Source: Nocardioides mesophilus (lineage in GTDB: Bacteria > Actinomycetota > Actinomycetes > Propionibacteriales > Nocardioidaceae). From it: a stretch of DNA of 64,000 nt. The notes under the pieces were generated by a model. The model worked only from the letters and a program-made list of their open reading frames with translations, had not been told where the DNA came from and did not search any database. Positions within the stretch are counted from its first letter, which is position 1. Every line of letters begins with the position of its first letter. Below, piece after piece: positions 1-64,000 of this stretch. The position numbers and the translations under genes are program-made. Where the stretch lies: contig NZ_CP060713.1 in NCBI RefSeq assembly GCF_014395785.1, positions 2,012,501 to 2,076,500 of the forward strand, in the 5' to 3' direction.

Positions 1-1
1 C

Positions 2-160
2 CCCCGGGTGGGCCGGCGGATGGCCCGCACCGGTCGGCGGATGCACGTCTGGACGGTCAACACCGAGGCCGACCTCGACCTGTGCCGCGAGCTCGGCGTG
101 GAGGCCGTGATCACCGACCGGCCGGCGATGGCGCTCGCGCACCTCGGCGGCGCCCGCTGA
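2..160 (+). CDS. glycerophosphodiester phosphodiesterase, C-terminal fragment
   Basis: The window opens inside this gene; 52 codons and the stop remain. The fragment contains VWTVNTEADLDLCRELGVEAVITDRP, split here as VWTVNTEADLD and GVEAVITDRP. This is the last strand-helix-strand of the GDPD TIM barrel: the W-T-V-N strand, then the I-T-D-R/K-P motif that ends most bacterial GlpQ/UgpQ proteins. The family hydrolyses glycerophosphodiesters to sn-glycerol-3-phosphate and an alcohol. The catalytic His and Glu residues lie upstream of the window, so activity cannot be judged. The next gene on the same strand starts about 90 bp later. Confidence 0.8.
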   Translation, partial: PRVGRRMARTGRRMHVWTVNTEADLDLCRELGVEAVITDRPAMALAHLGGAR

Positions 161-250
161 GTGATGTCGGTCTCACCGCACGGTCATCGGTTCCGCTACC
201 CTGGCGTTCTGGTTTGCCCGGCCGGGGGGTTGGGCAGCATCGCCTCCGAC

Positions 251-691
251 ATGTCATCGACGTTCCCTGGGGGTCGGGTGAGTACGAGCTCGCTGCGAGC
301 CGGGCGCGCGCCTGTCCAGCTGCGCGTCCCCTTCGCCGCGTCCTCGGTCGCCGTCGCCCGTCACAAGCTGAAGGACTGGCTGCAGGAGGCCGGCTGCTCG
401 ACGCGAAGCGTCGACGACGCCCGCATCGTGATCTCCGAGCTCGTCGGCAACTCCGTGCGCCACGCGCAGCCGCTGCCCGACGGCGACATCCTGGTCAGCT
501 GGCAGGTGGAGAAGCGCGGCCTGCTGATCTCGGTCACCGACGGCGGCAGCGGCACCCGGCCGCGCACCGTGCACGCGCCGGCCGGAGCGCTGGCCGGCCG
601 CGGCATGGCCATCGTGGAGAGCCTCGCCGTCACCTGGTGGGCCGACAAGAAGCAGGCCCGCTCCACGGTGCACGCGATCCTCGAGCTCTGA
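251..691 (+). CDS. RsbW-like ATP-binding protein (anti-sigma factor/serine kinase type)
   Basis: A single-domain GHKL (HATPase_c) protein of about 146 residues. The N-box region reads ISELVGNSVRHA, followed by the G1-like VTDGGSGTRP and the G2-like AGRGMAIVE. These bind ATP-Mg in the actinobacterial RsbW/SpoIIAB-like group, whose members usually sequester or phosphorylate an anti-anti-sigma factor. No sigma factor or STAS partner is adjacent, so the target is unknown. The start is uncertain. ATG 251 is used, but GTG 278 (VSTSSLR) is equally plausible, and neither has a strong ribosome-binding site. The frame is open further upstream to 161, where it shows no family similarity. Confidence 0.8.
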   Translation: MSSTFPGGRVSTSSLRAGRAPVQLRVPFAASSVAVARHKLKDWLQEAGCSTRSVDDARIVISELVGNSVRHAQPLPDGDILVSWQVEKRGLLISVTDGGSGTRPRTVHAPAGALAGRGMAIVESLAVTWWADKKQARSTVHAILEL

Positions 692-739
692 GCGCCCCGG
701 CGCGCCCGGGGCCGGCAGCGCTCAGTAGGCTCCCACCCC

Positions 740-1693
740 ATGGGAAAGAAGTCGCGCACCAGGCCTGAGCACCGCACCGACCCGAGCGAGCGCACCGGGA
801 CAGCCGGCGAGGTCGGACCGCGCCAGCCCTGCCCCTGTGGGTCGGGACGGCGGTTCAAGGCCTGCCACGGCAGTGTCGACGGCCCGCCGCCGCTCTTCGT
901 GTCCCGGCCCTTCGAGGGCCTGCCGGGCGAGACCGACGTGATCGCGCTGCGCGAGTTCGTGCCCTCCGCGACGGCCCCGCTGACGCTGCGCGACGGCGAC
1001 CGCACCGTCGTCCTCTGCTCGCTGCTGCCGATGGCGGCCCCCGCCCTGGTCCGGCAGGACGGCACGATCTGGCTGGGCCTCCAGGTGCAGCACGGCTTCG
1101 GCGATCCCAGCCGTGACCTCGCAGCCGTGCTGGAGAAGGCACTCGCCGCCGACGCCGGCGAGGTCGTCGGCCTGACCGACCCGCCCGGAGAGGGTCCGCG
1201 GCTGCAGGACCTGCTCGCCGAGCAGCCCCTCGAGGTGAGCGTGCACGACGGCTTCGACTGGTGGGTGGCCGACGTGGACGACCCGACCGGGTCCGTGCAC
1301 GCGTCGCTGGAGGCGGCCAACGCCGCCGCGAACCCGAGCGCCCGGCTGCAGTCGGTGCAGGCGGCGTACTGGACCCGGATGGGCTCCAAGGAGCACCTGC
1401 GCTGGGTGATGCCGCACGACGAGGACCAGCTGCTGACCGCACTGGCGCGCCTGCACGCCGCCGGCAAGGACGACCTGGTCGAGGGCTCGCGGTTCGTCGG
1501 CATGTTCCGGGCGCACGGCCTGCTGGCTCCGGTCTGGGACCTGCCCGTCGGGACCGGTGCCGAGGTGCTGGAGGAGCCGGCGGTCCGGTTCGCTGCCGAC
1601 CTCGAGGCAGCCCTCGCGGACGGGTCGGCGCTGAGCACGCAGGAGCGCTCGGCCCGCAACGGCCTGGCGAACCGGCAGCTGACGATCCGCTGA
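740..1693 (+). CDS. DUF5926 family protein with N-terminal SEC-C zinc motif
   Basis: 317 residues. Residues about 31-48 form a SEC-C zinc-binding motif (CPCGSGRRFKACHG), the module at the C-terminus of SecA and in many small bacterial proteins. The rest matches my memory of DUF5926, an actinobacterial family of unknown function that carries SEC-C at its N-terminus. It looks soluble, with no signal peptide or membrane segment. The ATG at 740 begins MGKKSRTR, the usual basic start. It stands alone, followed by a 294-bp non-coding gap with RNA-like hairpins. Function is not known; a zinc-dependent protein or nucleic-acid interaction is only an inference. Confidence 0.85.
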   Translation: MGKKSRTRPEHRTDPSERTGTAGEVGPRQPCPCGSGRRFKACHGSVDGPPPLFVSRPFEGLPGETDVIALREFVPSATAPLTLRDGDRTVVLCSLLPMAAPALVRQDGTIWLGLQVQHGFGDPSRDLAAVLEKALAADAGEVVGLTDPPGEGPRLQDLLAEQPLEVSVHDGFDWWVADVDDPTGSVHASLEAANAAANPSARLQSVQAAYWTRMGSKEHLRWVMPHDEDQLLTALARLHAAGKDDLVEGSRFVGMFRAHGLLAPVWDLPVGTGAEVLEEPAVRFAADLEAALADGSALSTQERSARNGLANRQLTIR

Positions 1694-1789
1694 GCCGCGG
1701 CCCCGGCCGCACCGGTGCCCGACCGGTCCGGACAGGACTAGACCAGCGGCACCAGATGACGGGGATCCGGCCTTTTTTGGGGCCGGGAG

Positions 1790-1818
1790 TTGATCAAAAG
1801 GTCAACCGACCGTAGATT
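1790..1818 (+). promoter_or_regulatory. sigma70-type promoter with no downstream gene
   Basis: TTGATC (1790-1795) and TAGATT (1813-1818) are separated by exactly 17 bp. Each is close to its consensus, TTGACA and TATAAT. The predicted start, near 1825, is at the base of a terminator-like hairpin, and no reading frame follows. This arrangement suggests a very short structured RNA. Confidence 0.45.
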
Positions 1819-1824
1819 TATCAC

Positions 1825-1870
1825 TGCCCGGTCGTTGTTGTATCCCCCGTCAGCAACGGCCGGGCTTTTT
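1825..1870 (+). ncRNA. candidate ~45-nt hairpin sRNA with C-rich loop
   Basis: GCCCGGTCGTTGTTG (1826-1840) pairs with CAGCAACGGCCGGGC (1851-1865). That is 15 bp including two G-U pairs, around a 10-base loop TATCCCCCGT, followed directly by TTTTT (1866-1870). The stem and U-run form an intrinsic terminator. The promoter at 1790-1818 would start transcription at its foot, so the whole RNA would be this one hairpin, possibly with read-through into the hairpins up to 1940. The exposed ATCCCCC loop resembles the loops of actinobacterial 6C RNA and could pair with G-rich Shine-Dalgarno sequences. It may instead be only a terminator for the upstream gene, although that gene ends 130 bp earlier. Confidence 0.4.
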
Positions 1871-1901
1871 CATGTCCTGAGCCCTGCAGGTAAACAGGGC
1901 C

Positions 1902-1940
1902 AGCCCCGGTCCCCGCTCGAGCAGAGCGGCAACCGGGGCT
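1902..1940 (-). terminator. hairpin downstream of arginine deiminase
   Basis: AGCCCCGGT (1902-1910) pairs with ACCGGGGCT (1932-1940), with an inner CCGCT/AGCGG stem (1913-1917/1925-1929). It lies 48 bp beyond the arginine deiminase stop. There is no U-run on the minus side, which is common for actinobacterial terminators. Confidence 0.4.
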
Positions 1941-1987
1941 TCGTGTTTCCTGTGGGTCAACCCGGCTTCCACCGGGTCCACCGGGGG

Positions 1988-3223
1988 TCAGCCGGTCGCC
2001 AGCGACTCGCGGGACACCGGGCAGGACATGCAGCGCGGGCCGCCGCGACCGGAGCCGAGCTCGGAGCCGGCGATCGCGACGACCTCGATGCCGGCCTCCT
2101 CGAGGCGGCTGTTGGTCTCGATGTTGCGCTCGTAGGCGACCGCCACCCGGGGCGAGAGCGCCAGGGTGTTGTTGCCGTCGTCCCACTGCTCCCGCTCGGC
2201 GGTGACCGGGTCGAGCCCGGTGTCGATCTGGTGCAGCGTGTCGATGCTCATCGCCTTCGCGGCCGCGACCAGGAACGGCTCGGCGCGAGCCACCTCCAGC
2301 ACGAGGTCGGCGTCCCCGTCGCCGGTGCGCTCGCGGCAGGTGACGGCGTACGCCTGGAGGTTGTCGGCGATGTTGGGGTACATCACGATCTTGTCGACGT
2401 CGACCATCGTGCACACGGTGTCCAGGTGCATGGTGGCGCGCTCCTGCGCGATGGGTACGGCGAGCACCGTCTCGGCCAGGCCGGCGGCGAACACCTGGCG
2501 GGCCAGCCGCTCCGCGCCGGCCGGGGTGGTGCGCTCGCCGACGCCGACGGCGATGACGCCGGGAGCCAGCAGCAGGACGTCGCCGCCCTCGACGTGCTCG
2601 CGCTGCCAGCCGTGCAGCGTCGGGGTGCCGGCGAACCGCGGGTGCTCGGTGTAGATCAGCTCGGTGAGCTGGGTCTCCCGCTCCCGGGCCGGCATCGCCA
2701 GGGAGGTGATCGCCACCCGGTCCCGCACCCAGACGCTGGAGTCGCGGGTGAAGAGCAGGTTCGGCAGCGGGTCGATCAGGAAGTCGTCGCTGTGCAGCAG
2801 GCTGGTGACCAGGCCGTGACCGCCGCGGACCTCGTCGTTGCGGACTCCGGCGGTGAGGAACGAGGCCAGCTCCTCGGGCGACTGGTCGTGCAGCGCGGAG
2901 GTGAGGTAGCCGCGCAGCGTGTCGCCGAGGTGCAGGCTGGACATCGCCCCGGTGATCGCGTGCTCCCGGGCGGTCTCGCTCTGCAGCGTCTCGGTGAGCA
3001 GCTCGACGAGGTAGAGCACCTCGACGTCGCGGTCGCGCAGCGCCTGCGCGAAGGCGTCGTGCTCGTCCTGCGCGCGGCCCACCCAAGGGATGCCGTCGAA
3101 GAGCAGCTTGTCGTTGTTGCGCGGCGTGAGCCGCTTCAGCTCCGGGCCGGGGCGGTGCAGCATCACCGTCCGCAGCCGGCCGACCTCGCTGTCGGCGCCG
3201 TGCGGTGCTCGCTGGTTCTCCAT
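1988..3223 (-). CDS. arcA: arginine deiminase
   Basis: 411 residues, the normal length for arginine deiminase (L-arginine + H2O to L-citrulline + NH3). The family signatures are in order: MLHRPGPEL (21-29), LFTRDSS with the catalytic Asp (157-163), EGGD (212-215), MHLDTV with the catalytic His (265-270), and the nucleophilic Cys in MSCPVSR (about residue 401). The start at 3223 (MENQR) gives the usual N-terminus; the open frame upstream is unrelated. No ornithine carbamoyltransferase, carbamate kinase or arginine/ornithine antiporter is nearby, so this is not a classical arc operon. The enzyme may serve nitrogen salvage or acid defence rather than ATP formation. Confidence 0.95.
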
Positions 3224-3233
3224 GAGGCGAACC

Positions 3234-4202
3234 CTAGACCGTCGCGCCGCTCCCCGGGCCGGCCGGCGGCGACGGCGGTGGTGTCGGCAGCTCCTCGGAG
3301 ACCTGGTCGTGCACGATCGCCGAGCCGGCGACCTGGCCCGCCGCGGCGGCCGACAGTACGGCGGCCATCGGCATCGGCAGGGACGGCCGGTGGGCCGCAT
3401 CCCCCGCGGCGTAGACGCCCGGACGGCTGGTGCGGCCCAGATCGTCGACCGACACGCAGCCGGACGGCAGCAGGTCCAGGCCCAGCTGCTCGGCGAACGG
3501 GGCGGCCTGTGACAGCACCGGCGCGACGAACAGACCGGCGACGTCGACGGCGTCCCCGGTGACGAGCTCCACGCGAGCGCCGGGGGAGCTCTCGCGCACC
3601 CCGACCACGCGCGAGGTCACCACGGTGGCTCCCAGGCTCGCGAGCTGGGTGGCGACCACCGGGTCCGGAGCGGCGCCGTCGGTGAGCACGGTGAGCGACG
3701 ACGCGATCGGCGCGAGCATCCCGGCCAGCACCGCTGCGTGCGGCGTCGCCGCGAGGATTCCCACCGGCGAGCCGGTCAGCTCGTGGCCGTGGCAGAACGG
3801 GCAGTGCGCGACGACGTCACCCCAGAGCTCCGCGAGCCCGGGCACGTCGGGCAGGGTGTCGCGCAGCCCCGTGGCGATCAGCACCCGCCGACCCCTGACC
3901 TCCGCGCCGTCGGCGACGTTCACGCGGAAGCCGGAGTCGTCGGGTGCGACGGCGGTGACCCGGGCGGCGCGCACCTCGACGGTGTCGTAGCCGGCCAGGT
4001 CGGCCCGGGCCTGCGCCCGGAACGCGGCCGGCGGCTGACCGTCGTGGCCGAGGACGTTGTGCATGTGGGCGGCCGGGTCGTTGCGGTAGCGGCCGGAGTC
4101 GAGGACGAGCACCGAACGGTGCATCCGGCCGATCGAGAGCGCCGCCTGCAGCCCGGCCGGCCCTCCGCCTAGCACCACCGCGTCGTACGTCTGAGTGTCC
4201 AT
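3234..4202 (-). CDS. thioredoxin-reductase-like NAD(P)/FAD-dependent oxidoreductase
   Basis: 322 residues. It has an N-terminal FAD-binding Rossmann motif GGGPAG (12-17), a redox-active CPFC (134-137) in the position of the TrxB CxxC, and a C-terminal GDAAH FAD motif. The protein belongs to the TrxB/AhpF-C fold, but its partner disulfide protein is unknown. The final 25 residues are a Pro/Gly-rich tail. The start at 4202 is set by a strong AGGAGG seven bases upstream. The gene is divergent from a MerR regulator, and its promoter carries a 24-bp operator in a 19-bp spacer (4241-4271), so MerR-type activation is expected. Arginine deiminase follows 10 bp downstream on the same strand and may be co-transcribed. 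Confidence 0.9.
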
Positions 4203-4240
4203 GACCGTGCCTCCTGGGGCGTCGACTTGTCCATGGCACG

Positions 4241-4271
4241 AGGATCTGACTTCATGTCGACATGAAGTCAA
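4241..4271 (-). promoter_or_regulatory. MerR-type promoter with 24-bp perfect palindrome
   Basis: On the minus strand, TTGACT (4271-4266) and GATCCT (4246-4241) are separated by 19 bp. This over-long spacer is typical of MerR-activated promoters. A perfect 24-bp palindrome, 4247-4270 (half-site TGACTTCATGTC), fills the spacer and runs one step into the -35 box. It also covers the ATG (4262) of the divergent merR-like gene, so the regulator probably represses itself while activating the flavoprotein gene. The predicted flavoprotein RNA start is near 4234. Confidence 0.75.
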
Positions 4272-4690
4272 GTGCTCGATCCGTCACCCCGACCTGGTCC
4301 GTCGGTGAGCTCGCAGGTCGCTTCGGACTCGCCACGCACGTCCTACGGCACTGGGAGGACGTCGGCCTCCTCGCCCCGGCCCGCGACGGGGCCGGCCGCC
4401 GCCGCTACGGCCCCGACGAGCTCGTGCGGGTCGCGGCGATCCTGCGCAGCAAGTCCGCCGGGATGTCGCTGGAGCAGATCCGGGCGCTCCTGCACGGCGA
4501 CGCGCATGGCCGGCACCAGGTCCTCGAGGCGCACGTCGCCGAGCTCGACCGGCGGATGGCCGAGATGGAGCTGTCCCGCGAGATGACGTTGCACGCCCTG
4601 CGGTGCCGAGCCCACGACATCGCGACCTGCCCGAACTTCGCCCGCTCGGTGCAGGACCTGATCGAGGGTCAGCCGGCGACGATCTCGTAG
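4262..4690 (+). CDS. MerR family transcriptional regulator
   Basis: 142 residues. The winged HTH of MerR proteins starts at TWSVGELAGRFG (11-22), followed by HVLRHWEDVGLL (26-37). A dimerisation helix covers about 84-112. The C-terminal tail has C115, H118 and C123 in CRAHDIATCPNF, a Cys/His arrangement suited to metal or redox sensing. No other in-frame start exists, so ATG 4262 lies inside its own operator; with a possible TTGTCC/TTCATG promoter ending at 4256 the mRNA may be almost leaderless. The divergent target is the thioredoxin-reductase-like gene. Its last 22 bp overlap the convergent GDT1 gene. Confidence 0.9.
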   Translation: MKSSARSVTPTWSVGELAGRFGLATHVLRHWEDVGLLAPARDGAGRRRYGPDELVRVAAILRSKSAGMSLEQIRALLHGDAHGRHQVLEAHVAELDRRMAEMELSREMTLHALRCRAHDIATCPNFARSVQDLIEGQPATIS

Positions 4691-5274
4691 AGCGTGAACG
4701 CGGCCAGCAGCAGGCAGACCCCCGCGCCGATGTAGTGCAGCAGCGAGAGCTTCATGTAGCGCAGCAGCACCCGTCCCATCAGCACCGCGAGCCCCGAGAC
4801 GGTGAGCAGCGCGGCCCAGGCGCCGACGAAGACGCTGACGTGGTCGTGGTACTTCGCGACCAGGCTGATGGTCAGCAGCTGCGACAGGTCGCCCCACTCG
4901 GCGGCGAAGAGCACCAAGAACGAGGCGACCGCGGCCCGCAGGAAGTTCTTCGGCTCGCTGGCCCGGGCGGCGTACTCCTGCTCCTGCTCCTTCTCCTCCG
5001 CGTCGGCGCCGGGGGCGGTGCGGAACAGCACGAACGCGCCGGCGAGGAAGATCACCAGCGCGACGCTCTTGATCAGCAGGTCCGGCAGCAGGGTGGCCAG
5101 GGCCCCCGCGGTGACCGCGACGATGGTCTGCACCAGGAACGCCAGGCCGACGCCGATCCAGACCGCGAGCGGCCGGTAGCGGGTGGAGAGCACCAGCGCG
5201 GCGATGAAGGTCTTGTCGGGCAGCTCGACGAGGAAGATCGTCCCGAAGGCGAGGGCGGCGACGGCGAGGTCCAC
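4669..5274 (-). CDS. GDT1/TMEM165 family cation transporter
   Basis: 201 residues with about six membrane helices in two homologous halves. Each half carries the family signature E-x-G/P-D-K/R/L-S/T: ELPDKT (17-22) and EWGDLSQ (126-132). An acidic cytoplasmic loop rich in Glu (about 90-101) separates them. The UPF0016/GDT1 family moves Ca2+ or Mn2+, usually by exchange. The GTG start at 5274 overlaps the TAG of larC by one base, so translation is coupled and this is the third gene of a larB-larC operon. A transporter in a nickel-cofactor operon suggests it handles a divalent ion used or displaced there, which is an inference. The 3' end overlaps the merR-like gene by 22 bp. Confidence 0.88.
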   Translation of the reverse strand: MDLAVAALAFGTIFLVELPDKTFIAALVLSTRYRPLAVWIGVGLAFLVQTIVAVTAGALATLLPDLLIKSVALVIFLAGAFVLFRTAPGADAEEKEQEQEYAARASEPKNFLRAAVASFLVLFAAEWGDLSQLLTISLVAKYHDHVSVFVGAWAALLTVSGLAVLMGRVLLRYMKLSLLHYIGAGVCLLLAAFTLYEIVAG

Positions 5275-6470
5275 TACAGCAGCTCCTGGGTGGCCGCGAC
5301 CGCCTCGGCGAGCACGTCCTTGATCGGTCGGTGGGTGCGGGCCGCGACGTGGGCCACGTCGACGTACTCGGGCTGGGCGTTGACGACCCGGCCGTCGAGC
5401 AGGGCGAGCTTCACGGTGATCTGGTGGCCGGCGACGGCGACGGTCCGGGTCTCCCGGTCCAGCGCGGTCTTGCCGACCGGCACCTCACGGACGCCGATCG
5501 TCGAGGTCTGCCGGAACACGGCGGCGCGCGCGGCGTCGACCCGGTCCGGTGCAGCCAGCACGTGCAGCGTGTGCGCGGGCCGGCCCTTCTTCATCAGGAT
5601 CGGGGTCAGCCAGGCGTCGCTGGCGCCGGCCTCGAGCAGCGCCGCGATCACGTCGGGCCACAGCCGCGGGTCGAGGTCGTCGACGTTGGTCTCCAGCACC
5701 ACCGCGCCGCCGCTGCCGCCGGGTCCCGCCGCGGCGGGGACGGAGCCGACCGGCTCCCCGACCAGGAGACGTACGACGTTCGCGTGCCCCTCCGGGTCGC
5801 GACCGCCGGCGCCCACCCCGACCGTGGCGACCGCCATCATCGGCTGCGCCCCGAACGAGGTGGCGTGGCTGACCAGCAGGGCGGCCCCGGTGGGCGTGCA
5901 CAGCTCCATCTGCGGCGCTCCGGCCGGTCCGGCGTACGACGGGGCGCCGCGCAGCAGCTCGACCACCGCCGGCGGCGGGACCGGCAGGTCGCCGTGCGCG
6001 CCGCGGACCCGCCCGGAGCCGACGGCCACCGGCGAGACCACCAGCGCAGAGAGCCCGAGGTGGTGCAGGCCGGCGCAGACCCCGACCACGTCGGCGATCG
6101 CGTCGAGGGCGCCCACCTCGTGGAAGTGCACCTCCTCGGGGGTGGTCCCGTGCACGGCGGCCTCGGCGACGGCCAGGCGCTCGAAGGTGGCGTGCGCGCT
6201 GTCCCTGACCTCGTCGGCGAGCGGCGCCGCGGCCAGCAGCGCGGCGACGTCGCGCCAGGTCCGGTGGGTGTGGCTGTCGGCGACGTCGACGTGGCAGCGG
6301 GTCGCCGCGAGAGCGCCGCGGACGACGGTCTCGGTGCGCAGCCCGACCGCCTCGGGCGCGACCGCCGTGACCGCTGCGGACAGCACCTCCAGCGGGACAC
6401 CCGCGCCGACCAGGGCACCGAGCAGCATGTCGCCGCTGGCCCCCGAGGACGCGTCCACCCAGCCGATCAC
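5274..6470 (-). CDS. larC: nickel pincer cofactor biosynthesis protein LarC
   Basis: 398 residues. The N-terminus MIGWVDASSGASGDMLLGAL is the LarC signature. Family blocks follow: HFHEVGALDAIADVVG (about 145-160), CTPTGAALL, and ETNVDDLDP in the C-terminal half. LarC inserts Ni into the pyridinium bisthiocarboxylate nucleotide, a CTP-dependent step that makes the lactate-racemase-type nickel-pincer cofactor. In Lactobacillus the protein is made by a programmed frameshift; here the two halves are one frame. The GTG start at 6470 overlaps the larB stop (GTGA). LarE and a LarA-type racemase are not in the window and must be elsewhere if the pathway is complete. Confidence 0.92.
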   Translation of the reverse strand: MIGWVDASSGASGDMLLGALVGAGVPLEVLSAAVTAVAPEAVGLRTETVVRGALAATRCHVDVADSHTHRTWRDVAALLAAAPLADEVRDSAHATFERLAVAEAAVHGTTPEEVHFHEVGALDAIADVVGVCAGLHHLGLSALVVSPVAVGSGRVRGAHGDLPVPPPAVVELLRGAPSYAGPAGAPQMELCTPTGAALLVSHATSFGAQPMMAVATVGVGAGGRDPEGHANVVRLLVGEPVGSVPAAAGPGGSGGAVVLETNVDDLDPRLWPDVIAALLEAGASDAWLTPILMKKGRPAHTLHVLAAPDRVDAARAAVFRQTSTIGVREVPVGKTALDRETRTVAVAGHQITVKLALLDGRVVNAQPEYVDVAHVAARTHRPIKDVLAEAVAATQELL

Positions 6471-7162
6471 TCCCGGTCCCCGGGCTCGTGCGGGCGGGCG
6501 TTGCGGGCCACCCGGGCGGCGAACACGCCGGCGCCGTAGCCGTTGTCGATGTTCACGACCGTGACCCCGGGGGCGCAGGAGTTCAGCATCCCGAGCAGGG
6601 CCGCCAGCCCGCCGAAGGAGGCGCCGTAGCCGACGCTGGTGGGCACGGCCACGAGGGGTACGCCGGTGAGCCCGCCGACCACGCTGGGCAGCGCGCCCTC
6701 CATGCCGGCCACCACCACCAGGCAGTCGGCCCGGGCGAGGTCGTCGCGGGCGGCGAGCACCCGGTGCAGGCCGGCCACCCCGACGTCGTTGACCCGGTGC
6801 ACCCCGGCGCCGTAGACCCGCGCGGTCAGCGCCGCCTCGGCGGCGACCGGGGCGTCGGAGGTGCCGGCGGAGACGATGGTGACCAGCCCCCGCGACGGCG
6901 GCAGCGGGCCCAGCGTGGCCGCGCCGGCGACCTCGTCGAGGACCGCGTCGGGCAGCTGCGCCAGCACGGCCTCGCGGGACGCCGCGGACAGCCGGGTGGC
7001 GAGCACCGCCCGGTCCGGGTGCGCGGCGTGCAGCCGGGTGAGGATCTCGACGACCTGCGCCGGTGTCTTGCCGGCGCCGTAGACGACCTCGGGGTCGCCC
7101 GTCCGCGCCGCGCGGCCGGTGTCCAGGCGCGCGTAGCCGAGGTCGTCGATGTGGTCGCTCAC
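6467..7162 (-). CDS. larB: nickel pincer cofactor biosynthesis protein LarB
   Basis: 231 residues from GTG 7162 (VSDHIDDLGYARLD). The C-terminal two-thirds is a PurE-like fold, with VTIVSAGTSDAPVAAEAA, DVGVAGLHR and VVVAGMEGALPSVVGGL as recognisable blocks. LarB carboxylates the pyridinium ring of nicotinic acid adenine dinucleotide and releases AMP, the first step of nickel-pincer cofactor synthesis. The frame is open to 7225, but that would overlap the divergent pheA start; GTG 7162 leaves a 61-bp intergenic space and has GGAGA upstream. It is the first gene of larB-larC-GDT1, joined to larC by a GTGA overlap. Confidence 0.92.
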   Translation of the reverse strand: MSDHIDDLGYARLDTGRAARTGDPEVVYGAGKTPAQVVEILTRLHAAHPDRAVLATRLSAASREAVLAQLPDAVLDEVAGAATLGPLPPSRGLVTIVSAGTSDAPVAAEAALTARVYGAGVHRVNDVGVAGLHRVLAARDDLARADCLVVVAGMEGALPSVVGGLTGVPLVAVPTSVGYGASFGGLAALLGMLNSCAPGVTVVNIDNGYGAGVFAARVARNARPHEPGDRE

Positions 7163-7223
7163 GCGAGCGAATCTATCTCCGGCGCCCGCGTGGCCGGCCG
7201 GGGAGGTCACTAGGGTGGGCGCC

Positions 7224-8162
7224 ATGCCCGGAGTCCCGCCCGCCCGCTACGCCTACCTCGGCCCGGAGGGCACCTTCACCGAGCAGGCGCTGCGCACCCT
7301 CCCCGCGGCCGCCAAGGCGGACCTGCAGCCCTGCTCCACGGTGACGCTCGCCCTCGACGCGGTCCGCGGCGGCGAGGCCGACGGCGCGGTGGTGCCGATC
7401 GAGAACTCGGTCGAGGGGTCGGTCCCGGTCACCCTGGACGAGCTGGCCACCGGCGAGCCGCTGATGATCACCCGCGAGATGACGGTGCCGATCGCATTCA
7501 GCCTGCTGGCCCGGCCCGGGACCTCCGCCGACGACGTACGACGGGTGGCGACCCACCCGCACGCGGCCGCCCAGACCAGGCGCTGGGTGGCGCTGCACCT
7601 GCCGCGGGCCGAGGTGGTGCACACCTCCTCGACGGCGCAGGCCGCCTTCATGCTGACCCGCGAGGACCGGGAGTGGGACGCCGCGATCTCGGCGCCGGTG
7701 GCGGCCGAGCACTACCGGCTGGCCACCCTGGCCACCGGGATCGCCGACAACCCCGACGCGCTGACCCGGTTCGTGCTGGTCTCGCGCCCCGGGCCGCCGC
7801 CGCCGCCGACCGGTGCGGACAAGACCTCCCTGGTGGCCTTCATGCGCGAGGACCACCCGGGGGCCCTGATGGAGATCCTCGAGCAGCTCGCGATGCGCGG
7901 GGTGAACATGACCCGGATCGAGTCGCGGCCCACCGGGGCCGCGCTCGGCAACTACTGCTTCTCCGTCGACTGCGAGGGGCACGTCGACGACGCCCGGGTC
8001 GGCGAGGCGCTGATGGGGCTGCGCCGGGTCTGCGCCGACGTCCGGTTCCTCGGCTCCTACGAGCGGCACGACGGCATCGCGCCGACGATCCGCCCGGGCA
8101 CCTCGGACCGGGAGTTCCTCGACGCCGCCGCCTGGCTCGCGCGCCTCCGCCACGGAAGCTGA
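7224..8162 (+). CDS. pheA: prephenate dehydratase
   Basis: 312 residues; prephenate to phenylpyruvate + CO2 + H2O, for phenylalanine synthesis. The catalytic PDT domain (about 6-185) begins AYLGPEGTFTEQAL and has PIENSVEGSV and the conserved TRF motif in LTRFVLVSR. The ACT domain (about 203-280) contains GALMEIL and the ESRP motif for allosteric phenylalanine binding. It is the stand-alone monofunctional form found in actinobacteria, without chorismate mutase. ATG 7224 is used, following CTAGGGTGGGCGCC. It is divergent from larB and followed by a DUF4446 gene 23 bp downstream. Confidence 0.95.
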   Translation: MPGVPPARYAYLGPEGTFTEQALRTLPAAAKADLQPCSTVTLALDAVRGGEADGAVVPIENSVEGSVPVTLDELATGEPLMITREMTVPIAFSLLARPGTSADDVRRVATHPHAAAQTRRWVALHLPRAEVVHTSSTAQAAFMLTREDREWDAAISAPVAAEHYRLATLATGIADNPDALTRFVLVSRPGPPPPPTGADKTSLVAFMREDHPGALMEILEQLAMRGVNMTRIESRPTGAALGNYCFSVDCEGHVDDARVGEALMGLRRVCADVRFLGSYERHDGIAPTIRPGTSDREFLDAAAWLARLRHGS

Positions 8163-8185
8163 GCGGCACCCTAGAGTCGGCGCCG

Positions 8186-8605
8186 ATGAATGAGACCCTG
8201 CTGGCCGTGCTCGCCGTCCTCGGCGTGCTGCTCGCCGCGACCGCGCTGGTGCTCGCCCTGCTCGCGCTGCGCCGCACCGGCTCGAACCGGCGCACCGCCC
8301 GTCGCGCCGGCGAGCTGCCGGTCGACGTCCAAGGACTGCGCGCCGAGGTGCACGCCCTCCGCACCGAGGTCTCCGACGCGCTGCGGCACCTCGCGGTGGT
8401 GCGCTACGACGCCTTCGGCGACATGGGCGGCCACCTGTCCTGGTCGCTGGCGCTGCTCGACGACGCCGGCGACGGGGTGGTGCTGACCTCGATCCACGGC
8501 CGCAGCGACGCCCGCACCTACGCGAAGAACATCACCGACTGGTCCTGCGACCAGCCGCTCTCCCCGGAGGAGCAGGAAGCGATCAAGTTCGCCCGCACCG
8601 CCTGA
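8186..8605 (+). CDS. DUF4446 family membrane-anchored protein
   Basis: 139 residues. One N-terminal membrane helix (about 5-29, LLAVLAVLGVLL...) is followed by a basic stretch, a short predicted coiled coil (VQGLRAEVHALRTEVSDALRHL) and the DUF4446 domain (VRYDAFGDMGGHLSWSLALLDD... GVVLTSIHGR... YAKNI). The function of DUF4446 is unknown. The gene sits directly downstream of pheA on the same strand, an association I recall from other actinobacteria, with 23 bp between them. ATG 8186 is the only reasonable start. Confidence 0.9.
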   Translation: MNETLLAVLAVLGVLLAATALVLALLALRRTGSNRRTARRAGELPVDVQGLRAEVHALRTEVSDALRHLAVVRYDAFGDMGGHLSWSLALLDDAGDGVVLTSIHGRSDARTYAKNITDWSCDQPLSPEEQEAIKFARTA

Positions 8606-8663
8606 GAGCGGGACGATCCGACGAGCCCCGGACCGCTGCCGGGCACCTGGGCACAATGAAGTC

Positions 8664-10415
8664 GTGACCGACGACTGGGTGGCACAGGGCGGTTGGACCA
8701 CGGAGGACGCGGTCCGCCTGTACGCCGCCCACCGTCTCGGCCTCGTCCGGACCGCGTCGCTGCTCGTCGGCGACCAGGACGCCGCGGAGGACCTGGTCCG
8801 GGACACCTTCGCCGCCTTCCTCGCCCGCCGCCACGGCGTCCACGACCCCGACGAGGCGCTCGACCGGCTGCGGTCCGCGCTGGTGCTCCGCTCCCGCCGC
8901 GCGGTCCGGGACGACCAGCGAGCGCGACCGGACGAGAAGCCCCGGAACCTCATCGAGGCCGTGCGGCGGCTGCCGGCCCGGCAGCGGGAGGTGCTGGTGC
9001 TGCGCTACTGGTGCCGGCTCTCGGAGCTCCAGACCGCCGACGCGCTCGGGACCAGCGCCACGACCACCAGGTCGAGGACCCGGCGCGCGCTGGAAGCGCT
9101 CGCAGCGTCCGGGGCGTCCGGCACGTCCGGAGGCTTCAGCGCGCGCGAGGAGGGAGCGGCGGCGGATCCCTCCCTCGAGGACCGGCTGGGGTCCGTGTTC
9201 GCCGCCCGGGCCGAGGCGGTCGCTCTCGAGGACCTGCGGCCGTTCGAGGTGCCCGAGCCGGCCCGGCGCAACCGGCGCCTCGTCGCGCTCATGGCCGGCG
9301 CCACCGCCGCAGCGGCCGTCGTCGCCGCTCCGTTCCTCACCGGGGCCGAGGACAAGCCGCCCCCCGCGGACCCGCCGGGAGCCGTCCGGATGGACGTCGA
9401 CGGCGACGGCGACCCCGACCTGGTCAGCGTCAGCTTCGACCTGGCCGCGCACACGTACCTGCTGAGGGTCGCGGTCTTCGACGGTCCCACAGTGACCCAC
9501 CAGGGTCTCGCCCTGCACGCGCCCACCATCCTGGGCGGGGCCGACCTCGACGACGACTACTCCGCCGAGGTCGCGCTCAAGGTGTCGCAGAGCACCGCAC
9601 GGCTCCCGGAGTTCTTCCGCTACGTCGACGGCCGGCTCACCCGCCTGGACACGCCGGCGGTGACCGAGCGGGTCCACGGCTGGGACTCGGAGTCACCGGG
9701 CAACCAGTTCACCCTCCAGGACGGCCGGCTCTACACCTGGGCGCTCCAGCCGAGCGCCCCCGACGGGGCGGACACGGTCGCGTTCTGGGCGTGGCGGGTG
9801 CGGGGGGACGCCCTGCTGCCCGGGCCGCGGCAGCAGCGCTGCCTCAGCGTCGAGGACCCGATGCCGGTGGAGTGCGGGGTGATCCCGGAGGAGGAGAGCC
9901 AGGAGACCACCGCCGACCTCGACGGTGACGGGCTCCCCGACGACGTCCGCCTCTCCTTCACCGCGGCGCAGATCCAGCACTCGATCGCCGGCTACCGGGT
10001 CCGGGCCGCGCTCTCCGGCGGCGGCAGCGTCGCGGCGGAGGGCCCGGCGGGCGGACGGCCGATGCTGCTGAACCCGCTCTCGCTCGGCCACGACGAACGC
10101 CAGCAGGTGCTGGTCAGCCAGGCCGCCGGCGACTCGCTGTCGCTGTCGCTGTTCGGGCTCCTCGACCACCGGCTGGTGCTGCTGCTCGAACCGAAGCAGC
10201 CGGAGCTCGGGTACGGGGTCCACGACGGCCGGGTCTACCGCTGGGCCGCCTCTCCGGGCCGGCTGGTGACCTTCACGAAGGCGGCCCTGGTGAGCCCCGG
10301 GGTCCGTCGCGTCGACGGCTTCGAGTGGCGCGTCAGGGCCGGCTCGCTGGTCGCCCGCCCGCTGGACGACCAGTGCCTCCGGGCCGGCCGGGGCTACCTC
10401 CCCGAGCCCTGCTGA
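8664..10415 (+). CDS. ECF (SigE-like) sigma factor fused to a membrane anchor and extracytoplasmic FG-GAP-like domain
   Basis: 583 residues in one uninterrupted frame from GTG 8664. Residues about 15-145 are an ECF sigma factor: region 2 is LYAAHRLGLVRTASLLVGDQ... AEDLVRDTFAAF, and region 4 is AVRRLPARQREVLVLRYW with an HTH to 145. A Gly/Ser/Ala-rich linker follows (150-170). LEDRLGSVFAARAEAV (171-186) resembles the N-terminus of separately encoded partner proteins. A single membrane helix (206-227) leads to a large outside domain with three Asp-rich calcium-loop-like motifs: DVDGDGDPD (244-252), DLDDDYSAE (294-302) and DLDGDGLPDD (418-427). Normal ECF factors are about 170-200 residues. The window also holds the unfused equivalent at 23967-25678. 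How a tethered sigma factor would act is not known; cleavage is one possibility. Confidence 0.8.
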   Translation: MTDDWVAQGGWTTEDAVRLYAAHRLGLVRTASLLVGDQDAAEDLVRDTFAAFLARRHGVHDPDEALDRLRSALVLRSRRAVRDDQRARPDEKPRNLIEAVRRLPARQREVLVLRYWCRLSELQTADALGTSATTTRSRTRRALEALAASGASGTSGGFSAREEGAAADPSLEDRLGSVFAARAEAVALEDLRPFEVPEPARRNRRLVALMAGATAAAAVVAAPFLTGAEDKPPPADPPGAVRMDVDGDGDPDLVSVSFDLAAHTYLLRVAVFDGPTVTHQGLALHAPTILGGADLDDDYSAEVALKVSQSTARLPEFFRYVDGRLTRLDTPAVTERVHGWDSESPGNQFTLQDGRLYTWALQPSAPDGADTVAFWAWRVRGDALLPGPRQQRCLSVEDPMPVECGVIPEEESQETTADLDGDGLPDDVRLSFTAAQIQHSIAGYRVRAALSGGGSVAAEGPAGGRPMLLNPLSLGHDERQQVLVSQAAGDSLSLSLFGLLDHRLVLLLEPKQPELGYGVHDGRVYRWAASPGRLVTFTKAALVSPGVRRVDGFEWRVRAGSLVARPLDDQCLRAGRGYLPEPC

Positions 10416-10443
10416 TCCAGGTGCGACCGGCCGGGCGGGTCGG

Positions 10444-11520
10444 TCAGGAGTCGCGGTGCCCGCAGGGCCCGTCGGGCCGGACGTCCAGGCGGGAGCCGGC
10501 GACGTCGAGGGCGACGGTGGCCAGCGTCCGGTGCCAGAGCACCGGGTCCGTGTCCCGGTCCGGGTGCGCGCAGATCGCTCCGGCGCCGTCCTCGGTGAGG
10601 TCGTGGTCGGTCATCGCCGTCACCACCTGCTCGGGCGAGGCGGGCGGGCCGGCGGCGAACGCCTGCTCGAGCTTGGCGCGCCGGGTGGCGCTCCCCGTGC
10701 CGAGGGTCGCGGCGAGGCAGCCGGCCTCGCCCTCGGGGGAGACGAAGTGGTTGGTGCGCACCAGCAGGCCGTCGCTGGGGTCGAGCCGCCCCGGGCCGCC
10801 TGGGAAGAGCTCGATGGTGGCGGCGGTCCCCTCGGCGTCGAGGACGGTCAGCGAGGTGGACGCGGAGGTCGGCGCCTGGGCGATCTTCCAGGCGTCGTCG
10901 AAGGACTGCGCCTCGTCGAGGATCCGCCGGCTGAGCAGGTGCACCGGGTAGCCGATCGTGCCCTCGGCGACCCGGGCGGCGTCGTGGGCGTGGTGCAGCA
11001 TGTTGAGCATCACGCCGACGCCGTACCCGTTGACCCCGATCTTGCCGAGCATCCCGAACTCGGTGACGGTCTCCACGACCCGGCCGTCCGGGTGCGGGAT
11101 CCGCCAGTGGAACCAGCCGTCGGACATCGCGTGGTACCAGTCCCAGGTCTGCACCGCGAACGGCGCGCGCCCCTCGGGCAGCGAGACCACCGACGAGCAC
11201 TCGGAGATCCCCGTCGGGTTGGCCGCGACCAGCAGCTCGGTGCGGGCGTTGATCGCGGCGATCTCGTGCACCGGTCGACCGGCGCCGGCGGCGATCCCCG
11301 CGATCTCCTCGGCGTGCAGTGGCGCGAGGTCGAGGATGCTCTCCCAGGCCCGGCCCGCCCACAGGTCGACGTCGAAGGTGCGGGAGCCGGCCCGCGCGGC
11401 GAACAGCCGACGGTAGGCGGCGACCGTGGCGGCGATCTCGGCACGGAAGTGCTCGCCGAGCTCGGCGCCCCGGTCGTAGGGCTCGAGCACGGAGGAGGTG
11501 AAGGTCACAGGGGCGGGCAT
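10444..11520 (-). CDS. C45-family autoproteolytic acyltransferase/hydrolase (Ntn hydrolase)
   Basis: 358 residues. It resembles acyl-CoA:6-aminopenicillanate acyltransferase and acid-ceramidase-like Ntn hydrolases. The likely nucleophile is C108 in GISECSSVV, exposed as an N-terminal Cys after self-cleavage between E107 and C108. Other family blocks are INARTELL (about 90-97), QTWDWYHAMSD, EFGMLGKIGVNGYGVGV and RTNHF. The substrate is unknown; relatives cleave or form amide bonds of N-acylated compounds. It has no signal peptide. It stands alone between the sigma-fusion gene (convergent) and the PAP2/diacylglycerol-kinase gene, 24 bp upstream on the same strand. Confidence 0.85.
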   Translation of the reverse strand: MPAPVTFTSSVLEPYDRGAELGEHFRAEIAATVAAYRRLFAARAGSRTFDVDLWAGRAWESILDLAPLHAEEIAGIAAGAGRPVHEIAAINARTELLVAANPTGISECSSVVSLPEGRAPFAVQTWDWYHAMSDGWFHWRIPHPDGRVVETVTEFGMLGKIGVNGYGVGVMLNMLHHAHDAARVAEGTIGYPVHLLSRRILDEAQSFDDAWKIAQAPTSASTSLTVLDAEGTAATIELFPGGPGRLDPSDGLLVRTNHFVSPEGEAGCLAATLGTGSATRRAKLEQAFAAGPPASPEQVVTAMTDHDLTEDGAGAICAHPDRDTDPVLWHRTLATVALDVAGSRLDVRPDGPCGHRDS

Positions 11521-11544
11521 GCCCCCACCGTAATCGGAGCGGGC

Positions 11545-13095
11545 TCAGTGCGGCACGCGGACGAGCAGCCGGCCGTGCCGGACCTCGGCGTTCAGCTCGC
11601 GGCCGGCGCCGATCGGGTCGCCGTCGAGCTGGCGCGGGGTGTCGGTGGCGGCCCGGACGGAGACCTTGCGGCCGGTCATCCGGTTCACGGTGTCGTCGGT
11701 GCGCTTTCCCTTGCTGAGGATGCGCACCGCGAGCGGGATCCAGGACAGGAAGCGCCGCGGGTGCAGGATCACCACGTCGAGGATCCCGTCGTCGATGGCG
11801 GCGTCGGGGAGCAGCGGCATCCCGGCCTGCAGGTAGCCCACGTTGCCCACCACGACGGTGCGCGCCCGGTGCTTGGTCCACGGGCCGCCGTCCAGGGAGA
11901 TCTCCACCCGGACGGGCTGGAACATGATGTTGCGCAGCCCGGACACGATGTAGGCCAGCCAGCCGACCTTGGCCTTGATCTGCTCGTTGGCGCCCTCCAT
12001 GATCGCCGCGTCGAAGCCCATCCCGGCCATCACCAGGAAGTGCTCGTCGGGGCCGATGCCGTCACCGGAGATCGCCACCAGGTCGATCGCCCGGTCCTGA
12101 CCGTTGAGGCCGACGTCGATCGCGGCGTTGAGGTAGAGCGGGATGTCGAGGTTGCGGGCCAGCAGGTTGCCGGTGCCGGCGGGCACCACGCCGACCGGGA
12201 TGCCGGTGCCGGCCAGCTCCGCGCACACGGTGCGCACGGTGCCGTCGCCGCCGCAGACCAGGACCAGCTCGGCCCCGTCGATCGCGGCCTGCTCGGCCAT
12301 CGAGCGGCCCGGGTCCGCCACCGTGGTCAGGTGCCAGGTCGGCGCGGTCCAGCCGGACTCGGCGGCCATCCGCTCGACCAGCGCCTTGAACGCGTCGACG
12401 TCCTCGACCTTGATCGGGTTGAGGATGACCGCGAGCTTGCGGGTCCGGGGCAGCGGCCCGGCGAAGGTCTCCTTGGGGCGGGCCCGCGGTGCGGGATCGA
12501 AGACCAGCGCGGCGGCGAGCACCCAGAAGACGCCGACGCCGTAGCCGGCGACGACGTCGGAGAGGTTGTGCACGCCGAGCAGCAGCCGGTCGGAGCCGAC
12601 CAGCACGACCAGCGCGAGGGCGAGGCCGATGATCGCGCGGCGCTGGCTGCGACGACGCACCAGCAGCGACGCCAGCAGAATCGCGACGCCGGCGGCGGAG
12701 GCGATCCCCGAGGAGTGCCCGCTCGGGAACGAGAACGAGCTCAGGGTCTGGACCGGGTCCTCCCAGACCGGGCGGGTCCGGCCGAAGGTCTGCTTCAGCA
12801 CCGTGGTGGTCAGCGAGGCGCCGCTCATCACCACGACCGTCCAGATCGCCGCCCGGCGGTGCTTGCGCAGCGCGAGCATCGCGGCCGCGACGACCGTGTA
12901 CGCCGTCATGGCGATCGTGCCGAACGCTGTCTGCACGAAGAGCAGGAAGTGCAGCAGCCAGTGCTGGGAGACGCTCCAGGTGTAGACCTCCCTGCCGACC
13001 CCGCCGTCGACCTGGTCGAGCTGGGTCAGGTCCGTCCGCACGAGCAGGCACAGCACCAGCACCACGACGGCGCTGATCACCGCCCAGATCGCCAT
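11545..13095 (-). CDS. PAP2 phosphatase-diacylglycerol kinase fusion membrane protein
   Basis: 516 residues from ATG 13095. Residues 1-195 are a PAP2 integral membrane phosphatase with all three motifs: KQTFGRTRP (101-109), SFPSGHSS (122-129) and SDRLLLGVHNLSD (168-180). Residues about 220-515 are a diacylglycerol-kinase catalytic domain with NPIKVED and the nucleotide motif CGGDGTV (281-287), then VPAGTGNLLARNL. The bifunctional protein could dephosphorylate a lipid phosphate or pyrophosphate and phosphorylate a lipid on the same membrane; actual substrates are unknown. GTG 13167 would add a basic 24-residue extension. Neither start has a good ribosome-binding site. It is divergent from serS. 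Confidence 0.9.
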   Translation of the reverse strand: MAIWAVISAVVVLVLCLLVRTDLTQLDQVDGGVGREVYTWSVSQHWLLHFLLFVQTAFGTIAMTAYTVVAAAMLALRKHRRAAIWTVVVMSGASLTTTVLKQTFGRTRPVWEDPVQTLSSFSFPSGHSSGIASAAGVAILLASLLVRRRSQRRAIIGLALALVVLVGSDRLLLGVHNLSDVVAGYGVGVFWVLAAALVFDPAPRARPKETFAGPLPRTRKLAVILNPIKVEDVDAFKALVERMAAESGWTAPTWHLTTVADPGRSMAEQAAIDGAELVLVCGGDGTVRTVCAELAGTGIPVGVVPAGTGNLLARNLDIPLYLNAAIDVGLNGQDRAIDLVAISGDGIGPDEHFLVMAGMGFDAAIMEGANEQIKAKVGWLAYIVSGLRNIMFQPVRVEISLDGGPWTKHRARTVVVGNVGYLQAGMPLLPDAAIDDGILDVVILHPRRFLSWIPLAVRILSKGKRTDDTVNRMTGRKVSVRAATDTPRQLDGDPIGAGRELNAEVRHGRLLVRVPH

Positions 13096-13243
13096 CAGGC
13101 GCCGGGCACGGGGGCGAAGGACACGGAGGCTCCTGGCTGCGGGGGACGAACGACCCAGTATGACCACCGCGCCGTGCCCGGCCGCGGCACAGGTAGTCCG
13201 GGCGGAGACCAGCGCCACAGGACGCTCTCGTTAGGCTGGAGGC

Positions 13244-14554
13244 GTGATCGACCCTCGACTCCTCCGCGACGACCCCGACCGTATCCGCCTAGCCCAGGCC
13301 AAGCGCGGACTCTCGCCCGAGGTGGTCGACGACGCGCTGTCCGCCGACGAGCGGCGCCGCACGGCGATCGTGGAGTACGAGCGGCTCCGCGCGGAGCAGA
13401 AGCAGCTCGGCGCCCGGATCCCGCGGGCCGGGGCCGAGGAGAGGCAGGAGCTGCTGACCCGCACCAAGACGCTCTCGGCGGAGGTCAAGAAGGCCGAGGC
13501 GGCGCAGGGGGAGGCCGAGGAGGCGTTCCGCTCGGCGATGCTGGCGATCCCGAACCCGGCCGCCGAGGAGGCGCCCGCCGGCGGCGAGGACGACTACGTG
13601 GTGCTCGAGCACGTCGGCACCCCGCGCGACTTCACGGCCGAGGGCTTCGAGCCGCGCGACCACGTCGAGCTCGGCCGGCTGCTCGGCGCCATCGACATCG
13701 ACCGCGGCGCCAAGGTCTCCGGTGCCCGGTTCTACTACCTGACCGGGGTCGGCGCCGACCTCGAGCTCGCGCTGGTCAACATGGCGATGGACCAGGCCCG
13801 CGGCGCCGGCTTCACCACGATGATCCCGCCGACGCTGGTCAAGCCGCGGGCGATGGAGGGCACCGGCTTCCTCGGCCAGGCGGCCGACGACGTCTACCGG
13901 ATCGACGGCGAGGAGCTCTACCTGGTCGGCACCTCCGAGGTGCCGCTGGCGGCGTACCACTCCGACGAGATCCTCGACGGCAGGTCGCTGCCGCTGCGCT
14001 ACGCCGCGTTCAGCCCGTGCTTCCGCAAGGAGGCCGGCTCCTACGGCAAGGACACCCGCGGCATCATCCGGGTGCACTGGTTCGACAAGGTGGAGATGTT
14101 CTCCTACACCACGCTGGAGGAGGCCGAGGCAGAGCACCAGCGGCTGCTCGGCTGGGAGAAGGAGTGGCTCGGCAAGCTGGAGCTGGCCTACCGGGTCATC
14201 GACACCGCCGCCGGCGACCTCGGCCTGTCCGCGCAGCGCAAGTTCGACTGCGAGGCGTGGATCCCCACGCAGGGCAAGTACCGCGAGCTGACCTCGACGT
14301 CGAACTGCACCGACTTCCAGGCCCGCCGGCTCGACGTCCGGGCCCGCTTCCCCGAGGGCGCCGACGGCGGGACCGCGGTCAAGCACGTGGCCACCCTCAA
14401 CGGCACGCTGGTCGCGATCCCGCGCACGATCGTGGCGATCCTGGAGACCCACCAGCAGGCCGACGGCTCGGTCCGCGTCCCCGAGGCGCTGCGGCCCTAC
14501 CTCCAGGGCCGCGAGACCCTCGAACCCGTGCCCGGCGCCGGGACCGGCCGGTGA
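13244..14554 (+). CDS. serS: serine--tRNA ligase
   Basis: 436 residues from GTG 13244; attaches serine to tRNA-Ser. The N-terminal coiled-coil arm that reads tRNA-Ser spans about 30-100 (Glu/Lys/Ala-rich heptads). Class II catalytic motifs follow: motif 2 around [21 protein letters not shown], the serine-binding TSEVPL, and motif 3 [16 protein letters not shown]. The C-terminus ends in PYLQG, usual for the family. Two of its tRNA substrates (TGA and GCT anticodons) are encoded at 30074 and 31938. The TGA stop overlaps the GTG of the downstream HAD hydrolase, indicating coupled translation. Confidence 0.97.
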
Positions 14555-15366
14555 GCTTCACGCCCCGGCTGGTCGCGCTCGACATCGACGGCACCCTCTA
14601 CGCCAACGTCCGCGCGACCGGCGCGGTCGAGGAGAAGATCAGCCGACCGGTGTTCGAGGCGATCCAGCGCGCGGTCGACGCCGGCGCGCACATCGTGCTC
14701 TCGACCGGTCGCTCCGCCTTCGGCATCACCCAGGTCTGGGAGCAGCTCGGTCTGCCGCGGGACGAGCAGCAGGTGCTCACCGTGGCCAGCAACGGGTCGG
14801 TGGTCTTCTCCTACCCGCCGATGGAGATCCTCTCCACCATCACCTTCGACGCCCGCGAGCTCGTCGAGCGGCTGCTCCAGGAGATCCCGAACGCCGCGGT
14901 CGCGGTCGAGGAGGTCGGGATCGGCTACCGGCTGAACCGGCCCTTCCCCGACGGGGAGATCACCGGCGAGCTGACCATCGAGCCGGTCGAGAAGCTGGTC
15001 GCCGACCCGGTCACCCGCGTGATCATCCGGGACCCGCACTCCTCGGAGGAGGAGTTCGTCGAGATCGCCGAGAAGCTCGGGCTGCACGGCACCAACTACT
15101 TCATCGGCTGGACGGCGTGGCTGGACCTGTCCCCCGAGGGGGTCTCCAAGGCGTCGGCGCTGCGCGAGGTCGCGGCACGCCTCGACGTCGACCAGGCCGA
15201 CGTGCTCGCGATCGGTGACGGCCGCAACGACGTGGAGATGCTGCGCTGGGCCGGGCGCGGCGTGGCGATGGGGCAGGCGCCGCTGGAGGTCCAGGAGGCC
15301 GCCGACGACGTCACCGAGACCGTCGAGGACGACGGGGTGGCCGTCGAGCTGGCCCGCTGGTTCTGA
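14551..15366 (+). CDS. Cof-type HAD hydrolase
   Basis: 271 residues. HAD phosphatase motifs: [11 protein letters not shown] (8-17) with the nucleophile and acid Asp; II, LSTGRS; III/IV, the Lys in GVSKASAL and [12 protein letters not shown] large C2B-type cap between motifs II and III marks the Cof subfamily. Such enzymes act on phosphosugars or cofactor phosphates, but the substrate cannot be told from sequence. GTG 14551 overlaps the serS TGA by four bases (GTGA). A paralogous HAD gene follows 17 bp downstream, so serS and the two HAD genes form one operon. Confidence 0.9.
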
Positions 15367-15383
15367 GACCGGGGCTGAGGAAC

Positions 15384-16172
15384 GTGCTGAAGCTGGTGGC
15401 GACCGACCTCGACGGCACGCTGCTGCACACCGACGGCACCGTGACCGCGCGCACCCGCGCGGCGCTCTCCGCGGTCGAGGAGCAGGGCGTGGCGGTGGTC
15501 TTCGTGACCGGCCGGCCGATGCGGTGGATGGACGAGCTGTGGGCGCACGTGGGCGACCACGGGCTGGCGATCTGCTCCAACGGCGGGATCGTGTACGACG
15601 TCGCGCGGCACGAGGTCCGGACCGCGAGGCCGATCCCCGTCGGCGTCGGTCTCGAGGTCGCGCGCCGGCTGCGGGAGGGCCTGCCCGGTGCCGCGTTCGC
15701 CCTGGAGCGCACCGACGGCTTCGCCAAGGAGCCGCACTTCATGGAGCGGTACCCGGTCCCCGCGGGGGTCGACGTCGGACCGCTGGAGCAGGTCTTCGAC
15801 GAGCGGACGGTCAAGCTGCTGGCCCGCCACGAGGAGCACGACCCCGAGAAGTTCTGGGCGGCCACCGAGGAGCTCGTCGGGGAGCTCGTCACCACCACCT
15901 GGTCCTCGGCCGGCGCGCTGGTCGAGATGAGTGCCGCCGGGGTGACCAAGGCGTCCACGCTGGCGGTGCTGTGCCGCGAGCTCGGGGTGGCCGCCGACGA
16001 GGTGGTCGCCTTCGGGGACATGCCCAACGACCTGCCGATGCTGGAGTGGGCGGGCACGTCGTACGCCATGGCGAACGCCCACTCCTCGGTGCTGGCCCTG
16101 GCGGACCGGACCGCACCCGCCCACGACGAGGACGGCGTCGCCCACGTGCTGGAGCAGCTCTTCGGCCTGTGA
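15384..16172 (+). CDS. Cof-type HAD hydrolase
   Basis: 262 residues from GTG 15384 (read as fMet-LKLVATDLDGTLL). HAD motifs are VATDLDGTLL (5-14), FVTGRP, GVTKASTLAVL with the motif III Lys, and FGDMPNDLPML with the Mg-binding Asp pair. The cap is of the Cof C2B type. It is the second of two tandem HAD phosphatases after serS; the two proteins differ enough to be old paralogues. Substrate unknown. The gap of 124 bp to the next gene holds no clear terminator, but the sdh block starts there with its own ribosome-binding site. Confidence 0.9.
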   Translation: MLKLVATDLDGTLLHTDGTVTARTRAALSAVEEQGVAVVFVTGRPMRWMDELWAHVGDHGLAICSNGGIVYDVARHEVRTARPIPVGVGLEVARRLREGLPGAAFALERTDGFAKEPHFMERYPVPAGVDVGPLEQVFDERTVKLLARHEEHDPEKFWAATEELVGELVTTTWSSAGALVEMSAAGVTKASTLAVLCRELGVAADEVVAFGDMPNDLPMLEWAGTSYAMANAHSSVLALADRTAPAHDEDGVAHVLEQLFGL

Positions 16173-16296
16173 CCCGCCGGTGTTCTGCAGCGCGCCCCCT
16201 TCCGAAAACCGGCCATCCGCGTCACAGTGTGCGTGCAGGCATGCGATGTGGCGCAGGACACACGGTGTGGCCGGGGCCCGGAAGCGGAGGGAAACC

Positions 16297-16572
16297 ATGT
16301 CCTCGAACGATGCGGTCGGCGCCACGCGCGAAGCGCTCACCACCCTGGCGGCCACCGTCCTGCGGGTCCGCAACGAGTACGGCGACACGCTGGGGGTGCG
16401 CCGGCTGGTCAGCGACGTCGACCGGCTGCAGGCCGACCTCGACGAGCTCGGTGGTCCGCAGCCCGGCCACAAGCCCGGGGTCAACAAGGAGGACCTGCTC
16501 GAGATCCCCGACGACCCCTACGACGAGAGCATGTGGCACGACGCCCAGTCCGAGGCGCAGCGCGCGCTCTGA
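16297..16572 (+). CDS. small conserved protein at head of sdh operon (Rv0250c-like)
   Basis: 91 residues, soluble, acidic C-terminus (EDLLEIPDDPYDES...), with a helical amphipathic middle (TLAATVLRVRNEYGDTLG...VDRLQADLDEL). No domain recognised. Its position directly upstream of an Rv0249c/Rv0248c/Rv0247c-like succinate dehydrogenase operon, and its size, match the small conserved protein Rv0250c of mycobacteria. A role in assembly or regulation of the complex is an inference from context only. ATG 16297 has GGAGGG eight bases upstream. It is separated from sdhC by 11 bp with another strong AGGAGG. Confidence 0.8.
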   Translation: MSSNDAVGATREALTTLAATVLRVRNEYGDTLGVRRLVSDVDRLQADLDELGGPQPGHKPGVNKEDLLEIPDDPYDESMWHDAQSEAQRAL

Positions 16573-16583
16573 GGAGGGGGAGC

Positions 16584-17372
16584 ATGTCGACAGGCGTCCG
16601 CAGCGGGGGCCGCGCGCAGATCGAGCAGCGGACGCTCCGGCAGGACCGGTGGTGGCTCTACCCGGCGGCGACGTTCGTGGTCTTCACCGCGTTCGTCGTC
16701 TACGCGACGTGGCGGGCGTTCGCGGGCGAGCACTACTACTCCGCGCCGTACCTCTCCCCGTTCTACTCCCCGTGCCTGACCACTGACTGCGTCGAGGGCT
16801 CGAGCGACTTCGGGCAGCCGTTCAGCTGGTGGCAGCTCTCGCCGGCGCTGGTGATCCTGATCTTCCCGCTCGGCTTCCGGATGAGCTGCTACTACTACCG
16901 CAAGGCCTACTACCGCTCGTTCTGGATGAGCCCGCCGGCCTGCGCGGTCGCCGAGCCGCACGGGAAGTACACCGGCGAGCGGCGACTGCCGCTGATCCTC
17001 AACAACGTGCACCGCTACTTCTTCTACGCCGCGGTGGTGGTCGCGGCGATCCTGACCTTCGACACGGTGCTGACCTTCCGCGACGAGAACGGCGAGTGGG
17101 GCCACATGGGTCTCGGCACGCTCGTCTTCGTCGCCAACATCGTGCTGATCTGGGGCTACACCCTCGGCTGCCACTCCTGCCGGCACGCGGTCGGCGGCCG
17201 GTTGCGGCACTTCTCCAAGCACCCGGTCCGCTACCGCACCTGGACCCTGGTCTCGAAGCTCAACGCCCAGCACGCGAGGTGGGCCTGGCTGTCGCTGTTC
17301 TCGGTGGCGATCGCCGACCTCTATGTCTACCTCCTCGCCACCGGGGCGATCACCGACGTGAGGTTCTTCTGA
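16584..17372 (+). CDS. sdhC: succinate dehydrogenase membrane anchor subunit (Sdh1 type)
   Basis: 262 residues with about five membrane helices (near 24-45, 87-107, 140-165, 180-203 and 235-257). It matches the single large anchor subunit of the mycobacterial Sdh1 complex (Rv0249c) more than the small SdhC/SdhD pair of E. coli. Conserved His residues that may bind haem include those in NNVHRYFFY and CHSCRHAVGG. It anchors SdhA/SdhB in the membrane and passes electrons to menaquinone. The start has AGGAGGGGG upstream. The stop shares one base with the sdhA ATG (TGATG). Confidence 0.87.
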   Translation: MSTGVRSGGRAQIEQRTLRQDRWWLYPAATFVVFTAFVVYATWRAFAGEHYYSAPYLSPFYSPCLTTDCVEGSSDFGQPFSWWQLSPALVILIFPLGFRMSCYYYRKAYYRSFWMSPPACAVAEPHGKYTGERRLPLILNNVHRYFFYAAVVVAAILTFDTVLTFRDENGEWGHMGLGTLVFVANIVLIWGYTLGCHSCRHAVGGRLRHFSKHPVRYRTWTLVSKLNAQHARWAWLSLFSVAIADLYVYLLATGAITDVRFF

Positions 17373-19297
17373 TGGTCTCGACAGGCTCGACAGGATCGAC
17401 GGGCGGCGCCGGCGAGCGGCATCCCATGACCGGCAACCGGATGGACCCCGGCGAGTCGGGTCCGCAGGGCGGCCTCGAGCGGCACCTGTACGACGTCGTG
17501 GTGGTCGGCGCGGGCGGGGCCGGCCTGCGGGCGGCGATCGCGGCCCACGACGCCGGCGCCAAGGTCGCGATCGTGTGCAAGTCGTTGCTGGGCAAGGCGC
17601 ACACCGTGATGGCCGAGGGCGGCATCGCGGCGGCGATGGGCAACCTCTACGCCGAGGACAACTGGCAGGTGCACTTCCGCGACACCATGCGCGGCGGCAA
17701 GATGCTCAACAACTGGCGGATGGCCCAGCTGCACGCCCAGGAGGCGCCGGACCGGGTGCTCGAGCTCGAGGAGTGGGGGGCGCTCTTCGACCGCACCGAC
17801 GACGGGCTGATCTCGCAGCGCGACTTCGGCGGCCACCGCTACGCCCGGCTCGCGCACGTCGGGGACCGCACCGGCCTGGAGATGATCCGCACCCTGCAGC
17901 AGCGGGCGGTCGACCTCGGCATCGACGTGTTCATGGAGTGCACGGTCACCGAGCTGTTCCGCGACGAGACCGGGCCCCGGCCACGGATCTCCGGCGCGTT
18001 CGCCTACTGGCGCGAGACCGGCCGGTTCATCGTCTTCGAGTCGCCGACCGTGGTGCTCGCCACCGGCGGCATCGGCAAGTCCTACCAGGTGACCTCGAAC
18101 TCCTGGGAGTACACCGGCGACGGGCACGCGCTGGCGATGCGGGCCGGGGCGAGCCTGATCAACATGGAGTTCGTGCAGTTCCACCCGACCGGGATGGTCT
18201 GGCCGCCGTCGGTCAAGGGCATCCTCGTGACCGAGTCGGTGCGCGGCGACGGCGGGGTGCTGAAGAACTCCGAGGGCGAGCGCTTCATGTTCGACTACAT
18301 CCCCGAGTTCTTCAAGGCCGAGACCGCCGACACCGTCGAGGAGGCCGAGGGCTGGTACACCGACAAGAAGAACCACCGCCGACCCCCCGAGCTGCTGCCC
18401 CGCGACGAGGTGGCCCGGGCGATCAACTCCGAGATCAAGGCCGGTCGCGGCTCACCGCACGGCGGGGTCTTCCTCGACATCGCCTCGCGACGCGACGCCG
18501 AGTTCATCCGTCGCCGGCTGCCCTCGATGTACCACCAGTTCCGCGAGCTCGCGGACGTCGACATCACCGCCGAGCCGATGGAGGTGGGGCCGACCTGCCA
18601 CTACGTCATGGGCGGGGTCGAGGTCGACGCCGACACCGAGCAGAGCATCGTCGAGGGGTTGTACGCCGCCGGCGAGGTGGCCGGCGGGATGCACGGCTCC
18701 AACCGGCTGGGCGGCAACTCCCTGTCGGACCTGCTGGTGTTCGGCCGGCGCGCCGGCCACAACGCGGCGTACCACTCCCACCGCCTGGGCGGGGCCCGGC
18801 CCACGGTCAGCGACAGCCAGGTGAAGGCCGCCGCGGCCGCGGCGCTGGCGCCGTTCGAGATCGCCCAGGACCCGGGCCGCCGGGGCGAGAACCCCTACAC
18901 GATCCAGAAGGACCTCCAGGACGTCATGCAGCGGCTGGTCGGGATCATCCGGACCGCCGAGGAGCTCGAGGCGTCGCTGGGGGAGATCGCCCGGCTCAAG
19001 GAGCGGGCCACCCGGCTGGCCGTCGAGGGCCACCGGCAGTACAACCCCGGCTGGCACCTCGCCCTGGACCTCGCCAACATGCTGGTGGTCTCGGAGTGCA
19101 TCGCCAAGGCGGCCCTCGAGCGGCAGGAGTCCCGCGGCGGGCACACCCGCGACGACTTCCCCGGCCCCGACCCGTCCTGGGGGGCGCGGAACCTCGTGCT
19201 GACGCTGCCCGGGGGCGACTTCACCGCCCCGGTGCACCTGCGGCACCAGCCGTTGCCGGTGATGCCGGACGACCTGAAGACGCTGTTCGACCAATGA
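17372..19297 (+). CDS. sdhA: succinate dehydrogenase flavoprotein subunit
   Basis: 641 residues; oxidises succinate to fumarate with covalent FAD. The FAD Rossmann motif is VVVVGAGGAGLRAA; the flavin-linking His lies in KAHTVMAEGG; the substrate motifs EFVQFHPTG and TESVRGDGG, and HYVMGGV, are intact; the C-terminal FAD motif is NRLGGNSL. ATG 17372 overlaps the sdhC stop by one base. ATG 17426 is an alternative, because the first 18 codons encode a low-complexity STGSTGSTGG run. That run is made of a short interspersed-repeat-like sequence (GTCTCGACAGGCTCGAC). It sits between sdhC and sdhB in an unbroken operon. Confidence 0.95.
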   Translation: MVSTGSTGSTGGAGERHPMTGNRMDPGESGPQGGLERHLYDVVVVGAGGAGLRAAIAAHDAGAKVAIVCKSLLGKAHTVMAEGGIAAAMGNLYAEDNWQVHFRDTMRGGKMLNNWRMAQLHAQEAPDRVLELEEWGALFDRTDDGLISQRDFGGHRYARLAHVGDRTGLEMIRTLQQRAVDLGIDVFMECTVTELFRDETGPRPRISGAFAYWRETGRFIVFESPTVVLATGGIGKSYQVTSNSWEYTGDGHALAMRAGASLINMEFVQFHPTGMVWPPSVKGILVTESVRGDGGVLKNSEGERFMFDYIPEFFKAETADTVEEAEGWYTDKKNHRRPPELLPRDEVARAINSEIKAGRGSPHGGVFLDIASRRDAEFIRRRLPSMYHQFRELADVDITAEPMEVGPTCHYVMGGVEVDADTEQSIVEGLYAAGEVAGGMHGSNRLGGNSLSDLLVFGRRAGHNAAYHSHRLGGARPTVSDSQVKAAAAAALAPFEIAQDPGRRGENPYTIQKDLQDVMQRLVGIIRTAEELEASLGEIARLKERATRLAVEGHRQYNPGWHLALDLANMLVVSECIAKAALERQESRGGHTRDDFPGPDPSWGARNLVLTLPGGDFTAPVHLRHQPLPVMPDDLKTLFDQ

Positions 19298-19322
19298 GCC
19301 GGCCGCGAGGAGAAGAGGGCTG

Positions 19323-20102
19323 ATGGCCTACGACCTGAACATGCGCGTCTGGCGCGGCGACGCCTCCGGGGGCGCGCTGGGCGACTACGTCGTGAGCGTC
19401 GAGGAGGGCGAGGTCGTCCTCGACGCCATCCACCGCCTGCAGGCCACCCAGGCCGGCGACCTCGCGGTGCGGTGGAACTGCAAGGCCGGCAAGTGCGGCT
19501 CCTGCAGCGCCGAGATCAACGGCCGGCCTCGGCTGATGTGCATGACCCGGCTGGCCGACTACGACGAGTCCGAGACGATCACCGTCACGCCGATGCGGGC
19601 GTTCCCGGTGATCCGGGACCTGGTCACCGACGTCTCCTACAACTACGAGAAGGCCAAGCAGGTGCCCTCGGCGCGGCTGTCCCCGCGGGACCCGGACGGC
19701 AAGCGCCGGATGGCGCAGGCCGACGTCGAGCGCGGCCAGGAGTTCCGCAAGTGCATCGAGTGCTTCCTGTGTCAGAACACCTGTCACGTCGTGCGTGACC
19801 ACGAGGAGAACAAGCAGGCGTTCGCCGGGCCGCGGTTCTTCCTGCGCTACGCCGAGCTCGACATGCATCCCCTCGACACCCACGACCGCCGGGCGCTGGC
19901 GCAGGAGGCCGCGGGCCTCGGGATGTGCAACATCACCAAGTGCTGCACGGAGGTGTGCCCGGAGGGCATCAAGATCACCGACAACGCGATCATCCCGATG
20001 AAGGAGCGGGTCGTGGACCGCAAGTACGACCCGGTGGTCTGGCTCGGGGAGAAGATCGGCCGGCGGCGCGGCACCGACCGGGGTTCGCGCGAAGAGGTCT
20101 GA
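19323..20102 (+). CDS. sdhB: succinate dehydrogenase iron-sulfur subunit
   Basis: 259 residues. The N-terminal 2Fe-2S ferredoxin domain has CKAGKCGSCSAEING and a later Cys in LMCMTR. The C-terminal domain has CIECFLCQNTCHV for the 4Fe-4S cluster and CNITKCCTEVCPEGI for the 3Fe-4S cluster. It carries electrons from SdhA to the membrane subunit. The gene lies 25 bp after sdhA with GAGGAGAAGAG before the ATG, and is the last gene of the operon. Confidence 0.95.
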   Translation: MAYDLNMRVWRGDASGGALGDYVVSVEEGEVVLDAIHRLQATQAGDLAVRWNCKAGKCGSCSAEINGRPRLMCMTRLADYDESETITVTPMRAFPVIRDLVTDVSYNYEKAKQVPSARLSPRDPDGKRRMAQADVERGQEFRKCIECFLCQNTCHVVRDHEENKQAFAGPRFFLRYAELDMHPLDTHDRRALAQEAAGLGMCNITKCCTEVCPEGIKITDNAIIPMKERVVDRKYDPVVWLGEKIGRRRGTDRGSREEV

Positions 20103-20153
20103 GCGTCCCCGCACCCGGGTTATATATCGTGACCCGATGGGTATCGTCGAAGC

Positions 20154-20441
20154 ATGGTGCTTCTCAACAACCACGACGTGACCACGGCCCTCAGCGGCCT
20201 GGACGGATGGACCCGCGACGGCGACACCTTGGTGCGCTCGGTGGAGGCGCCGACGTACCTCGACGGCATCGCCCTGGTGCAGCGGGTGGCCGAGGCGGCC
20301 GAGCGGGTGGCCCACCATCCCGACATCGACGTCCGTTGGCGGACGGTGACGTTCCGGCTCACCACCCACGCCGAGGGCGGGCTGACCGAGCGGGACCTCG
20401 AGCTGGCCCGGGTGATCGACTCGATGGTCGTCGGGCGCTGA
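20154..20441 (+). CDS. 4a-hydroxytetrahydrobiopterin dehydratase (pterin-4a-carbinolamine dehydratase)
   Basis: 95 residues, full length for the family. The signature AERVAHHPDIDVRW, with the paired His residues, and FRLTTHAEGGLTERD are present. The enzyme dehydrates 4a-hydroxy-tetrahydropterin and in bacteria may recycle a pterin cofactor or serve another role; no aromatic amino-acid hydroxylase is adjacent. The start follows an AT-rich TTATATATCG stretch (20119-20128) that could be a -10 region, with an inverted CGGGT/ACCCG around it. It follows sdhB by 51 bp. Confidence 0.92.
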   Translation: MVLLNNHDVTTALSGLDGWTRDGDTLVRSVEAPTYLDGIALVQRVAEAAERVAHHPDIDVRWRTVTFRLTTHAEGGLTERDLELARVIDSMVVGR

Positions 20442-20451
20442 CCGGCGGGAG

Positions 20452-20468
20452 TTCAGTGCAGGGCTGAA
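20452..20468. promoter_or_regulatory. third copy of the SatD-cassette operator motif
   Basis: TTCAGT-GCAGG-GCTGAA, with the same six-base arms and five-base spacer as the two elements at the satD promoter. It overlaps the stop codon of the membrane-protein gene. It could bind the same protein and connect both ends of the cassette, or it could be chance. Confidence 0.4.
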
Positions 20469-21238
20469 TAGCCGCTGAGGACAGCCCAGGTCTGAAGTGG
20501 GAGGCCCAGCCAGAGCAGACCCAGCCCGATCAGCGCCAGCAGCCAGCTGGCGAAGCTGCCGATGAGGAAGTACTCCGACACGTCGGTAGGACCCTCCTCG
20601 CGCTCGCTCCGCTGGAGCTCGGGGTAGCGCAGCAGCCCCTTGGCGGCGACCACCACCGCGGCGGCGCCGAGCGAGCCGGCGAGGCCGAGGCCGACGATGA
20701 ACAGCCGCTCCATGGGGCCGAGAACCCGGCCACCCTTGAGCTTCTTCTCGTTGGTGACCGCAGGCACCCCGACCGCGTCGAGCAGCAGCCGCACGGCGAG
20801 GTTGGCGGTGCTGACCTGGACGAGCAGCGCGCCGGCGAGCAGGATCGCCGCCGGCGCTCCCAGCCGGGCGACCAGGGAGTCGTCCAGCCACGTCGGCAGG
20901 GCGGGCCCGGTGTCCACCGCGTCCCCGACCAGCGCCAGCCCCAGGCCCGGCAGCAGCAGCGCGAGGAAGGCCAGCCCCCGCCAACGTGCCGGGTGCCGCG
21001 CCGCCCGGTCCAGCGCAAGCGAGGAGCAGGCGACCCAGCCGCCGAAGCCGACCAGCCAGACTGGAGCCAGCGTCGCCCAGCCCCGGCCCGACAGGTCCAG
21101 CCAGGCTCCGGCCAGCACCAGCAGGCAGCTGCCCAGTGCCACCAGCAGCCACCGGTGCCGGGCGGTGATGGTGTCGCGGGTGGCGCGCAGCAGGTCGCAC
21201 AGGGCGACCGTCAGCAGCCAGGTGCCGAGCGCCGTCAT
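20453..21238 (-). CDS. multi-pass membrane protein of the SatD cassette
   Basis: 261 residues with about seven hydrophobic segments and no recognised domain. A short charged loop (TNEKKLKGGRVLGPMERL) lies near the middle and another (RSEREEGPTDVSEY) near the end. It starts at 21238, ten bases below the satD stop, with GAGGGGGACC as ribosome-binding site, so the two genes are surely co-transcribed. The pairing of a SatD regulator with a membrane partner suggests a sensor or transport unit. Its stop codon lies inside a TTCAGT-N5-GCTGAA element (20452-20468) like those at the satD promoter. Confidence 0.8.
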   Translation of the reverse strand: MTALGTWLLTVALCDLLRATRDTITARHRWLLVALGSCLLVLAGAWLDLSGRGWATLAPVWLVGFGGWVACSSLALDRAARHPARWRGLAFLALLLPGLGLALVGDAVDTGPALPTWLDDSLVARLGAPAAILLAGALLVQVSTANLAVRLLLDAVGVPAVTNEKKLKGGRVLGPMERLFIVGLGLAGSLGAAAVVVAAKGLLRYPELQRSEREEGPTDVSEYFLIGSFASWLLALIGLGLLWLGLPLQTWAVLSGYSALH

Positions 21239-21248
21239 CTGGTCCCCC

Positions 21249-21878
21249 TCAGTGGCCGCCGGTGCCGCCCCCCAGGAGCGCGTGCCCGTCCACGATGGCA
21301 CCGACCCCCCGCGAGAACTGCTGCGACACGGCCGAGGGCCAGACGTCCTCGGCCTCCGCGATCTGCTTCTGGCTCAGTCCGAGCAGGGCCAGCCGGAGCA
21401 TCCTCAGGCCGCGGTCGTTGAGGCGCTCCACGAGCTGATCGCGGCAGGTGAGGAACGCGTTGACGGCTCCCGCGCGGTCCTGCGACCCCTGGCGTTCGAC
21501 GAACCAGGTACGCCGGTGCGAGCGGCCGCTCGCCAGCGCGTCGATCGCGTCGCGGGCCGCCCACCAGCCGGGTCCGTCCTGCAGCAGCGGCGTGCGGGTC
21601 TCGTCGTACACGCTGGTCTCGCCGTGGCCGAGGCCGCAGCGGGTGTCGACGACCGGGAGCAGGGTGAGCCGGACCAGCAGCGAGGCCCGGGCCGCGTCGG
21701 CGAGGTGGGAGAAGCCACCCTGGAACTCGTCGCCGACGGTGGCTTCGAGCGGTTGCACCGGACACATGACGGCGTTCGCGCCGACTAGCGCCTCGGCCAG
21801 CGCGCCCTGGGCTGCACCCCGGTCCGGGAGCGCGCGGGAGCCGACGAGGTCGCCGATCAGCGTGTAGAGGACCGCCAT
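21249..21878 (-). CDS. SatD family regulator
   Basis: 209 residues. The N-terminal two-thirds matches the SatD family (LIGDLVGSRALPDR... EATVGDEFQGGF... RCGLGHGET), a fold distantly like nucleotide-cyclase domains. The C-terminal third carries a sigma-region-4-like HTH (LALLGLSQKQIAEAEDVW, then PSAVSQQFSR), so DNA binding is likely. The ATG at 21878 lies three bases from a perfect TTCAGC-N5-GCTGAA palindrome, with a second copy 28 bp further up. No ribosome-binding site is visible, so the message may be leaderless. Autoregulation through these sites is the natural reading. It forms an operon with the membrane protein downstream. Confidence 0.85.
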   Translation of the reverse strand: MAVLYTLIGDLVGSRALPDRGAAQGALAEALVGANAVMCPVQPLEATVGDEFQGGFSHLADAARASLLVRLTLLPVVDTRCGLGHGETSVYDETRTPLLQDGPGWWAARDAIDALASGRSHRRTWFVERQGSQDRAGAVNAFLTCRDQLVERLNDRGLRMLRLALLGLSQKQIAEAEDVWPSAVSQQFSRGVGAIVDGHALLGGGTGGH

Positions 21879-21881
21879 GAG

Positions 21882-21926
21882 TTCAGCATATGGCTGAAAC
21901 CCAGTAAATGTCAGCCCTCTGCTGAA
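21882..21926 (-). promoter_or_regulatory. tandem 17-bp operators at the satD promoter
   Basis: Site 1, TTCAGC-ATATG-GCTGAA (21882-21898), is a perfect inverted repeat. Site 2, GTCAGC-CCTCT-GCTGAA (21910-21926), has one changed base. The centres are 28 bp apart and fill the space between the stop of the proteasome activator gene (21928) and the satD start (21878), so they must overlap the satD promoter. Confidence 0.65.
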
Positions 21927-21927
21927 C

Positions 21928-22545
21928 TCAGAGGTACATCCCGCTGCTGCGCGTGCCCTGCTCCTCGCCGGTCTCCCCGGCCGCCGCGCGCGCCTGCGCG
22001 GCCTGCAGCGCCTCGTCGGAGGGCACCATCCCCGGCGGCAGCGCGCGACGCATCTGCTCCAGCTGGGCGCGGGCGGCCATCTGCTGGGCGTAGATGGCGG
22101 TCTGGATGCCGTGGAACAGGCCCTCGAGCCAGCCCACGAGCTGGGCCTGGGCGATCCGCAGCTCGGCCTCCGAGGGCGTCTGGGAGCTGAACGGCAGCGA
22201 GAGCCGCTCCAGCTCCTCGACCAGCTCCGGGGCCAGCCCGGCCTCGAGCTCCTTGATGGAGGAGTGGTGGATCTCGGCGAGCCGGGTGCGGCTGGCCTCG
22301 TCGAGCGGCGCCGACTTCACCTCCTCGAGGAGCTGGCGGATCATGCTGCCGATCCGCATCACCTTCGCGGGCTGCTCGACGAGGTCGGTCAGCTGACGCT
22401 CGGTGTCGTCGTCCGCGTCGTCCGCGTCGTCGGCGGACGCGGCCCGGTGCTGCGCCGACGCGGCCAGACCGTCCGGGCCGAGCACCACGACGCGCGGCTC
22501 CTCGTCGGTGGTGGACGGGCCGTTCGACGGGTGCTGGTCGCTCAT
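21928..22545 (-). CDS. bpa: bacterial proteasome activator (Bpa family, DUF2587)
   Basis: 205 residues. The central block (VEQPAKVMRIGSMIRQLLEEV... LDEASRTRLAEIHHSSIKELE) and the helical region FSSQTPSEAELRIAQAQLVGWLEGLFHG are the Bpa (Rv3780) signature. Bpa forms a 12-subunit ring that opens the 20S proteasome gate without ATP, for example for HspR turnover. The C-terminus ends GMYL, matching the GQYL-type docking motif that inserts into proteasome alpha pockets. The N-terminus is acidic and disordered (ASADDADDADDDTE). The genome should therefore encode a 20S proteasome. It lies 9 bp after the quinone oxidoreductase gene on the same strand. Confidence 0.93.
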   Translation of the reverse strand: MSDQHPSNGPSTTDEEPRVVVLGPDGLAASAQHRAASADDADDADDDTERQLTDLVEQPAKVMRIGSMIRQLLEEVKSAPLDEASRTRLAEIHHSSIKELEAGLAPELVEELERLSLPFSSQTPSEAELRIAQAQLVGWLEGLFHGIQTAIYAQQMAARAQLEQMRRALPPGMVPSDEALQAAQARAAAGETGEEQGTRSSGMYL

Positions 22546-22554
22546 CCCCCCACC

Positions 22555-23532
22555 TTACGAGGTGAGCAAGATCTTGCCGACGTGACCGCTGTCCTCCATC
22601 AGCCGGTGCGCCTCGGCGGCCTGCTCCAGCGGGAACGTGGTGTGCACGACCGGCCGCACGCTGCCCTCGGCGACCAGGGGCCAGACGTGCTCGACGACGG
22701 CGGCGCAGATGGCCGCCTTCTCGCTGACCGGCCGGGACCGCAGCGACGTGGCGATCACCGCACCGCGCTTGCGCAGCAGCGTGCCGAGGTCCAGCTCGCC
22801 CTTGGTGCCGCCCTGGAGGCCGATGACCACGAGCCGGCCCTCGGTGGCCAGCGCGGCGACGTTGCGGCCGAGGTAGGAGGCGCCCATGTTGTCGAGGATG
22901 ACGTCGGCGCCGCGGCCGTCGGTGGCCGCGCGCACCTCCGCCACGAAGTCCTGCTCGCGGTAGTTCACGACCGTGTCGGCGCCCAGGGAGCGGCAGACCT
23001 CGAGCTTCTCCGCGGACCCGGCCGTCGCGACCACCCGGGCGCCGAGGGCGTGAGCCAGCTGGATCGCCATGGTGCCGATCCCGCCCGCGCCGCCGTGCAC
23101 GAGCAGCGTCTCCCCGGGCTGCAGCCCGGCGATCATGAACACGTTGGACCAGACCGTGCACGCGACCTCGGGCAGCGACCCGGCGGTGACGAGGTCGACC
23201 CCGCCCGGCACCGGCATCACCTGCGCCGCGGGCACCAGCACCTTCTCGGCGTAGCCGCCGCCGGCCAGCAGCGCGCACACCTCGTCACCGACCCGCCAGC
23301 CGGTGACGTCCGGGCCGACGGCGCTCACGGTGCCGGAGCACTCCAGCCCTAGCACGTCGGAGGCGCCGGGCGGCGGCGGGTAGAAGCCCTGGCGCTGCAT
23401 CGTGTCGGCACGGTTCACCGCGGAGCCGGCCATGTCGACGACGAGCTCGCCGGGCCCCGGCTCGGGGTCGGGCAGGTCGGCGAGGACGAGGGCGTCGGGC
23501 CCACCGGGGTCAGGGGCGATCACAGCACGCAT
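22555..23532 (-). CDS. NAD(P)H-quinone oxidoreductase, zeta-crystallin type
   Basis: 325 residues of the zinc-free medium-chain dehydrogenase family. The N-terminal domain has VNRADTMQRQGFYPPPPGASDVLG-type blocks, and the NAD(P) Rossmann motif is VHGGAGGIGTMAIQLAHALGA, written here as VHGGAGGIGT. The catalytic-zinc Cys/His ligands of alcohol dehydrogenases are missing, as expected for a quinone oxidoreductase. It transfers electrons from NAD(P)H to quinones, in the cytosol. It is upstream of bpa; the same order (Rv3777 near Rv3780) is recalled from mycobacteria, so the linkage is old. Confidence 0.9.
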   Translation of the reverse strand: MRAVIAPDPGGPDALVLADLPDPEPGPGELVVDMAGSAVNRADTMQRQGFYPPPPGASDVLGLECSGTVSAVGPDVTGWRVGDEVCALLAGGGYAEKVLVPAAQVMPVPGGVDLVTAGSLPEVACTVWSNVFMIAGLQPGETLLVHGGAGGIGTMAIQLAHALGARVVATAGSAEKLEVCRSLGADTVVNYREQDFVAEVRAATDGRGADVILDNMGASYLGRNVAALATEGRLVVIGLQGGTKGELDLGTLLRKRGAVIATSLRSRPVSEKAAICAAVVEHVWPLVAEGSVRPVVHTTFPLEQAAEAHRLMEDSGHVGKILLTS

Positions 23533-23556
23533 GGCCCCGACGCTACCCAGGGGCGT

Positions 23557-23859
23557 TCAGTCCACCTCGACGAGGTCGACCTCCTCGACCTCCACGTCCT
23601 CGAAGTCGTCGTCGGCGTCGTCCTCGCGACCCCACTTCTCCGCGAGCGCCGCCGCCCGGCCGGCCAGCTCCTCGACCTTCTCCGGACTTCCGCCGGCGAG
23701 GGCCGCGGCGTAGCCGAGCAGGTAGGTGCTGATCGGGGCCGCGGGTCGTTCGACGGCGTGCGCGGCATCACGGGCGAGATCGAGGATGATGCCTTCGTCG
23801 ACCTCGGCGTCGATGTCGAGCACATCGCACAGTTCGTCAATCCAGTCGTGAAGGTTCAC
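23557..23859 (-). CDS. DUF6457 domain protein
   Basis: 100 residues. The N-terminus MNLHDWIDELCDVLDIDAEVDE and the block LDLARDAAHAVERPAAPIS...YLLGYAAAL are typical of DUF6457, a small domain often found fused to, or encoded beside, MobA-type molybdenum cofactor guanylyltransferases. The C-terminus is very acidic (about 17 Asp/Glu in the last 25 residues). Here mobA is 3.2 kb away and separated by unrelated operons. The gene lies 24 bp upstream of the quinone oxidoreductase gene. Function unknown. Confidence 0.82.
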   Translation of the reverse strand: MNLHDWIDELCDVLDIDAEVDEGIILDLARDAAHAVERPAAPISTYLLGYAAALAGGSPEKVEELAGRAAALAEKWGREDDADDDFEDVEVEEVDLVEVD

Positions 23860-23966
23860 CGCACAAGGGTCACTCCGTCAGCCGGATCTGGCAAGCACCA
23901 TCGCCGTCGGGGGCCGACCCAACCGGATGGCGGGCTGCGGCGTTGAAGAGGGTGAAAGGGGGAGAT

Positions 23967-24482
23967 ATGCCCGAGACGCGCGCCGACCGCGAGCAGCGGT
24001 ACGTCGACTTCGTGACCGGCCGGTGGTCCGCACTGTTCCGGCTGGCCTACCTGTTGACCGGCTCCGAGCCGGCGGCGGAGGACCTGCTGCAGACCACGCT
24101 GATGAAGACCTACGCGGCATGGGCCCGGATCAACCGGGTGGAGGAGCCGGAGGCCTACGTGCGCCGGATGCTGGTCAACGGCGCGATCTCGGAGAGCCGC
24201 CGCGGGTGGCGGCGCGAGCGGGCCACCGCCGAGCTGCCGGAGATGCCCGGCGTCGACCTCGAGCACGTCGTCGACGGCCGCGCCGACCTGTGGCCGGTGA
24301 TCCGCGAGCTGCCGCCCCGGCAGCGTGCGGTGGTGGTGCTGCGCTACTACGAGGACCTCTCCGAGGAGGAGATCGCCCGGGTGCTCGGCTGCTCCCGCGG
24401 CACCGTGAAGTCCCAGGCGTCCGACGCCATGAGGTCGCTGCGCCGGCGGCTCGTGGCGGTCGAGGAAGGAGGCTCGCGATGA
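23967..24482 (+). CDS. SigE-family ECF RNA polymerase sigma factor
   Basis: 171 residues. Region 2 is FVTGRWSALFRLAYLLTGSEPAAEDLLQTTL-like (split: WSALFRLAYLLTG and AAEDLLQTTL); region 4 is IRELPPRQRAVVVLRYYEDLS-EEEIARVLGCSRGTVKSQ. It is the SigE-family type common in streptomycetes and nocardioids. The ATG has AGGGGGA upstream. The next gene starts at the overlapping ATGA and encodes a membrane-anchored protein likely to control it. This is the unfused counterpart of the sigma fusion at 8664. Confidence 0.92.
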   Translation: MPETRADREQRYVDFVTGRWSALFRLAYLLTGSEPAAEDLLQTTLMKTYAAWARINRVEEPEAYVRRMLVNGAISESRRGWRRERATAELPEMPGVDLEHVVDGRADLWPVIRELPPRQRAVVVLRYYEDLSEEEIARVLGCSRGTVKSQASDAMRSLRRRLVAVEEGGSR

Positions 24483-25678
24483 GCCTGCACAGCTCCGGAA
24501 GGCCCGACACCGACGAGGTCCGGGTGCGTACGTCGTTGCAGGAGGCCGCCGGCCGGGTCGAGCCTCCGCCGCCGGACCTCCGCGGCCTGCGGGACGGGGG
24601 CCGCCGGCAGGCGCGCCGCCGTACCGGGACCGTGGTGCTCGCGGCCGCCGCCGCGGTCGCGGTGATCGTCGGCGGCGTCGCGCTCGCCGAGCGCGAGGTG
24701 CCCGCGCCGGTACCGGCACCGGTCACCGGGCTGCCCGACCACCCTCGCTCGATCGGCGACCTCCCGCGCGGGGACCTGCCGCGGCTGGGCTATGTGGCGA
24801 ACGGACAGGTCGTCGCGGGCTCGACCTCGAACCCGCTGGACCTCGAGCTCGGCGCGCTGCGCTACGGCGGCGACGTGGTCATGTCGTGGGCCGACGGCAC
24901 CGGCGTCGTGCGCTTCGACGGCAAGGGCGGGTACGACGTGGTGGACCCGACGGCGACCGGCTACCCCGCGATCAGCCCGGACGGCCACTGGGCGGCCTGG
25001 CAGGTCGTCCGCCCCGGTCAGGACGCCCGGGTCCGGCTCTGGGACCTGAGCACCGGGGCCGAGGTGGACACGGTCGCGGTGCCGGAGCGGCCGGAGTGCT
25101 GCAGCTCCGGCTTCCACGTCGCCGGGGTGGATCCAGCCGGGCGGGTCTACGTCACCGGCGACCAGGCGCAGTACGTCGTCGAGGCCGGCGCCGGCAGGGT
25201 CACGCCGCTCAAGGGCGTCAGCGCCACGGACGACACCGTGACCGTGGCCGCGGACGGCGTCGTGGTGACCTCGCCGCCGACCGAGAAGGGCGGCGAGCTG
25301 GTGGTGCGCGAGGGGGTGGTCGACGGCTCCGGCCGCTTGGCGGGGGGCACCACCCTCTCCGCCAACGAGGTCGTGGGCCGCTACTTCTGGTCGCCCTACG
25401 ACTCGGGCCGGTACCTCCTCGCCGGATCGAGCGGGCTCTTCCTCGAGGACTTCGACGCGGGGCCGCGGGCGGGACAGCGGCGGATCGCGCTGCCGCCGGA
25501 CGTCGAGGTCGCGGACGTCGCGTGGGAGAGCCGCGACGCGGTCCTGGTGGCGCTCACCGAGGGCCGCGGGGCGCACTGGGTGCGCTGCCTCGTCGACGCC
25601 GGCGGCTGCGAGATCGCCGCCGACCTCGGAGACGTGACCACCTTCGAGCAGGGCGGGGTCATCCTTCCGACGTGGTGA
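24479..25678 (+). CDS. membrane-anchored beta-propeller-like partner of the sigma factor
   Basis: 399 residues. A cytoplasmic N-terminus of about 47 residues (VRTSLQEAAGRVEPPPPDL...) is followed by one membrane helix (TVVLAAAAAVAVIVGGVALA, about 51-70) and a large extracytoplasmic domain. That domain has blade-like repeats such as PAISPDGHWAAWQV and VRLWDLSTG, suggesting a TolB/WD40-like propeller. A vicinal Cys pair sits in RPECCSSG, and another Cys pair in CLVDAGGCE. It overlaps the sigma gene by ATGA and is best read as its membrane sensor or anti-sigma factor, though no classic zinc anti-sigma motif is visible. The last 20 bp overlap the convergent gntR-like gene. Confidence 0.82.
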   Translation: MSLHSSGRPDTDEVRVRTSLQEAAGRVEPPPPDLRGLRDGGRRQARRRTGTVVLAAAAAVAVIVGGVALAEREVPAPVPAPVTGLPDHPRSIGDLPRGDLPRLGYVANGQVVAGSTSNPLDLELGALRYGGDVVMSWADGTGVVRFDGKGGYDVVDPTATGYPAISPDGHWAAWQVVRPGQDARVRLWDLSTGAEVDTVAVPERPECCSSGFHVAGVDPAGRVYVTGDQAQYVVEAGAGRVTPLKGVSATDDTVTVAADGVVVTSPPTEKGGELVVREGVVDGSGRLAGGTTLSANEVVGRYFWSPYDSGRYLLAGSSGLFLEDFDAGPRAGQRRIALPPDVEVADVAWESRDAVLVALTEGRGAHWVRCLVDAGGCEIAADLGDVTTFEQGGVILPTW

Positions 25679-26096
25679 CCGGGGTGGCTCGGCTGACCGG
25701 GGTCGCTCTGGCCGGGGTGGCCGTGTCGAGGTCGTCGGCCGAGAGCGCTCCGCGCACCAGGTCGACGACCTCCTCGTCGGCGAGGCCGGCCAGCCGGGCC
25801 TCGCGCACGAACCGGGCGGCCTGGTGCTGGAGCTCGGGGCCGGCCGGCGCCGGCGGGGCCTGCACGATCGTCCCGACCCGGCGCCGCGTGGTCACCAGCC
25901 CGCCGGCCTCGAGCTCGCGGTAGGCCCGGGCGATGGTGTTGGTCGCCACGCCGAGGTCGGCCGCCAGCGTCCGGACCACCGGCAGCTTGTCCCCGGGACG
26001 GAGCGCGCCGGTGCGGATGTGCCCGGCTAGCTGGGCCCGGACCTGCTCGTACGGCGGTGAGGCGGCCAGCAGGTCCAGGGTGACCGCGACGCTCAT
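25659..26096 (-). CDS. GntR family (YtrA-like) transcriptional regulator
   Basis: 145 residues. The winged HTH covers about 15-85 (PPYEQVRAQLAGHIRTGALRPGDKLPVVRTLA, then LGVATNTIARAYRELEAGGLV). A short C-terminal helical region follows, so it is of the small YtrA subfamily without a large effector domain. The C-terminus has a repeated Ala-Thr-Pro tail. The start ATG overlaps the stop of the upstream membrane-protein gene (ATGA), so the regulator is second in a two-gene operon. A 36-bp inverted repeat at 27072-27107 upstream of that operon is its probable site. Confidence 0.9.
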   Translation of the reverse strand: MSVAVTLDLLAASPPYEQVRAQLAGHIRTGALRPGDKLPVVRTLAADLGVATNTIARAYRELEAGGLVTTRRRVGTIVQAPPAPAGPELQHQAARFVREARLAGLADEEVVDLVRGALSADDLDTATPARATPVSRATPVTTSEG

Positions 26097-27040
26097 CCGC
26101 CGTTCCGCCCCGCCGGGACGGGGCCGGCCGGTCCGACGGGGCCGGCCGGTCCGACGGGGCCTGCGGGGCCGGCCGGCACGGCGGGCAGCCGGGGCGCCGG
26201 CACCAGCAGCAGGACCAGGGCGGTCAGCGCGCAGCCGAGGCCGACCAGCACCGCGGCGAGGGCGAAGGCCGGCCCGGGGCCCTCGAGCACCCGGCGGGCC
26301 GCCGCTCCGCCGAGGACCAGGTCGGCGCCGGCCGTCAGCAGCGCGCCGAAGGCGAGCAGGCGGAAGGCACGGGCGGCAGCGGCCCGGCGCAGCAGCCGGT
26401 CGGTCTCCAGGTCCGCGCCGGCCACCGTGGCGCGCTGGGTGGCCGCCCGCAGCACCAGCAGGACCAGCACCCCGACGACGGCGAGGCTCACCAGCTGCGG
26501 GACCCCGTAGCCCCAGCCCGGGAACGGCGACGCGGTCCGCTCGCTCATGGCGCCGTCGGGCGCGACGTCGACGCGGGCGACGGTCCGCCCGGACTCGTCG
26601 GCAAGCAGGCCGCCGACCACCAGGACCAGCAGCAGCAGCGCGGAGGCCGCCGCGCCGACGCGGGCCCAGCCACCCGCGAGCAGGGTGCGCACCGACCGGT
26701 CGTGCATCAGCGCCGTGCGGGTGGCGCCCTGCGGTCGCGGCCAGCTCAGCTCCCCGACCCACAGCACCACCAGGGCCGCGCCGGCGGCCAGCAGCGGCAC
26801 CGCCCCGACGATCGTGCCGAGCGGGGCCAGGGCGAACGCCACCGGGACGACGAGCACCGGGGTGAGCAGCAGCGCCGCTCCGGCCAGCACCGAGGTGACC
26901 ACGCCGTGCCGGCGGGCCTGGCGCAGCTCCGGGGTCAGCGTGGCGTCGGAGCGCATGGTCAGCACGACCAGCAGGACCACGACGACCGCGCAGACGGCGA
27001 GCAGCACCAGCGGCAGCAGCAGCACCAGGACAGAAGACAT
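26093..27040 (-). CDS. multi-pass membrane protein under GntR control
   Basis: 315 residues with about seven to eight membrane helices and no recognised domain. The first helix is at the N-terminus (SSVLVLLLPLVLLAVCAVVV), followed by the charged loop RSDATLTPELRQARRHG. The last 30 residues are a Pro/Gly repeat (GPAGPV three times) encoded by an 18-bp tandem repeat near 26116-26182. It heads an operon with a YtrA-like GntR regulator, a layout commonly used to control membrane or transport functions under envelope stress. GGGGGAGGTC precedes the ATG at 27040. Function unknown. Confidence 0.78.
   Translation of the reverse strand: MSSVLVLLLPLVLLAVCAVVVVLLVVLTMRSDATLTPELRQARRHGVVTSVLAGAALLLTPVLVVPVAFALAPLGTIVGAVPLLAAGAALVVLWVGELSWPRPQGATRTALMHDRSVRTLLAGGWARVGAAASALLLLVLVVGGLLADESGRTVARVDVAPDGAMSERTASPFPGWGYGVPQLVSLAVVGVLVLLVLRAATQRATVAGADLETDRLLRRAAAARAFRLLAFGALLTAGADLVLGGAAARRVLEGPGPAFALAAVLVGLGCALTALVLLLVPAPRLPAVPAGPAGPVGPAGPVGPAGPVPAGRNGG
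26116..26182. repeat. 18-bp tandem repeat encoding GPAGPV units
   Basis: Repeats of GGGGCCGGCCGGTCCGAC, two exact and further partial copies, in the 3' end of the membrane-protein gene. On the minus strand each unit encodes six residues (VGPAGP), giving a collagen-like tail. Copy number could vary by slippage. Confidence 0.7.
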
Positions 27041-27071
27041 GACGACCTCCCCCGACCCGCGACGCGGCGGA

Positions 27072-27107
27072 TCAATGACTCAATGAGTTACTACATTAAG
27101 TCATTGA
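27072..27107. promoter_or_regulatory. inverted repeat, probable GntR operator
   Basis: TCAATGACT (27072-27080) and AGTCATTGA (27099-27107) are perfect inverted arms 18 bp apart. A further ACTCAATGAGT palindrome lies within 27078-27088. This is an AT-rich island 32-67 bp upstream of the membrane-protein start at 27040, where the promoter of the GntR operon should be. It overlaps the last codons of mobA. Confidence 0.6.
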
Positions 27108-27729
27108 ACGGCGGTGCGGAAGGGTTTGCCCGGCTTCCGGGTCCGAGGTCGTCCCAGGTGTCCACGTCGTGGGCCTCATCGCCGACCACCGGCACCTCGT
27201 GGAGCCGGAGCCGCGCCACCAACCGCCGGACCGGCAGGCCGTGCTCGGCGGCGGGGTCGGCCGGCCGGGCGTCCTGGAGCGACTGCCACCGGTAGACCGC
27301 GGCGAGCGTCTGGCGGCGGCCGTCGGCGTCGACGAGCACCGCGCCGTCGGCCGCGTCCACGCCGGCCACGAGCCGGCGTACCGTCCGGTGGCTCACCCGC
27401 GGCATGTCCACGGCGAGCACCACCACCAGGTCCGGGCGCCCGGCCAGCGCGTCCACCCCGGCCAGCAGCCCGGCGGCCGGTCCGCCGCCGGGGGGCTGCT
27501 CGTGGGTCCAGGTCACCGGCCGCGACGTCGGCGGCCGCGGCGCTGCGGCCGGGCCGACGACGAGCACCTCGTCGGCGTCCCGGACGGCGGCCAGCGCCCG
27601 CTCCAGCAGGGTGCTCCCGTCGAGGACCAGCGCGGCCTTGTCGACCCCGCCGAGGCGCTCGCCGGTCCCGCCGGCCAGCACGACGGCGGCAAGCCGGGGT
27701 CCGTTCGGTCCGGTCGTGGGGGTCGGCAC
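27091..27729 (-). CDS. mobA: molybdenum cofactor guanylyltransferase
   Basis: 212 residues. The nucleotidyltransferase signature AAVVLAGGTGERLGGVDKA (about 14-32) is intact, with the Lys of the family, and VLAVDMPRVS follows with the metal-binding Asp. MobA couples GMP to molybdopterin to make the guanine dinucleotide form. The C-terminal extension resembles that of actinobacterial NTP transferases. No molybdoenzyme or other moa/moe gene is in the window. The final residues overlap the operator of the downstream GntR operon. It is divergent from a nitrilase-family gene with 38 bp between. Confidence 0.85.
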   Translation of the reverse strand: MPTPTTGPNGPRLAAVVLAGGTGERLGGVDKAALVLDGSTLLERALAAVRDADEVLVVGPAAAPRPPTSRPVTWTHEQPPGGGPAAGLLAGVDALAGRPDLVVVLAVDMPRVSHRTVRRLVAGVDAADGAVLVDADGRRQTLAAVYRWQSLQDARPADPAAEHGLPVRRLVARLRLHEVPVVGDEAHDVDTWDDLGPGSRANPSAPPFNDLM

Positions 27730-27767
27730 CGGTCCAGTCTCGCAGCGCCGTCTGGCACGCTGGTGCC

Positions 27768-28550
27768 GTGCCCACCCTGAGTGTCACCCTGGTCCAGAAG
27801 GCGTCGAGCACCGACCCGGCCGTGAACCGGGCCGCGCTCGTCGTCGTCGACGAGGTCGCCGACCAGCAGCGGCCCGACCTGGTCGTGCTGCCCGAGGCCT
27901 ACGCCCGCGACTTCGGCCCGGCCGGGTCCGACGTGGCGCCGTACGCCGAGGAGCTCGACGGTCCGTTCGTGACCCGGCTGAGCGGCCTGGCGGCGCGGCA
28001 TGGGTTCACCCTGGTCGCCGGCATGTTCCAGCGCAGCGAGGACCCCGAGCGCCCGTACAACACCCTGGTCGTGGTCGGTCCCGAGGGGCTGCGCGCGACC
28101 TACCGCAAGATCCACCTCTACGACTCCTTCGGCTACCGCGAGTCCGACCGGCTGAGCCCCGGCCCGCTCGAGCCGGTGGTCGTCGACGTCGCCGGGGTGC
28201 GGGTCGGGCTGATGACCTGCTACGACCTGCGCTTCCCCGAGATGGCCCGCGCCCTGGTCGATCGCGGGGCGGAGCTGCTCGTGGTGCCCTCGGCCTGGGT
28301 CGCCGGCGAGCGCAAGGTGGCGCACTGGCGGACCCTGCTCGCCGCCCGGGCGATCGAGAACACCGTGTACGTCGCCGCCGCCGGCCAGCCGGGCCCGCGC
28401 TACACCGGCCACTCGGCCCTGGTGGCCCCGACCGGCGACGTGGTCGCCGAGCTGGGCGAGGACGAGGGGGTGCTCACCGCCGCGGTCGAGCGGACGCTGC
28501 TCGAGGAGGTCCGGCGGGCCAACCCCTCGCTGGCCAACCGACGTCTCTGA
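27768..28550 (+). CDS. carbon-nitrogen hydrolase (nitrilase superfamily)
   Basis: 260 residues from GTG 27768. The Glu-Lys-Cys triad is present: Glu in VVLPEAYARD, Lys in TYRKIHLYDSFGYRES, and Cys in LMTCYDLRFPEMA. These motifs, with the YDSFG block, match the branch containing deaminated glutathione amidase (Nit1-like) and omega-amidase. It hydrolyses a C-N bond of a small carboxamide in the cytosol; the exact substrate is not resolved. It is divergent from mobA and followed by a membrane-protein gene. Confidence 0.9.
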   Translation: MPTLSVTLVQKASSTDPAVNRAALVVVDEVADQQRPDLVVLPEAYARDFGPAGSDVAPYAEELDGPFVTRLSGLAARHGFTLVAGMFQRSEDPERPYNTLVVVGPEGLRATYRKIHLYDSFGYRESDRLSPGPLEPVVVDVAGVRVGLMTCYDLRFPEMARALVDRGAELLVVPSAWVAGERKVAHWRTLLAARAIENTVYVAAAGQPGPRYTGHSALVAPTGDVVAELGEDEGVLTAAVERTLLEEVRRANPSLANRRL

Positions 28551-28615
28551 CCGCGATATCCTGCGGCCCTCCTGCTCCTCCGCCCCGACCGTCCTGCCGT
28601 GAGGGGGTCTGCCGC

Positions 28616-29731
28616 GTGCCCCGCGTCGACCAGCAGCCCGCGCCGCGGGCCGGCCGACGTCGAGCGGCGCCCGAGCGCAGGCCACGGCTCTCCGGCCCCC
28701 GCCTTCCCGCGGTCCGGGTCGCCCGGCCCCGGCTGCCGGCGGCGTTGCGCTCCCGGCACCGGCTCGTGCCGGCCTGGGTCGCGCTGACCGCGGTCGCCGT
28801 CCTCGTCCTCGCCGGCGCCGCACTCGACCCGTGGGTCCGCTCGGACCTGCCGGGCTGGCTGCCGCGGGCCGCCGCGGTGACGATCACGACGGCGTACGCC
28901 GTGGCCCTGAGCGCCCGCAGCGGCGGCCGGCCGCTGGGCGCCGGAGCCCTCGCCCTGGCGCTCGCGGGAGTCGCGGTGGTGAGCGGCTCGCCGGTGCTGC
29001 TGGCCGCGGCCACGGTGAGCACCGCGGTGCTCGGAGCGGTGCTCGGGGTGCTGCTCACCGTGCCGGCCGCCCGCTTCTGGTGGGTGGTCCGTGAGTGCCT
29101 GGTCGCCGTCCTGGTCGCGGCGGTGGCCGCCCTCGCCGCCCCGGCCTACGGGGCCGAGGTCTCCGTCGAGCGCACCGGCTACGTCGTCCTCGGCCTCGCC
29201 CTGGTCGGCACGCTGCTGGTGGTCTACCGGCTCGGCGCCGGCTTCCACGGGCTCGGCCGGCGCGGCGCGGTCGTCATCGTGGCCGGGCTGCTGCTGCTCG
29301 CGGTCGCCCTCGCCTACACCGAGGCGCTGGCGCGGTGGGGGTCGCCGGAGCTGATCGCCACGCTGGAGGACGGCTACGACCGGGTGCACGACCTGCTCGG
29401 CGCCGTACCCCGCCCCCTCGAGGCCCTGCTCGGCCTGCCTGCCCTGGCCTGGGGCGTCTCCACCCGTGCCCGGCGGCGCCAGGGCTGGTGGCCCTGCGCG
29501 TTCGGCGCGGCCGGGCTGGCCGTGGTCGCCACCGCGCTGCTCGACCCGCGCCGGTCGCTGGGGGAGGCCGGTCTCGAGCTCGGGTACGGCGTCGGGCTCG
29601 GCCTGCTGCTGGGCTACCTCGTGATCCGGGGCGACGCCTTCCTCTCCGGCAACCGCGGCGTCCGGGCCCGGCGCGCGGAGGAGGCCGCGGCGCACCGGCC
29701 CGAGCCGCCCCGCGCGGCCGCCCTGCTCTGA
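28616..29731 (+). CDS. multi-pass membrane protein
   Basis: 371 residues from GTG 28616, preceded by GAGGGGG. The first 45 residues are rich in Arg and Pro ([17 protein letters not shown]...), after which come about ten hydrophobic segments. Charged loops include LEDGYDRVHDLL. No domain recognised; the length and basic cytoplasmic start fit a transporter or an actinobacterial membrane protein of unknown role. It stands alone between the amidase and the biotinyl-carrier genes. Confidence 0.75.
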   Translation: MPRVDQQPAPRAGRRRAAPERRPRLSGPRLPAVRVARPRLPAALRSRHRLVPAWVALTAVAVLVLAGAALDPWVRSDLPGWLPRAAAVTITTAYAVALSARSGGRPLGAGALALALAGVAVVSGSPVLLAAATVSTAVLGAVLGVLLTVPAARFWWVVRECLVAVLVAAVAALAAPAYGAEVSVERTGYVVLGLALVGTLLVVYRLGAGFHGLGRRGAVVIVAGLLLLAVALAYTEALARWGSPELIATLEDGYDRVHDLLGAVPRPLEALLGLPALAWGVSTRARRRQGWWPCAFGAAGLAVVATALLDPRRSLGEAGLELGYGVGLGLLLGYLVIRGDAFLSGNRGVRARRAEEAAAHRPEPPRAAALL

Positions 29732-29792
29732 GCCGCTCCGGGGGCGTCGGTCGCTGCCGCCCGGGGACCCGCCAGGCGGTAGGTTCACCGCC

Positions 29793-30029
29793 ATGGCACG
29801 CGAACCTCGGACCTCGGACATCCTCGCGGAGATGGTCGCCAACGTGCTGACCGTCCAGGTCGGCCCCGGCGACCGCATCGCGCCCGGTGACACGGTCGTG
29901 CTGCTGGAGTCGATGAAGATGGAGATCCCGGTGCTCTCCGAGCACGCCGGCACGATCAACGCGGTGCGGGTCACCTCCGGCGACGTGGTGCAGGAGGGCG
30001 ACATCCTCGTCTCGGTGGACCTCGACTGA
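29793..30029 (+). CDS. biotin/lipoyl-binding carrier protein
   Basis: 78 residues, a complete stand-alone biotinyl domain. The attachment motif is ESMKMEIPV (about 39-47), with Lys as the modified residue. The flanking V-x-x-G-D-x-V turn (VTSGDVVQEGDILV) makes the second half of the barrel. Such mini-carriers serve acyl-CoA carboxylases; no carboxylase subunit is adjacent, so the partner is elsewhere. The promoter of the following tRNA (TACACT, 30038-30043) begins nine bases past its stop. Confidence 0.92.
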   Translation: MAREPRTSDILAEMVANVLTVQVGPGDRIAPGDTVVLLESMKMEIPVLSEHAGTINAVRVTSGDVVQEGDILVSVDLD

Positions 30030-30073
30030 GCCGCCGCTACACTCGCCCGGTGTCCTGGCCGCGGCCGGGGCTC

Positions 30074-30162
30074 GGAGGGGTGCCGGAGTGGCCGATCGGA
30101 ACCGCCTTGAAAGCGGTCGCTGGCAGAGATGTCAGCCGCGGGTTCGAATCCCGCCCCCTCTG
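30074..30162 (+). tRNA. tRNA-Ser(TGA)
   Basis: 89 bases. The acceptor stem GGAGGGG (30074-30080) pairs with CCCCTCT (30155-30161), with a G-U as the first pair. The anticodon stem ACCGC/GCGGT encloses CTTGAAA, giving anticodon TGA. A long variable arm typical of tRNA-Ser follows, then the T arm GCGGG-TTCGAAT-CCCGC (30138-30154). No CCA is encoded. A TACACT -10 box (30038-30043), with GTGGAC 17 bp upstream, is a plausible promoter. Confidence 0.96.
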
Positions 30163-30200
30163 CTGGGCGGCTCGGGGGAGTCGTCGCAGAAAGGACCACA

Positions 30201-30917
30201 ATGGCAGCGACGACAGCCCGACGGATCTTCGCCCTCGGCGGAGGCGGCTTCTCGATGGAGCCGGAGAACACCGCGCTCGACGACTACCTGCTCGCCCTGG
30301 CCCCGGTGCCGCGGCCGCGGGTGTGCTTCGTGCCGACCGCCAGCGGGGACGCGCCGGGCTACATCGAGACCTTCGAGCAGTCCTTCCCCGCGGAGCGGGC
30401 CGACGCCTCCGTGCTGCGGCTGTTCGCCCGCGAGCACGAGGACCTGCGCTCGTTCCTGCTCGATCAGCACGTGATCTACGTCGGCGGCGGCAGCACCGCC
30501 AACCTGCTCGCCGTGTGGCGGGTGCACGGGCTGCCCGAGATCCTCGCCGAGGCCGCCGACCACGGCACCGTCCTCGCCGGGATCAGCGCCGGTATGAACT
30601 GCTGGTTCCAGGCGTCGGTGACCGACTCCTTCGGCCCCGCACTGGCGCCGCTGCACGACGGCCTGGGCTTCCTCGAGGGCAGCGCCTGCCCGCACTTCGA
30701 CGGTGAGGAGCACCGGGCCGCCACCTTGCACCGGCTGGTCGCGGAGGGCTTCCCTCCCGGGTACGCCGCCGACGACGGCTGCGGGCTGCTCTTCGAGGAC
30801 GGCAAGCTGGTCGAGGCGGTGAGCTCGCGGCCGGAGGCCGGTGGCTACCGGGTCGAGCTCACGGCCGACGGCGTGGTGCAGCACCCGCTGCCCGTGAGAT
30901 ACCTCGGCCGCGACTGA
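30201..30917 (+). CDS. peptidase E (S51 family serine peptidase)
   Basis: 238 residues. The catalytic serine is in GISAGMNCW (about 132-140), in the nucleophile elbow of the class-I glutamine-amidotransferase-like fold. IYVGGGSTANLLA and the His in CPHFDGEEHR complete the family pattern. Peptidase E releases N-terminal Asp from dipeptides, and related cyanophycinases act on beta-Asp-Arg; this protein has the short cytosolic form. The ATG follows AAAGGACCACA. It starts 39 bp after tRNA-Ser(TGA). Confidence 0.9.
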   Translation: MAATTARRIFALGGGGFSMEPENTALDDYLLALAPVPRPRVCFVPTASGDAPGYIETFEQSFPAERADASVLRLFAREHEDLRSFLLDQHVIYVGGGSTANLLAVWRVHGLPEILAEAADHGTVLAGISAGMNCWFQASVTDSFGPALAPLHDGLGFLEGSACPHFDGEEHRAATLHRLVAEGFPPGYAADDGCGLLFEDGKLVEAVSSRPEAGGYRVELTADGVVQHPLPVRYLGRD

Positions 30918-30926
30918 GGACGCGGG

Positions 30927-31295
30927 CTACTCGGAGCCACCGAGCTCCAGCGAGACGCTGTCATAGACGAGGTCGTTGAGCCGCTGCTGGTGGTGCTCCA
31001 CGTCGGTGATCAGCCGGTCCAGGTCGCTGCGCAGCCCGGCGAGGTCGGTCGCCTCCAGGACCGTCCGGCCCAGCGCCGCGATCCGCACGAGCAGGCGGTC
31101 ACGCTCCAGGATCAGGTGGTGCTCGCGGGCCGCCAGCCAGGCGTCGCCGCCGCGCCGCTCGCTCTCCCGGTGCAGCGCCTCCCCGACGGCATCGAGCCGC
31201 CGGCGGACCAACGCCCGCCAGGTCTGGCCCCGGATCGGGCGCTCCACGGCCAGGCGCAGGGACTGGATCGCATGCTCGAGTCCGGTCATCCTCAT
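30927..31295 (-). CDS. small coiled-coil protein of unknown function
   Basis: 122 residues, almost entirely helical with two heptad-rich stretches (residues about 30-60 and 75-110). No signal, membrane segment or domain recognised. The start at 31295 follows GGAGGTGGC. An inverted repeat (CGAAGT-N7-ACTTCG, 31304-31322) lies just upstream of the start and could be an operator. It is convergent with peptidase E, with a 9-bp gap. Confidence 0.7.
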   Translation of the reverse strand: MRMTGLEHAIQSLRLAVERPIRGQTWRALVRRRLDAVGEALHRESERRGGDAWLAAREHHLILERDRLLVRIAALGRTVLEATDLAGLRSDLDRLITDVEHHQQRLNDLVYDSVSLELGGSE

Positions 31296-31407
31296 GCCAC
31301 CTCCGAAGTTCGGTGGACTTCGAGTGTGGACCCCGGGCGACGACCGCCACAAGAGGCGGGCGGACCCTCCCGCAGGGCCCGCTAGCCCGGTCCGGTTCAA
31401 TCGACCC

Positions 31408-31860
31408 GTGCCCTCCGACTATCGACTCTCCCGACCTCTCGCTGCCCGGATGGCGGGCACCCTGGTGCTCGCCGTGGGGGTGGTCGCCGTGATCTGCTCC
31501 CTCGGCGCGGCGCTGCTCGACTGGCCGGAGTGGCTGGTCGTGCTGGCGCTGCTCCTCGTCGCCGCGGGCGGTGCGCTGGCCGCCGTACTGCTGCTGCGCC
31601 GGGCACGCGTGGTGCGGCTCGACGAGACCGGGTACGTCGTGCGCTGGGTGCGCGGCACCGGGGTCGCCCGGGGGCGGTGGAAGGACGTCGAGGACGTCGT
31701 CGCCACCGACGTGGGCGGCGAGCGGTGCGTCGTGCTGCGCCGCCGCGACGGCAGCACCACCACGATCCCGGTCGGGATCCTGGACCGGCCCGCCGAGGCC
31801 TTCGTGCAGGACCTCCAGCAGCACCTGAACCGGGGCCACGGCTACCGGCCGCTGCGCTGA
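31408..31860 (+). CDS. two-helix membrane protein with PH-like cytoplasmic domain
   Basis: 150 residues from GTG 31408. Two membrane helices (about 17-38 and 42-64) are followed by a cytoplasmic beta-rich domain (ARVVRLDETGYVVRWVRG, GRWKDVEDVVATD, RCVVLRRRDG, TIPVGILD) that resembles bacterial PH-like domains. Function unknown. It is divergent from the coiled-coil gene, with 112 bp between, and is followed by tRNA-Ser(GCT) 77 bp downstream. Confidence 0.7.
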   Translation: MPSDYRLSRPLAARMAGTLVLAVGVVAVICSLGAALLDWPEWLVVLALLLVAAGGALAAVLLLRRARVVRLDETGYVVRWVRGTGVARGRWKDVEDVVATDVGGERCVVLRRRDGSTTTIPVGILDRPAEAFVQDLQQHLNRGHGYRPLR

Positions 31861-31937
31861 GGGGGAGGCCCGCTGCCAGGTCCGGTGCCCGATTGGCCCA
31901 GTCGGCGAGGCGGCAGGTACCCTGAGCCTCGCTGTCT

Positions 31938-32025
31938 GGAGGTGTCGCCTAGTGGCCTATGGCGCCCGCCTGCTAAGCGGGTTGAGGGTGATTCCCTCTC
32001 GCGGGTTCAAATCCCGCCACCTCCG
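31938..32025 (+). tRNA. tRNA-Ser(GCT)
   Basis: 88 bases plus an encoded CCA (32026-32028). The acceptor stem GGAGGTG (31938-31944) pairs perfectly with CACCTCC (32018-32024). The anticodon stem CCCGC/GCGGG holds CTGCTAA, giving anticodon GCT. The long variable arm TGAGGGTGATTCCCTC is typical of tRNA-Ser. TACCCT (31918-31923) may be its -10 box. A strong hairpin terminator follows at 32039-32068. Confidence 0.96.
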
Positions 32026-32038
32026 CCAGACCACGAAC

Positions 32039-32068
32039 GGCCCCGCGGTGCTTCGGCGCCGCGGGGCC
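32039..32068. terminator. bidirectional UUCG-capped hairpin terminator
   Basis: GGCCCCGCGGTGC (32039-32051) and GCGCCGCGGGGCC (32056-32068) form 13 bp with one G-U pair around a TTCG tetraloop. It lies between tRNA-Ser(GCT) and the convergent metallophosphoesterase gene (stop at 32079), so it can end both transcripts. Confidence 0.8.
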
Positions 32069-32078
32069 GTTCCTCGTC

Positions 32079-33626
32079 TCACTGCGGCGCGACCGTGACC
32101 TCCAGCGGCGTCCACGGGCCGACCCGGAACTCGCCGGTGGTGCGCACCATGACCGGCTGCAGCCCGACCGGCCGGCCCTCGCGGTAGGTCACCAGCGTGA
32201 CCTCGGCGTCGCGGCGCAGCTTGCTGCCCAGGGCGACGGCGTACGCCGCCCCGCCGGTCGTCCCGTTGGTGTAGGAGTAGCCGACCGTCCCGTCCGCGGC
32301 GACCACGGGGCTCGGGCCGACCTGCTCGTGCAGGTGGCCGGCGAGGACCAGGTCCACGCAGCCGCGCTCGAGGGCTTCGCTGCCGCTGGCCGCGTCGTGG
32401 ACGAGCAGCGTCGAGATCCGCTCGTCCTTCGCGTCCTGCGCGCAGGCGGCGTCGGCGAGCAGCGTGCGCTGCTCGTCGAAGGTGACCTCGCCGCTCTGGT
32501 CGCGCCAGCTGCCCAGGCCGCTGCTGCGCACGTCGCTGGCCCCCAGCAGCCTGATCCCGTCCGGTCCGTCGACGACGTCGCCGACCAGCGTGGTGAAGCC
32601 GAGCCCGGCGAGGTATTCGGTGACGAAGTCGCCGTTGTCGTGGTTGCCCGCCACGGCGTAGCGGTCGTCGTAGTCGTCGAAGGCGGAGTTCAGCGAGTCC
32701 AGGCTGAACGCCTCCCACGAGCCGCCGGTCGAGGTGTCGTCGCCGGCGTCGAGCAGGAACGTCGCCCCACCGGCGTCGGCGACGGCGCGGGCCACCGGGT
32801 CCATCCCGATGTTGTCGTGCCGGTCGCTGACCAGCAGCGCCACGACCTCTCCCTCCTGCGGTGCGCGGAGCTGGGAGGCCAGCGCCGGGGCAGCGGCGGT
32901 CAGGTCCTGGTAGAACGTCAGGCTCTTGCGATAGGTCGCCAGCGCGCTCTCGACCAGGCGCCGGGTTCCGCTGGTCATCAGCCCGGACTCCACCTCCAGG
33001 CCGGCGGCGCGAGAGGGGAGGTCGACGTCGGGCAGCGCCTCCGCGAGCGGCTGCCAGCTCTGCTCCCGCACGCTCGGCTCGTCGGAGTCCTCGACCAGCG
33101 TCCCGGTGCCGACCGCCGCGACCACCACCAGGGCGCAGACGGCGGTTGCCCCGGTCCGGCGGCGGCTCCACGGGTGCGCCAGCTCGGACCACCGGCGACG
33201 CCCGACCAGCAGCACGAGGCCCGGGGCGGCGAGACCCAGCAGGGCCCCGACGACGGCGCTGTCGAGGGCCATGTCCACGAGGGTGGCGCGCACCTTCGCG
33301 ATCTGGCCCTCGGGCTGGCTGGCGAGCAGTGCGTAGCGCTCCACCAGGGCCTCGTAGGAGCGCAGGTCGGTGGGGCCGAGGTCGAGGGCGGCGCCGAGCC
33401 GGGAGCCGGAGGCGATCCGGAAGCTGGGCAGGTAGGGCCCGAGGTCCACGGTGGCGTAGCCGTCGAGGGTCGGCTCGAGATCGGTGTCGTGGCCGGCGAG
33501 GACGATCGTCCGGGAACCGGTGAGGAAGAGCGTCACCGCGATCGGTACGGCGGTCAGCAGCCAGACCACCGCCAGGGTGGCCGCCCACCGCGGGTCCGGG
33601 CGGCGCAGCGCGGCGAACGGACCCAT
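32079..33626 (-). CDS. membrane-bound metallophosphoesterase
   Basis: 515 residues. An N-terminal helix (about 14-36), an extracellular segment, two more helices (about 120-141 and 161-180), then a C-terminal calcineurin-like phosphoesterase domain outside the membrane. Metal-binding blocks are VSDRHDN (D-x-H), LDAGDD (GD-x), AGNHDNG (GNHD), LLVHDA and LAGHLHEQ (GH-x-H), so the dinuclear site is complete. The substrate could be a phosphodiester or a cell-surface phosphate. ATG 33626 is used because the N-terminal helix starts there. The 320-bp upstream region is shared with the divergent peptide gene. Confidence 0.87.
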   Translation of the reverse strand: MGPFAALRRPDPRWAATLAVVWLLTAVPIAVTLFLTGSRTIVLAGHDTDLEPTLDGYATVDLGPYLPSFRIASGSRLGAALDLGPTDLRSYEALVERYALLASQPEGQIAKVRATLVDMALDSAVVGALLGLAAPGLVLLVGRRRWSELAHPWSRRRTGATAVCALVVVAAVGTGTLVEDSDEPSVREQSWQPLAEALPDVDLPSRAAGLEVESGLMTSGTRRLVESALATYRKSLTFYQDLTAAAPALASQLRAPQEGEVVALLVSDRHDNIGMDPVARAVADAGGATFLLDAGDDTSTGGSWEAFSLDSLNSAFDDYDDRYAVAGNHDNGDFVTEYLAGLGFTTLVGDVVDGPDGIRLLGASDVRSSGLGSWRDQSGEVTFDEQRTLLADAACAQDAKDERISTLLVHDAASGSEALERGCVDLVLAGHLHEQVGPSPVVAADGTVGYSYTNGTTGGAAYAVALGSKLRRDAEVTLVTYREGRPVGLQPVMVRTTGEFRVGPWTPLEVTVAPQ

Positions 33627-33947
33627 CGGACGAGGATAGGTCACCGCGTCGGCTCCGGTGGTTGTCGATCCTGCACAACTACGCAACGATGGTGAATCGC
33701 TGTTTTAGGCGTTTGCGGGGCCTCCGCCCGCGAGATTCGTCCGATTCCTCCCAAAAACGGGGCCGGGCGCGTGCTGTGCTGATTATGGGGGATCCAGGGC
33801 ACCTGTGTCTGCTTGTCGCAGTTTTTGCAGGAACATGCAGTGCACACTCCTGCGGCTGGAATCACTGGCTTGGGGCTCTTGGGTGACCCACACTTGAGGT
33901 CAGGCGGGAAACCGCCACTCCTGGGACGACGAGCATGAGGTAACCAC
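33627..33947. other. 321-bp intergenic region, divergent promoters and structured leader
   Basis: Between the metallophosphoesterase (-) and the exported-peptide gene (+). It is less GC-rich than its surroundings. Visible elements: GTTGT-N9-ACAAC (about 33660-33678), GCAGG/CCTGC arms (33827-33831/33849-33853), and a GAAA-capped hairpin GGCGG-GAAA-CCGCC (33903-33916) about 30 bases before the peptide start. No good -10/-35 pair could be placed. The length suggests a long, possibly regulated leader for the peptide mRNA, but no known riboswitch was recognised. Confidence 0.5.
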
Positions 33948-34115
33948 ATGAACCAGCACCGCACCGCTGCCAAGATCATCGCCGGCCTCACGCTGACGGT
34001 CGGCCTGTTCGCCGGGGTCGTCGCCCCGGCCCAGGCCAACGACACCGGCTGGAACGGCACCAAGACCCTCAACAACGACACCGGCTGGAACGGCACGAGC
34101 ATCACCAACCGCTGA
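33948..34115 (+). CDS. exported 55-residue peptide with duplicated NDTGWNGT repeat
   Basis: MNQHRTAAK is followed by a hydrophobic core (IIAGLTLTVGLFAGVV) and an APAQA signal-peptidase site. The predicted mature product is 25 residues and contains NDTGWNGT twice, 12 residues apart. At DNA level 34038-34060 and 34074-34096 are identical over 23 bp, so a 36-bp unit was duplicated. GAGGTAACCAC precedes the ATG. The peptide has no Cys and no antimicrobial-type charge; small size, export and repeat suggest a signal peptide or surface factor. It converges on a LuxR-type regulator gene 200 bp away. Function unknown; it is easily missed because of its size. Confidence 0.72.
   Translation: MNQHRTAAKIIAGLTLTVGLFAGVVAPAQANDTGWNGTKTLNNDTGWNGTSITNR
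34038..34096 (+). repeat. 36-bp-period tandem duplication within the peptide gene
   Basis: Two identical 23-bp copies, 34038-34060 and 34074-34096, each encoding NDTGWNG plus the first two bases of the following Thr codon. The identical codons point to a recent duplication or strong selection for the repeat. Confidence 0.85.
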
Positions 34116-34137
34116 GCCTCCAGCTACCCCCACAAAC

Positions 34138-34246
34138 GCGACCGGCCATCCCCCCGGCCCGGCTCGCCACACAGGTCCAGACGAGGACGAAACGAGTCAT
34201 CCCCCCGGCAGTTTCGATCCCAGTGCCATCCCCCCGGCCCGTCTCG
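34138..34246 (+). ncRNA. 6C-RNA-like cluster of hairpins with ATCCCCCC loops
   Basis: CATCCCCCCGGC occurs three times: 34147-34158, 34198-34209 and 34227-34238. Hairpin A pairs 34138-34147 with 34156-34167 (GGCC/GGCC core, GCGA/TCGC base). Hairpin B pairs CGAAAC (34188-34193) with GTTTCG (34211-34216) and GTC with GGC inside. Both expose exactly ATCCCCCC closed by a C-G pair. The third copy has only a GCC/GGC stem. Two stem-loops each showing six or more C is the defining feature of the actinobacterial 6C RNA. It lies 22 bp after the peptide stop and would be made as its 3' untranslated region or from its own promoter, with the hairpin 34256-34291 as terminator. Confidence 0.55.
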
Positions 34247-34255
34247 ACCGCACAC

Positions 34256-34291
34256 GCGAGGGCAGTTCATCGTCAGGGTGACTGCCCTCGC
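34256..34291. terminator. 11-bp hairpin between peptide and regulator genes
   Basis: GCGAGGGCAGT (34256-34266) pairs perfectly with ACTGCCCTCGC (34281-34291) around a 14-base loop. It lacks a U-run on either strand. It probably ends the peptide/C6-hairpin transcript and that of the convergent regulator (stop at 34322). Confidence 0.65.
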
Positions 34292-34321
34292 TGCGTGTCC
34301 TGGGGAGGGTGAACGCGGGGG

Positions 34322-35383
34322 TCAGTCGTCCTCGACGGCCTCGACCAGCTCCAGGTCGTCGACCTCGCCGTCCGGCTCCGGCGCGGGGAGCGGCAGCGCG
34401 GCGCCGTCACGGCCCATGGCGTAGCCGAGCTGGAACCGGGTCTGGACGCCGTACTCGTCCTTCAGCGCCGCGATGTAGCCGGCGTACGTGCGGGTGCTGA
34501 CCCCCAGCCGCTTGGCGCTGGCCGGGTCGCTGTGGCCCTCGGTGAGCAGCCGGATCGTCATCGCCCGGACATCGGCGGCGATGTGCCGCTCCGCCTGGTT
34601 CCCGCTGACGTTGAACGGCTGCGCGCGCTCCCAGGAGCGCTCGAAGATGTCGACCAGGTAGGCGATGAGCGACTTCTCGTAGATCGCGATGGCCACGTGG
34701 TGGTTGTCGGAGGCCGGCACCACCGCGACCTGGCGGTCCACGACGATCAGCCGCCGGAAGAACTCGTCGAGCGTGCGGACCTCCGCCCCGTGGCTGATGA
34801 TGTCGGCGACGTACTCCCGGGTGGCCGGACTGTGCCGGGCGGAGTGCTGGTAGAGGGTGCGCATGCGTACGCCGCGCGCCAGCGCCTTCACGTCGCGGTC
34901 CTCCGCCACCGCGAGCGCGTTCGCGGGGCGGCGGCCGTGCGGCTGGGCGGTGAGCAGCTCGGCACGGCAGTCGTTGACCGCGGCCGCGATGAAGTTGTTG
35001 ATGTTGTCGAGCCCGTGGATCTCGGTGATCGGGTGGACCGTGGCCTGGGGGGAGGTCCGGAACACCTGCCCGAGCTCGCTGAAGGTGTCGGCCCAGCGCG
35101 CGGACTCGGTGAGCAGGTCCGCGCCCTGCTGGCCGAGCGGGACCACGATCTGGGCCTGCACCGCCGAGGGGTCCATCGGGTAGAGCCGGTTGCTGCCCTC
35201 GTCGAGGCGGATCAGGCCGATGTCGAGCAGCAGGTCGAGCGCCGGCTGATTGCGCGCGTCGTGCAGCCGCGGGTCGTCCGCCGGCAGGGAGCCGTGCGCC
35301 ACCGCGTTGGTGTAGATCCGCCTCGCCGTCGTCTCCAGCAGCTGGCGATCGTCGGGGCCGTAGCTACCTCGCTCCACGTACAT
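34322..35383 (-). CDS. LuxR-type helix-turn-helix regulator
   Basis: 353 residues. The C-terminal HTH lies at about 270-320 (ADVRAMTIRLLTEGHSD, then RLGVSTRTYAGYIAALKDEYG), a LuxR_C-like form in which an Arg-Thr-Tyr recognition helix follows GVS. The N-terminal 260 residues form a sensor-like region: a helical start (DRQLLETTARRIYTNAV), a winged-helix-like segment (ALDLLLDIGLIRL), and a PLD/TrmB-like domain (AELLTAQPHGRRP, FFRRLIVVDRQVAVVP). The tail is acidic. It has no phospho-acceptor domain. GGAGAGG precedes the ATG at 35383. Convergence with the exported-peptide gene suggests that it senses or controls the peptide. Confidence 0.82.
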   Translation of the reverse strand: MYVERGSYGPDDRQLLETTARRIYTNAVAHGSLPADDPRLHDARNQPALDLLLDIGLIRLDEGSNRLYPMDPSAVQAQIVVPLGQQGADLLTESARWADTFSELGQVFRTSPQATVHPITEIHGLDNINNFIAAAVNDCRAELLTAQPHGRRPANALAVAEDRDVKALARGVRMRTLYQHSARHSPATREYVADIISHGAEVRTLDEFFRRLIVVDRQVAVVPASDNHHVAIAIYEKSLIAYLVDIFERSWERAQPFNVSGNQAERHIAADVRAMTIRLLTEGHSDPASAKRLGVSTRTYAGYIAALKDEYGVQTRFQLGYAMGRDGAALPLPAPEPDGEVDDLELVEAVEDD

Positions 35384-35432
35384 CCTCTCCGGTCACGGCG
35401 TCAGTATGCCCCGGCATCACCTCTGACAGACG

Positions 35433-35472
35433 TCACCGGGCCCGCCACCAGCTGAGGTGACGGGCCCCGTGA
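35433..35472 (-). terminator. hairpin terminator of pckG
   Basis: TCAC-C-GGGCCCG (35433-35444) pairs with CGGGCCC-C-GTGA (35461-35472), 11 bp with one C-C mismatch and a 16-base loop. It lies 24 bp beyond the pckG stop; no U-run. Confidence 0.6.
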
Positions 35473-35495
35473 GGTGTGCGGCCGGGGGGCGGCGC

Positions 35496-37349
35496 TCAGT
35501 CCCCGAGACGTGCCTTGAGGCCGTCGAGCTCGGTCCAGAGCACGGTCGGCAGGTCGTCGCCGAACTTCTCGAACCACTCGGTGATCTGCGGGATCTCGGC
35601 CTTCCACTCCTCGACGTCCACCCGGAGGGCGGCCTCGAGCTGCTCGTCGGTCATGTCCAGGCCCTCGGTGTCGAGCGAGGCCGGCGTCGGCACGTGGCCG
35701 ACCGGGGTCTCGGTCGCCTCGGCCTGGCCGTCGATGCGCTCGACCACCCACTTCAGCACCCGGCTGTTCTCACCGAAGCCGGGCCACAGGAAGCCCCCGT
35801 CCTCGTCGCGGCGGAACCAGTTGACGTAGAAGATCCGCGGCAGTTTCGCCGCGTCGTGCTCCTTGCCCATCTTGATCCAGTGGTTGAAGTAGTCGCCGGC
35901 GTTGTAGCCGATGAACGGCAGCATCGCCATCGGGTCGCGGCGCACCACGCCGACCGCCCCGGTGGCCGCGGCCGTGGTCTCCGAGGAGAGCGTCGCGCCC
36001 ATGAAGGTGCCGTGGGCCCAGTCGCGGGCCTCGGTCACCAGCGGGATGGTCGTCTTGCGCCGGCCGCCGAAGAGGATCGCGTCGATCGGCACGCCCTTCG
36101 GGTCGTCGTACTCCGGGGCGAGGATCGGGCACTGCTTGATCGGCGTGCAGTAGCGGCTGTTCGGGTGCGAGCTGAGCTCGTCGGAGTCCGGCGTCCAGTC
36201 GTCGCCCTTCCACGAGCGGGCGTGGGCCGGCTCGTTCTCCAGGCCCTCCCACCAGATGTCGCCGTCGTCGGTGAGCGCGACGTTGGTGAACACCGAGTTG
36301 CCGATGTCGATGGTCTTCATCGCGTTCGGGTTGGTGTCCTGGTTGGTGCCGGGGGCGACGCCGAAGAACCCGAACTCGGGGTTCACCGCGTAGAGACGGC
36401 CGTCGTCGCCGATCCGCATCCAGGCGATGTCGTCGCCGAGGGTCTCGACCTTCCAGCCCGGCACGGTCGGCGCCAGCATGGCGAGGTTGGTCTTGCCGCA
36501 GGCGCTCGGGAACGCGGCCGCGACGTACTTGACGACGCCCTGGGGGCTGGTCAGCTTGAGGATCAGCATGTGCTCGGCGAGCCAGCCCTCGTCGCGAGCC
36601 ATCACCGAGGCGATGCGCAGCGCGTAGCACTTCTTGCCGAGCAGCGCGTTGCCGCCGTAGCCGGAGCCGTAGGACCAGATCGCGCGCTCCTCGGGGAACT
36701 GCACGATGTACTTGGTGTCGTTGCACGGCCACGACACGTCGGCCTGGCCGGGCTCGAGCGGCATGCCGACCGAGTGCAGGGCCGGGACGAAGCCGGCGTC
36801 GGTCTCCTCCATGCGGCGCAGCACGCTGCTGCCCATGCGGGCCATCACGCGCATCGAGACGACGACGTACGCCGAGTCCGTGATCTCCACGCCGAACATC
36901 GGCTTCTCGGCCTCGAGGTGGCCCATCACGAACGGGACGACGTACATGGTCCGGCCGCGCATGCACCCGCGGTACAGCTCGGTCATGAGCGCCTTCATCT
37001 CGCCCGGGTCCATCCAGTTGTTGGTGGGCCCGGCGTCCCGCTCGTCGACGGAGCAGATGAAGGTGCGGTCCTCGACGCGAGCGACGTCGGTCGGGTCGGA
37101 CTGGGCGAGGAAGGAGTTCGGCTTCTTCTCCGGGTTCAGCCGGGTGAAGGTGCCGCTGTCCACGAGCTGCTGGGTCAGCTGCTCCCACTCGGCGTCGTCG
37201 CCGGTGCACCAGTGCACCCGGTCGGGCTGGGTGAGCTCGGCGACCTGCTCGACCCAGGAACGGATCCCCTCGTGCGTGGTGGGCGGGTTGCTCGATGCGC
37301 TGCTGGTCTGGGCGCTCTCGGTGGGGGTGCTGCCGATGTCGGTCGTCAT
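35496..37349 (-). CDS. pckG: phosphoenolpyruvate carboxykinase (GTP)
   Basis: 617 residues; oxaloacetate + GTP to phosphoenolpyruvate + GDP + CO2, the entry step of gluconeogenesis from TCA intermediates. The P-loop with the reactive Cys is [12 protein letters not shown]; other GTP-PEPCK blocks are [29 protein letters not shown], and the GTP-binding [10 protein letters not shown] and [12 protein letters not shown] 37349 gives [10 protein letters not shown] 37355 is closer to GAGAGGA but less likely. A Crp/GlxR-like site lies 167 bp upstream of the start (37516-37531), fitting carbon control. It ends in a hairpin at 35433-35472. Confidence 0.96.
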
Positions 37350-37655
37350 GCTCAACCGGTCCTCTCACGCTTTCAGCCCGCCGGAACGACGGACGCCCAC
37401 CACGCGGAGTGCGGGTGGTCATTGTCGGGAGTCGTTGTGAGGTCGCCGCGCCATTGCAGCGACGTTGTTCCCCCAGGTCACCCCGTCAGTCAGGCGCCGG
37501 AGCAGCCCTGAGGTTGGTGAATGTACTCACAAAGTCAGACGCCCGACCATTGGATCGATCAAGGGTGTGACCCCCGTCTCACCCGCGGTGTGGTGGTGCT
37601 TCCGAAGCTGCCCGCATCGCCTGTTTTCGCAGGTGAAACGGGGTTTCGGCGCTTC
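37350..37655. other. 306-bp intergenic region upstream of pckG
   Basis: Between the aldo/keto reductase stop and the pckG start, both on the minus strand. It contains a Crp-like site (37516-37531), a GAAAC-GGG-GTTTC palindrome (37635-37647) and a small CCTG/CAGG hairpin (37618-37634) that may end the reductase transcript. No gene seen. The pckG promoter should be within about 37360-37510, but no clear -10/-35 pair stands out. Confidence 0.5.
37516..37531 (-). promoter_or_regulatory. Crp/GlxR-like binding site
   Basis: On the minus strand TGTGA-GTACAT-TCACC, one mismatch from TGTGA-N6-TCACA. It lies 167 bp upstream of pckG. Crp-family control of pck is known in corynebacteria (GlxR), so carbon-source regulation is plausible. 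Confidence 0.5.
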
Positions 37656-38651
37656 TCACCAGCGGGGCTGGATGGCCTCGCGCAGGTGGGTGTCGTAGAT
37701 CCGCCGCACGCCCTCGTCGAAGGCCGGGCCGAGCTCCGGCACCGATCCCGCTGCGGCGTTGCCGGTCGCCTGGGCGACGTTGCGCGCGCCGGGGATGACC
37801 GTGGAGACCTCCGGGTGCTGCCACAGCCAGGCCACCGCGGCCTGCGCGGGGGTGATGTCCGCGGGGGCCTCCGCCTCCACCAGCCGGGTGAACTCGCCGG
37901 CGGCGCGCAGACCGGTCGACCAGTCGACGCCGGAGAACGTCTCCCCGATGTCGAACGCGCTGCCGTCGCGGTTGTAGGTGCGGTGGTCGTCCGCGGCGAA
38001 GGTCGTGGACTCGTCGTACTTCCCGCTCAGCAGCCCCGAGGCCAGCGGGACCCGGACGATGATGCCGACGCCGGCCGCCGCGGCCGCGGGGAAGACCTCC
38101 TCGACCGGCTTGAGGCGGAACGCGTTGGCGATGATCTGCACGGTCGCGACGTGCGGGCGGGCGATCGCGGTGAGGGCCTCGTCGACCCGCTCCACGCTGA
38201 CGCCGTAGGCCGCGATCGCGCCGTCGGCGACCAGGGTGTCGAGGGCGTCGAAGACGGCGTCGTCGGAGTACACCGCGGTCGGCGGGCAGTGCAGCTGCAC
38301 CAGGTCGAGGGTGTCCACGCCAAGGTTGCGGCGGGACCGGTCGGTCCAGGCGCGGAAGTGCTCCAGGACGTAGTTCTCCGGCACCTGGTCGACGCGGCGG
38401 CCCATCTTGGTCGCGACCGTGACGCCGGCGTCCGGGTGGTCGACGAGGAAGCGGCCGATCACCTTCTCGCTGCGCCCGTCGCCGTACACGTCCGCGGTGT
38501 CGAAGAACGTCACCCCGTGCTCGACCGAGGCCTCCAGCACCGCGCGGGCGTCGTCCTCGGAGACCTCGCCCCAGTCGGCGCCGAGCTGCCAGGTGCCGAG
38601 GCCCACCACCGACACCTGTCGTCCGGTCCTGCCGAGCGTGCGTGTCTGCAT
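37656..38651 (-). CDS. aldo/keto reductase
   Basis: 331 residues, a complete (beta/alpha)8 barrel. The catalytic tetrad is visible: Asp and Tyr in FFDTADVYGDG (about 48-58), Lys in VATKMGRR, and His in LVQLHCPP. The NADPH-binding end has STVIPGARNVAQATGN. It belongs to the general-stress/AKR11-13-like oxidoreductases that reduce aldehydes or ketones; natural substrate unknown. The ATG follows GGGATCCCC at 38652-38659, without a strong ribosome-binding site. Upstream is a hairpin terminator, so it has its own promoter. Confidence 0.92.
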   Translation of the reverse strand: MQTRTLGRTGRQVSVVGLGTWQLGADWGEVSEDDARAVLEASVEHGVTFFDTADVYGDGRSEKVIGRFLVDHPDAGVTVATKMGRRVDQVPENYVLEHFRAWTDRSRRNLGVDTLDLVQLHCPPTAVYSDDAVFDALDTLVADGAIAAYGVSVERVDEALTAIARPHVATVQIIANAFRLKPVEEVFPAAAAAGVGIIVRVPLASGLLSGKYDESTTFAADDHRTYNRDGSAFDIGETFSGVDWSTGLRAAGEFTRLVEAEAPADITPAQAAVAWLWQHPEVSTVIPGARNVAQATGNAAAGSVPELGPAFDEGVRRIYDTHLREAIQPRW

Positions 38652-38770
38652 GGGGATCCCTTCGTCGGTGGGCGGTGCGGTGCCATCGTCCTACCCACCC
38701 CGGCCCGCGGCACGCGCAGCCGAGTGCTGCGTCCGCGGGCAGCAGGCCGCGGCCTCAGCCGCCGAGATGA

Positions 38771-38805
38771 CGAAAGCCGGGCCCGTGGTGGGGGCCCGGC
38801 TTTCG
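38771..38805 (-). terminator. 14-bp hairpin downstream of tRNA-Arg
   Basis: CGAAAGCCGGGCCC (38771-38784) pairs perfectly with GGGCCCGGCTTTCG (38792-38805) around a 7-base loop. It lies 26 bp past the 3' end of the minus-strand tRNA-Arg gene, which it should terminate. Confidence 0.75.
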
Positions 38806-38830
38806 GTGATGTCCTGGGACATCGGATCTG

Positions 38831-38903
38831 CGCGCTCGGAGGGATTCGAACCCCCAACCTTCTGATCCGTAGTCAGATGCTCTATCCGTTGAGCTACGAG
38901 CGC
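38831..38903 (-). tRNA. tRNA-Arg(ACG)
   Basis: 73 bases on the minus strand. The acceptor stem GCGCTCG pairs with CGAGCGC. The anticodon stem TCTGA/TCAGA encloses CTACGGA, giving anticodon ACG (read as ICG). The T loop is TTCGAAT. No CCA is encoded. TAAAGT at 38936-38931 is a good -10 box about 28 bases upstream. Confidence 0.96.
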
Positions 38904-38974
38904 ACGGCCCGGTGGTGACTGGGCTCGGACACTTTAGCGTGCCGCTCCACCGGGGGCGAAATCGACCGGCGGCG

Positions 38975-39766
38975 TCAGGCGCGGGGCACCGTCGTCGTCG
39001 AGCCGTCCGCCCAGACGACGAGCCCGGTCCGCCGACGCTGTTCCAGCCAGCGGGCCGCCCCGGAGCCGAGGGCGTAGGCGGCGGTGGCGTCGATGTCGGT
39101 CCAGGTCAGGTCGTCCCCGATCACCGTCACCGAGGCGACCCCTCGCGGCGGCCGGCCGGTGCGGGCATCGACCAGGTGGTCGCCGCGGTGCGCCGTGCCG
39201 GAGGTGGCGACCGCGCCGTTCGACACCGGCACCACGGCCACCAGGCGGGTGCTGTCGCGCGGGTCCTCGATGCCGATCCGCCACGGCTCCGACGCCGGGT
39301 CCACGGTCCGGCAGACCAGGTCCCCGCCGGCGGAGAGGGAGAAATCGGTGTCGGCGAGCGCCCGGAGCGGTACGGCGGCCCGCTCCACCGCCCAGCCCTT
39401 CACCACGCCGGACGGGTCGAGCACCACGTCGCCCTCGACGCCACGACGACGTACCGAGAAGGCGCCGTCCGACTGCTGCTCGGCCAACGCGCCGAGGGCC
39501 AGCACCTCGGCCACCTCGGCGGGGCAGTCCTCGAGCGCGATCTCTCCGCGGCCGAGCCGCGAGACGTAGGAGTCGGCGCGGTAGGTGCTGAACACCCGGT
39601 CCACCTCGAGCAGCACCCCCATCGCGTCGGTCCAGGCCTCGAGCCCCAGACGGTCGTGGGCGTGCCGGCCGCGCAGCGCCAGGCTGATCGGCATCCCCAT
39701 CGTGTGGGCGACCAGGCGCCGCGGCGGCGCGGCGGTCGTGCGGACGGCCGGAGTCGTGCGGCTCAT
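38975..39766 (-). CDS. apbE: FAD:protein FMN transferase (ApbE)
   Basis: 263 residues. ApbE motifs: HTMGMPISL near the N-terminus, DPSGVVKGWAVERA (D-x-G-x-x-KG), SAGGDLV, HLVDARTGRP, and the Mg-binding Asp-Ala-Thr-Ala in DIDATAAYALG. It moves FMN from FAD onto a Thr of a partner protein, here surely the FMN-binding protein just upstream. GTG 39775 would overlap that gene's stop (GTGA) and is an alternative start to ATG 39766. No clear signal peptide, though the homologues often act outside the membrane. It is the last gene of the flavinylation operon. Confidence 0.92.
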   Translation of the reverse strand: MSRTTPAVRTTAAPPRRLVAHTMGMPISLALRGRHAHDRLGLEAWTDAMGVLLEVDRVFSTYRADSYVSRLGRGEIALEDCPAEVAEVLALGALAEQQSDGAFSVRRRGVEGDVVLDPSGVVKGWAVERAAVPLRALADTDFSLSAGGDLVCRTVDPASEPWRIGIEDPRDSTRLVAVVPVSNGAVATSGTAHRGDHLVDARTGRPPRGVASVTVIGDDLTWTDIDATAAYALGSGAARWLEQRRRTGLVVWADGSTTTVPRA

Positions 39767-39771
39767 GGCGC

Positions 39772-40287
39772 TCACAGCCCCGCCTGGTCGATGGCGCTCT
39801 GCAGCGACTGGAGGTAGCCGCCGCTGGTGACCGTGGCGCCGCTGACCATGTCGATGTTCGCGCTCTGCGCGCTCATCGTGCTCTGCACCAGGATCGGCAG
39901 CGCGTAGGAGTTGATCTGGTCGTCGGTCGAGTTGCCGCTGGGGTACTGCAGCACGGCCACGTCGGTGATCCGGCCGCCCTGCACGGTCAGCTGGACCTGC
40001 ACCGGGCCCCACTGGGTCTGCACGGTGCTGCCGGTGACTGTCCTCGTGCCCATCTGCCCGGTGCCGGCGGACCCGCCCGAGCCCATCGAGCCGCCGGAGC
40101 CCGAACCGGAGCCCGAGCCGGACCCGGAGCCGGGGGGCGCCCCGCCGCTCGTCGTCGCCGGCTGGGCGCCGGAGGTGATGGCCGTCTGCGGCGCCGTGGC
40201 CAGGGCACCCGAGGTCGATGTGTGGTAGCCGAAGAGGAGCACCACGATGGAGATCGTGCTCAGGATCCACGTGACGATGCGTTTCAT
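39772..40287 (-). CDS. membrane-anchored FMN-binding protein, flavinylation substrate
   Basis: 171 residues. An N-terminal membrane helix (about 5-21) is followed by a flexible linker with a Gly-Ser repeat (SGSGSGSGSGSGG) and an FMN_bind domain (about 80-170). The motif DMVSGATVTSGGY contains S-G-A-T-x-T, the acceptor site for ApbE, so FMN is expected on a Thr there. It would carry electrons outside the membrane. It starts four bases below the stop of the ferric-reductase-like gene, and its own stop overlaps the start region of apbE. Confidence 0.9.
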   Translation of the reverse strand: MKRIVTWILSTISIVVLLFGYHTSTSGALATAPQTAITSGAQPATTSGGAPPGSGSGSGSGSGSGGSMGSGGSAGTGQMGTRTVTGSTVQTQWGPVQVQLTVQGGRITDVAVLQYPSGNSTDDQINSYALPILVQSTMSAQSANIDMVSGATVTSGGYLQSLQSAIDQAGL

Positions 40288-40291
40288 GTGA

Positions 40292-41704
40292 TCACCAGCT
40301 GAAGGTCTCGAGGTGGAACTGCTCGGGAGGAAGCCCGGCCGCCAGCGCGGTCTCGCGCACTGCGGCGGCCCAGGGCTCGGGGCCGCAGACGTAGAGGTCG
40401 CGCTCGACGAGGTCGGGGACCCAGAACCGCAGGGCGGTCAGGTCGGTGGCGGTGCCGACGTGGTCGCCGAGCCAGGACCGGGTGCTCCGCCGCCGGCCGG
40501 GCAGGTAGAGCACGTCGAGTCCGCGCTCGCGCTCCAGGGCGTTGAGCTCGTGGACGAACAGCGGCTGGTCGTGGAAGCGGTACAGCAGCACCGCCTCGCC
40601 GCGGCGGTAGGGCAACCCCTCGGCCAGGGCCCGCAGCGGCGTGATGCCGACCCCGGCCCCGATGAAGGCGACCTTGTGCCGCGAGCGTGCCCGCGGGCTC
40701 AGCCTTCCGTAGGGCCCCTCGAGCAGCACCGGCGTGCCGGGCCGCAGCCGCGACAGCCCCGCGCTGTCGTCGCCGAGCGCCTTCACGCTGATCCGCAGGC
40801 TCCGGGCGTCGGGCGCCGCCGAGAGCGAGTAGGGGTGCGCCCGGGTCCAGCCCTTGCGGCCCAGGAACCGCCAGGTGAAGAACTGCCCGGCCTCGGCGCC
40901 CAGCTCCTCGAGGTGCCGCCCGGTCATGTAGACCGAGACGGTGCCGTCGCCCTCGTGCACCACCGAGGTGACGCGGACCCGGTGCCGGGCGCTGCGCCAC
41001 AGCGGCAGCCCCACCCGGAAGACGAGCACGGCGGCAGCCGCCGCGGCCCATAACGTCCACCAGTACACGGTGGCCGCGGTCGAGGTGAGGAACTGCTGGC
41101 CGGTCCACAGCTGGTGCGGCAGGGCCAGGCCGACGCCGAGGTAGGCGTAGAGGTGCAGCAGGTGCCAGGACTCGTAGCGGATCCGCCGGCGGGCCGCTTT
41201 GATGCTGGTGAACACGACCAGCATCAGCGCGACGGTGCCGCCGAGCGCCAGCAGCATCCCGGGGTAGCCGGTGGTCAGCTGCCAGAACGTGCGCGGGGTC
41301 GCGGCGACCTGCCCGGCGGCGTACCCCCAGGTGATCAGCACGACGTGCGCCAGCATCAGGTTGAACGAGGTGAACCCGACGATCCGGTGGATCCGGGCCA
41401 GCCGGTCCTGGCCGAACGCGCCCTCGAGGACGGGCAGCCGCGCCATCAGCAGCACCTGGACGAGCAGCAGGTCGGAGGCGACCAGGCCGGTCAGCCGACC
41501 GGTCGAGGTGAGCCCCGACTGCCAGCCGGCAAGGTCGCGCAGCCCGCCGCCGGCGGCCCACCAGTAGGTCACCAGCAGCAGGCCCAGCCACAACGCCGTG
41601 CCGGCGATCAGCCGCACCCAGGAGTCCAGGCGCACGCGGTGGAACGGGTCGCCGAGGGCGTGGCCGCGCCGGTTCACCCCGCTGGCCGCCCGCACGGTCG
41701 TCAT
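40292..41704 (-). CDS. ferric-reductase-like membrane flavohaem protein
   Basis: 470 residues. The N-terminal half (about 30-240) is a ferric-reductase-like transmembrane domain with six helices and paired His that should hold haem (RIHRIVGF, LAHVVLITW, WHLLHLYAY). The C-terminal half is an FNR-like cytosolic domain: FAD motif AHPYSLSAAP, NAD(P) motif IGAGVGITPLRALA, and the C-terminal CGPEPW. It moves electrons from NAD(P)H across the membrane to the FMN-binding protein. It heads the compact operon with that protein and ApbE, and follows a small membrane-protein gene with 41701-41704 overlapping. Confidence 0.9.
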   Translation of the reverse strand: MTTVRAASGVNRRGHALGDPFHRVRLDSWVRLIAGTALWLGLLLVTYWWAAGGGLRDLAGWQSGLTSTGRLTGLVASDLLLVQVLLMARLPVLEGAFGQDRLARIHRIVGFTSFNLMLAHVVLITWGYAAGQVAATPRTFWQLTTGYPGMLLALGGTVALMLVVFTSIKAARRRIRYESWHLLHLYAYLGVGLALPHQLWTGQQFLTSTAATVYWWTLWAAAAAAVLVFRVGLPLWRSARHRVRVTSVVHEGDGTVSVYMTGRHLEELGAEAGQFFTWRFLGRKGWTRAHPYSLSAAPDARSLRISVKALGDDSAGLSRLRPGTPVLLEGPYGRLSPRARSRHKVAFIGAGVGITPLRALAEGLPYRRGEAVLLYRFHDQPLFVHELNALERERGLDVLYLPGRRRSTRSWLGDHVGTATDLTALRFWVPDLVERDLYVCGPEPWAAAVRETALAAGLPPEQFHLETFSW

Positions 41705-42263
41705 GTCGTCCGACTCGGCACCGCGGGCGGGGTGCTCGCGGTGCTGCCGGGGCCGGGGATCAGCTGGTGGGGAAGCCGCGCGGACTCCTGGTCCGGCAGC
41801 GCGCCGTGGCCGTCGTCGGCCTCCGGGGCGAGGTTCGGCGGCAGGCCCGGTGCGGTGCCCGGCGGGGCGTGGAACTGCTGGCCGTCCGGACCGCCCGCCT
41901 GACCGGGAGCGCCGTCGCTGACCAGACCGGCCCGGTCGTGCCCGGGCTCGGCGGTGGCGTGCCCGAGCGCCAGGCCCCCCGCGCCGCCGAGCGCCATCAG
42001 CCCGAGCGCGCCGCCGGCCGCCACCAGGGCGCCCCGGGTGCGGAGCCGGGCGAACCGCCCAGGACCGCGCGGGCCGGGCTGGTCCGGGTCGGGGGTACGG
42101 CGTCACCGGCCGGCCGCGACGACTCCGGGCCCGGGATCGGGCGGTCGGGGCGCGGTCCGGCTGCCGGGCCGAGAGGCGGCTGCGCCGGGACGGGGCGGGT
42201 GGCCTCGGGGCCGCCCGCGGGCTCCCAGCGGGATCCGCTGCGGGGGGTCGGCTCGTCGTTCAT
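41701..42263 (-). CDS. single-pass Pro/Gly-rich membrane protein, interrupted by an apparent 1-base frameshift
   Basis: The start at 42263 (MNDEPTPRSGSRW) has a good AGGAG and is followed by a Pro-rich cytoplasmic region. That frame ends at a TGA near 42001. The matching continuation, a basic stop-transfer segment (RFARLRTRGAL), one membrane helix (GALGLMALGGAGGLALG) and a Gly/Pro/His-rich outer part to 41701, is in another frame. The two frames join at a run of five C (minus strand, 42095-42091). One more C would give a continuous 187-residue protein reading DAVPPDPDQPGP. The stop overlaps the start of the ferric-reductase-like gene, so it is the operon's first gene. Sequencing error, slippage or true loss are all possible. 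Confidence 0.6.
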
Positions 42264-42337
42264 CTCTGCTCCTGTCGTCGGGGTGCAACGACAGCCTCAC
42301 CGGACAGCCTGGACGGACGGAGTGAACGACCTGTGGG

Positions 42338-43825
42338 TCACCTGTGGATTGGCGGGCGGACCGGCAGCGACACGGTGAAGGCCGTGTGGCCGGGGCGCGA
42401 GGACACCGTGATCCGGCCGCCGTGCGCCTCGGTGATCGCCTTGGCCAGGGAGAGGCCCAGCCCGGCCCCGCCGCTGGCGCGGGTGCGTGCCGAGTCGCCC
42501 CGGGTGAAGCGCTCGAAGACGCTGTCGCGCAGGTCCGCGGGGAGCCCCGGCCCGTCGTCGAGCACGCTCAGCACCGCGGTCGCACGATCCGCGGCGAGGT
42601 GCGCCCCGACCGTGACCGTGGTGCCGGCGGGGGTGTGCCGCCGGGCGTTGGCGAGCAGGTTGGCCAGCACCTGGTGCAGCCGCTGCTCGTCGCCGACCAC
42701 CACGACCGGCTCGTCGGGCAGGTCCAGGGCCCAGCGGTGGTCCGGCGCCATCACCCGCGAGTCGCCGACCGACTCGAGCACCATCTTGGTCAGATCCACG
42801 TCGGCCCGCTCGAGCGGTCGGCCGGCGTCCAGCCGGGCCAGCAGCAGCAGGTCCTCGACGAGCGCCGACATCCGGGCCGCCTCGACCTCGACCTTGGCCA
42901 TCGCCTGCCGCAGCTGGGCGGCGTCGGGCTCTGCGCTGCGCCGGCTCAGCTGGGCGTAGCCGTTGATGGTGGCCAGCGGGGTTCGCAGCTCGTGCGAGGC
43001 GTCGGCCACGAACTGCCTCACCTGCTGCTCGCTGCGGTGCCGCTCGTCGAGGGAGCGCTCCACGTGGCCGAGCAGCGTGTTGAGGGCCGAGCCGACCTGG
43101 CCGATCTCGGTGCGCTCGTCGGTGAGCGGCTCGGGGACCCGGGCGGTCATCCCGATCTCGCCGGTGGCCAGGGGGAGCTGGGCGACCTCGTGGGCGGTGC
43201 GGGCGACCTGGTGCAGCGGACGCATCTGCCGGCGTACGACGACCAGCGCGATGCCGCCGGCGGCGAGGATCCCGGCCAGGATGAACAGCACCTCGCCGCT
43301 GACCAGCTTGCGGATGGTGGCGTCGACGTCCCGGGTCGGCAGCCCGGCCGCCACGTCGAACGAGCCGTTGTCGGTGACCGCCACCCGGTAGTCGCCGAGG
43401 CCGCGGAGGTCGACGCCGTGCGGGGCTCCGTCGGCGGGCACCGCGCGCAGGGCCGCGAGCGCCGCGCGGGAGAGCGGGGCGAGGTCGCCGTCCTCGGTGA
43501 TCACCTGGCCGAGGGCGGCGCCGGTGGTGAGGTACGCCGCGACGGTGCCGGTCTCCTGGCCGCGACCCGGCTCGACGTCGGGGAGGCCGTGGACGTCGGT
43601 GTCCCCGCTCCCCTCGTGGTCGCCGTCCGGGTCGGTCGCCGGCGCGGGGCCGTCGCGCAGCGCGCGGGCGGAGGTCAGCTGGACCTCGGTGTCGAGCCGG
43701 TCCAGCAGGTAGGACCGGATCGCGACGGTGGTCGCGACCGCGATCAGCAGGCTGACCACGGTCACCAGCAGGACCGCGGTCAGCACCAGCCGGCTGGTCA
43801 GGGACGAGGGCAGGAGCCGCCGCAC
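42338..43825 (-). CDS. sensor histidine kinase
   Basis: 495 residues. Two membrane helices (about 13-36 and 178-198) flank an extracellular sensor of about 140 residues. Then come HAMP (about 200-260), the dimerisation/phosphoacceptor domain with ASHELRTPLATI (His about 278), and an ATPase domain with LLANARRHTP (N box), DDGPGLP (G1) and GGAGLGLSLAKAI (G2). It is the MprB/TcrY-like type of the OmpR class. It starts four bases after the response regulator stop. The flavinylation operon begins 74 bp downstream on the same strand, so it is a likely target. Confidence 0.94.
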   Translation of the reverse strand: MRRLLPSSLTSRLVLTAVLLVTVVSLLIAVATTVAIRSYLLDRLDTEVQLTSARALRDGPAPATDPDGDHEGSGDTDVHGLPDVEPGRGQETGTVAAYLTTGAALGQVITEDGDLAPLSRAALAALRAVPADGAPHGVDLRGLGDYRVAVTDNGSFDVAAGLPTRDVDATIRKLVSGEVLFILAGILAAGGIALVVVRRQMRPLHQVARTAHEVAQLPLATGEIGMTARVPEPLTDERTEIGQVGSALNTLLGHVERSLDERHRSEQQVRQFVADASHELRTPLATINGYAQLSRRSAEPDAAQLRQAMAKVEVEAARMSALVEDLLLLARLDAGRPLERADVDLTKMVLESVGDSRVMAPDHRWALDLPDEPVVVVGDEQRLHQVLANLLANARRHTPAGTTVTVGAHLAADRATAVLSVLDDGPGLPADLRDSVFERFTRGDSARTRASGGAGLGLSLAKAITEAHGGRITVSSRPGHTAFTVSLPVRPPIHR

Positions 43826-43829
43826 GGGG

Positions 43830-44567
43830 TCAGCCCGCGGGCTTCAGGACGTAGCCCGCGCCGCGCATCGTGTGGATCATGGGCTCCCGGCCGGCGTCCA
43901 CCTTCTTGCGGAGGTAGGAGATGTAGAGCTCCACGACGTTCGCCTGGCCGCCGAAGTCGTAGTTCCACACCCGGTCGAGGATCTGCGCCTTGGAGAGCAC
44001 CCGGCGCGGGTTGCGCATCAGGAACCGCAGCAGCTCGAACTCGGTGGCGGTGAGCGCGATCTCCTCGCCGTCGCGGCGCACCTCGTGGCTGTCCTCGTCG
44101 AGGACGAGGTCGCCGACGGTGAGCACGGCGCTCTCCCGCCGGTCGCTGGCCCCGGCCCGGCGCATCAGCCCGCGCAGCCGGGCCACCACCTCCTCGAGGC
44201 TGAACGGCTTGGTGACGTAGTCGTCGCCGCCCGCCGTCAGCCCGGCCACCCGGTCCTCGACGGAGTCGCGCGCGGTCAGGAAGAGCACGGGTACGTCGGG
44301 GTGGTGGGCGCGCACCCGGCGCAGCACCTCCATGCCGTCGAAGTCGGGCAGCATCATGTCGAGGACGACCGCGTCGGGGCGCTCCTCCTTGGCGGCCTTG
44401 ACCGCCCCGCGGCCGGTGTGGGCCGTCGCGGTCTGCCAGCCCTCGTAGCGCAGCGCCATGCTGAGCAGCTCGGCGATGTTGACCTCGTCGTCGACGATCA
44501 GGACCCGCAGCGGCGACCCGTCGGGGCGCGTCAGCTGCGCGGAGGCCTGGGTCACGCCTCCCAGCAT
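43830..44567 (-). CDS. OmpR-family response regulator
   Basis: 245 residues. The receiver domain has DDE (about 26-28), the phosphoacceptor Asp in VVLDMMLPDFDGM (about 70), Thr in FLTARD, and Lys in YVTKPFS. The C-terminal winged helix has LTATEFELLRFLMRNPRRVLSK and the trans-activation end YLRKKVD...IHTMRGAGYVL. It pairs with the histidine kinase downstream. ATG 44567 is used; GTG 44555 is possible but has its GGGAGG only one base away. DNA targets unknown. Confidence 0.94.
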   Translation of the reverse strand: MLGGVTQASAQLTRPDGSPLRVLIVDDEVNIAELLSMALRYEGWQTATAHTGRGAVKAAKEERPDAVVLDMMLPDFDGMEVLRRVRAHHPDVPVLFLTARDSVEDRVAGLTAGGDDYVTKPFSLEEVVARLRGLMRRAGASDRRESAVLTVGDLVLDEDSHEVRRDGEEIALTATEFELLRFLMRNPRRVLSKAQILDRVWNYDFGGQANVVELYISYLRKKVDAGREPMIHTMRGAGYVLKPAG

Positions 44568-44619
44568 GACGCAGCCGGCCCGCGGCGTCCTGGCAAAAGG
44601 CTGTGCGTTCCCTGTGCCT

Positions 44620-45816
44620 TCACTCGATGACGCGCAGCCGCACCGTCTCCGGGACCTCGCGCAGCTCGGCGAGCATCTCGGGGGTGGGCTCGGAGGCGGT
44701 GTCGGTGACGACGTACCCGGTGTGGCCGCGGGTGGCGAGCACCTGGCCGTCGATGTTGACCTCGTGCGCGGCGAGTACCTGGTTGAGGTGGGCGAGCACC
44801 CCGGGGGTGTTCTGGTGCAGGTGCGCGATCCGCTGGGCGTGCACCGACCGGTCGGGGGTCAGCGTCGGCAGGTTCACCGACAAGGTGGTGCTGCCCAGGT
44901 GCACGTAGTCGCGGAGCTTGCCGCCGACGAACCGGCCGATGTCCTCCTGCGCCTCCTCGGTGGAGCCGCCCACGTGCGGCGTGAGGATCACGTTGGGCAG
45001 CCCGCGCAGCGGCGAGTCGAACCGGTCGCCGCGGCTCAGCGGCTCGTCGGGGAAGACGTCGACCGCGGCGCCGGCCAGGTGGCCGGAGGTGACGCTCTCG
45101 GCCAGCGCGTCGTAGTCGACGACGAACCCGCGGGACAGGTTCAGGAACAGCGAGCGGGGCCGCATCCGGGCGAACTGCTCGGCGCCGAAGATGCCGGCGT
45201 TCCCGGCGCGTCCGTCGACGTGCAGCGTCACCGTCTCCACCGAGTCCAGCAGCTCGCCGAGGGAGGAGCAGCGGCGCGCGTTGCCGAGCGCCAGCTTGTC
45301 CTCGGTGTCGTAGAAGAAGACCTGCATGCCGAGCATCTCGGCGACCACCGACAGCTGCGAGCCGATGTTGCCGTAGCCCACGATGCCCAGGGTGCGGCCG
45401 CGGATCTCGTGGCTGCCGGTCGAGGACTTGTCCCACACCCCGTCGTGCAGGGCGCGGTCCCGCTCGGTCAGCCGGCGGGCCATCGCGATGATGTTCGCCA
45501 CCGCGAGCTCCACCACCGAGCGGGTGTTGGAGTACGGCGCGTTGAAGACCCCGATGCCGTGCCGGGTGGCGGCGTCCAGCGCGATCTGGTTGGTGCCGAT
45601 GCAGAACGCGCCGATCGCCACCAGGTCCGGCCGGGCGTCCAGGACCCTCGCGGTCACCGAGGTCTTCGAGCGGATGCCGAGCAGGTCGACACCGTCGAGC
45701 GCGGCGATCAGGTCGTCCTCGCCGAGCGCGGCGGTGCGCAGGTCGACCTCGACCCCCGCCTCCCCCAGGATCGTCGCGGCCAGCGGGTGCGGGTTCTCGA
45801 GCAGCAGTGCCTTCAC
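44620..45816 (-). CDS. serA: D-3-phosphoglycerate dehydrogenase
   Basis: 398 residues from GTG 45816, with GGGAGG eight bases upstream. It is the E. coli-like form with a C-terminal ACT domain (about 320-398, PGVLAHLNQVLAAHEVNI) but no long ASB insert. NAD-binding GYGNIGSQLS, the catalytic Arg in NLSRGFVVD, Glu in PLSRGDRF-region, and His in TPHVGGSTEEAQ are present. It oxidises 3-phosphoglycerate as the first step of serine synthesis, inhibited through the ACT domain. It stands alone, divergent from the AGE epimerase gene. Confidence 0.92.
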   Translation of the reverse strand: MKALLLENPHPLAATILGEAGVEVDLRTAALGEDDLIAALDGVDLLGIRSKTSVTARVLDARPDLVAIGAFCIGTNQIALDAATRHGIGVFNAPYSNTRSVVELAVANIIAMARRLTERDRALHDGVWDKSSTGSHEIRGRTLGIVGYGNIGSQLSVVAEMLGMQVFFYDTEDKLALGNARRCSSLGELLDSVETVTLHVDGRAGNAGIFGAEQFARMRPRSLFLNLSRGFVVDYDALAESVTSGHLAGAAVDVFPDEPLSRGDRFDSPLRGLPNVILTPHVGGSTEEAQEDIGRFVGGKLRDYVHLGSTTLSVNLPTLTPDRSVHAQRIAHLHQNTPGVLAHLNQVLAAHEVNIDGQVLATRGHTGYVVTDTASEPTPEMLAELREVPETVRLRVIE

Positions 45817-45897
45817 GCCCCCAGCCTCCCAGGCGGCCTCCCGACGGTCGGGGCCGGGACCCGGCCGGTGAACCGGGAGGGATGAGAGGCTCGCCCC

Positions 45898-47127
45898 GTG
45901 ACCTCGTGGATCGACTCCGATGAGCACGGGAGCCGGCTGGCCGCCGAACGGCAGCGGCTGCTCGGCTTCGGCCTGGGGACGGCGCACCCGCTCGGCGGCG
46001 CCGCCTGGCTCGACGACGCCGGCAACCCCGACCTCGAGCGGCCGGTGCAGACCTGGATCACCGCCCGGATGGTGCACGTCTACGGCCTGGGTCTGCTGCT
46101 CGGCCGTGAGGACTGCCGCCCGGTGGCCGAGGCGGCGCTGGCCGGGCTGACCGGCCCCCTGCACGACGGTGAGCGGGGCGGCTGGTTCGCCGCCGTACTC
46201 GCGGACGGGTCGCCGGAGCCGCCGGCCGAGAAGTCCTGCTACGCCCACGCCTTCGTGGTGCTCGCCGCCTCGACCGCGACCCTCGCCGCCCTCGACGGCG
46301 GTCGCGCGCTCCTGGAGCAGGCGACCCGCGTGCTCGAGGACCGGTTCTGGGACGACGAGGCGGGACTGTGCCGCGACTCCTGGGACCGCGGCTGGAGCGT
46401 CGCGGACGGCTACCGCGGCATCAACGCCAACATGCACGCCGTCGAGGCGATGCTCTCCGCCGTCGATGCCGGCGCCGACCCGGTCTGGCGGCAGCGCGCG
46501 CTGCGGATCTGCCGGTTCGTCGAGCGGCAGGCGCGAGGCAACCACTGGCGGATCCCCGAGCACTACGACGCGTCCTGGGTCGCCCTCCCGGACTACCACC
46601 GGGAGAACCCGCGGGACCCGTTCAAGCCGTTCGGTGCCACGGTCGGCCACGGCTTCGAGTGGGCCCGGCTGATGCTGCACCTGGAGGCGGCCCTCGGCAC
46701 GCAGGCGCCGGACTGGCTCGCCCCGGCGGCGGTGTCGCTGTTCGACCGGGCCGCCACCGACGGCTGGGCGGTCGACGGGGAGCCGGGCTTCGTCTACACC
46801 ACCGACTGGGCGGGCGTCCCGGTCGTGCGCGAGCGGATGCACTGGGTCGCCGCCGAGGCGGTCGCGGCGGCGGCGGTGCTGCACCGGCGGACCGGGAAGG
46901 AGCGCTACGCCCGGCTCTACCGCACCTGGTGGGAGTACGTCGACACCGCGCTCGTCGACCGGGACGCGGGCTCCTGGCACCACGAGCTCGACGTGCACAA
47001 CCAGCCGGCGGCCACCGTCTGGCCGGGCAAGCCGGACCTCTACCACGCGGTGCAGGCCACCCTGGTGCCGCGACTGCCGCTGGCCCCGATGCCGGCCGCC
47101 GCCGTGCGGGCCGGGTCGACCGGCTGA
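45898..47127 (+). CDS. AGE-family sugar epimerase/isomerase
   Basis: 409 residues from GTG 45898. It has the (alpha/alpha)6-barrel pattern of N-acylglucosamine 2-epimerase/mannose isomerase/YihS proteins. Blocks carrying likely catalytic His and Arg residues are TWITARMVHVYGL, CYAHAFVVLAAS, NANMHAVEAML, FGATVGHGFEWARL and WPGKPDLYHAVQ. The block set fits mannose or sulfoquinovose aldose-ketose isomerases better than N-acetylglucosamine epimerase, but the substrate is not certain. No sugar transporter or kinase is adjacent. Confidence 0.87.
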   Translation: MTSWIDSDEHGSRLAAERQRLLGFGLGTAHPLGGAAWLDDAGNPDLERPVQTWITARMVHVYGLGLLLGREDCRPVAEAALAGLTGPLHDGERGGWFAAVLADGSPEPPAEKSCYAHAFVVLAASTATLAALDGGRALLEQATRVLEDRFWDDEAGLCRDSWDRGWSVADGYRGINANMHAVEAMLSAVDAGADPVWRQRALRICRFVERQARGNHWRIPEHYDASWVALPDYHRENPRDPFKPFGATVGHGFEWARLMLHLEAALGTQAPDWLAPAAVSLFDRAATDGWAVDGEPGFVYTTDWAGVPVVRERMHWVAAEAVAAAAVLHRRTGKERYARLYRTWWEYVDTALVDRDAGSWHHELDVHNQPAATVWPGKPDLYHAVQATLVPRLPLAPMPAAAVRAGSTG

Positions 47128-47137
47128 CCGGCGCGCC

Positions 47138-48196
47138 CTACACCGGCTCCGCCTCGCCCTCCCCCTCAGCCGGCCGGGGACGGGTCAGCCGGGCCAGCAG
47201 CGGCACCATGAGCAGCGCCGCGAACAGCCGCAGCACCTGCAGGCTGAAGACCAGGCCGGTGTCGGCCCCGGTGGACAGCGCAATCGCCACCACGGCGTAC
47301 AACCCGCCCGGGGTGGTGGCCAGGTAGGCGTCGAGCGGGCTGATCCCGGTGGTCAGCGAGACGACGTAGCCGATCGCCGCGCAGGTGAGGATCGTGCCGG
47401 CCACCTGGATCAGCGCGAGCGGCAGCAGCCGCATGATGAGCCGCAGCGTCTGCGGGGTGAACTTCACGCCGACCTGGACGCCGATCACCACGTAGCCGGC
47501 GTTGAGCAGCACCGTGGGCACCGTCGCGTCGCCGAACAGCCCGGTCCCGGCGAGCAGCACGCTGACCAGCATCGGCAGCAGCACCGCGCCGCCCGGGAAG
47601 GACAGGTAGCGCACCGCGACCAGGCCGATCCCGAGCGCGATCAGCGTGAACGCGTACGCCGTCCAGGACGCGCCGGCCCCGCTCTGCGGGCCGCCGGTCA
47701 ACGAGGCGGACGGGTCGATCAGCCCCGCCACCACCGGCATCGTGAAGAGCACGACGAGCACGCGCAGGTACTGGATGGTCGCCACCACCGGCTCGTCGGC
47801 GCCGGCGTCCCGGGCGGTCGCCACCACCCCGGAGGCACCGCCGGCGATGGAGGCGAAGCTGGCCGTCGTGGCGGTGACGCCGGGCTGCAGCCGCAGCACC
47901 TGGCCCCAGGCGAGGCTGGAGAGCAGCGTCCCGGCGAGCGCCAGCGCGATCACCCAGCCGTGCTCGGCGAAGGTGTCGAGCAGCTCGACGGTGACCAGGG
48001 TTCCCACCGAGACCCCGATGACCGCCTGCCCGAGGGTGCCCGCGGAGCGCGGGACGTCCGGCGCCTGGGCCGCCATCGAGGTGACCAGGCCGCCGACGAG
48101 CGCGCCGAGCAGGTACGGCGCCGGGGCGCCCGCCAGCGTCAGGGCGCCGATCGAGGCCGCCACGAGCACCCCGAGGAGCAGCCACCGTCTCAGCAC
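47138..48196 (-). CDS. AbrB-family (AmoA-like, Gate) membrane permease
   Basis: 352 residues with about ten membrane helices in two repeats. The family blocks are LLGALVGGL near the first helix, LGQAVIGVSVG, and the second-repeat equivalent LLNAGYVVIGVQVG, plus TTPGGLYAVVAIA and FSLQVLRLF. The name AbrB here refers to the old E. coli membrane gene, not the Bacillus DNA-binding protein. The family is thought to transport small organic compounds. GTG 48196 is the start. It is divergent from the nuclease gene. Confidence 0.85.
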   Translation of the reverse strand: MLRRWLLLGVLVAASIGALTLAGAPAPYLLGALVGGLVTSMAAQAPDVPRSAGTLGQAVIGVSVGTLVTVELLDTFAEHGWVIALALAGTLLSSLAWGQVLRLQPGVTATTASFASIAGGASGVVATARDAGADEPVVATIQYLRVLVVLFTMPVVAGLIDPSASLTGGPQSGAGASWTAYAFTLIALGIGLVAVRYLSFPGGAVLLPMLVSVLLAGTGLFGDATVPTVLLNAGYVVIGVQVGVKFTPQTLRLIMRLLPLALIQVAGTILTCAAIGYVVSLTTGISPLDAYLATTPGGLYAVVAIALSTGADTGLVFSLQVLRLFAALLMVPLLARLTRPRPAEGEGEAEPV

Positions 48197-48247
48197 CGAC
48201 CTACCCTAGGTGCCCGGTGCGCAGCGGCGAGAGGTGGTGACCGGTCG

Positions 48248-48820
48248 GTGGTCGACGCAGCATCCGTGCGTCGTCGGGGCAGCGTCACCTTGTGCCTCGT
48301 CGTCGCCCTGGCCTGGGGCGGCTGCACCTTCGGTTCCGGCTCGGCCGACCACGGCGACGGCGGTGCGGACGGGCACGCCGACGGCCGGCTGCACCGGGTC
48401 GTCCGCGTGGTCGACGGCGACACGGTGCACGTCGACTGGCGGGGCGAGGACACCACGGTGCGGATCATCGGCATCGACACCCCCGAGTCGGTGAGCCCGA
48501 GCACCCCGGACGAGTGCTGGGGCTCGCGCGCCACCCGGGCCGCCGAGGGGCTGCTGGAGGGGCGCCGGGTGGCGGTGGTGCTGGATCCTTCGCAGGGGCG
48601 GCGCGACGTCTACGGCCGGCTGCTGGCGTACCTCGACATCGAGGGTGGGCAGGACTTCGGCGAGGCGATGATCCGGGCCGGCGACGCGGTGGAGTACACC
48701 TACGACGACCCCTACGCGCGCCAGGCGGGCTACCGGTCCGCCGAGCGTGCCGCCCGAGCGGCCGACCGTGGGCTGTGGGGCGCCTGCGGCGGACCGGATC
48801 GGCCGCTCAAGGGCCCGTGA
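48248..48820 (+). CDS. secreted thermonuclease-like protein (SNase domain)
   Basis: 190 residues from GTG 48248. The N-terminal export signal (VTLCLVVALAWGGC) has a Cys that may be a lipoprotein site, though the preceding residues are not a perfect lipobox. A Gly/His/Asp-rich spacer follows. The SNase domain (about 50-180) shows VVRVVDGDTVHV, the catalytic Arg-Asp in VRIIGIDTPE, the Glu-bearing CWGSRATRA, and YGRLLAYL with the second Arg. It cleaves DNA and RNA with Ca2+ and should act outside the cell. Confidence 0.87.
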   Translation: MVDAASVRRRGSVTLCLVVALAWGGCTFGSGSADHGDGGADGHADGRLHRVVRVVDGDTVHVDWRGEDTTVRIIGIDTPESVSPSTPDECWGSRATRAAEGLLEGRRVAVVLDPSQGRRDVYGRLLAYLDIEGGQDFGEAMIRAGDAVEYTYDDPYARQAGYRSAERAARAADRGLWGACGGPDRPLKGP

Positions 48821-48833
48821 CAGACTCGCCGTC

Positions 48834-49694
48834 ATGACCACTCCGACCGTCGCCCTGCTCGGCACCGGCGCCATGGGCGCCGGCATGGCCCGCAACATCG
48901 CCGCCGCCGGCATCCCGCTGAGAGTCTGGAACCGCAGCACCGACAGGGCCCGTCCGCTCGCGGAGTCGGGCGCGAAGGTCTGCGACTCCGTTGCCGAGGC
49001 CGTCGACGGCGCCGACGTCGTGATCACCATGCTGTGGGACGCCGACTCCGTCGAGCAGACCCTGCGGGAGGCGGCCGGCAGCTTCGCGGCCGGGGCGGTG
49101 CTGCTGCAGACCACCACGGTCGGCGTCGACGGAGCGGCGCAGCTGGACAAGGTGGCCGCCGAGCTCGGCCTGGTCCACCTCGACGCCCCGGTTCTCGGCA
49201 CCAAGGGCCCCGCCGAGCAGGGGAACCTGGTCGTGCTCGCCTCGGGACCCGAGGACGCCCGCGACCGGGTCGACGCGGTGCTCGAGGCCATCGGCTCCCG
49301 CACCCTCTGGGTCGGCGGGGCCGGCGCCGGCTCCCGGCTCAAGCTCGCCGCCAACGCCTTCGTGCTCAGCCTCACCGGCGCCGTGGCCCAGTCGCTGGCG
49401 CTCACCCGGGCGCTCGGCCTCGACCCGCAGCTGTTCCTCGACGCGCTCGCCGGCGGGCCCCTGGACGCGCCGTACGTCCGGATCAAGGGCGGCGCGATGC
49501 TCGCGGAGCAGTACGCCCCCGCGTTCGGGATCGAGGGCGGCGTGAAGGACGCCGACCTGATCCTGGAGGCCGCCCGCGGCAACGACCTCGACCCGGTGGT
49601 CCTGCAGGCCGTGCGCGACCAGCTCGTCCGGGTGCTCGAGGCCGGTCACACCGACGAGGACATCGCCGCGGTCTACCGCGACTACACCGGCTGA
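48834..49694 (+). CDS. NAD(P)-dependent beta-hydroxyacid dehydrogenase (3-hydroxyisobutyrate dehydrogenase family)
   Basis: 286 residues. The N-terminal Rossmann motif is LLGTGAMGAGMARNI; the substrate block is LDAPVLGTKGPAEQGNL; the catalytic Lys is in SRLKLAANAFV. This is the tartronate-semialdehyde/3-hydroxyisobutyrate/imine-reductase-like superfamily; which substrate is used is open. It begins 13 bp after the nuclease stop and ends at the edge of the catabolic island, convergent with the monooxygenase fusion gene. Confidence 0.9.
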   Translation: MTTPTVALLGTGAMGAGMARNIAAAGIPLRVWNRSTDRARPLAESGAKVCDSVAEAVDGADVVITMLWDADSVEQTLREAAGSFAAGAVLLQTTTVGVDGAAQLDKVAAELGLVHLDAPVLGTKGPAEQGNLVVLASGPEDARDRVDAVLEAIGSRTLWVGGAGAGSRLKLAANAFVLSLTGAVAQSLALTRALGLDPQLFLDALAGGPLDAPYVRIKGGAMLAEQYAPAFGIEGGVKDADLILEAARGNDLDPVVLQAVRDQLVRVLEAGHTDEDIAAVYRDYTG

Positions 49695-49701
49695 GCGCTT
49701 C

Positions 49702-51315
49702 TCACCGGTCGGGACCGTAGAGACCGAAGTGCAGACCCGGGTCGGCCGGGTCCCAGGTGCCGGTGAACTGCGCTCGCGCGCCCATCTCGGTGTTGCGTCG
49801 GATCAGGTCCTCGCCGAGCGCCAGCCGGTCGGGCTCCCAGGACCGCAGTGCGGCCACCACGTCGTTCCCGTGCGCGGCCAGCGCGTCGGCCAGGGCCCAC
49901 GCGTCGGCGGCGGCCTTGGCGGTCCCGGCGGCCGCGTGCGGGCGTGCCGCGAAGGCCGCGTCGCCGAGCAGGGCTACCCGCCCGAAGGCCATCTGCGGAA
50001 CGGCGACGTCGATCACCGACTGGATGTAGGGCTGCGCGGTGCGCACCACCAGCTCCGCGGCGGCTGGAGGAAGCAGCCCGGGCGCCGACGCCTTCAGCTC
50101 ATCGACGTACCGCTGCTGGACCTTGCCCGCCGGCACCGACACCGCGGCCGTCTGGCCGCGTACGTCGGTCATCAGCTCGTCGAGTGCCGGCCCCTCGGCC
50201 ACGTTGCGGTACCAGACGTAGTTGAGGAGCCGGTGACCACGATCCAGCTCGCCCTGGCGCCCCGGGATCGGGTACATGCAGATGTGCGACCGCTCGACCA
50301 CGGCGTAGCCCAGGGCGTCGTCGAGCAGCTTGCGGGTCTCGTCCGAGACCTCTGCCTCCGGCACGGTTCCGCGCCAGCCGACGTACCCGGAGTAGATCGG
50401 ACGGACCGCGGGCAGCAGCCTGCGTCGGCCCGTCGAGGAGATGCCGTCGGCGAAGACCACGAGGGCGCCCCGCTCCCGACGGCCGCTCAGGAAGCGCACC
50501 TCCGCCGTGTCGCCGTCCTGGTCGACCCCGACGGCCGACTCGCCGAGGTGGTAGTGCTCGGTGCCGAAGTCGTCGAGGAGCGTTCGGTAGAGCGTCGTCC
50601 ACGAGCTGAACCGCCACGCGGCCGGCTCCTCGTGGACGATCTCGTTGTCCGCGCCGAGGTAGCGCAGGACCGACGAGCCGATGCTCACGTCCGGCACCTC
50701 GAGGTCGCGGCGGCGCTCGGTCACCCACCGGACGGTGTCCGGCTGCAGCACGATGCCGCCGCCGCGGCCCTCCAGCAGGGCGGAGGAGCGCTCGAACAGG
50801 TCCACCTCGAAGCCCTGCTCACGCAGCAGCAGGGCGACGGTCAGGCCGCCGAAGGAGCCGCCGACCACCAGGGCCCGCGGTCGGTCAGGCATGGGGAGCC
50901 GCCCGCCGGACAGGTCCGGCGCGAACGGGTGCTCGTCGAGGTTGACCACGATCGCGTCCTGGGTCGTGCGCGCGACGATCATGCGGACCGGCTCGGTCTG
51001 GCTCGCGTTCTCCTCCCAGTGGACGACGTTCGGCTTGATGTAGACGAAGTCGCCGGGGTGGGCCTCCCGCGGCGTGCCCAGCCGGTCGCCCACCCACCAC
51101 CGGCCCACGCCACTGAGCACGTAGAGCGCAGTCTCGGACTCCCCGTGGTGGTGGACGCCGGTCCGGCCGCCGGCCGGGAGGATCGACAACCCCATCCACA
51201 GGTTCTCCGATCCCAGCCGGCGCGCGGACACCGCCTCGAAGCGCTGGAGCCCGTGGGTCTGCGGGGTCTGGTCGGACAGGTCGTCGGCCCGGACGATGTG
51301 GACGTCGTCGCGCAT
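49702..51315 (-). CDS. cupin-FAD monooxygenase fusion (2,6-dihydroxypyridine hydroxylase-like)
   Basis: 537 residues. Residues 1-140 are a cupin domain with the metal-binding pattern GVHHHGESETALYVLSG and PGDFVYIKPNVVHWEEN. Residues about 145-537 are a class-A FAD monooxygenase: ALVVGGSFGGLTVALLL for FAD, and GRVALLGDAAFAARPHAAAGTAKAAADA, abbreviated GDAAFAARPHAAAG, for FAD/NADPH. The monooxygenase resembles enzymes for hydroxylated pyridines. The cupin may bind or further process the product, a fusion I do not recall. AGGAG precedes ATG 51315. It is divergent from a GAF-PucR regulator. Confidence 0.85.
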   Translation of the reverse strand: MRDDVHIVRADDLSDQTPQTHGLQRFEAVSARRLGSENLWMGLSILPAGGRTGVHHHGESETALYVLSGVGRWWVGDRLGTPREAHPGDFVYIKPNVVHWEENASQTEPVRMIVARTTQDAIVVNLDEHPFAPDLSGGRLPMPDRPRALVVGGSFGGLTVALLLREQGFEVDLFERSSALLEGRGGGIVLQPDTVRWVTERRRDLEVPDVSIGSSVLRYLGADNEIVHEEPAAWRFSSWTTLYRTLLDDFGTEHYHLGESAVGVDQDGDTAEVRFLSGRRERGALVVFADGISSTGRRRLLPAVRPIYSGYVGWRGTVPEAEVSDETRKLLDDALGYAVVERSHICMYPIPGRQGELDRGHRLLNYVWYRNVAEGPALDELMTDVRGQTAAVSVPAGKVQQRYVDELKASAPGLLPPAAAELVVRTAQPYIQSVIDVAVPQMAFGRVALLGDAAFAARPHAAAGTAKAAADAWALADALAAHGNDVVAALRSWEPDRLALGEDLIRRNTEMGARAQFTGTWDPADPGLHFGLYGPDR

Positions 51316-51379
51316 GTCTGCTCCTGGACGGTCGAGGGGATACGCCCGATCCTGGCTGCCGCCGGGCAGGGCGGCCATG

Positions 51380-51426
51380 TGTGCAGGCACAGTCATGACG
51401 GAAGTCGCTGTGACGTGGCACAGTCA
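51380..51426. promoter_or_regulatory. paired repeats in divergent monooxygenase/PucR promoter
   Basis: GGCACAGTCA occurs at 51386-51395 and again at 51417-51426, 31 bp (three helical turns) apart. Each overlaps an inverted repeat: TGTGC-AG-GCACA (51380-51391) and CTGTG-N6-CACAG (51408-51423). They lie just upstream of both divergent genes and are probable regulator sites. Confidence 0.5.
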
Positions 51427-51430
51427 GCCC

Positions 51431-53173
51431 ATGACGGCGGCGGAGCACGCGGACCTGCAGCGCTGGCTGGCGGCGACCGCCGCGATCGCCTCGGCGGTGA
51501 ACCGGCCGACGGCGCTGCCGGCCCTGCTCGACCTGGTCGCCCGGACCGCGTCGGAGCTGATGGGCTACGACTTCTGCGGAGTGCTGCTCCCCGATGCCCA
51601 CGGACGGTGCCTGCTGATCGAGGGCTCCTTCGGCCTGTCGACCGACTACGTCCGGCAGGTCAACGAGAGGAACCCGGTCACCCTGCGGCCTTCGGCCCAG
51701 GAGCCGCAAGCGCCCTCCGGTCGCGCCTACCACTCCCGCGAGCCGGTGCGGATCGCCGACACCTTCGCCGACGAGGACTTCCTGCCCTGGGGTGGCGTGG
51801 CCCGGGAGCAGGGCTACCGCTCGATGATCTCGGTGCCGTTGCTCTCCTCAGGTGAGGCCGTCGGCACCCTGAACTGCTACCGGCGTCAGCCGCACGAGTA
51901 CGGCGCCCGGGAGGTCGAGCTGCTCGAGATGCTCGCCGACCAGGCCGGCGTCGCGATCACGACCGCACGCCTGCGTGACCGGGAGGCCGCCACCATCGCG
52001 GACCTCCGCTCGTCCAACGCCTCGCTCGAGGAGCAGCAGGAGCTGCACCGCCAGGGCACCCGGGTGCACGAGCAGCTCACGACGGTGGCGCTGCGCGGCG
52101 GCGGCGTCGCAGGGGTGGCGCGGGCCCTCGCCGACCTGCTCGACCGGAGCGTGAGCGTCACCGACGAGCCGGGCGGCGAGCCCCTCGCCACGATCGGCGT
52201 GCACGGCCCCGACGGGGACGGGGACATCGACGTGGTCGAGGCGCCGGTGCGCCTGGGCTCGGTGGAGGTCGCCCGGATCCGGGTCCGGGGTGCGGACCGC
52301 CCGCTCGCTCCCGTGGAGCAGCGCGCCCTCGAGCAGGCGGTCACCGTCTGCGCACTCGAGCTGTTGCGCGAGCGCACCGCTCTCGAGGCGGAGTGGCGCG
52401 TCTCGGGCGAGGTGGTCACCGACCTCCTCACCGGCAGTGCCTCCGCGCTGCAGACGGTGGGGGAGCGTGCGGCCCGGCTGGGGCACGATCTCGACAGGCC
52501 GCACGCCGTACTGGTCCTGGCGGGTCGCACGGGGGAGCCGGCAACCGACCACCTGCTCTCGGTGGCCCGCGGCTACGCCGCCACCGCGACCCCACGGGGG
52601 CTCGTCACCGGCCTCGGCACCCAGGTGGTGCTGCTGTGGCCCGCCACGGACCCGGAGGAACCGCGACGACACGCCGACCGGCTACGTCGGCTGCTGCTCC
52701 GGGCCCGGCCGGACGCGTCCGTCTCGGTCGCCGTCTCCCCGACCTGCTCGGCTCGAGCGGAGTACCCGGCGGCCTACCGGCGTGCCCGCGGGGCGGTCGA
52801 GCTGGCGCGGCTGCGCGGCACCGACGGAGTGGTGACGCTCGACCGGTTGGGAGTGCACGGGCTGCTGCTCCAGCTGGAGGACGTCAGCCAGCTCGCGGCG
52901 TTCGCCGACTCACGGCTGCGGCCTCTGCGCGCGCATGACGAGGCTCGCGGATCCGCGCTGGAGGCGACGGTGCGCGCCTACCTCCACCATGACCTGAGCA
53001 CGGCGGCGACGGCGGCCGCACTCTTCGTGCACCCGAACACCGTGGGGCTGCGGCTCCGCCGCGCCGAGGAGCTCCTGGGCTGCTCGCTGACCTCCGTGCG
53101 CGCGCTTGTCGAGCTCCAGGTCGCGCTCAGCGCGAGCGAGGTGCTCGAGGCTCAGACGCCGAGCCTCCGGTAG
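51431..53173 (+). CDS. GAF-domain PucR/CdaR-type transcriptional regulator
   Basis: 580 residues from ATG 51431. Residues about 15-180 are a GAF domain (YDFCGVLLPDAHGRCLLIEG... MISVPLLSSGEAVGTLNCY). A coiled-coil linker (ATIADLRSSNASLEEQQELH) follows, then a GGDEF-like CdaR middle region (about 320-480). The C-terminal PucR HTH (about 515-575) reads TVRAYLHHDLSTAATAAALFVHPNTVGLRLRRAEELLG, here split as LSTAATAAALFVHPNTV. This class typically senses an aromatic or heterocyclic compound and activates its catabolism. It is divergent from the cupin-monooxygenase gene. Its last 22 bp overlap the MFS gene. Confidence 0.9.
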   Translation: MTAAEHADLQRWLAATAAIASAVNRPTALPALLDLVARTASELMGYDFCGVLLPDAHGRCLLIEGSFGLSTDYVRQVNERNPVTLRPSAQEPQAPSGRAYHSREPVRIADTFADEDFLPWGGVAREQGYRSMISVPLLSSGEAVGTLNCYRRQPHEYGAREVELLEMLADQAGVAITTARLRDREAATIADLRSSNASLEEQQELHRQGTRVHEQLTTVALRGGGVAGVARALADLLDRSVSVTDEPGGEPLATIGVHGPDGDGDIDVVEAPVRLGSVEVARIRVRGADRPLAPVEQRALEQAVTVCALELLRERTALEAEWRVSGEVVTDLLTGSASALQTVGERAARLGHDLDRPHAVLVLAGRTGEPATDHLLSVARGYAATATPRGLVTGLGTQVVLLWPATDPEEPRRHADRLRRLLLRARPDASVSVAVSPTCSARAEYPAAYRRARGAVELARLRGTDGVVTLDRLGVHGLLLQLEDVSQLAAFADSRLRPLRAHDEARGSALEATVRAYLHHDLSTAATAAALFVHPNTVGLRLRRAEELLGCSLTSVRALVELQVALSASEVLEAQTPSLR

Positions 53174-54342
53174 GACCGGGGCCAGACCAGGAGCGGGACC
53201 AGCCACAGGACGGCGAGCAGCACGAGGGCGGGCGAGCTCCAGGCGCCTTCGATGGCAGCACCCAGCAGCGGGGTCCCGAGCAGGATCAGCCCGTTCGCCT
53301 GGCTGTTCAACAGCCCCACCGCGGCGGCCGGACGGTCCGGGCGGCGTGCCTGGCCGGCGGCGAGCACGGCGGCGAACGGCAGCCCGCCGAGCACGCCGAG
53401 CGTGACGACGGCGACGACGGCCACGGCCGGGACGGTGGGGGCCGCGAGCGCCAGGGTGGCCAACGCGCACGCCAGCAGCGACAACGCGGAGACCCGGCCG
53501 CGGTGGTGGGGCAGTCGCAGTGCCAGGGCGCCCCCGAGCGGCCGGCTCAGGACCGTCAGCCCCAGCACCAGCGACGCCGCCAGGGCGGCGGCAGGGCGGC
53601 TGAAGCCCCAGTCGGTCACGAGGAGGACCGCGGCCCAGTTGCTGAGCACCACGCCGAGCCCGAGGGTGACGGCGTGCACGGCCGCCAGCCGGTGCAGCTC
53701 GCCGTCGAGCAAGATCCAGCCGGTTGCCGCCGGGCGGTCCTCCCGGTCGGGACGCCCGGGGGACCGCACCGCCATCGCCGGGACGGGGACGAGGGCGACC
53801 AGCGTCACCGCTACCAGGGCCGCGGCCCCGCTGGTCACCCAGGCCGCCCGCCAGCCCAGCATCCCCTCGGCCAGCGGGATCACCAGCACCGACAGCCCCG
53901 AGGCGGCGAGGGACACCCCGCCGAAGATGCCGAGCGCGGACGCTCCGGCGCCGGAGCGTCGTACCAGCTCGGCCCCGGACACGAAGCAGACCGCGTATCC
54001 CGCGCCCGCCGCGGCCCGGCAGACGAGGGCCAGCCAGGTGAGCGGGACGGTCGCGGCGAGCACGTGCACGACGACCACCAGGGTCAGGCCGAGCACCGAG
54101 GCCTTACGCGGACCGATCCGGTCGACGAGGGCGCCGGCGGGCAGCTGTAGGGCGGCGTACGGCGCTGCCAGAGCCGTCGTCATCAACCCCACCGTGACCA
54201 GGCCCGCGTCGTACGCCGGAGCGATCGTCGCGGCGCCGGCGCCGGCAGCCGTCATGGCCCAGCCGGCCGAACCGCCGAGCATGCAGGCAAGCACCAGTGC
54301 CGCACCACGGTCCGTGGGGCGGACGACGTCACTGCTGGGCAC
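53152..54342 (-). CDS. MFS transporter
   Basis: 396 residues from GTG 54342, with about twelve membrane helices. The MFS signature between helices 2 and 3 is GALVDRIGPRKASVLG (D-R-x-G-x-R-K), with a partial copy between helices 8 and 9 (SRPLGGALALRLPHHRGR). It probably carries a substrate or product of the neighbouring catabolic enzymes. It is divergent from the LLM monooxygenase gene; the shared space holds a strong palindrome (54449-54471). Its 3' end overlaps the PucR gene. Confidence 0.88.
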   Translation of the reverse strand: MPSSDVVRPTDRGAALVLACMLGGSAGWAMTAAGAGAATIAPAYDAGLVTVGLMTTALAAPYAALQLPAGALVDRIGPRKASVLGLTLVVVVHVLAATVPLTWLALVCRAAAGAGYAVCFVSGAELVRRSGAGASALGIFGGVSLAASGLSVLVIPLAEGMLGWRAAWVTSGAAALVAVTLVALVPVPAMAVRSPGRPDREDRPAATGWILLDGELHRLAAVHAVTLGLGVVLSNWAAVLLVTDWGFSRPAAALAASLVLGLTVLSRPLGGALALRLPHHRGRVSALSLLACALATLALAAPTVPAVAVVAVVTLGVLGGLPFAAVLAAGQARRPDRPAAAVGLLNSQANGLILLGTPLLGAAIEGAWSSPALVLLAVLWLVPLLVWPRSYRRLGV

Positions 54343-54448
54343 ACCGGCTCCGATCCCGCGTGCCAGGGGACTCGTGGTGGGTCGCGGTCGTCCAAGGATG
54401 GAGGCCCGACGCCGAGCACGCACTCACGGTCGCCGTCATCGCGCGCGC

Positions 54449-54471
54449 CTGATGCTGTCTCTCAGCATCAG
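54449..54471. promoter_or_regulatory. 23-bp palindrome between MFS and LLM genes
   Basis: CTGATGCTG-TCTCT-CAGCATCAG, perfect 9-bp arms, with flanking GCGC/GCGC extending the symmetry. It is 80 bp before the LLM monooxygenase start and 107 bp before the MFS start, a probable operator for both. Confidence 0.6.
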
Positions 54472-54550
54472 TGCGCGGCGCCACCCCCCGCACGACACTG
54501 GGCTGCGACCCAGCGGCCGGATCCCGGCCCGAACCGCCAGAGGAGACGCT

Positions 54551-55681
54551 GTGAGACTCGGATACTTCGCGATGCCGATGCACCCTGCGACCCGTCCGTG
54601 GGGGGAGACGCTGCGCGAGGACCAAGAGGCCGTGGTGCTCGCCGACAAGCTGGGCTACCACGACGCGTTCATCGGCGAGCACCTCACCGACCGCCAGGAG
54701 AGCATCACCAACAGCCTGCTCTTCCTGGCCACCCTGATCCCGCAGACCACCCAGATCAAGCTCGGCACCGGGACGACGAACCTCTCGCACCTGCACCCGG
54801 TGCTCGTCGCCGCGCAGTCGGCGATGTTCGACCACCTGGCGAACGGCCGCTTCATCCTCGGCGTCAGCCCTGGCGCGCTGCCGTCGGACGCGGAGGTCCT
54901 CGGCATCCTCGGCGAGGACCGCAACCAGATCTTCGCCGACGCCATCGAGGTGATCACCCGGATGTGGTCCGACGAGGCGCCCTACGACATCGACCTCCCG
55001 GGCAACCGGTTCAAGGTCACCACTGCGACCACCATGGACCTCGAAGCCGGCATCGGGGCAGTCCCCAAGCCCTTGCAGACGCCGCGTCCGGAGATCGTCG
55101 GCACGGTCGTCGCCCCGTTCTCCAAGGGCGTGATCGCCATGGGGGCCAAGGACTTCCACCCGCTCTCGGCGAACTTCCTGCTGCCGCAGTGGGTCGCCAC
55201 CCACTGGCCGAACTACGTGGAGGGCAGGGAGTCGGTCTCCGCCACGGCGAGCGCCGACGACTGGCGCGTGGCCCGATCGTTGTTCGTGGCCGACGACGAG
55301 GCGACTGCGCTGCGCTACGGGAAGGAGGACGCCGACAGCCCCTACCGCTTCTACTACGGCAAGATGCTGGCCAAGATGCGGTCACTGGGACGGCTCGAGC
55401 TCTTCAAGACCCGGCGCGACCAGCCCGACGACGAGATCACCCTCGACTACGTGCTGGACAAGCTGGTGATCACCGGCACGCCCAGCTCGGTGGCCGAGCA
55501 GGTGCTGGCGCTCCAGGAGGAGACCGGCGAGTTCGGCGAGCTCGTCTACGCGGGCATGGACTGGGTGGACGCCGACCTCGGCCGGCGCTCCATGGAGCTG
55601 ATGGCCACCGAGGTGATGCCGGAGGTGAACGCCGCGATCGCGGCGGGGCCCGAGGCGGCAGCCGTGTCGGCCGGGGCCTGA
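54551..55681 (+). CDS. LLM-class flavin-dependent monooxygenase
   Basis: 376 residues from GTG 54551, AGGAGA four bases before. The luciferase-like barrel is complete: RLGYFAMPMHP at the first strand, YHDAFIGEHLTD, LGTGTTNLSHLHPVLVAAQSAMFDHLANGR (split: LGTGTTNLSHLHP and FDHLANGRFILGVSPG), and the C-terminal ITGTPSSVAEQVLALQEETG. It uses reduced flavin and O2, so a flavin reductase must exist elsewhere. It is the first gene of a three-gene run with an AhpD-like protein and an alpha/beta hydrolase. Confidence 0.92.
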   Translation: MRLGYFAMPMHPATRPWGETLREDQEAVVLADKLGYHDAFIGEHLTDRQESITNSLLFLATLIPQTTQIKLGTGTTNLSHLHPVLVAAQSAMFDHLANGRFILGVSPGALPSDAEVLGILGEDRNQIFADAIEVITRMWSDEAPYDIDLPGNRFKVTTATTMDLEAGIGAVPKPLQTPRPEIVGTVVAPFSKGVIAMGAKDFHPLSANFLLPQWVATHWPNYVEGRESVSATASADDWRVARSLFVADDEATALRYGKEDADSPYRFYYGKMLAKMRSLGRLELFKTRRDQPDDEITLDYVLDKLVITGTPSSVAEQVLALQEETGEFGELVYAGMDWVDADLGRRSMELMATEVMPEVNAAIAAGPEAAAVSAGA

Positions 55682-55684
55682 GCG

Positions 55685-56254
55685 ATGGCCGAGGAGCGGA
55701 TGCCCCCGCTCGGCGACCGCGAGCTGACGCCGGACCAGCAGCGGGCGCTGCAGCGGATCACCGCAGGGCCCCGCGGCAAGCTGCTCGGCCCGTTCGCGGT
55801 CCTGCTGCGCACCCCTGGGCTGATGGACAGGGTCCAGGAGGTGGGCGCCTACCTGCGGTACGAGAAGGCGCTGGAGCCACGCCTCTTCGAGCTGGTGGTG
55901 CTGATGGTCGCACGGCGATGGGACCAGGACTTCGAGTGGGCGCACCATCACCCACTCGCTCTGGCCGCCGGCCTGCCCCCCGACGTGGTGGAGGCGGTCG
56001 GCGAGGACCGCCGCGAGGAGACGACGGACCAGGCGGTCGCTCTCGTGTGGGAGCTGGTCGACCAGCTGCAACGCCGGGGCGGGATCGACGACGACGTCTA
56101 CGCCCGGGCGGTGCGACAGCTCGGCGAGGAGGGTGTCATCGAGGTGGTCGTCGCGGTCGGCTACTACACGACGCTCGCGCTCGTGATGAACGTCGCGCGC
56201 ACGCCGCCGGAGGCCGGGCCCAAGCTCCCGCCGCGCGCCGGGGTCGACGCATGA
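55685..56254 (+). CDS. carboxymuconolactone decarboxylase-like (AhpD-fold) protein
   Basis: 189 residues. The CMD core covers about 25-110, with LRYEKALEPRLFELVVLMVARRWDQDFEWAHH carrying the E...H pattern (split here: LFELVVLMVARRWDQDFEW). The usual C-x-x-C of peroxidase-type AhpD proteins is missing, so a decarboxylase, isomerase or binding role is more likely than peroxidase. It sits three bases after the LLM gene and overlaps the hydrolase gene (ATGA), so the three proteins should act in sequence. Confidence 0.85.
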   Translation: MAEERMPPLGDRELTPDQQRALQRITAGPRGKLLGPFAVLLRTPGLMDRVQEVGAYLRYEKALEPRLFELVVLMVARRWDQDFEWAHHHPLALAAGLPPDVVEAVGEDRREETTDQAVALVWELVDQLQRRGGIDDDVYARAVRQLGEEGVIEVVVAVGYYTTLALVMNVARTPPEAGPKLPPRAGVDA

Positions 56255-57027
56255 GCGCCTCGCTGCCGGTGCCCGAGCTCTTCTCCGCAGGTCAGGGACC
56301 GCCGGTCCTGCTGCTGCATCCGCTGGGCGTGGACCGGACGGTGTGGAGTCCGGTCTCCGCGCACTGGTCGGGGCTCACCGTCCTCGACTACGACCTGCCC
56401 GGCCATGGCGGCGCCGGGACACCCACCGAGGCGGCCGACCTTGCCGACCTTGCCGACCAGGCGGCGCAGCTGCTCCGTAGCGCCGACGTGGGGGCGGCCC
56501 ACGTCGTCGGCGTCTCGCTCGGCGGGCTCGTCGGCCAGGCGCTGGCGGCGCACTCGCCGGACCTGGTTCGCAGCCTGGTCGTCGTCGACGCGGTCGCCGT
56601 CTACCCGCCGCCCATGCGGCAGATGTGGGCGGAGCGAGCCGCGCTGGTCCGGTCCGAGGGGATGGCCCCGGTCGTCGAGCCGACGCTGCAGCTGTGGTTC
56701 ACCGAGCAGGCCCGGGCGGACGACGCCCCACCAGTGCCTGCCGTGCGCCGGTTGCTCGGTGCCATGGACCCCGAGGGCTACGCACGCGCGTGCGAGCTGC
56801 TGGCGTCCGTCGACACCCGCGACCTGCTCGGGCGCATCGCCGCACCCACGCTGGTGGTGTGCGGCGACGACGACGCGCCCGCCTTCACCGCCGCCGCCCC
56901 CGAGCTCGCCCGCGCCGTGCCCGACGGCCGGCTGGCCTGGCTGCCGGGACTGCGTCATGCCGGGGCGTTCGAGCAGCCGGAGCGGACCGCCGAGCTGCTG
57001 GAGGAGTTCTTCGCCGGCGTCGGCTGA
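56251..57027 (+). CDS. alpha/beta hydrolase (3-oxoadipate enol-lactonase-like)
   Basis: 258 residues. The oxyanion segment is LLLHPLGVDRTVW, the nucleophile elbow GVSLGGLVGQ (Ser about 91), the acid Asp near VVCGDDDAPAF, and the His in LRHAGAFEQPE. The sequence resembles PcaD-like lactonases and C-C bond hydrolases. With the CMD-like protein next to it, it recalls the pca arrangement, but no protocatechuate pathway genes are present, so the ring-fission product is probably different. It ends one base before the convergent PucR gene. Confidence 0.88.
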   Translation: MSASLPVPELFSAGQGPPVLLLHPLGVDRTVWSPVSAHWSGLTVLDYDLPGHGGAGTPTEAADLADLADQAAQLLRSADVGAAHVVGVSLGGLVGQALAAHSPDLVRSLVVVDAVAVYPPPMRQMWAERAALVRSEGMAPVVEPTLQLWFTEQARADDAPPVPAVRRLLGAMDPEGYARACELLASVDTRDLLGRIAAPTLVVCGDDDAPAFTAAAPELARAVPDGRLAWLPGLRHAGAFEQPERTAELLEEFFAGVG

Positions 57028-57028
57028 G

Positions 57029-58270
57029 CTAGCGGTCGAGGAGCCGGATCAGGCGCAGGGCGACCTGGAGCTCGGTGCGCCGGCCCTGCAGCGACCGGCC
57101 GAGCAGCTCCTCGGCCTTCTGCAACCGGTTGCGCACCGTGTGCTCGTGCAGGTGCAGTGCCTCGGCGGTCGCCACGTGACTCCCGAGCTGGAACGAGGTC
57201 TGCAACGTCTCGCGCAGACGCTGCGCCTGCTCCGTGTCGGCGGCGAGCGGACCGAGCTCGTCGACGACGAAGCTGCGCGCCCGGTCCCGATCCTGCATCA
57301 GCAGGATCTCCAGCCCGACGTCGGCATGGCGCAGGACCCGCGGCGACTGCTCGGGTCCCCACGCGTTCCTCACCTCCTGCACCTGCTGGACCTGCAGCCA
57401 CGTCTCCCGCAATCCCTCGGGTCCGGGTCGGGAGTCGCTGAGTGACGCCTGGACGTCCAGCAGGCGCAGGTGCTCCACCAGTGCGTCATGGCTGTGCCGC
57501 TGCCAGCCGGACGGGTTGGCCAGCCACACGACGGTGCTGGACAGGTCCACCGGGTGCAGGAGGCCCTGCGCCGCCCGGGCCGCGGTCCGCATCCCCTGCA
57601 CCAGTCGCTCGGCCGCACCCTCGGCCACCGTGGGCAGCAGCACTGCCACGTGCGTGGCCGCCAACGGGTACGCGAGCGTCACCAGGTCCGAGGGGGAGAG
57701 CGGAGCGGCGCCGGGTCCGAGCAGCTGGCGCACCAGGCCGTTGCGCACGTGCGCACGCGACCGGCTCAGCGCGTCGTCGGCCCGGGCGAAGCTCTCCGCG
57801 ACCTGCGAGGCGACGTGGTCCTGGTAGCCCTGGATCACCACGGTGAGCGCGCACAACGCCTCCAGCGCCTCGCGTCGTGGGATGTCGTCGAGCTCGGCAC
57901 GCGCGCACAGATGGTCCGCCCACTCCTGCCACATGGCGGCGAACCCCACCCGGTAGGAACGCTGCAGGGCCGTCTGGGGCACACGCAGTCGTGCCTGCAC
58001 CGTGGCGAACACGAGTGGCTGCGTGAGGCGGACGTCCTCGAGGGCCAGCCGTGCCGTGAGCACGCCCTGCAGGGCCTGCAGGTTCTCGTCGACGCTGGCC
58101 CGGAGCCTCTCCACGAAGTCGGCGTTGCGAGCGAGATCGGGAAAGGCGGCCTCGAGGTCGCGCTGCACGACGACCCTGCCGAGTGCGACGAGGTCGACGC
58201 AGGCCGCTGTGGCCCGTGCCCACGCCGGCAGGGCGGCACCGAGAACGGGGGCCTCCGCCTGCGCGGTCAC
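57029..58270 (-). CDS. PucR/CdaR-type transcriptional regulator
   Basis: 413 residues from GTG 58270. An N-terminal helical domain (about 15-160, with RLRASVDENLQALQGVL), a degenerate GGDEF-like region (170-300), and a PucR HTH at the C-terminus (about 345-405; LRETLQTSFQLGSHVATAEAL and HEHTVRNRLQKAEELLGRSL). No GAF domain, unlike the regulator at 51431. It starts two bases after the LacI stop, so the two regulators are one operon controlling, most likely, the flanking enzyme and transporter genes. Confidence 0.9.
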   Translation of the reverse strand: MTAQAEAPVLGAALPAWARATAACVDLVALGRVVVQRDLEAAFPDLARNADFVERLRASVDENLQALQGVLTARLALEDVRLTQPLVFATVQARLRVPQTALQRSYRVGFAAMWQEWADHLCARAELDDIPRREALEALCALTVVIQGYQDHVASQVAESFARADDALSRSRAHVRNGLVRQLLGPGAAPLSPSDLVTLAYPLAATHVAVLLPTVAEGAAERLVQGMRTAARAAQGLLHPVDLSSTVVWLANPSGWQRHSHDALVEHLRLLDVQASLSDSRPGPEGLRETWLQVQQVQEVRNAWGPEQSPRVLRHADVGLEILLMQDRDRARSFVVDELGPLAADTEQAQRLRETLQTSFQLGSHVATAEALHLHEHTVRNRLQKAEELLGRSLQGRRTELQVALRLIRLLDR

Positions 58271-58272
58271 CC

Positions 58273-59370
58273 TCAGGCCCCGGCCGGAGGAGTGGCCGCC
58301 GCGCGGTCCGTCGTCGACCGCTTGACCAGGCTGGTGGCGAAGACCTGCTCCCGGCCCGGCCCGATCTCGCCGTCGAACTCGATCCGCTCGGCCAGCATCC
58401 GCGCGGCTGCACGCGCCATGTCCCCGAGCGGCTGGCGGACGGTGGTGAGCTGGAAGACCTCCCAGGCGGCCATCGGGACGTCGTCGAACCCGATGATCGA
58501 CACCTGGGACGGGACGTCGACGCCCAGGGAGCGGGCGGCGTCCACGGCGCCGAAGCCGATCACGTCGTTCGCGCAGAAGAGGGCGGTCGGCGGCTCCTTC
58601 AGCCGGAGCAGCTCCCGCGCGTGCTGGTAGCCGTTCTGGTGGCTGTAGGGCCCCTTGCGCATCAGTGACTCGTCCAGCTCGATCCCCGCCTCGCCGAGGA
58701 CCTCCACGAGGCCCGCGAGCCGGTCCCGGCTGGTCGAGGTGTTCGACGGCCCGCGGATCACCCCGATGCGTTCGTGTCCCAGCTCCACGAGGTGGCGGCC
58801 GGCGAGTCGGCCGCCCTCGTGGTTGTCGGCCACCACCCGGTCGACGTCCATGCCGTCGACGTACCGGTTGAGCAGGACGATCGGCAGGTCCCGCTCGCGG
58901 ACGGCGTCGGGGAACCGCGAACCCAGGGTGGCGGTGGTGACGAGGACGCCGTCGATGGACCTGTCGAGCAGGCGGTTCAGCGCCTCCTGACCGGTGGGGA
59001 TGTCGGTCCGCTCCGCGAAGAGCACGACGCGGTATCCCATGAGACGCAGCTCGTCGTGGATCGGGGTCAGCAGCGAGGGGAAGAACGGGTTGGTCAGGTC
59101 GGCCACCACCACGCCGATGGTGCGGTGGGAGGTGGCCGCATCGTCCCCGTTCAGCGGTCGGTAACCGAGCCGCTCCGCGGCCTCCTCGATCCTGCGTCGG
59201 GTCTCGGGCCGGACCCGGGGGTCCTTGCGCAGGGCGCGCGAGACGGTGGACTGGGACACTCCGACCTCGTGCGCGACGGTCCAGCTCGTGGTGGTCGACG
59301 GCCGGGGGCCACGCCGCTTGCGCGGGGCCTGCTCGTCGGGCGTCGTTGGCCCGCCCTCGGGAGCGCTCAC
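58273..59370 (-). CDS. LacI-family transcriptional regulator
   Basis: 365 residues from GTG 59370, with AGGAG nine bases upstream. After a basic N-terminal extension (RKRRGPRPST) the HTH is TVAHEVGVSQSTVSRALRKDPRVRPETRRRI. The periplasmic-binding-like effector domain follows: TIGVVVADLTNPFFPSLL, VLLNRYVDGMDVDRVVADNHEGG, IGVIRGPSNTSTSRDR and IIGFDDVPMAAW. LacI proteins usually repress sugar genes; here the neighbour is an NMT1/SsuA-type ABC importer. A perfect ATGCATA-GAG-TATGCAT palindrome lies 46 bp upstream of the start. It is co-transcribed with the PucR gene. Confidence 0.92.
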   Translation of the reverse strand: MSAPEGGPTTPDEQAPRKRRGPRPSTTTSWTVAHEVGVSQSTVSRALRKDPRVRPETRRRIEEAAERLGYRPLNGDDAATSHRTIGVVVADLTNPFFPSLLTPIHDELRLMGYRVVLFAERTDIPTGQEALNRLLDRSIDGVLVTTATLGSRFPDAVRERDLPIVLLNRYVDGMDVDRVVADNHEGGRLAGRHLVELGHERIGVIRGPSNTSTSRDRLAGLVEVLGEAGIELDESLMRKGPYSHQNGYQHARELLRLKEPPTALFCANDVIGFGAVDAARSLGVDVPSQVSIIGFDDVPMAAWEVFQLTTVRQPLGDMARAAARMLAERIEFDGEIGPGREQVFATSLVKRSTTDRAAATPPAGA

Positions 59371-59415
59371 CGCGCCGTGCTCCTGCTCATGAAGCCACCC
59401 TACTTTGCCGACCAG

Positions 59416-59432
59416 ATGCATAGAGTATGCAT
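59416..59432. promoter_or_regulatory. 17-bp perfect palindrome, probable LacI operator
   Basis: ATGCATA-GAG-TATGCAT, symmetric 7-bp arms, flanked by the two CCCTACTTTG repeats. Its position 46 bp upstream of the LacI start suits autoregulation. The odd-numbered centre without CG differs from the classic LacI operator. Confidence 0.6.
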
Positions 59433-59529
59433 TACGTCGAGCGCCATTGCCAGCCCTACTTTGAGCGTGCAAGCACCTTTCTTGGCGCCACATGGACGGC
59501 TCACCAACTGGGACGGATTCAAAGAAATG

Positions 59530-59560
59530 CTTGACATTGCACGGAATGCCAAGAGAGAGT
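59530..59560 (+). promoter_or_regulatory. promoter and overlapping imperfect palindrome of the ABC operon
   Basis: TTGACA (59531-59536) is a perfect -35; GAGAGT (59555-59560), 18 bp further on, is a possible -10. CTTGACATTGC (59530-59540) and GGAATGCCAAG (59543-59553) match as inverted arms at 9 of 11 positions and cover the -35 box and spacer, a typical repressor position. Confidence 0.45.
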
Positions 59561-59681
59561 CACGTCACACTGCGGAAAGCCAGATCACACTCGGGGGTCG
59601 GCGAACGGCGCAGCAGTCAGGGTTCCGGGCGATCGCCTGGACGGCCGCGGAGCCCATCGCTCCTTCATCGAGAGGCACGAC

Positions 59682-60746
59682 ATGACGAGTACACGTAAAG
59701 CGCCACCGACCGCGTGGAAGCTGGCTGCCACAGTGCTGGCCGGCGGCCTCGCCCTCAGCGCCTGCAGCCCCGCCGCCAGCGGCGGCGGCGACGGCGAGGC
59801 GAAGGACGCCAATGGTGCCGTCAACATGGTGATGGCCCCCGACCCCGTCTGGAAGTGGATGGAGGACCAGGGCATCAAGCAGGAGATGGAGGAGGAAGCC
59901 GGGATCCAGATCCTCACCTCCTCGTCCTGGGACGAGTTCGGCGTCTACGCCGGCGGTCACGCCGACGTGGTCTCCGCCGCGTCGTACGAGGTGCCGGAGC
60001 TCGAGAAGCAGACCGGTGAGAAGGCCACGATCTTCGGCAAGTTCAACTCCGACCGGAGCATCCTCGCCGTGCCCGCGGACAGCACCGCGAAGGACCTGTG
60101 CGACCTGAAGGGCAAGAAGATCGTCACGCACAGCGCCGTCTCCATCACGATCATGTGGGGCATCTACGCCAAGGAGTTCTGCGACCTCGACCTCCGCGCC
60201 GGTGGCGGGGACTTCGACGTGATCGTCACCGACGTCCAGAACTCGGCATCGCTGGTGGAGCGGGGGGACGCGGATGCGGCGCTTCTGCTCCCGGACTTCG
60301 GAATCCCGCAGCTCTCCAGCGGCAAGCTGCGTCCGCTCTACGACGCGAAGTCCGTCTCGCAGATCTACGGCGAGGAGTTCGGCGAGTCCCCCGACACCAC
60401 CCACCCCCAGAACAACGTCTTCGTGGCGCGCAAGGCCTGGGTCGAGAAGAACCCCGAGGAGGCGGCCTTCCTGATCAAGATCTGGGACCGGGGCGTCCAG
60501 GAGTGGGCCCAGAACAAGGAGCAGATCGTCGAGGCCTATCCCGAGGACTTCGCCGCAGAGACCCCGGAGGAGAAGAAGTTCATCCTCGACTGGCTCGACA
60601 ATACCTACGACTGGTTCGTGCCGACGACCTACCTCGACCAGGCCTGGATCGATGAGGAGACCAAGCTGTTCGAGCTGATGAAGGAGACCGGTTTCGTCGA
60701 GGAAGACGTCGCGACCCCCGACTTCACCATCATCGAAGCTGAGTGA
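59682..60746 (+). CDS. ABC transporter substrate-binding lipoprotein (NMT1/THI5/SsuA type)
   Basis: 354 residues. A lipoprotein signal (TVLAGGLALSAC, Cys about 28) is followed by a Gly/Ser linker and a type-II periplasmic-binding fold. Blocks are VNMVMAPDPVWKWMEDQG, SSWDEFGVYAGGHADVVSAASYEVPELEKQTG (split: GGHADVVSAAS), LKGKKIVTHSAVSITIMW, and RGDADAALLLPDFGIPQL. The family binds sulfonates, nitrate, aromatic carboxylates or thiamine-pyrimidine precursors. GAGAGG precedes the ATG. It begins an operon with two permeases, an ATPase and a HisD-like dehydrogenase, which points to uptake of the dehydrogenase's substrate. Confidence 0.9.
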   Translation: MTSTRKAPPTAWKLAATVLAGGLALSACSPAASGGGDGEAKDANGAVNMVMAPDPVWKWMEDQGIKQEMEEEAGIQILTSSSWDEFGVYAGGHADVVSAASYEVPELEKQTGEKATIFGKFNSDRSILAVPADSTAKDLCDLKGKKIVTHSAVSITIMWGIYAKEFCDLDLRAGGGDFDVIVTDVQNSASLVERGDADAALLLPDFGIPQLSSGKLRPLYDAKSVSQIYGEEFGESPDTTHPQNNVFVARKAWVEKNPEEAAFLIKIWDRGVQEWAQNKEQIVEAYPEDFAAETPEEKKFILDWLDNTYDWFVPTTYLDQAWIDEETKLFELMKETGFVEEDVATPDFTIIEAE

Positions 60747-60778
60747 CCCCGGTCCGGCGGCCAGGAGAGAGGCATCCC

Positions 60779-61636
60779 ATGACGCATCAAGTAGAAGAAC
60801 GGGCGGCCGAACAGACCGCGGTGGCACGAGACGAGGGCGAGAAGAGCGCCCGACGTGTCGCCCGGCGCCGCCGCTGGCGTCAGACCGCTCTCCTGGTCGC
60901 CGGCTGGGCAGCCATGTGGCTGGTGTGGGAGTACGGCTCGTGGTACCTCGGGGGGCGGATCCTGCCTCGTCCTCTCGAGGTGCTCGCGGAGATGGTGGAG
61001 ATCCTGCGCAGCGGCGCGTTCTTCTCCGACTTCACCGCCAGCGTCCTGAAGACGTTCGCGGGCTTCGCGGTGGCAGCCGCGGTCGGTGCTCCGGTGGGCT
61101 TCCTGATGGGCCGTTACCGCTACTGGCGGGCGTTCTTCCATGACGGAGTCACGATCGCCGGCACGATCCCGGCCATCGTCTACGCGGTGCTCTCGCTGAT
61201 CATCTTCGGCCTCTCCAACCTCGGCCCGATCCTGGCCGTCGCGCTCGTCTCGGCGCCGTACGTCGCCCTGAACGTCGCGGAGGGGATCCGAGGCGTGGAC
61301 AAGCAGCTGATCAGCATGAGCGAGGCCTTCGGCCGCAGCCACCGCGAGATCCGTCGTGAAGTGCTGATCCCGACGATCGTGCCGTTCGTCTTCGCGGCCA
61401 TCCGGATGTGCTTCGCCGTCGCCTGGAAGGTCGAGGCACTGACCGAGGTCTTCGGCGGCCGCAACGGCGTCGGCTTCCAGATTCGTACCCAGTACCAGCT
61501 CTACTCGATCACCGGTGTGCTGGCGTGGATGTTCCTGTTCATCGCCTTCATGCTCATCATCGAGCGACTGGTGCTGGCCAAGGCCGAGGCGCGTCTGCTG
61601 GCCTGGCGTCCCGAGGAGAGGAGCACGGCGCTGTGA
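60779..61636 (+). CDS. ABC transporter permease (SsuC/TauC-like)
   Basis: 285 residues from ATG 60779 with AGGAGAGAGG upstream. About six helices. The first 45 residues are charged (EKSARRVARRRRWRQ). The EAA loop that contacts the ATPase is EAFGRSHREIRREVLIPTIVP (split: EAFGRSHREIRREVL). It is one of two different permeases in the operon, so the pore is probably a heterodimer, which is less usual for this family than a homodimer. The stop overlaps the next GTG (GTGA). Confidence 0.92.
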   Translation: MTHQVEERAAEQTAVARDEGEKSARRVARRRRWRQTALLVAGWAAMWLVWEYGSWYLGGRILPRPLEVLAEMVEILRSGAFFSDFTASVLKTFAGFAVAAAVGAPVGFLMGRYRYWRAFFHDGVTIAGTIPAIVYAVLSLIIFGLSNLGPILAVALVSAPYVALNVAEGIRGVDKQLISMSEAFGRSHREIRREVLIPTIVPFVFAAIRMCFAVAWKVEALTEVFGGRNGVGFQIRTQYQLYSITGVLAWMFLFIAFMLIIERLVLAKAEARLLAWRPEERSTAL

Positions 61637-62454
61637 CCACAGCCACTGCTGGAAGACGCTTGTCCACCACCGAGATCGAGGAGGGTCGTTCCCCCTGGAT
61701 GCGGCGGATCACCTCCGACAGCGGTGCCCGGATGGCGTCCTACCTCTCCTTCCTGGCCCTCTGGCTGCTTGCCACCGCCGTCTTCGACCGGGTGCCCGGC
61801 CCCGTGGAGGTCGTCGAGCGCCTCCTCGAGGAGTTCGCCCGCGGTGAGGTCTTCGGCAACTTCGGTCTGACTCTCTACCGGTTCTTCGTCGGCGTGGCGC
61901 TGGCCACCGTCGTCGGGATCGTGGTCGGCGTGGTCATGGGTCTCTCCCGGATGGCGCGGTCGTTCTTCGAGAGTCCCGTCCTCGTCGGCCTGTCCATCCC
62001 TGCCATCATCTGGTCGTTCCTGACCGTGATGTGGTTCGGCTTCGGCAACACCGGACCGATCATCACGACGTTCCTGACCGCCCTGCCCTTCGTCGTCATC
62101 AACGTGGCGCAAGGAGTCCGTGGGGTCTCCCGGGACCTGCGCGACATGTCCTCCACCTACAACGTCCCGTTCGCTCGCCGGGTGAAGGACCTGGTGCTGC
62201 CGGCGGTCACCGGCTACGTCGCCGCAGGGGTGCGCTTCGCGATGATCATCGGCTGGAACGGCGTGCTGCTCGCCGAGTGGTACGGCGGCTCTGGAGGTGT
62301 CGGCTACCGGTCGCGCTTCTGGTACGACGCCAACCGGTTCGGCGGCTTCGCCGCCTGGGTGGTGCTCTTCGTGGGCTTCATCGTGATCCTCGACCGCTTC
62401 GTCCTCGACCGGATGATCCAACGCGCCTTCCGGTGGCGCGACAGCTCCTCCTGA
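61633..62454 (+). CDS. ABC transporter permease (SsuC/TauC-like)
   Basis: 273 residues from GTG 61633, overlapping the first permease gene by four bases. About six helices; EAA-like loop STYNVPFARRVKDLVLPAVTG, here STYNVPFARRVKDLVLPA. An N-terminal amphipathic region (RRLSTTEIEEGRSPWMRRI) precedes the first helix. Related to but distinct from the permease upstream. It forms the membrane channel with it. Confidence 0.92.
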   Translation: MTTATAGRRLSTTEIEEGRSPWMRRITSDSGARMASYLSFLALWLLATAVFDRVPGPVEVVERLLEEFARGEVFGNFGLTLYRFFVGVALATVVGIVVGVVMGLSRMARSFFESPVLVGLSIPAIIWSFLTVMWFGFGNTGPIITTFLTALPFVVINVAQGVRGVSRDLRDMSSTYNVPFARRVKDLVLPAVTGYVAAGVRFAMIIGWNGVLLAEWYGGSGGVGYRSRFWYDANRFGGFAAWVVLFVGFIVILDRFVLDRMIQRAFRWRDSSS

Positions 62455-62498
62455 CCCCCGGCTCCTCGAGCTCGCCGTTCCGACCTAAGGAAGATCCC

Positions 62499-63263
62499 GT
62501 GGCAGTCCTGACCGTCAACAACCTGTGCAAGACCTTCAACGTGGGGACCCCCCGCGCCAGCAGGGTCCTGAACGACATCTCCTTCGAGGTGAAGGGGCAG
62601 ACCTTCGTCTCGATCGTCGGTCCGTCGGGCTGTGGCAAGAGCACCCTGCTGAACATCATCTCCGGCGTCGAGGAGCACACCTCTGGTGACATCTCGCTGA
62701 CCTCCGACTCCGGGGCGCCGGCGCGGATGGGCTATGTGTTCCAGGACCCCCGGCTGCTGCCGTGGCGCAGCGTCATGAAGAACATGATGTACGTCCAGGA
62801 CAGCCGCGACGAGGCGACGGTGGCCCGGGCACGGAAGTACCTCGACATGGTCGGGCTGACCAAGAACGCCGACTTCTTCCCCGGTCAGCTCTCGGGCGGC
62901 ATGCAGCAGCGCGTCGGCATCGCTCGCGCGTTCGCGGTCGAGCCCGACCTCCTGCTGATGGACGAGCCGTTCAGCCACCTCGACGCGATCACGGCCCGCG
63001 GGCTCCGTGCGCAGCTGCAGGACATCTGGGCACAGTCCAAGAAGACCGTGGTGTTCGTGACGCACGACGTCGTTGAGGCAGTCGAGCTCTCAGACCGGAT
63101 CATCGTGCTGCAGCCCGGCGGCCGGATCTTCGAGGACATCACCATCGACCTCCCCAGGCCGCGGCGGCAGTCCGATCCCCGCGTCGCCACGCTCCAGGCC
63201 GAGGTGCTCGCCCGGCTGGAGACGATGAAGGCCGCCCACCACATGAGCGAGCCCGTCGCCTAG
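62499..63263 (+). CDS. ABC transporter ATP-binding protein (SsuB/TauB-like)
   Basis: 254 residues from GTG 62499 with AAGGAAG upstream. Walker A is GPSGCGKST (about 43-51), the Q loop lies in VFQDPRLLPWRSV, the signature is LSGGMQQRVGIARA, Walker B LLLMDEPFSHLD, and the H loop VTHDVVEAVELSD. All catalytic residues are present. It energises the importer formed with the two permeases and the lipoprotein. Confidence 0.95.
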   Translation: MAVLTVNNLCKTFNVGTPRASRVLNDISFEVKGQTFVSIVGPSGCGKSTLLNIISGVEEHTSGDISLTSDSGAPARMGYVFQDPRLLPWRSVMKNMMYVQDSRDEATVARARKYLDMVGLTKNADFFPGQLSGGMQQRVGIARAFAVEPDLLLMDEPFSHLDAITARGLRAQLQDIWAQSKKTVVFVTHDVVEAVELSDRIIVLQPGGRIFEDITIDLPRPRRQSDPRVATLQAEVLARLETMKAAHHMSEPVA

Positions 63264-63346
63264 CCCACCCTCGCGTCCCTCCAGGTGGACCGGCCATGAG
63301 CCGGTCCGCCCGGTCGACCGATCCCTTTCAACGTTGTGGAGACCCC

Positions 63347-64000
63347 ATGAGCAAGCAGCTGAAGGCGGAGACACCGTCCGACTCCGTCCAGCACGACCAG
63401 AGTGCCGTGGGCGAAGCCGTCCGGTCCGTGATCGAGGACGTACGCAACCGCGGTGACGCCGCTGTGCGCCACTACTCGGAGAAGTTCGACTCCTGGTCGC
63501 CGCCGTCCTTCCTGCTCGACCGGGCGGCTGCCGAGGAGATCGTAGACGGATTGCCACCGCAGGTCGTCGCCGACATCGTCGAGGTGCAGCAGAACGTGCG
63601 GGAGTTCGCCCAGCTGCAGCTGGAGTCCATGCGCGAGTTCGAGGTGGAGACCAAGCCCGGCGTCCACCTCGGCCAGAAGCACCTGCCGATCAGCGCGACC
63701 GGCGCCTACGTGCCCGGCGGTCGCTATCCGCTGACGGCCTCGGCCCACATGACGGTGGTGACCGCCAAGGTGGCCGGCGTGGAGCGCGTGACCGCGTGCA
63801 CGCCGCCGATCCGCGGTGAGATCCCCGCCGCGACGGTGGCCGCGCTGCACCTCGCCGGGGCCGACGAGATCTATCTGCTCGGCGGCATCCAAGCTGTGGC
63901 GGCACTCGCGCTCGGCACCGAGACCATCGGTTGCGTCGACCTGATCGCCGGGCCCGGGAACGCGTACGTGGCCGAGGCCAAGCGCCAGCTCTTCGGCGAG
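63347..64000 (+). CDS. histidinol-dehydrogenase-family dehydrogenase, catabolic HpsN-like branch (N-terminal part)
   Basis: 218 codons are present; the gene runs off the window. It has the HisD fold: VIEDVRNRGDAAVRHYSEKFD, the block KPGVHLGQKHLPISATGAYVPGGRYPLTASAHM (split: GQKHLPISATGAYVPGGRYP), LLGGIQAVAALALG and IAGPGNAYVAEAK. GRYPLTAS in place of the YPS-type HisD motif places it with catabolic homologues such as sulfopropanediol dehydrogenase (HpsN) rather than histidine synthesis. It probably oxidises an alcohol to a carboxylate in two NAD steps. TGGAGACC precedes the ATG. It follows the ABC ATPase by 83 bp on the same strand. Confidence 0.88.
   Translation, partial: MSKQLKAETPSDSVQHDQSAVGEAVRSVIEDVRNRGDAAVRHYSEKFDSWSPPSFLLDRAAAEEIVDGLPPQVVADIVEVQQNVREFAQLQLESMREFEVETKPGVHLGQKHLPISATGAYVPGGRYPLTASAHMTVVTAKVAGVERVTACTPPIRGEIPAATVAALHLAGADEIYLLGGIQAVAALALGTETIGCVDLIAGPGNAYVAEAKRQLFGE

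Follow-up and report, generated by a model that had tools for sequence, protein, structure and literature searches.

Fusion of a SigE-family sigma factor gene with its membrane partner gene in Nocardioides mesophilus, with a degenerate sigma half

A reading frame of Nocardioides mesophilus places sigma factor regions, a membrane helix, and an outside domain in one predicted chain, which raises the question of whether the chain is a genuine fusion of two genes and whether its sigma domain can still serve as a sigma factor. We analyzed a 64,000-nucleotide stretch (NZ_CP060713.1, positions 2,012,501 to 2,076,500; hereafter, the window) of this high-GC genome, which is a single contig of 4.49 Mb. 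The features of the locus are listed in Table 1. The single frame of the original prediction, 8664-10415, was indeed open and coding throughout. GC contents at codon positions 1, 2, and 3 were 0.795, 0.527, and 0.959 in the sigma part and 0.784, 0.510, and 0.964 in the partner part. In order, the protein consists of a sigma-like domain (residues 7-150), a linker (151-171), a cytoplasmic segment (172-203), a helix (204-226), and two outside copies (244-394 and 418-572). The AlphaFold2 model of the fused protein, run as a single sequence, had a mean pLDDT of 37 and was too poor for use.

Table 1. Features of the fused gene and its neighbors, in window coordinates.
Feature	Coordinates	Strand	Basis or remark
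Prephenate dehydratase gene, upstream context	7149..8162	+	PF00800
DUF4446 gene, upstream neighbor, marker of the orthologous locus	8186..8605	+	PF14584; synteny
Fused gene, 583 aa	8664..10415	+	GTG start, TGA stop
SigE-family ECF sigma-like domain, degenerate, residues 7-150	8682..9113	+	TIGR02983; 37/97 near-invariant positions changed
Region 2.4 equivalent, rewritten: LVLRSRRAVRDDQRAR vs VVNGSRSALRRRRTAR in the family	8880..8927	+	alignment
Region 4.2 helix-turn-helix equivalent	9027..9092	+	9/21 near-invariant positions changed
New linker, replacing the stop and start of relatives	9114..9176	+	SD-like AGGAGGGAG at 9148
Former partner N-terminus, cytoplasmic EDRL...ARA...EDLRP segment	9177..9272	+	motif residues invariant in 8/8 partners
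Transmembrane helix, residues 204-226	9273..9341	+	hydropathy; aligned hydrophobic stretch in 8/8 partners
Outside domain copy 1, residues 244-394	9393..9845	+	Ca-loop-like motif 9393-9419; weak FG-GAP
Outside domain copy 2, residues 418-572	9915..10379	+	Ca-loop-like motif 9915-9941; self-comparison
AAT-like acyltransferase gene, downstream neighbor	10444..11520	-	PF03417; synteny

The sigma half descends from the SigE family: TIGR02983 was the best NCBIfam match of the fused protein (E 5.6e-27), identity to split homologues was 45-50%, and the locus is shared with them. At the seven closest homologue loci (L026-L032), the sigma factor and the membrane partner are separate genes without exception, and the sigma stop and partner start overlap each time in the four bases ATGA. 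A total of 139 loci was fetched, many covering one and the same place, giving 111 partner frames and 112 sigma frames. After duplicates were removed and the partner N-terminus was matched, 63 distinct split junctions were obtained, 62 with ATGA and one with GTGA. Separate proteins, which had been set against the fusion from the outset, are thus what the homologues encode, and they point to the ancestral state, not to a missed stop. The stretch 'LEDRLGSVFAARAEAV', marked beforehand as a former N-terminus, aligned with the N-terminal ends of the unfused partners, so that the origin by fusion agreed with both the split homologues and the place of the partner N-terminus. Judged from its sequence, the gene is a fusion of a SigE-family ECF sigma gene with a single-pass membrane partner gene.

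The fused form was not conserved, a point that had been raised for checking; within the genomes covered, the fusion was confined to this species, and none of the close relatives carried it. Of the 139 loci, only the three copies of the window locus and one remnant (L096) had the two profiles within a single frame. Among the matches listed for 341 family and 394 class genomes, which are overlapping sets, a junction profile spanned both halves free of stops only in the window and in genome G153. A conserved fusion was rejected on this ground, since G153 carries a different SigE-family sigma and membrane partner in its stop-free frame (L169:2740-4623, plus strand). That junction retains an in-frame ATGA with C6 runs just upstream, and its sigma is intact (TIGR02983, 184.3 bits). 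G153 was therefore rejected as a second case and counted as a frameshift, real or artefactual. The partner profile matched in 75 of the 341 family genomes, weak and partial matches counted, and a scan of genome contigs gave one planctomycete locus with 27% identity over residues 19-258. The remnant L096 (G359, 3199-4020, minus strand) is a 274-aa frame in which the first part of the sigma domain is joined to the second half of the outside domain. It contains neither region 4 nor the membrane helix, and it is either what an internal deletion left of such a pair or a fault in the assembly.

The gene order in the window was pheA, DUF4446, the fused gene, the AAT-like gene, and a PAP2-DAGK gene. 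DUF4446 also lies upstream of the pair at L026, L028, L029, L030, and L031 and was not found in the stretches examined of L027 and L032, and the PAP2-DAGK gene follows the pair at L028 and L029. The nearest genus member, G001, whose DUF4446 is 77% identical, carries the pair in split form. One of its contigs carries pheA, DUF4446, and one more gene, presumably a glycosyltransferase gene, and ends within the sigma gene. The other starts in sigma region 4 and continues with the stop, the overlapping ATG, the partner, the AAT-like gene (78%), and the PAP2-DAGK gene (72%). From the flanking genes, we infer that the two contig ends come from a single locus. The remaining members, G002-G006 (five of the six other genus genomes), have pheA, DUF4446, and the AAT-like gene, and the pair is absent. 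The ATGA-overlapping pairs of relatives and the split pair of G001 at the equivalent locus therefore indicate that the split state is ancestral and the fusion derived. The simplest history is a fusion event on the line leading to this species and loss of the locus in relatives.

Several other arrangements were observed around these loci. In G003, an unrelated gene group (L047:2293-5466, minus strand) occupies the position that the sigma-partner pair has in relatives; one of its products, of 679 aa, is presumably of the alpha/beta-hydrolase type. In G172, a tandem partner paralogue lies between DUF4446 and the pair (L029:6031-7389, minus strand); this second membrane protein resembling the partner has no sigma gene of its own. 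The PAP2-DAGK gene of the window (11545-13218, minus strand) joins a PAP2 phosphatase domain and a diacylglycerol-kinase-type domain in one protein and recurs at several relatives' loci. The window also contains a second SigE-like sigma match (L005; 24030-24473, plus strand), which is 39% identical to the sigma part of the fused protein.

A sequencing or assembly error could also have joined two genes. Every other such pair is split, and the stop-free junction of G153, with its ATGA beside C6 runs, indicates that such errors may occur. However, no stop is found in any frame between 9101 and 9462 of the window, and a one-base indel after 9101 would move the sigma-frame stop to 9463 or 9926, beyond the membrane helix. 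The junction contains neither ATG nor TGA, the start codon of the partner is gone, and the linker is longer than that of relatives. The in-frame start codons near the junction, at 9195 and 9249, both come after the conserved EDRL motif. Thus, a single indel error cannot explain the fusion, and a missed stop or frameshift was rejected. No start codon follows the SD-like AGGAGGGAG, which is possibly a relic of the partner's ribosome site. Furthermore, the sigma half has diverged along its whole length, unlike the effect of a point error, and the genome consists of a single contig. We regard an artefact as very improbable.

Next, the sigma half was compared with 50 split pairs (51 taxa including the window; fragmentary, frameshifted, and distant ones, e.g., L088, L093, L098, L099, L114, and class-level matches, were left out). 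The sigma half departed at 37 of 97 near-invariant columns, seven of the 37 being gaps, compared with 9 in the next worst sequence and a median of 1 (n = 51). G001 was compared separately because the assembly gap cuts its sigma gene; at the columns that it covers, departures numbered 1 of 24 and 1 of 21 in G001, compared with 5 and 9, respectively, in the window. The FastTree branch of the sigma half measured 1.21, against 0.33 for the next longest and a median of 0.044. TIGR02983 scored 94.6 bits on the fused protein, under the curated cut-off of 141.55 that six of seven close homologues pass, the seventh reaching 140.9 bits. Of sigma regions 2 and 4, both assigned by the original prediction, region 4 passed Pfam (Sigma70_r4_2, 45.3 bits against a cut-off of 25.7), whereas region 2 gave a partial Sigma70_r2 match under the cut-off (17.3 against 24 bits), which the three homologues tested all passed (31.7-37.2 bits). 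Both regions are degenerate, so that the assignment of the two in the original prediction goes too far.

The changes were distributed unevenly (permutation p 0.012) over regions whose boundaries we set from general knowledge of ECF factors. Changed positions numbered 6 of 28 in 2.1-2.2, 13 of 23 in 2.3-2.4, 6 of 9 in the linker, 3 of 16 in 4.1, and 9 of 21 in 4.2, and the linker after the region 2.4 equivalent shows a net in-frame deletion. Much of the family's conserved promoter-reading sequence is lost, and a simple reading of the protein as a tethered sigma factor was not supported. Net charge is little altered from family to window, from +6 to +4 in the 2.4 segment and from +2 to +3 in the 4.2 helix, so that loss of DNA contact is not proven. 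Similarly, DNA binding may survive, since region 4 still passes Pfam.

The partner half departed at 3 of 19 near-invariant positions, inside the ordinary range, and its FastTree branch (1.34) was the third longest of 52 and near several others. The sigma half has thus ceased to be a standard sigma factor, a point absent from the original prediction, whereas the partner half is ordinary. Hydropathy confirmed the expected membrane helix as the only one, at approximately residues 204-226; the best 19-residue Kyte-Doolittle mean was 2.02, and the next elsewhere was 1.40. Three calcium loops had been read from the outside part. Two of them, DVDGDGDPD (residues 244-252) and DLDGDGLPD (418-426), fit the DxDGDGxxD form well, and the third, DLDDDYSAE (294-302), was found to be weaker. 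All eight aligned partners share three Asp and one Gly of the first loop without exception. The outside part is an internal duplication, whose halves align mutually at E 6.9e-16. Each copy opens with a DxDGDGxxD loop and closes with a conserved Cys pair (C393/C404 and C571/C583), the Cys being invariant in 8/8 partners. Pfam FG-GAP remained below its cut-offs on this domain (16.3 and 14.5 bits against 26.9 and 22.1), indicating a weak resemblance, and the partner profile matched no PDB entry at E up to 1. The sigma-like domain would lie inside and the duplicated Ca-loop domain outside, and the cytoplasmic EDRL...EDLRP segment is a putative old sigma-binding segment.

What, then, could the fused protein do? 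We propose, with a probability of about one half, that it is a one-piece membrane sensor, in which the sigma-like domain persists as a binding module and the ordinary free sigma function is gone. The main rival is a working membrane-tethered sigma factor, freed by regulated proteolysis as has been proposed for IutY and ECF48/52/53, in which the changes would reflect a new promoter specificity. Regions 2.1-2.2 and 4.1, which are core-binding surfaces, are the best preserved (22 of 28 and 13 of 16 positions kept), and the genome contains Site-2-type M50 protease genes (five stretches over the cut-off at three places). Fused sigma/membrane regulators with proteolytic release are described in PMC8999054 and PMC5826349. 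However, an M50 match was also obtained in all 14 control genomes, so that its presence says little. Region 2 falls under the Pfam cut-off, 2.3-2.4 and the linker lose 19 of 32 near-invariant positions, and Pfam finds no zinc-finger anti-sigma domain. We consider a protease-released sigma factor unlikely and favor a membrane sensor whose promoter reading is lost or changed, a function deduced from sequence comparison. According to PMC7406223 on ECF/anti-sigma complexes, polymerase and the anti-sigma factor are both bound through regions 2.1-2.2, and the better conservation of these regions here fits docking to either.

The second rival is that the gene is on its way out, the fusion having inactivated the sigma factor and the frame persisting only through translation into the partner, or by chance. 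The pair is missing from the DUF4446-AAT-like interval of G002-G006, and G359, elsewhere in the family, carries the internally deleted remnant. Neutral change simulated to equal divergence left 16-29% of runs free of stops, and the absence of stops is thus weak evidence. In simulated neutral decay toward 74% equilibrium GC, however, GC2 rose by ~0.06 (sd ~0.025) and GC3 fell by 0.04-0.07 (sd 0.02), whereas the sigma half of the window (GC2 0.527, GC3 0.959) resembles intact homologues. The absence of drift at both positions favors continued protein-level constraint on the sigma half over neutral decay, although, coming from one sequence, it is not decisive. In addition, the partner half is conserved as in others, and the frame contains neither frameshift nor stop. 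We consider decay unlikely, and slightly less probable than proteolytic release.

The two features of the fused protein are known separately, as sigma/anti-sigma fusions (IutY; ECF48/52/53) and as a degenerate sigma-like domain (PhyR); their combination in a SigE-family pair is new, and a literature search from which subscription journals were mostly out of reach found no SigE-family fusion with a degenerate sigma domain. The split SigE-family pairs (TIGR02983 with an unnamed partner) share the DUF4446 locus, the domains and their order, and the partner motifs, but they are two ATGA-overlapping proteins with canonical sigma residues, whereas the window encodes one protein with a degenerate sigma. 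According to PMC8999054 and PMC5826349, IutY of Pseudomonas putida (ECF243) and ECF48/ECF52/ECF53 (SCO4117) likewise start with an ECF sigma domain, which is followed in the same polypeptide by a membrane helix and an outside domain. The sigma domains of IutY and SCO4117 are, however, shown or argued to be active, and fusion in IutY and ECF48/52/53 is a group trait, whereas the window fusion was found in one species. ECF48/52/53 are also described there as having a zinc-finger anti-sigma segment, for which Pfam gave no match after the sigma domain of the fused protein at E up to 1; the transmembrane helix that follows the sigma domain in that type is present by hydropathy. In PhyR of Alphaproteobacteria, as presented in PMC8103513, the regions of the sigma-like domain that contact promoter and core are degenerate, and the domain is retained as a binding module that titrates an anti-sigma factor. 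As a response regulator whose core-binding region is described as degenerate too, PhyR differs from the membrane-anchored domain of the window. By its description in the same text, RsbN-BldN resembles the fused protein in pairing an actinobacterial membrane anti-sigma (ASDIII) with an ECF sigma, but as two proteins.

The membrane sensor that we favor would have arisen when a co-encoded SigE-family sigma and its single-pass partner, normally ATGA-overlapping, became one gene in this species. The fused protein would be anchored in the membrane, its sigma-like domain facing the cytoplasm and its duplicated Ca-loop domain facing outward, where the latter may still sense a signal at the cell surface. 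It would no longer be an ordinary free sigma subunit, and RNA polymerase would no longer be directed to the ancestral promoters by the sigma-like domain. Instead, this domain may serve as a module for docking or binding, with the adjacent putative former anti-sigma-like segment holding it. Likely outputs would be binding of RNA polymerase or of a regulator of some other sigma factor, or, by way of the altered helix-turn-helix, a different DNA target. More tentatively, the protein may be a membrane-bound pseudo-sigma, in which the cytoplasmic output domain of the one-piece sensor serves for docking, as a decoy, or as a single-helix-turn-helix DNA-binding module, not as a polymerase subunit, and which is caught between one relative's split pair and five empty loci.

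The locus offers a well-bracketed evolutionary case, with a split ancestor and a split relative of the same genus, a fused and diverged descendant, and relatives with an empty locus. It resembles a natural instance in which fusion was followed by the retirement or repurposing of a sigma factor, and the annotation "SigE family sigma factor" may be wrong for such proteins. The finding thus opens the question of whether covalent fusion to an anti-sigma-like partner frees a sigma domain to drop promoter recognition and become another regulator.

Follow-up and report, generated by a model that had tools for sequence, protein, structure and literature searches.

The gene pair described here is best read as a peptide-pheromone circuit of the PlcR–PapR kind with an unrelated receptor, a reading we consider likely in the absence of binding, expression or peptide data. 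In the window, the 64,000-nucleotide stretch of the Nocardioides mesophilus genome that was analysed, the gene of a short secreted propeptide and the gene of a regulator are convergent and lie 206 bp apart. The propeptide gene and the adjoining intergenic region contain the following features.

33948..34115, + strand: propeptide gene, 55 aa, with a signal peptide and two NDTGWNGT copies (sequence and orthologues)
33948..34037, + strand: putative Sec signal peptide, residues 1–30, ending in APAQA before N (heuristic call)
34041..34055, + strand: first pentapeptide copy, DTGWN
34077..34091, + strand: second pentapeptide copy, DTGWN
34257..34290, no strand assigned: inverted repeat CGAGGGCAGT...ACTGCCCTCG with a 10-bp stem between the convergent genes, a probable bidirectional terminator (direct sight)

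The product is MNQHRTAAKIIAGLTLTVGLFAGVVAPAQA (putative signal peptide) followed by NDTGWNGTKTLNNDTGWNGTSITNR (mature part); signal peptides throughout this work are heuristic calls and not SignalP predictions. Identical 23-bp copies of AACGACACCGGCTGGAACGGCAC start at 34038 and 34074 and therefore have a period of 36 bp; these copies do not appear in the repeat-finder listing for the window. A repeat that contains CATCCCCCCGGC also occurs three times between the convergent genes (34145–34166, 34187–34209 and 34225–34246). On the other side, a TGCACAACTACGCAACGATG element at 33672–33691 lies upstream of the divergent metallophosphoesterase gene and is conserved in five other loci (L001, L002, L004, L005 and L066).

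The regulator combines three recognizable regions.

34322..35383, − strand: gene of the 353-aa regulator, a putative transcription factor and peptide receptor (sequence, profile, model)
35177..35356, − strand: TrmB-like winged-helix region, residues 10–69 (profile, model)
34607..35041, − strand: PLD-like sensor domain, residues 115–259, with group-specific residues such as Q147, R152, R163, Q179, H180 and Y242 (model, residue comparison)
34409..34603, − strand: LuxR/GerE-type HTH, residues 261–325 (profile, model)

In a profile of 21 homologues, the N-terminal region of about 250 residues matches TrmBL2 (columns 16–257, E = 9e-12) and the C-terminus matches the HTHs of DevR, NarL and GerE (columns 263–331, E = 4e-6 to 6e-4). 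Pfam gives only weak TbsP_N and HTH matches, and the TbsP_N (PF19138) score of 22.2 bits does not reach the curated cut-off of 27.1. The AlphaFold model, calculated from a 60-row alignment, has a mean pLDDT of 83 and a pTM of 0.61. Modelled residues 115–259 resemble NucT (Z 18.2, rmsd 2.0), which identifies a PLD-like domain, and residues 10–258 match TrmBL2 domain by domain. Superposition on 5box gives a Z of 17.2 over 231 residues; the high rmsd of 21 results from domain shifts. No receiver domain, as NarL/FixJ response regulators have, was found in Pfam or in the model. Pfam also shows no autoinducer-binding domain before the LuxR HTH, and the region matches TrmBL2 instead, which rules out an AHL-type LuxR. 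Likewise, an RRNPP protein is ruled out, since Pfam detects no tetratricopeptide repeats (TPR) and the model has a different fold, composed of a winged helix, a long helix, the PLD-like domain and the HTH. Taken together, Pfam, the profile and the model show a regulator in which a TrmB-like winged helix is joined to a PLD-fold sensor and a LuxR-type HTH. Q147, R152, R163, T176, Q179, H180, E207, Y242 and others are conserved in the peptide-linked regulators and not in about 32 peptide-less paralogues. Residues conserved only in the peptide-linked group lie mostly inside the PLD-like domain and form a plausible pocket, inferred without binding data. An earlier note on this DNA had described a 55-codon gene with a signal peptide and a tandem duplication of NDTGWNGT (23-bp identity, 36-bp period), and a convergent regulator with an HTH and no phosphorylation domain. 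Both descriptions hold, the first being confirmed in the sequence with the signal peptide by heuristic, and the second corresponding to ORF 34322–35383(−), in which Pfam finds no receiver domain. The suggestion that the long N-terminal region looks like a sensor is supported by the TrmB/PLD-like fold.

The pairing of the two genes recurs across genomes. Among relatives there are 13 close homologues of the regulator counting itself, the others being 50–83% identical. Except for one at a contig end, each has beside it a short secreted frame in convergent orientation that contains D[ST][GAS]W, in most cases more than once; the repeats take the forms SDTGWNGT ×4, DTGWPTG ×2, DTSWPS ×2, DTAWE ×2 and DTGWRT ×3. 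A scan of named genomes gave 80 independent regulator loci from Nocardioides, Marmoricola, Pimelobacter and Streptomyces (e.g. S. avidinii, S. virginiae and S. stelliscabiei). A signal-peptide frame with D[ST][GSAT]W occurs within 900 bp of the regulator in 69 of the 80 loci, compared with 3 of 149 background windows taken elsewhere within the same loci; the Fisher p of about 1e-42 treats the loci as independent. On inspection, the misses are mostly detection failures, as most of the non-matching loci have a peptide that the script lost (e.g. DTAWE, DTSWPT ×2 and DTGWT ×3). The test that the earlier note had proposed, to collect regulator homologues and look for secreted DTGW frames nearby, was therefore run and passed without refutation. 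The functional link that it had inferred from proximity is supported; signalling itself remains an inference, with no evidence that the peptide binds the regulator.

The gene order is convergent at all scored loci in Nocardioidaceae and divergent at all scored loci in Streptomyces, the sole convergent exception within that genus being L090. The pairing is thus not a frozen gene order. The gene pair and its two-order conservation are shown by sequence comparison. In the reverse direction, DNA patterns for a DTGW pair matched 10 of 295 family genomes, with no matches for the reversed-pattern control. Nine of the ten matches adjoin the regulator; the remaining one lies out of frame in low-complexity sequence, so that in-frame DTGW pairs occur beside the regulator only (9/9). 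The repeat is more than a chance duplication because it recurs in orthologues and the reverse search had no control matches. Low-complexity DTGW-pair matches at L060, L291–L298, L304 and L314 were discarded as out of frame or unsecreted. In the flanks examined, the DxxW frame is absent beside TbsP-like paralogues of the same order and beside other families of about 30% identity.

Several further arrangements were observed around these loci. At L029:2323–2481, a TbsP-like regulator of family f2 is convergent with a short frame for a secreted product whose repeat is another one (GRGI...DGRGI), possibly a second peptide code. Secreted frames at L307:1495–1668 (DSGWQ ×2) and L302:1495–1728 (DTGWD ×2) have no regulator of this family within 1.5 kb, which weighs against the pheromone reading; they could be orphan propeptides or have other partners. 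Five Streptomyces loci (L091, L092, L095, L101 and L108) carry two to five tandem paralogous regulators, mostly around one propeptide gene, and these may be orphan receptors or eavesdroppers. Streptomyces plasmids also carry the pair, with the peptide annotated merely as a hypothetical protein. On a Streptomyces globosus plasmid, a DTGWGAP ×3 peptide/regulator pair (L290:1771–3250) directly adjoins MbtH and NRPS genes, and control of a natural-product cluster by this pair is possible.

The comparison of adjacent repeats within genes defines the conserved unit. Since D and W are fixed by the search pattern, information comes only from the positions between and after them. The two middle codons of DxxW show 46 synonymous and 0 nonsynonymous differences, and the residue after W shows 16 and 3, respectively, whereas the spacers (positions +5 to +8) show 31 synonymous and 125 nonsynonymous differences. 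The selected unit is therefore about five residues, D-x-x-W-x. This selection is shown by sequence comparison, and the repeats give the general code D-[ST]-[GSAT]-W-x, with DTGWN in the window. Propeptides carry between 1 and about 9 copies, and the unit often has a free C- or N-terminus. Among the single-copy Nocardioides peptides there are many whose unit starts exactly at the signal-peptidase site (DTSWG directly after A), and in other propeptides the unit is the end of the protein. Some Streptomyces propeptides exceed 100 aa. The third residue (G or S) mostly tracks the clades of the regulator tree, with 10 changes over 57 rows, without a shuffled-label control.

Repeated short Trp-containing cores would also suit a RiPP precursor, in which the repeats are core peptides that undergo post-translational modification, and the S. 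globosus pair beside NRPS/MbtH genes could be cited in its favour. However, no maturation enzyme is conserved beside the pair in Nocardioidaceae, where the neighbours are pckG and a metallophosphoesterase gene or a tRNA gene, and export relies on a signal peptide rather than on a dedicated leader and transporter. We consider this explanation very unlikely.

A common element lies upstream of the peptide genes and is present in the window.

33826..33854, no strand assigned: operator-like element TGCAGGAACATGCAGTGCACACTCCTGCG, 93 bp before the ATG, the sole site with at most two mismatches in the 64-kb window

The consensus is the palindrome TGCA-N6-TGCA-N-TGCA-N6-TGCA, found upstream of most Nocardioidaceae peptide genes. 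A fixed-spacing TGC(A/G)-N6-TGCANTGC pattern occurs 27–148 bp before the start codon in 26 of 27 of these genes. In named genomes, the four-box element with at most three mismatches is present in 39 of 51 Nocardioidaceae peptide promoters, and shuffled sequences never attain such a match. In Streptomyces, the divergent intergenic regions share TGCA(A/G)GAACATGATGCA. With at most two mismatches, 42 sites occur in 10 regulator-bearing genomes compared with 1 in 10 regulator-less relatives, both sets having been picked by hand; a control pattern of altered spacing gives 1 site in the regulator-bearing genomes. The common element and its co-occurrence with the regulator are shown by sequence comparison. 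The assignment of the element to the regulator rests chiefly on this co-occurrence, without binding data. A stricter palindrome pattern was dropped as too narrow, since it recovered 6 of 18 positives and 0 of 12 regulator-less genomes. A Nocardioides/Pimelobacter subclade with EADTGWGW-type peptides (L216, L227, L230, L231 and L256) keeps the peptide and lacks the operator upstream, which weighs against the circuit and may represent a loss of feedback.

A short frame can be spurious, or it can hitch-hike with a regulator gene, and one case alone would prove little. Nevertheless, such a chance or structural association is disfavoured by the pairing counts, the reverse search, the promoter element, the site counts and the codon data, and plasmid records independently annotate homologous frames as genes. 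We regard it as all but excluded.

The positions of the element elsewhere point to a probable regulon. In the genome of the window, the best non-self sites precede genes of three peptidases: an M6 immune-inhibitor-A protease, whose site is perfect, a thermolysin-type protease of family M4 and a carboxypeptidase of family M14. A weaker site precedes a GDSL lipase. The M4 target is found again in three genera (L142, L170 and L181), and three genomes (L141, L144 and L159) share the M6 target. An S8 subtilase and an alpha-lytic-type (S1-type) protease share one site (L146), and further targets elsewhere include an S13 carboxypeptidase, an NlpC/P60 protein and a secreted nuclease. By an automatic test, 15 of 26 targets are secreted compared with 38 of 142 other genes (p = 0.0025), a moderate enrichment. 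The positions before secreted hydrolases are shown by sequence comparison; that these hydrolases, largely peptidases, are the probable regulon is inferred from them without expression data. Against this reading, not every site precedes an exoenzyme gene; some are located upstream of ligA or in the space between two convergent genes. In L153–L158, near-perfect sites have no evident secreted gene next to them: two genomes have the site upstream of ligA and four have it between proS and a convergent gene, and small RNAs are possible there. Two matches inside a ribosomal protein gene, which we take to be rplB by sequence context (L176 and L180), were rejected as chance. In Streptomyces, the operator core occurs almost only at the locus itself, and no convincing regulon was found beyond it.

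A probable regulon that is largely peptidases, together with the variable linkers that separate the repeats, also raises the possibility of a protease-activity sensor. In this alternative, the propeptide is mainly a decoy substrate, and the DxxW peptides that the exoproteases of the cell itself release from it report extracellular proteolysis or diffusion rather than cell density. However, many Nocardioides propeptides need signal peptidase alone, because the mature peptide starts at the DTSWG that follows A. We consider the alternative unlikely, and it refines the pheromone model rather than excluding it.

In the pheromone circuit that we prefer, the propeptide would be exported by Sec, and signal peptidase and extracellular proteases would cut it into short peptides based on D-[ST]-[GSAT]-W-x, here DTGWN. 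The peptide would re-enter cells, probably via oligopeptide permeases, for which it is small enough; seven oligopeptide-type binding proteins are encoded in the genome of the window. Import is inferred, as are processing and density dependence. The imported peptide would bind the PLD-like domain, and the loaded regulator would then bind the TGCA palindrome and activate the propeptide gene as well as genes of secreted peptidases and other exoenzymes. The position of the element, upstream of both the peptide promoter and the exoenzyme genes, suggests an activator with positive feedback; binding, and activation as the direction of control, are not shown. The induced proteases may in turn help to mature the propeptide.

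One argument against a peptide ligand comes from the receptor family. TrmB-family regulators with known ligands bind sugars; therefore, the ligand of this regulator could be a non-peptide. The peptide would then be an output: the regulator senses a sugar, lipid or metabolite and switches on exoproteases together with an externally acting DxxW peptide, such as an antimicrobial, a protease inhibitor or a surface peptide. The regulator fold matches this explanation, and the peptide promoter and the exoenzymes carry the same element. However, the pairing is dedicated and one-to-one, in two gene orders and several genera, and tandem identical five-residue units with free spacers, variable copy number and free termini resemble a processed multi-copy pheromone. 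An effector peptide should conserve more than five residues. We therefore consider the output explanation unlikely.

The pheromone circuit has a close parallel in PlcR–PapR of the Bacillus cereus group (PMC2464732, PMC4701985). Both have a secreted and processed short peptide whose gene adjoins the regulator and is apparently under its control, a palindromic box, positive feedback, a regulon mostly of exported proteins and Opp import; processing, feedback and import are inferred here. The PlcR regulon consists mostly of exported proteins, including InhA2 (immune inhibitor A), neutral proteases and a subtilase (PMC2464732, PMC4701985). PlcR, however, is an HTH and TPR protein of the RRNPP type, whereas the receptor here has a TrmB/PLD fold and a LuxR HTH, belongs to another phylum, is associated with another putative operator and is paired with tandem DxxW units. 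As in RRNPP systems (PMC10075063), a small propeptide with repeat duplications and a signal peptide that only a heuristic assigns to the Sec type lies beside a cytoplasmic regulator of 250–500 aa, and the criteria of a 10–100 aa propeptide (55 aa), a 250–500 aa receptor (353 aa) and adjacent genes (206 bp) are met. The fold is unrelated and lacks tetratricopeptide repeats, so the circuit would work like the RRNPP kind without membership, failing the TPR criterion. The archaeal regulators TrmB, TrmBL2 and TbsP likewise combine a winged helix with a long helix and a PLD-like domain (5box, 3qph, 2f5t); they have neither the C-terminal LuxR/GerE HTH nor the associated secreted peptide, and their known ligands are sugars, where a peptide is inferred here. 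LuxR solos and LuxR-AHL receptors share the C-terminal LuxR-type HTH, but the sensor here is PLD-like and not an autoinducer-binding domain. Yeast alpha-factor-type secretory precursors hold several copies of a short signal; the receptor type and organism are different, and this is an analogy only.

In the open-access literature searched, no description of DxxW peptides or of such a system was found; preprints and most subscription journals were outside the scope, and a prior description is not excluded. Absent from the earlier note are the operator element, the secreted proteases as a probable regulon, the divergent arrangement in Streptomyces and the general pentapeptide code D[ST]xW. The receptor class and the peptide code appear new, and the circuit logic is of a known kind.

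Peptide signals are considered typical of Bacillota and small molecules typical of Actinomycetota (PMC10075063), which are usually described as signalling by compounds such as gamma-butyrolactones and not by imported linear peptides (PMC10075063, PMC4748050). A bolder reading, towards which we lean by a small margin, is a large undescribed class of Actinomycetota peptide quorum sensing. PLD-fold, TrmB-derived cytoplasmic regulators would read tandem DxxWx pentapeptides, with exoprotease control in Nocardioides and with several specificities and orphan paralogous regulators in Streptomyces. If this reading is true, intracellular peptide sensing would gain a solution without TPR, and cell–cell communication in Streptomyces and Nocardioides could be tested simply with synthetic peptides. 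Inexpensive chemical inducers of exoenzymes could follow, and perhaps inducers of silent gene clusters too, as one plasmid pair adjoins NRPS genes.

Follow-up and report, generated by a model that had tools for sequence, protein, structure and literature searches.

A structured RNA with C-rich loops behind a secreted-peptide gene of Nocardioides mesophilus apparently belongs to a Nocardioidaceae family separate from 6C RNA

Small RNAs (sRNAs) that display C-rich loops are known from Staphylococcus, Xanthomonas, and Helicobacter and, as 6C, from the actinobacteria, in which both peptide signaling and sRNA regulation are poorly charted. 6C RNA (RF01066; B11 in Mycobacterium tuberculosis, scr3558 in Streptomyces coelicolor) is a separate sRNA of roughly 70 to 100 nt. 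It lies next to rv3660c-rv3661 in mycobacteria, where interaction with the panD and dnaB mRNAs has been reported (PMC8628891), and next to SCO3558 in Streptomyces (PMC8539372). In Xanthomonas, sX13 (RF02232) represses mRNAs with G-rich motifs near their start codons and does not need Hfq (PMC3771888). RNAIII of Staphylococcus aureus, a quorum-sensing effector, both encodes a peptide and pairs its C-rich loops with ribosome-binding sites (PMC2837412).

Here, we analyzed a locus of Nocardioides mesophilus that lies in a window of 64,000 nucleotides (the whole stretch of DNA under study). An earlier note on this DNA had described three copies of CATCCCCCCGGC within 92 bp, two of them in hairpins with C6 in an 8-base loop. 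The triple repeat is borne out by its coordinates (34147 to 34158, 34198 to 34209, and 34227 to 34238); the 4.49-Mb genome holds one further copy, at an unrelated place, and no others. All three copies, more than the two noted earlier, place AUCCCCCC on the tip of a hairpin, in 8-base loops of exactly ATCCCCCC in the single-sequence fold (Table 1). Folding of the 201-nt stretch yields −90 kcal/mol (z = −4.1), a stability that none of 200 shuffles attained. A common stem around the second and third hairpins had been missed by the note. The terminator-like hairpin that it placed downstream is present and is kept in relatives, but a T-tract is absent, and a T-tract scan reports no terminator; given the missing T-tract, a terminator role is presumptive.

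Table 1. Features of the C-loop RNA locus (window coordinates)
Feature	Position	Strand	Description
Promoter block TGCAGGAACATGCAGTGCACACTCCTGCGG (TGCA-N6-TGCA-N-TGCA)	33826-33855	+	Putative site of the adjacent regulator
Putative -10-like element ACACTTG	33890-33896	+	64 nt after block start
Secreted peptide gene, 55 aa	33948-34115	+	Two NDTGWNGT repeats after a signal peptide that ends in APAQA; homologs by search
Hairpin H0 ("third loop")	34138-34167	+	ATCCCCCC loop at 34148-34155; stands alone; from folds
Conserved RNA core	34174-34249	+	P1 around H1 and H2; R2 match of 89.6 bits; covariation
Enclosing stem P1	34174-34183 with 34240-34249	+	Single-sequence fold, covariation
Hairpin H1	34185-34220	+	ATCCCCCC loop at 34199-34206; folds, covariation
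Hairpin H2	34225-34238	+	ATCCCCCC loop at 34228-34235; folds, covariation
GC-rich terminator-like hairpin GCGAGGGCAG...CTGCCCTCGC	34256-34291	+	Between two convergent genes; conserved in relatives
Regulator gene	34322-35383	-	TrmB/TrmBL2-like winged helix, PLD-like domain, C-terminal helix-turn-helix (HTH)

In the surroundings of these features, a divergent neighbor upstream of the promoter block (32079 to 33686, − strand) encodes a protein of 535 aa that has a calcineurin-like metallophosphoesterase domain, and two tRNA-Ser genes lie nearby (30074 to 30163 and 31938 to 32028). Since tRNA matches also flank the locus in relatives (L039, L042, L060, L067, and L072), a conserved neighborhood is suggested.

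A covariance model of the RNA (R1), built from 6 training genomes, was searched against 341 Nocardioidaceae genomes at a cutoff of E < 1e-4. Matches were found in 43 of the 341, a count that includes one probable false positive along with the training genomes and that rests on rough model E values and on genome samples covering their groups in part. Two loci (L069 and L073) look like false positives of the model, and two others (L070 and L135, the latter in G435) are uncertain variants. The model R2, run on 394 genomes from 137 genera of the class, found no match outside the Nocardioidaceae. C-loop hairpins and a terminator-like hairpin lie behind the peptide homologs in all five other genomes from the homolog search, and independent folds of the peptide-homolog loci gave the same architecture.

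The earlier note had stated that a lack of stem conservation or of compensatory changes would speak against its reading. Such changes are clearly present: 14 to 18 of 23 pairs changed on both sides across 35 to 40 aligned copies, counted in model-based alignments (A5 and A6) that favor the structure and that were used because MAFFT alignments (A1 to A4) misplace the H1 stems. None of 500 shuffles reached any of the covariation measures, and slid-partner controls were far lower. Because A5 and A6 were fitted to the structure, independent folds of single copies matter here: each of the 35 copies, folded singly, had two and only two apical loops with C ≥ 5, against 3.7% of shuffles, which kept the C-runs. 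The exact 12-bp direct repeats would also suit a function as DNA, be it operator sites or G4/i-motif DNA, rather than as RNA. However, the compensatory stem changes, and a position that always follows a peptide stop codon or promoter block and precedes the terminator-like hairpin, leave that reading barely credible. The comparison supports what the note had proposed, a conserved structured RNA with 6C-like C6 loops behind a secreted-peptide gene. Judged on these alignments and folds, the RNA looks real, conserved, and structured, and it is apparently a member of a family of structured RNAs of the Nocardioidaceae, which are soil bacteria, that seems new to science. Our literature search, with most subscription journals outside its reach, found no description of it.

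Across the family the C-run varies from C5 to C8, and the bases beside it differ (AUC6, AAC6, CAC6, GUC6). In other genomes, two more diverged loci (L161 and L166) still display three C-loops, borne by different stems, and one of the two has a C-loop on its terminator-like hairpin. It is the displayed C-run that evolution keeps. Conserved C-rich apical loops on variable stems are characteristic of trans-acting sRNAs of the C-rich-loop kind. Among these, sX13 resembles the C-loop RNA in having several C-rich apical loops but is unrelated in sequence, has loops of 4C/5C, is gammaproteobacterial, and has no peptide gene. As each RNA carries two or three loops that are nearly identical, one could also imagine a sponge that titrates an RNA-binding protein, similar to CsrB/RsmY with another motif; the variation of the loop-adjacent bases speaks against this, and we consider it quite improbable.

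The match to 6C that the earlier note had drawn was not borne out. At gathering score, Rfam reported tRNAs alone in the whole window and no RF01066. That model, whose application to the region the note had proposed as a check, was unmatched in 33650 to 34400 even at E up to 10 and gave no gathering-score match (cutoff, 47 bits) in 15 loci with relatives of the C-loop RNA. Rfam matches to CRISPR-DR56, mir-1268, and mir-145 fell below cutoff and were treated as chance. A 6C candidate elsewhere in the same genome (L019, G000:C1:2171427-2171497) scores 38 bits, below the cutoff, and one in a relative (G001) scores 52.6 bits, above it; both are flanked by HAD-hydrolase-like and Ssd-like reading frames (names read from translations). 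The rv3660c/SCO3558-type locus usual for 6C is accordingly held by the separate candidate. Both RNAs are actinobacterial and have two hairpins with loops of six or more C. Unlike 6C, whose RF01066 consensus consists of two adjacent hairpins with no enclosing stem, the C-loop RNA has its hairpins inside the covarying P1 and lies at a peptide/regulator locus rather than at HAD/ssd.

The presumed seed is nonetheless almost equal in the two RNAs despite their differing architectures, since the own-genome 6C candidate displays AUCCCCCC and AUCCCCC loops. This likeness, the C6 loops, and a weak 21-bit match of R2 that overlaps the candidate would be consistent with a second, diverged copy of 6C that the Rfam model is too narrow to score. 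Against such a copy stand the P1 stem, the different locus, the silence of RF01066 in the 15 loci, and the occurrence of both RNAs side by side in the same genome and in G001, and we consider it very unlikely. On the evidence of this comparison, the C-loop RNA is not 6C.

In 30 of 35 RNA copies, the gene just upstream is short and encodes a signal-peptide-like start followed by D-x-x-W (DTGW, DTSW, DSSW, or DYQW). The predicted mature peptide of N. mesophilus is NDTGWNGTKTLNNDTGWNGTSITNR; a search for the peptide in plasmids found none. Of the 30 loci with peptide and RNA, 29 have the regulator gene next to them in convergent orientation, and the contig of the thirtieth ends too early. The conserved order is the secreted D-x-x-W peptide, the C-loop RNA, the terminator-like hairpin, and the convergent TrmB-like regulator. 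In these 29 of 30 loci peptide and regulator genes stand side by side, as is typical of peptide quorum-sensing loci; in several genomes the pair is kept also without the RNA. The domains of the regulator were assigned from an AlphaFold model (mean pLDDT of 78, pTM of 0.49) searched with Foldseek; its Pfam matches are weak (HTH_23/TbsP_N). It shares the winged helix and the PLD-like domain with TrmB/TrmBL2 regulators but has an additional C-terminal HTH and is bacterial.

The earlier note had called the position behind the peptide gene and the third loop unusual. Both are present, but they are conserved (30 of 35 copies and 5 of 5 genus genomes, respectively) and not accidental: by folding, a C-rich-loop hairpin occupies the place of H0 in all 5 own-genus genomes that have the locus, and the third loop is genus-wide and no oddity. 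Several regulator/peptide loci are entirely without C-loops (e.g., L156, L164, L165, and L167), indicating that the RNA is a frequent yet dispensable third part. The loci L154 to L169, in which regulator and peptide occur and the C-loop RNA is absent or strongly diverged, lie within the same family and could date its gains and losses.

The block or a close variant lies ahead of the examined RNA copies, and in most of them an ACACTNG-like element follows 61 to 66 nt further on. Counted on both strands, with overlapping palindromic sites counted twice, the exact core pattern totals 30 sites in nine genomes that carry the regulator and 3 sites in ten Nocardioidaceae genomes that gave no match to it; reversed-pattern controls gave 7 in eight of the nine and 7 in the ten. 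Because block and regulator co-occur across genomes, we infer that the regulator binds the block. In the N. mesophilus genome, one exact and two one-mismatch block sites lie before secreted M6, M4, and M14 peptidase genes (L095, G000:C1:3905592; L110, G000:C1:3593248; L112, G000:C1:3726731), and the block again precedes M4 and M6 genes in two relatives (G088 and G001), which suggests a secreted-peptidase regulon of the adjacent regulator. Behind a block site in another genome (G277), L130:1186-1437 (− strand) encodes a protein of 84 aa that looks secreted, contains the repeat LENEPVAPR in four near-identical copies, and may be a further peptide precursor.

Five RNA copies lack a peptide gene (L065, L066, L068, L048, and the second copy in L077/L052). 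All of them keep the block, and their RNA core begins 74 to 112 nt after its start, which argues for a function of the RNA of its own. In L077 (G420:C1), where two copies stand in tandem on the − strand (3808 to 3880 and 4244 to 4316), the standalone C-loop RNA has a block to itself and lies 436 bp upstream of the copy with a peptide gene. The orientation of the RNA (+) is likewise taken from the promoter block and from the standalone copies. Counts of G-U versus A-C (31 versus 31) were uninformative as to strand, as was the greater stability of the antisense fold in 33 of 35 copies, which is expected of the G-rich strand. The standalone copies bear as well on whether the RNA is an element of the 3' untranslated region (UTR) that protects or punctuates the peptide mRNA in cis, with nothing done in trans. 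Two observations fit this explanation: in 30 of 35 copies the RNA lies toward the 3' end of what is presumed to be the peptide transcript, and some peptide loci have no such RNA. Yet five copies stand under the same block without a peptide gene, and a stabilizer would not need conserved, exposed C-loops on variable stems; we regard a purely cis-acting element as unlikely.

As to targets, the earlier note had suggested pairing of the C6 loops with G-rich ribosome-binding sites, perhaps that of the regulator. C-loop pairing with the regulator leader was not enriched in the 15 loci tested (one locus at P = 0.02), and the regulator ribosome-binding site was rejected as a general target. Exact GGGGGGAT before ATG was found at 7 sites in two genomes, none convincing and with no conserved gene shared.

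The comparison of genomes shows the structure of the RNA, its conservation, its fixed position between peptide and regulator, a common promoter block, and peptide-less copies; the explanation that we favor, and hold to be probable, is a trans-acting C-loop sRNA of an apparently new Nocardioidaceae family, made together with a peptide signal under control of the regulator. The regulator would bind the block and switch on both the transcript of peptide and RNA and the secreted peptidase genes, with the peptide acting as an extracellular signal that the regulator may sense directly or indirectly. At loci with a peptide gene the RNA would be an sRNA that is derived from the 3' UTR or has a dual function, and at loci without one it would be a standalone sRNA; in either case it would pair its C-loops in trans with runs of G close to the start codons of the mRNAs that it targets. 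Action of this kind has been described for sX13 and RNAIII and proposed for 6C.

A more specific and more doubtful reading, which we offer tentatively, is that of an actinobacterial counterpart of agr/RNAIII, composed of a TrmB-like regulator, a transcript with signal peptide and sRNA, peptidases, and extra standalone copies. As in RNAIII/agr, a C-loop RNA shares its promoter with a peptide gene. In contrast to that system, to which there is no sequence relation, the adjacent regulator is of the one-component, TrmB-like type instead of AgrC/AgrA, and signaling is here a prediction. New at this locus is the link of a separate C-loop family with a secreted peptide, with a regulator, and with a common promoter element, and named relatives that can be cultured, Nocardioides iriomotensis and N. 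jiangsuensis, also have the RNA. If the proposed circuit is true, it would provide a compact, testable actinobacterial example in which peptide signaling and sRNA regulation are joined.
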